DNA from: Bacteroidales bacterium
Lineage (GTDB): Bacteria; Bacteroidota; Bacteroidia; Bacteroidales; F082
Direction: 5' to 3'
NCBI GenBank assembly: GCA_017616675.1
Contig: JAFZXR010000011.1
Coordinates: 1-7,399 of the forward strand
Length of the DNA: 7,399 bases
Shown here: positions 1 to 7,399 of the stretch, in pieces
Layout: every line of letters starts with the position of its first letter
Position numbering within the stretch: the stretch's first letter is position 1
Translations under genes and position numbers: made by a program
Notes under the pieces: generated by a model
What the model saw: the letters and a program-made list of their open reading frames with translations, nothing else
Database searches by the model: none
What the model was told of the DNA's origin: nothing

Positions 1-206
1 TCGGCGCGCACCTTATCCATGGCGTCGGCTTTCACTGCCTCGAGAGTAGGCTTGTCGGACTGCACGATGATGAAGTTCTTGACGCTGCCTTGGCCTACCC
101 ATTCAGGCTTCGGGCCGCTCTTCTCGATGAGTTTGAAGCCTTTCCGCTGCGCAAAAGTGCAGAGAGGAAGCATCATCGCGAGAGCTATTATCAATATTTT
201 TCTCAT
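1..206 (-). CDS. Exported protein of unknown function, N-terminal part only
   Basis: This is the first 68 codons of a minus-strand gene that runs off the left edge of the window. The ATG at 206-204 is followed by a clear signal peptide (MRK, then a hydrophobic core, ending CTFA before Gln20), so the product is exported to the periplasm or envelope. The start of the mature part reads like the N-terminus of LPP20/FlgO-type envelope proteins: a Trp-Val pair (PEWVGQG, about residues 36-42), a beta strand (FIIVQ), then an Ala-rich helix (PTLEAVKADAMDKVRA). That likeness is my inference from pattern and too little sequence is present to name a family. It starts 10 nt after the stop of the preceding gene, so it is almost certainly the fourth gene of the operon that begins at 2832. 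No Shine-Dalgarno sequence is visible. Confidence 0.82.
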   Translation of the reverse strand, partial: MRKILIIALAMMLPLCTFAQRKGFKLIEKSGPKPEWVGQGSVKNFIIVQSDKPTLEAVKADAMDKVRA

Positions 207-216
207 AATTCAAATT

Positions 217-783
217 TTATTGTTCAAAAATCCAAGTAACATCCGGATCGCCTTTCGCCTCCTCGGTCTGCTCGGTCTGTTCAGTCTCTTCCAGAGCCTC
301 ATAATACTCTATGGCTCTCTTTTTACCAACGGTGATAAGCTTTTTCAGCTTATGGTCGCGTGCCTGGATCGACTTGATGGCTTTACCCATAGCTGCCAGG
401 TCGTTGTCGGCCATTCCGTTTTTGTTTATCGTCTCTTGCGACAGTATCACTTTGTTGACGTTATCGACGAAATACACTGCCACTTCGACTTCGGCCACAT
501 GTTGAGGCGGCACCGATGTGGTGACGTTCTTCGACAGCACTGTCACCGAGGTGACGATGAGGAAACGGCTGTCGTTGGTGGTGGCGCCGAGGCCGTTGAG
601 TGTCACAGCCTGGTTCAGGCGGTTGTAGAGCACTGTCAGGGCGTCGCCTTTGATCTCGTCGTTGGTCGGCATCAGCACGCGCACAGGGATCATCTGTTCG
701 AATGTCATCTTATCTTGAGCCTTGACCATCATGCTTGTGACGCTCAAGAGCAATGCCAGAAGCAAAAATCTGATATTTTTCAT
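217..783 (-). CDS. Small exported protein, possibly CsgG/LpoB-like fold
   Basis: The product has 188 residues. Residues 1-22 form a signal peptide (MKNIRF, hydrophobic core, VKA before Gln23). The mature part has a layout seen in CsgG/LpoB-type envelope proteins: a helix with regularly spaced Leu (LTVLYNRLNQAV, 49-60), a Gly-rich turn, then RFLIVTSVTVLSK (73-85) as a beta strand. A second strand pair at 97-115 (AEVEVAVYFVD) is followed by a long helix ending GKKRAIEYYE (153-162). The C-terminus has a short acidic repeat (EQTEQTEE, 168-175) and then DVTWIFEQ. I do not recognise a named family, and the CsgG/LpoB comparison rests on pattern, not on a search. It lies third in the four-gene operon, 18 nt after the preceding stop and 10 nt before the next start. 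The mature protein has no cysteine and no lipobox, so it is probably soluble or peripheral. Confidence 0.85.
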   Translation of the reverse strand: MKNIRFLLLALLLSVTSMMVKAQDKMTFEQMIPVRVLMPTNDEIKGDALTVLYNRLNQAVTLNGLGATTNDSRFLIVTSVTVLSKNVTTSVPPQHVAEVEVAVYFVDNVNKVILSQETINKNGMADNDLAAMGKAIKSIQARDHKLKKLITVGKKRAIEYYEALEETEQTEQTEEAKGDPDVTWIFEQ

Positions 784-785
784 TT

Positions 786-792
786 CTTTCCT
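786..792 (-). promoter_or_regulatory. Possible ribosome binding site AGGAAAG
   Basis: Reading the minus strand, AGGAAAG ends two bases before the ATG at 783. It is purine-rich and partly complementary to the 16S rRNA tail, but the spacing is short. The other genes of this operon have nothing similar ahead of their starts, in line with the weak use of Shine-Dalgarno sites in Bacteroidetes. The match may be chance. Confidence 0.3.
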
Positions 793-801
793 AATTTTTT
801 A

Positions 802-2235
802 TTATAAAACTATCCAAACCTCGCTCGGACCGCGCATATATATTGTTCCATCCACGTTGTAGGTGTCGCGCAGATAGTTTTGCAATCCTTGGAGATATTC
901 TTGAGTATCAACACGTTGGATGGCTCCGCGGCGGCCGACTTTTGTCAGCGGGATCATCACCTGGTTGAATGTGATGACGTTAGGGCTGATGTTACGCGTC
1001 GGGTTGTTGTCGACGGTGTTGTCCTGCAGCCAGTAATAGATGATGTCGCCGAGCGATGTCTGCTTGCCTTCGAAGGCGAAGGTTGTTCTCAGCAGGTCGT
1101 AGTCGGAGTTGTCGGTACGCTTGACTTTAACGGTGATCTGGCGACCGTTTTTCGACATGTTGGCGTATTCGTTTTGCAGTTTCTTGCAGAATGAATCCAT
1201 ATGGTTGAGCACTGCCTCTTCGAGCAAGGTGTTGACCGACGCTGAGTTCGACGGCTTGCCATCGCCGTGGGCGTGGGCTATCTCGCGGGCGTTGCTGCTG
1301 ACGTCGACAGCCTTCATGTTGAATGTCACGTAGCGTTGTGTGCCCACTTCCATGATTTCGAAGTCGAGGTCGACGATAAAGTCAACGTTTGCTGTACGTT
1401 TGATGCGGTCGATCGGTGACTCGGCGATGGCGCCGTCGAGACCGTAGTCCTGACCGACAAACTGATTCTCAGTCTCCTCTTGTTTGAGACTCTTCATCAG
1501 GAATTCAAGGCTCTGCACCTCGAAGCCTTTCTTGTTGAATATCTCGTTGAGTGACGATATCACAAGGCGGAGGTCGCGTGAGTCTTCACGGTTAAACACG
1601 TCGTAGTTCGACACTGTGCGCACCACGCCGTTCTCGTCTTTCCACTTCTGTACGTAGCCCATCTCGCTGCAGTAGACGTCGGATGGCACCACCATGAGGA
1701 TAGGTTTGGCATATTTGCCTGCTCCGGTGCTCTTCACATCCTGAGCATAGCCTTTGTCCTGCATATACTGCAGAAGATCGTCGTAGAGCACCTGCACGTC
1801 GACGGAGATGGTGTACATCTTGCCGTTTTTCACTGTCTTAGGCTGACCTGTCTTGTTGATGAAGCGATGATACTGTCCGCCAGGTGTCTTCTTCGTCGGG
1901 AGTGCGAGGAAATTCTCGAAGAAACCGATGTTTTCCTCTGCCACTGCGTACGACACGATTGCCGGTGTGGCTTTGGTCTGCTCCGATGCCGCGATGCCGC
2001 GGAAGAGACATGCTGCGATAGCGTCGCGTTTGGCCATCGCTATGCCTTCGGTGGCGTCTTTAGCCGTGGTAGTCACTGTGAAGACCTTAGTGCCGTCCTG
2101 GCCGACACCGATATACTGCACCTCATACTGTTGGTCGAGGACAGAACGTTTCTCGTTGTTTTTCTGGGCAAATGCTGTGTTTGTCAGAAGCAGCAAAGCG
2201 AGAAGCTGAGCTAATCTTTTTGCGAATATTTTCAT
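802..2235 (-). CDS. Exported Bacteroidetes protein of unknown function (DUF6175-like)
   Basis: The product has 477 residues with a signal peptide ending AFA before Gln24. Three parts can be seen. Residues about 36-160 hold an archaic LPP20/FlgT-like pattern: beta strands, then an Ala-rich helix with ATEGIAMAKRDAIAACLFRG (61-80). Residues about 177-365 open with KPILMVVPSD (177-186), followed by a helix that precedes a KKGFEV turn (235-240), the strand VDFIVDLDFEIM (284-295), and AVDVSSNAREIAHAHGDG (309-326). This resembles the nucleotide-free CsgG/TolB-N type alpha/beta domain. Residues about 365-477 form a further domain starting GRQITVKVKRTD. From memory, the PxxMVVPSD motif and this layout match DUF6175, a family restricted to Bacteroidetes with no assigned function; a Pfam search would settle it. 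It is the second gene of the operon, 30 nt after the first and 18 nt before the third, and is likely periplasmic or attached to the outer membrane. Confidence 0.88.
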   Translation of the reverse strand: MKIFAKRLAQLLALLLLTNTAFAQKNNEKRSVLDQQYEVQYIGVGQDGTKVFTVTTTAKDATEGIAMAKRDAIAACLFRGIAASEQTKATPAIVSYAVAEENIGFFENFLALPTKKTPGGQYHRFINKTGQPKTVKNGKMYTISVDVQVLYDDLLQYMQDKGYAQDVKSTGAGKYAKPILMVVPSDVYCSEMGYVQKWKDENGVVRTVSNYDVFNREDSRDLRLVISSLNEIFNKKGFEVQSLEFLMKSLKQEETENQFVGQDYGLDGAIAESPIDRIKRTANVDFIVDLDFEIMEVGTQRYVTFNMKAVDVSSNAREIAHAHGDGKPSNSASVNTLLEEAVLNHMDSFCKKLQNEYANMSKNGRQITVKVKRTDNSDYDLLRTTFAFEGKQTSLGDIIYYWLQDNTVDNNPTRNISPNVITFNQVMIPLTKVGRRGAIQRVDTQEYLQGLQNYLRDTYNVDGTIYMRGPSEVWIVL

Positions 2236-2265
2236 ATTTTAAACTTTTATGCTAAGAAATTGGGG

Positions 2266-2832
2266 TTATTTCCAGTCGATCGGGACGTTTTTCATTTCGA
2301 TACGGCAGTCGCCAACGCTGAATATCATTGCCGGCATCACCGTGGTCTTGTTAGGGTTGATCTTGCCCGGGACTTCAAACGAGGTCTTGAAAGGAACGTC
2401 GGTCAGGGTGCTGTAACGCTCCGGCGAATAGCCTCTAGTATGTTCTTCGCCCTCGCAGTCATATCCCACGAAGTTGCCGCCGATGTACATATCTTTGTTG
2501 GTGCTGTGGTTGGTGACTTTCAGCGTAAGGGTTATCGTTTGGTTTGCTCTGCTGCCGACCAGTGAGACGAACTCCACGTCGAGCCAGTCCTCACAAGGGT
2601 TTGAGAGTGTGACGGTTTGCTTTTTGGCCTGTGGCTTCTCGTCGGCCACCACTGTCGCTGTCTCTACCGGAGCCTCGACTTTCTTACGGCTGACTTTCTT
2701 CTCGTGTTTGCCGCTCTTGCCTGTGGCCTTGAGGGTTTTCTGCTCAAACGGATCGTTCGACTGTGCCGATGCAACTTCCGGAATCACCGAAATAAACATT
2801 AAAGCGATTAAAAAACAGATTAACTTCTTCAT
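2266..2832 (-). CDS. Exported Lys-rich protein with probable beta-sandwich domain
   Basis: The product has 188 residues. I place the start at the ATG at 2832; an in-frame TTG two codons earlier (2838) would only add two residues ahead of the typical signal-peptide start MKK. The signal peptide ends ASA before Gln24. Residues about 25-75 are a low-complexity, Lys-rich linker (QKTLKATGKSGKHEKKVSRKK and similar). From residue 80 there is a compact domain: CEDWLDVEFVSLVG, then alternating strands (QTITLTLKVTNHS, 98-110; DMYIGGNFVGYDCEGEE, 114-130), and late strands with MPAMIFSVGDCRIEM (166-180). The strand pattern, and the strand that carries TNHS as in extracellular DUF4352-type folds, suggest an immunoglobulin-like sandwich; this is inference. 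Three cysteines (80, 126, 176) remain in the mature form, so one disulfide is possible. It is the first gene of the operon, about 50 nt behind a good promoter. The function is unknown. Confidence 0.86.
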   Translation of the reverse strand: MKKLICFLIALMFISVIPEVASAQSNDPFEQKTLKATGKSGKHEKKVSRKKVEAPVETATVVADEKPQAKKQTVTLSNPCEDWLDVEFVSLVGSRANQTITLTLKVTNHSTNKDMYIGGNFVGYDCEGEEHTRGYSPERYSTLTDVPFKTSFEVPGKINPNKTTVMPAMIFSVGDCRIEMKNVPIDWK

Positions 2833-2884
2833 ATTCAATAATTTAGATTATTAATACTCAAATTTTGCAATACCTTTAAACTTG

Positions 2885-2915
2885 CAAATATAAATATTTT
2901 TTAAACACAAAACAA
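2885..2915 (-). promoter_or_regulatory. Bacteroidetes-type promoter of the four-gene operon
   Basis: On the minus strand the -7 element TATATTTG (2892-2885) matches TAnnTTTG exactly. TTG (2915-2913) lies 20 nt upstream in the place of the -33 element. Transcription would begin near 2880, giving a leader of roughly 48 nt before the ATG at 2832. The promoter sits only about 20 nt after the pepE stop codon, so this operon has its own start even though pepE is upstream on the same strand. I see no operator-like repeat around it. Confidence 0.7.
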
Positions 2916-2932
2916 GAAAAATCGTTTTTTTT

Positions 2933-3697
2933 CTATAGCACAAACTTCGTAATCTCCTGATTAGGCTCGAGTTCGACAGGTTCTTTTCCGTATTGGAAAA
3001 TCATCATTTTCTTACCGCCTTTGAGGAAATATTTGTCGCCGACAACCCAGATGGCAGTAGCCTCACGCAGACCGATGACTTTCATCTCCTGACGCACAGC
3101 GAGATATTCGTTGATACGGTCCTGACGTGTCTCGCCGCCGTGTTTTATCATCTTGTCGATCTCAGGATGCGGGTCGAGGTAATGAGGATTTATCTGGAAA
3201 GGTATGAGATTCAATGTGTTAAAGCTTGCAGGCTGCACTATCGGCATGTCGTTGGTGGTGCAGAGTGTAGGGCAAGCGATGTTAGAGCCGGCGCTCCATC
3301 CGATGTAAGGCGTGCCGTTGTTGGCGCATTCGGCGATAGCCTGCATCAGGCCGAACTTATGCAACTCAGCCACCAGATGGAAGGTGTTGCCACCACCGAC
3401 AACGATGCAGTCGGCAGTCTTTACGAGACCGACTTTATCTTCGACCTCGTGCACCGAGACGAACTTCTTCACGCCGAGTTTCTCGTTGAAAACCTTCTTA
3501 ACCTTCTCAGTATAAGCGTCATAGCTCTTCGGATACGGGTTGCCGCCGATGAAGACGCCCGCGAACGGCACAAAGGCCACCTTGCTGTCAGCACCGAGTT
3601 TATTCTTGTCGAAAAACTGCTCGAGCTGAGTCATCGCCCAAGCCAAGTATGTCTCACCAAAATTGGTTGAATTGCTGATTAAAAGTAAATTTCTCAT
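2933..3697 (-). CDS. pepE: Peptidase E, alpha-aspartyl dipeptidase (family S51)
   Basis: The enzyme hydrolyses dipeptides with N-terminal aspartate (Asp-X) in the cytoplasm (EC 3.4.13.21), recycling peptides that other peptidases leave. The product has 254 residues against 229 in Escherichia coli. It starts MRNLLLISNST, as in the E. coli enzyme, so the ATG at 3697 is right, and there is no signal peptide. The nucleophile Ser135 sits in GWSAGS (133-138), Asp150 in TTNDMPIV and His172 in NPHYLD. Their spacing (+15 and +37 from the Ser) equals that of Ser120/Asp135/His157 in the Salmonella and E. coli enzymes. GGGNTFHL (101-108) and GETRQDRI (188-195) are also conserved. The extra length is mostly an insertion near residues 48-58 (FIGGNPYPKSY), where E. 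coli has a shorter loop, plus a longer C-terminal tail. It stands alone, divergent from the GH97 gene and upstream of the four-gene operon on the same strand. Confidence 0.96.
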   Translation of the reverse strand: MRNLLLISNSTNFGETYLAWAMTQLEQFFDKNKLGADSKVAFVPFAGVFIGGNPYPKSYDAYTEKVKKVFNEKLGVKKFVSVHEVEDKVGLVKTADCIVVGGGNTFHLVAELHKFGLMQAIAECANNGTPYIGWSAGSNIACPTLCTTNDMPIVQPASFNTLNLIPFQINPHYLDPHPEIDKMIKHGGETRQDRINEYLAVRQEMKVIGLREATAIWVVGDKYFLKGGKKMMIFQYGKEPVELEPNQEITKFVL

Positions 3698-3719
3698 ATC
3701 GATATTTTTAAAATTTGTA

Positions 3720-3727
3720 CAAAATTA
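3720..3727 (-). promoter_or_regulatory. Probable pepE promoter, -7 element
   Basis: TAATTTTG on the minus strand (3727-3720) matches TAnnTTTG and lies 22 nt before the ATG at 3697, implying a very short leader of about 15-20 nt. No true -33 TTG is found at the right distance; TTTC at 3747-3744 is the nearest. The element is supported by position and motif only. Confidence 0.5.
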
Positions 3728-3735
3728 AAGAATTT

Positions 3736-3767
3736 TTTGATATGAAATGAATTTTGGATTATTTTTG
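3736..3767 (+). promoter_or_regulatory. Promoter of the GH97 gene
   Basis: The -33 element TTTG (3736-3739) and the -7 element TATTTTTG (3760-3767) are separated by 20 nt, the classic Bacteroidetes arrangement. Transcription would begin near 3772, giving a leader of about 38 nt. The promoter shares the 112-bp divergent spacer with that of pepE, and the two -7 elements point outward about 33 nt apart, so the polymerases could interfere with each other. No SusR-like or other regulator site is recognisable. Confidence 0.68.
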
Positions 3768-3809
3768 TCATTTAAAGATTTAAAATTTAAAAATTTAATG
3801 ATTTAAGGC

Positions 3810-5792
3810 ATGAAGAAGATTGTTGTTTTATTAGCGATAATTCTTGGAATTGGTAATATTTACGGGCATAATTACGAATTGAAATCGCCTGATGGAAAGA
3901 TTGCGGTGAAGGTGAATGTCGGCGATGAGGTGAAGTATTCGGTAATGCACGAAAACACTGTGGTTATCAACGATTCGCCTATTTCGATGGAGCTGGGCGA
4001 CGGGAAGGTATTGGGAGCCGGAAAAGTGGTGAAAGTGATAAATAAAACTGTTGATGAGGTCTTGAATGCCGATTTTTATAAGAAAAAAGAAGTCAAAAAT
4101 CATTATAACGAATTGATTATCAACTTTAAAGGTAATTACAAACTAACTTTCAGGGCCTTCGACGACGGCGTGGCGTATAGGTTTTCGACCAGCTTTAAAA
4201 AGCCGATTATTGTTAAGAAAGAAAATGTAAATTATTGTTTCGACGACGATTACGTAGCGTATATTCCGTATGTGAACGCCCGCAAAGGCGACGGCGACTT
4301 CCTCGAGCAGCAGTTTTTCACTTCTTTCGAAAGCCAATACACCATCGACTCGATTTCTAAGATGGATAAGGAGCGCATCGCCTTCACACCTTTATTAATA
4401 TGCCTCAAAGACGGCAAAAAAGTTGTTATCGTGGAGTCGGATCTGGAAGATTTTCCTGGCACTTTCTTCAGAAAAGGCGAAGGCAACAGTCTTGAAGCGG
4501 TGCAGTCGACATATCCGAAAACAGAGATTCAAGGCGGTCACAACATGCTGCAGATGGTGGTGAAAGAAAGAGAGGCATTCGTCGCGAAGGTCAATGGGAC
4601 AAGGGATTTCCCGTGGCGAGCGATGGTGATTTCAAGCGACGACGCCGAGCTGATGAACAGCGACATGGTTTACAAGCTCGCATCGCCTTCGAGGGTGAAG
4701 GATGTGAGCTGGATCAAGCCCGGAAAGGTGGCTTGGGACTGGTGGAACAACTGGAACATCTGGGGCGTCGATTTTAAGGCAGGCATCAACAACGACACAT
4801 ATAAATATTATATCGATTTTGCGTCGAAAAACGGCATAGAATATGTGATTTTGGACGAAGGATGGGCGGTGAATAAGCAAGCCGACCTGTTTCAAGTGGT
4901 GCCGGAAATCGATTTGGAGGAACTCGTGGACTACGCCAATGAAAGAAATGTCGGATTGGTGCTTTGGGTAGGATATTATGCCATCGACAGAGACATGGAG
5001 CATGTGTGCAAGCACTACAGCGAGATGGGAATCAAGGGATTTAAGGTCGACTTTATGGACCGCGACGACCAGAAGGTTGTCGACTTCTACTACCGCATGG
5101 CGGCGATGGCAGCGAAATATCATTTGTTCGTTGATTTTCATGGAGCTTACAAGCCTACGGGACTGAGCCGCACCTACCCTAACGTGCTGAATTTCGAGGG
5201 AGTTTACGGTCTGGAGCAGTCGAAATGGGACGACGAGCTCAACCAGGTGAACTACGAATGCATGATTCCGTACATCAGGCAGGTGGCTGGCAACCTCGAC
5301 TACACTCAGGGCGCCATGGACAACGCCACAAAACATCATTTCCGCGCCATCTACACCAACCCGATGAGCCAAGGCACACGATGCAGGCAACTCGCTGAGT
5401 ATGTTATATTTGAGTCGCCGTTCAACATGCTCTGCGACAGTCCGACGAAGTATATGCAGAACCAGGAATGCGTCGATTTCATCGCCAGCGTGCCTACGGT
5501 GTGGGACGAGACGGTGGCTCTCGACGGCAAACTCGGCGAATATGCAGTAGTTGCGAGGAGAAAGGGCAACACGTGGTATATCGGAGCGATAACGAATTGG
5601 GAACCACGGATGATTGAGATTGATTTCAGTAAACTCGGATTGAAACACCCCGATGTTAAGTATTTTGTCGATGGAATGAATGCAAACAGAAACGCAAAAG
5701 ATTATATTTACGACAGCGTTGAAAAGATTGAAGGTAATTTTGTGATTGAGATGGCTAGTGGCGGTGGAGCCGTGATAATAGTTAATAAGTGA
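3810..5792 (+). CDS. GH97 glycoside hydrolase, retaining alpha-galactosidase type
   Basis: The predicted enzyme has 660 residues, the usual length for this family, and a signal peptide (MKK, hydrophobic core, ending NIYG before His20), so it acts in the periplasm or at the outer membrane. Three domains are visible: an N-terminal beta-sandwich (about 22-290), a (beta/alpha)8 barrel from WIKPGKVAWDWWN (301-313) to about 560, and a C-terminal beta domain (about 565-660). Known GH97 enzymes split into inverting alpha-glucosidases such as SusB, with glutamates as base, and retaining alpha-galactosidases such as BT1871 of Bacteroides thetaiotaomicron, with nucleophile Asp415 and acid/base Glu470. 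Here Asp414 lies in FKVDFMDRDD and Glu469 in YGLEQ, the same 55-residue spacing, which places it in the retaining branch. Alpha-galactosidase (EC 3.2.1.22) is most likely; a beta-L-arabinopyranosidase activity, known from a close relative, is possible. No SusC, SusD or other glycan gene is adjacent. Its 3' end overlaps convergent truA by 11 bp. Confidence 0.93.
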   Translation: MKKIVVLLAIILGIGNIYGHNYELKSPDGKIAVKVNVGDEVKYSVMHENTVVINDSPISMELGDGKVLGAGKVVKVINKTVDEVLNADFYKKKEVKNHYNELIINFKGNYKLTFRAFDDGVAYRFSTSFKKPIIVKKENVNYCFDDDYVAYIPYVNARKGDGDFLEQQFFTSFESQYTIDSISKMDKERIAFTPLLICLKDGKKVVIVESDLEDFPGTFFRKGEGNSLEAVQSTYPKTEIQGGHNMLQMVVKEREAFVAKVNGTRDFPWRAMVISSDDAELMNSDMVYKLASPSRVKDVSWIKPGKVAWDWWNNWNIWGVDFKAGINNDTYKYYIDFASKNGIEYVILDEGWAVNKQADLFQVVPEIDLEELVDYANERNVGLVLWVGYYAIDRDMEHVCKHYSEMGIKGFKVDFMDRDDQKVVDFYYRMAAMAAKYHLFVDFHGAYKPTGLSRTYPNVLNFEGVYGLEQSKWDDELNQVNYECMIPYIRQVAGNLDYTQGAMDNATKHHFRAIYTNPMSQGTRCRQLAEYVIFESPFNMLCDSPTKYMQNQECVDFIASVPTVWDETVALDGKLGEYAVVARRKGNTWYIGAITNWEPRMIEIDFSKLGLKHPDVKYFVDGMNANRNAKDYIYDSVEKIEGNFVIEMASGGGAVIIVNK

Positions 5793-6510
5793 CTTCTTCG
5801 AGGAATAGGGCGTGCGCGGGCATTGAGGTGCCGGCGGAGCAGCGGTTTTTCTGTTCGATGACGGCGCGGAATTCTTCCAATGTCATCTTCCCCTTCCCCA
5901 CTTCGAGCAAGGTGCCGACGATGGCGCGGACCATATTTCTCAAAAAACGGTCGGCTTTGATGCGGAACACAAGTAAGTCGTTCTGTTCGAACCAGCGGGC
6001 TTCCATTATCCGGCAGTTGTTCGTCTTGACCTGTGTGTGAAGCTTCGAGAAGCTTGTAAAGTCTTGATATTCAAAGAGAATCTTCGCCGCTTCGTTCATC
6101 TTCGCCACATCAAGCGGGCCATATATATATAAGGAGTCGTCGGTGTGGAAAGGGTTCTTGGTGCGGGTAACGTAATAATGATATGTGCGCGACTTCGCGT
6201 CGAAGCGGGCGTGAAAGTACGGGTCGACCTGCCAGCAGCGGAACACCACGATGTCGTCGGGCAAGAACATATTCAACTGATTTACAAATTCTTCAAGATT
6301 TTCTATCGGTTCGCTCTCGAAATGCGCATAGAAATTTCTTGCGTTGACGCCTGTGTCGGTACGTCCGCATCCGGTGATGGATATGTCCTGTTTCAGCTTC
6401 AGGCCGATACACTTCTCGAGGGTCTCCTGCACGGTGACATCGCCCGGTTGGATTTGCCAGCCGTGATAAGCTTTCCCGTTATACGCCAGATGTAAGAAAT
6501 ACCTGTTCAT
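5782..6510 (-). CDS. truA: tRNA pseudouridine(38-40) synthase TruA
   Basis: TruA converts uridines 38-40 of the anticodon arm of many tRNAs to pseudouridine in the cytoplasm. I choose the ATG at 6510: the protein then starts MNRYFLHLAYNGKAYHGWQ, the normal TruA start. Upstream in-frame codons would add 13 hydrophobic residues from a TTG and are not expected. The length is 242 residues against 270 in E. coli. The catalytic Asp52 lies in GCGRTDTGVNA (47-57), equivalent to Asp60 of E. coli. The RNA-binding motifs FHARFDAKSRTYHYY and RFLRNMVRAIVG are intact. Where most TruA have GVHA after the catalytic motif, this one has GVNA. The gene converges on the GH97 gene, and the two stop codons lie within an 11-bp overlap with no terminator between them. 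Confidence 0.96.
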   Translation of the reverse strand: MNRYFLHLAYNGKAYHGWQIQPGDVTVQETLEKCIGLKLKQDISITGCGRTDTGVNARNFYAHFESEPIENLEEFVNQLNMFLPDDIVVFRCWQVDPYFHARFDAKSRTYHYYVTRTKNPFHTDDSLYIYGPLDVAKMNEAAKILFEYQDFTSFSKLHTQVKTNNCRIMEARWFEQNDLLVFRIKADRFLRNMVRAIVGTLLEVGKGKMTLEEFRAVIEQKNRCSAGTSMPAHALFLEEVTY

Positions 6511-6527
6511 GATGATTTTTTGCACTG

Positions 6528-6535
6528 CAAAATTA
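6528..6535 (-). promoter_or_regulatory. Possible truA promoter, -7 element
   Basis: TAATTTTG on the minus strand (6535-6528) matches TAnnTTTG and lies 17 nt before the truA ATG at 6510, giving a leader of only about 10-12 nt. A TTTG further upstream (6550-6547) is only 11 nt away, too close for a -33 element, so the match is partial. Confidence 0.45.
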
Positions 6536-6554
6536 AAAAAAATGAACAAAAAAC

Positions 6555-6585
6555 TTGCATAATTGAAAATTTATTTTTATCTTTG
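6555..6585 (+). promoter_or_regulatory. Promoter of aat
   Basis: The -33 element TTG (6555-6557) and the -7 element TATCTTTG (6578-6585) are 20 nt apart. Transcription would begin near 6590, about 26 nt before the ATG at 6617. It lies in the 106-bp AT-rich divergent spacer that also serves truA; the two -7 elements do not overlap. Confidence 0.7.
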
Positions 6586-6616
6586 TGGTGAATTTTAACC
6601 TCAAAATCGTAAAGCC

Positions 6617-7360
6617 ATGCCAATATACATGCTAAAAGACGAGGTATATGATTTTCCGCCTGTCGGTCAGTCGACAAAGGACGGATTACTTGCGATTGGC
6701 GGAGATTTGTCGCCCGAGAGGTTGCTCGTCGCCTATTCATCGGGGATATTTCCATGGTATTCGGAAGGAGAGCCTATCTTATGGTGGTCGCTCGACCCCA
6801 GGATGGTGCTTAAGCCGACCGATCTGAAGGTAACGAAATCGTTGTGGAAGACCATCGAATCGAACAAATATTCTTGTTCGTTTGACGCTGATTTTGAGGG
6901 AGTTATACGTGCCTGTGCCACTGTGCCGCGCATCGACGACGTGACCGAGGAGGAAGACGACACCGACGAGCCGAGTCCGTGGATCAGCGAGGACATGATA
7001 GTGGCTTATTGCGAGCTGCACGACATGGGATTTGCCCATTCCGTTGAGGTTTACCAGGACAACGAGCTGGTTGGCGGCTTATATGGCGTCGCCATCGGCA
7101 AGGTGTTCTGCGCCGAGTCGATGTTCCACACCAAGACCGACGCCTCGAAGGTGGCGCTGTATAACCTATGTCAGTTTTTGATCAGAAACGGATTCGAACT
7201 CATTGACTCTCAACAGGAAACGGGGCACATGAAGCGCATGGGAGCCGCTCCTATCCCAAGAAAAGAATTCATGAAACTGCTGAAAGGACTGGTGAAACAG
7301 CAAAGTCTCGTCGGCAACTGGGGCGACGGAACAGCGGAGCTGATGCAGTTGACAATTTAA
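6617..7360 (+). CDS. aat: Leucyl/phenylalanyl-tRNA-protein transferase
   Basis: Aat moves leucine or phenylalanine from charged tRNA to proteins that begin with Arg or Lys, marking them for ClpS/ClpAP degradation under the bacterial N-end rule; it acts in the cytoplasm. The product has 247 residues. The N-terminal motif DGLLAIGGDLSPERLL (22-37) followed by AYSSGIFPWYSEGEPILWW (39-57) is diagnostic, and the ATG at 6617 gives the usual short lead to it. LVGGLYGVAIGKVFCAESMF (151-170) and LIDSQQ (195-200) complete the catalytic domain. Asp197 and Gln199 match the catalytic Asp186 and Gln188 of the E. coli enzyme. Between CATVPR and PWISEDM there is an acidic loop (IDDVTEEEDDTDEPS, 106-120), roughly a dozen residues longer than the corresponding E. 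coli stretch. The gene has its own promoter, divergent from truA. ClpS and ClpA are not in view. Confidence 0.95.
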   Translation: MPIYMLKDEVYDFPPVGQSTKDGLLAIGGDLSPERLLVAYSSGIFPWYSEGEPILWWSLDPRMVLKPTDLKVTKSLWKTIESNKYSCSFDADFEGVIRACATVPRIDDVTEEEDDTDEPSPWISEDMIVAYCELHDMGFAHSVEVYQDNELVGGLYGVAIGKVFCAESMFHTKTDASKVALYNLCQFLIRNGFELIDSQQETGHMKRMGAAPIPRKEFMKLLKGLVKQQSLVGNWGDGTAELMQLTI

Positions 7361-7361
7361 T

Positions 7362-7399
7362 CTACAAAGCTTCTTTAATTCTCACTAATTTCGTTAGCA
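7362..7399 (-). CDS. Possible C-terminal tail of a convergent gene
   Basis: On the minus strand, the frame entering from the right edge at 7397 reads LTKLVRIKEAL and then stops at TAG (7364-7362), one base beyond the aat stop codon. The residue pattern looks like an amphipathic protein end, and tail-to-tail packing with almost no gap matches that seen at GH97/truA. Eleven codons are far too few to identify a gene, and the other two minus-strand frames are each interrupted by a stop codon. Confidence 0.25.
   Translation of the reverse strand, partial: LTKLVRIKEAL

Follow-up and report, generated by a model that had tools for sequence, protein, structure and literature searches.

The window, i.e., the whole analyzed stretch of 7,399 nt of Bacteroidales DNA, begins with four tightly spaced minus-strand ORFs, separated by gaps of 30, 18, and 10 nt (genes 1–2, 2–3, and 3–4, respectively), with a promoter-like site ahead of them:

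2885..2915, minus strand: promoter-like site TTG-N20-TATATTTG, which follows the Bacteroidota -33/-7 consensus
2266..2832, minus strand: gene 1, 188 aa; a Lys-rich linker between the signal peptide and a C-terminal probable beta-sandwich (family F2)
802..2235, minus strand: gene 2, 477 aa; N-terminal part (residues about 25–170) and DUF6175 (residues 176–477)
217..783, minus strand: gene 3, 188 aa; exported, predicted TolB_N/CsgG/PelC/FlgT-type fold (family F6)
3..206, minus strand: gene 4, first 68 aa only; signal peptide and the start of an LPP20-like domain

The N-termini of all four products were recognized by eye as signal peptides, with a basic start, a hydrophobic run, and an A-x-A-like site before Q. 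The promoter pattern had its sole minus-strand match at this site, about 0.03 matches being expected in that intergenic stretch according to a first-order Markov simulation; it was also present between the S51 peptidase gene and the first gene of the cluster in 14 of the 18 relatives examined (none in L016–L019). Two plus-strand matches of the pattern were located in front of other genes. The original prediction of four exported proteins at this spacing behind a promoter is borne out by these data. Its four-gene operon holds in outline; it had missed the cut at the window end, the loose linkage of gene 1, and the fact that gene 2 corresponds to two proteins elsewhere. The operon continues beyond the window end, where gene 4 is truncated (68 aa in the window versus 308–315 aa in relatives), and a gene of 177–201 aa coding for a lipoprotein-like product (gene 5) directly follows gene 4 in 18 of 19 relatives. 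The operon has at least five genes, of which these four come first.

The order of genes 2, 3, and 4 was kept in all 19 close relatives. Gene 1 immediately preceded gene 2 in 15 of them, and in genomes G007 and G008 gene 1 and the DUF6175 gene were on different contigs; gene 1 is the most loosely linked member of the cluster. Genes 1 and 2 occurred as a second, duplicated cassette in 10/19 relatives. Much of the close synteny was observed among related rumen and gut genomes. Co-occurrence was computed for a wider draw from the order Bacteroidales, comprising 393 genomes. Of these, 91 encoded DUF6175, 87 encoded the gene 3 family, and 84 encoded both (Fisher 4.5e-73); the two were adjacent (<=600 nt) in each of these 84, and the grouping put forward for checking in the original prediction does recur in other genomes beyond the lineage of the window. 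Matches of the gene 4 family were found in 60/393 genomes (54 of them strong), together with DUF6175 in 49 (Fisher 2.7e-31) and within 3 kb of it in 32.

Computed comparisons also revealed that parts of the cluster are joined in three ways. The window-type gene 2 is represented by two separate proteins in many genomes elsewhere; the gene 3 family and gene 1 share one ORF in L077 (E 3e-7) and L068 (E 1e-4); and an LPP20-like protein (of the gene 4/5 kind) is fused to the gene 3 domain in one ORF beside a gene 2 homologue in 7/7 distant loci read. Locus L070 looked by eye like another fusion of genes 3 and 1, and the profile gave no support for it. Long homologues of gene 3 (about 320 aa) were also rejected as such fusions: hhalign detected no gene 1 domain in their C-termini, which instead were TPR-like according to weak Pfam matches. 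The gene 1 family was found as a stand-alone protein within the L104 cluster (hhalign 99.3%).

An S51 peptidase gene was kept near the cluster in 18/19 relatives, and a gene that groups by sequence with a Ca-type P-ATPase was located further downstream, also in 18/19, the locus of L014 ending before that point. Among 92 loci outside the lineage (short and CsgG loci included; E<=1e-10), S51 had no matches and the ATPase had one. Since the cluster persists there without them, both genes were set aside as parts of the system; AroQ was likewise set aside. These neighbors bear on the explanation that separate small envelope proteins stay together by descent with no shared complex. It is favored by the large share of the close synteny that falls among related genomes and by the equal retention of the S51 and ATPase genes within the lineage, but outside it the cluster stays and these neighbors do not; moreover, neither fusions nor joint duplication would be expected from mere descent, which we consider a quite improbable explanation. 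We are confident that the genes constitute one functional unit.

Residues 176–477 of gene 2 matched the curated family DUF6175 (PF19672; E 2e-69; 234.4 bits, the cut-off being 23), the family that had been proposed for it. Neither gene 1 nor gene 3 had a Pfam family over the cut-off; gene 1 weakly matched DUF5643 (Pfam) and SAR2788 (NCBIfam), both below the cut-off, and its C-terminal part is a probable beta-sandwich, as the original prediction proposed. When solved structures were searched with profiles of gene 3, gene 2, and the N-terminal part of gene 2, nothing usable was returned. The fold class was computed from structural models. Gene 3 is predicted to have a fold of the TolB_N/CsgG/PelC/FlgT-middle type, PelC being among the top structural matches of its model. 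The first part of DUF6175, which forms the middle of gene 2, is perhaps TolB_N/CsgG/PelC-like; in this weak model, PelC was again among the top structural matches, and LpoB was among the Foldseek matches (E 0.012).

The gene 5 profile matched Helicobacter pylori LPP20 (5ok8) with an E-value of 2e-5, the next row being at 0.025. Gene 4 has the P-x-W-V motif as in 5ok8; the search of solved structures with its profile returned no LPP20 and nothing usable. The families of genes 4 and 5 clustered together by BLAST and aligned with each other at 99.9% in hhalign, a value inflated by mixing of the iterated profiles. No Pfam family, LPP20 (PF02169) included, was over the cut-off in the 68-aa window fragment of gene 4, and genes 4 and 5 of L001 had no Pfam LPP20 match at E<=1. 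Among members of the wider families, 7/15 for gene 5 (best 4.1e-5) and 4/19 for gene 4 (best 0.018) matched LPP20, with a sole shown bit score of 21.3 against the cut-off of 25.9; at L065 and L069, the gene that immediately follows DUF6175 passed the cut-off. A lipobox was seen by eye in the inspected members of gene 5. Genes 4 and 5 are LPP20 (SHS2)-like; unlike the LPP20 lipoproteins, gene 4 lacks a lipobox by eye, and genes 4/5 of the window lineage stay below the Pfam cut-off. The kinship of gene 3 to CsgG/LpoB and of gene 4 to LPP20, proposed in the original prediction, stands at the level of the fold and fails as Pfam membership. The structure check pointed to envelope fold groups and not to unrelated families, the middle of gene 2 being the less secure assignment.

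The genes directly upstream of the cluster were CsgG/LpoB over the cut-off in 3/10 loci scanned, LpoB being the best curated match in L083 (2.1e-8) and L079 (4.1e-6); FlgT_M/FlgT_C matches in the upstream gene of loci other than that of the window were only weak. In other Bacteroidales, the upstream protein has a possible C-terminal beta-barrel of only about 170 aa, lacking in 6/16 of these proteins, and 2/16 matched OMP_b-brl (0.0048). No possible beta-barrel was seen in the relative of the window lineage, and the solved-structure profile search with the upstream protein gave nothing usable. The nearest genome encodes a CsgG-DUF4810-GNA1162 cluster away from the four-gene cluster.

Twelve PelC subunits form a ring on top of PelB, which joins a barrel with TPRs (PMC12141448). 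PelC is among the top structural matches of genes 2 and 3, and its ring on a barrel with TPRs is an architectural parallel to our cluster. The cluster could be read as an export machine, with a TolB_N/CsgG/PelC-like periplasmic gate for a pore secreting polysaccharide or protein, as in PelBC or CsgG. The matches to PelC and CsgG, the possible barrel with its OMP_b-brl matches, and the TPR-like C-termini of the long gene 3 homologues, which parallel PelB, would fit such a machine. However, this barrel is short, missing in 6/16 upstream proteins, and unseen in the relative of the window lineage; no barrel of PelB size was found; our cluster, in contrast to PelC/PelB, has LPP20-like partners; and no polysaccharide-synthesis or substrate gene was seen recurring among the loci read in a non-systematic way. 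The pore of CsgG (PF03783) is built by long transmembrane hairpins. Its core fold is similar to that predicted for gene 3 and, less securely, for the middle of gene 2, but the loops between the central strands were of 2–7 residues in both models (genes 2 and 3, the former model being weak), and therefore long CsgG membrane hairpins are absent from both. CsgF and curlin repeats were each found in 0/12 genomes (11 with DUF6175 and G104 without it), the Escherichia coli control being positive. Curli secretion was rejected because of the missing CsgF and curlin together with the missing hairpins, and an export machine in general appears unlikely.

The LpoB matches upstream of the cluster and in the Foldseek results of gene 2 would suit peptidoglycan-synthesis regulators, i.e., LpoB-like proteins bridging the outer membrane and penicillin-binding proteins. 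Against this, Pfam LpoB (PF13036) had no match in genes 1–4 of the window or in 20 gene 2 members, and it was absent from the 25 Pfam families listed, out of 33, for 21 gene 3 members. In addition, the LPP20-like and DUF6175 parts are not known to have a counterpart in Lpo pathways. Such a regulatory role seems to us rather improbable. Pfam CsgG (PF03783) was likewise without a match in genes 1–4, in the 20 gene 2 members, and among the 25 listed families of gene 3.

FlgP and FlgT have the SHS2 fold in common with Lpp20 (PMC12222027). Membership in a flagellar FlgO/P/T ring was rejected because FlgI, the single marker used as the flagellum test, was found in 0/149 genomes of the order (control positive in 3/14). 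In contrast to the FlgP/FlgT/FlgO rings of Vibrio and Campylobacterota, our cluster occurs without flagella by the FlgI test, has two extra parts (the C-terminal domain of DUF6175, and gene 1), and its gene 2 lacks an FlgT Pfam match (FlgT_N, FlgT_M, and FlgT_C in 0/20 members). We favor, at about an even chance, the reading that the cluster encodes a non-flagellar complex of the cell envelope in its Bacteroidales form; located at the outer membrane, on its inner face, this complex would probably be a ring or scaffold. We infer that the products probably form one physical complex; that this complex is a ring is possible, at slightly under an even chance. The lipoprotein encoded by gene 5 would tether the set to the outer membrane at its inner leaflet, the LPP20-like and TolB_N-like subunits could oligomerize side by side into a ring or scaffold, comparable to FlgP/FlgT and PelC, and a beta-sandwich module would come from gene 1. 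The membrane part could, in some other Bacteroidales, be the CsgG/LpoB-like protein encoded directly upstream or the longer possible-barrel protein. The most likely role of this complex would be that of a load-bearing or sealing ring, bracing the outer membrane or holding another machine there.

No description of this cluster was found in the collection of open-access papers searched, as judged from titles and abstract starts, nor any paper there mentioning DUF6175; as far as searched there, this conserved exported set is undescribed. For DUF6175 and its nameless partners, the gene 3 and gene 4 families, our analysis supplies a list of parts and a hypothesis to work from. If confirmed, the ring would be one in the outer membrane that belongs neither to flagella nor to the known exporters, and the origin of FlgP/FlgT rings would become testable.

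A wider reading, which we regard as doubtful, would see in the cluster an independent, non-flagellar relative of FlgO/FlgP/FlgT outer-membrane rings, spread across Bacteroidota and at least some Chlorobiota, with LPP20+TolB_N rings as a general envelope device and the source of flagellar, perhaps also export, rings. At least some of the distant loci with the LPP20-like and gene 3 domains in one ORF were from Chlorobiota. With one such ORF (L152) as a query, 8 proteins were retrieved, of which 7 had precomputed Pfam LPP20 matches; one of the retrieved proteins is named LPP20 family lipoprotein and belongs to a Chloroherpetonaceae bacterium.

Four genes on the minus strand, the last of them cut by the end of the window, were found in a row behind a single promoter-like site:

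2915..2885, minus strand, promoter-like site of the Bacteroidota type, TTG-N20-TATATTTG, preceding gene 1
2832..2266, minus strand, gene 1
2235..802, minus strand, gene 2, with DUF6175 (Pfam match over the cut-off)
783..217, minus strand, gene 3
206..<3, minus strand, gene 4, running off the window end

The tight spacing and the leading promoter of the original prediction were both recovered: the intergenic gaps were 30, 18, and 10 nt, and the TTG-N20-TATATTTG pattern was also present between the S51 peptidase gene and the first cluster gene in 14 of the 18 relatives examined, being absent there from loci L016–L019. A putative signal peptide was recognized by eye at the N-terminus of each of the four proteins, again as predicted. 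DUF6175, a family of unknown function expected for the second gene, was indeed found there and was the sole Pfam family over the cut-off among genes 1–4. The neighboring genes of the window were ordinary: S51 peptidase (2933–3697), GH97 glycosidase (3810–5792), TruA-type tRNA pseudouridine synthase (5782–6549), and leucyl/phenylalanyl-tRNA-protein transferase (6617–7360).

When genome contigs were scanned with the gene 2 family, 20 loci were obtained, of which L001–L019 contained the main cluster; their record titles all name Bacteroidales or Bacteroidia bacteria, L017 being Candidatus Limimorpha caballi. The operon extends past the window end: the order of gene 2, gene 3, and gene 4 families was kept in 19/19 loci, the full gene 4 encoded 308–315 aa, and gene 5 (177–201 aa, with a lipobox seen by eye in the members inspected) followed in all of them except L003. 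The gene 1 family stood immediately ahead of gene 2 in 15 of the 19 loci and was absent from this position in L016–L019; a second, paralogous cassette of genes 2 and 1 was located upstream in 10, and the separate locus L020 encoded a gene 2 paralogue with two gene 1 relatives. Such relatives were present in all nine genomes of the window lineage searched, in two of them (G007, G008) on a different contig from the DUF6175 gene. Further downstream in L001 and L016, Ca-type P-ATPase, AroQ, or S9 peptidase were encoded; like S51 peptidase on the upstream side, they appear to be housekeeping neighbors, and among 92 loci outside the lineage, short and CsgG loci included, S51 matched none and the ATPase one (E ≤ 1e-10). 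In seven loci (L007, L010, L013–L017; truncated by the end of the locus in L014), gene 5 was separated from the Ca-ATPase gene by a gene for a protein of 388–420 aa (F17) with LPP20-like stretches visible by eye; the one member scanned had no Pfam family. One DUF6175 protein (P0089, 473 aa) was an apparent chimera, its N-half belonging to one tandem paralogue group and its C-half to the other, which looks like gene conversion or an assembly artefact.

Among 393 genomes drawn evenly from the order of the nearest relative (G001), 91 matched DUF6175 (90 over the cut-off; controls 0/14) and 87 the gene 3 profile. This profile and that of gene 4 were derived from DUF6175 neighbors, and some of their rows came from genomes that also belong to this draw. 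Both were present in 84 genomes (Fisher 4.5e-73, for sampled genomes related to each other and often fragmented), always on one contig within 600 nt; DUF6175 occurred without a gene 3 match in seven genomes and the reverse in three, two of these weak. The gene 4 profile matched 60 genomes at E ≤ 1e-3, or 54 after six weak matches (1e-5 to 4e-4) were dropped; 49 of the latter also had DUF6175 (Fisher 2.7e-31, with the same relatedness and fragmentation), on the same contig in 35 and within 3 kb in 32. By these counts, the core consists of genes 2 and 3, with gene 4 in about half; the neighborhood comparison did not refute the predicted grouping.

Gene 2 was represented in many Bacteroidales by two adjacent genes, for an N-part-like protein of ~170 aa and a DUF6175 protein of ~318 aa. 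The families of genes 3 and 1 formed a single ORF in L077 (E 3e-7) and L068 (1e-4), the only two of 93 ORFs carrying the gene 3 domain that matched the gene 1 profile. In L104, gene 5, an upstream protein, two-part gene 2, and genes 3, 4, and 1 were adjacent as separate ORFs. A draw across the phylum gave DUF6175 matches in 19 of 395 genomes, and seven loci of distant genomes were fetched from ten weak matches with open frames of 414–485 aa. All seven encoded a gene 2 homologue (N-part detected in six) and then, on the same strand, a fusion protein of 443–465 aa, after ≤44 nt in six loci and ~520 nt in L155. This protein had an LPP20/gene 5-like N-terminus (5e-7 to 5e-14; 8e-7 in L154), and its C-terminus was gene 3-like (3e-7 to 6e-12). 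A database search with the L152 fusion protein retrieved eight proteins, seven with precomputed Pfam LPP20. Among them, two are from Chlorobiota: P0241, annotated as hypothetical, from [Chlorobium] sp. 445, and P0245, named LPP20 family lipoprotein, from a Chloroherpetonaceae bacterium. The eighth match carried LpoB and CsgG and aligned to the query across its LPP20-like part. P0248 (632 aa), in which an LPP20-like N-terminus is joined with LpoB/CsgG domains, is a further mode of combining these modules. Directly 3' of the DUF6175 gene in L075, a protein (8003–10105) joined an LPP20-like N-terminus (0.0039, below the cut-off) to a lectin-like Laminin_G_3 domain (3.8e-15), which hints at glycan or surface binding.

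According to PMC12222027, FlgP, Lpp20, and FlgT share a common SHS2-like fold, and ring formation in the FlgP family is accompanied by an insertion after the SHS2 helix; PelC, according to PMC12141448, forms a ring of twelve on the PelB barrel. Our analysis points to one envelope complex built of two fold groups which make outer-membrane rings in other systems. Flagella seem to be lacking in the order by the sole test applied (FlgI, 0/149 genomes), and curli parts were missing from all 12 genomes examined. A bracing or sealing ring or scaffold at the outer membrane is therefore favored over an exporter, in which the products would serve export as PelB and PelC do for exopolysaccharide; we infer the ring, its anchoring, and its role. 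The exporter and an Lpo-like reading, the latter akin to regulators of peptidoglycan synthesis, are kept as rival explanations. The folds are already known; for their combination, spread, and independence from flagella and curli, no description was found in the open-access papers searched, as judged by titles and the beginnings of abstracts.

In ten loci scanned, the gene directly upstream of the cluster matched CsgG and LpoB over the cut-off in three, LpoB weakly in three, and neither in four. CsgG was found in 23 of 149 genomes and adjoined DUF6175 in two of these (G128, G117). Further loci encoded a longer upstream protein: among 16 such ORFs (417–615 aa) picked by eye, ten had a C-terminal small beta-barrel-like part, and two gave an OMP_b-brl match of 0.0048. 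Its relative in the window lineage was present in 9/9 genomes, unlinked to the cluster and with no barrel visible. This CsgG/FlgT-like partner of the window lineage (553–573 aa, with a repeated C-terminal module) was encoded in all five loci read (L145–L149, from G001, G004, G007, G009, and G005, respectively) directly 3' of ssb, a gldE-like gene, and gldD (the latter called by Pfam GldD in L147, other neighbors by eye). The genome of the nearest relative also encoded, elsewhere, a cluster of CsgG, DUF4810, and GNA1162 lipoprotein (L134, G001:C10).
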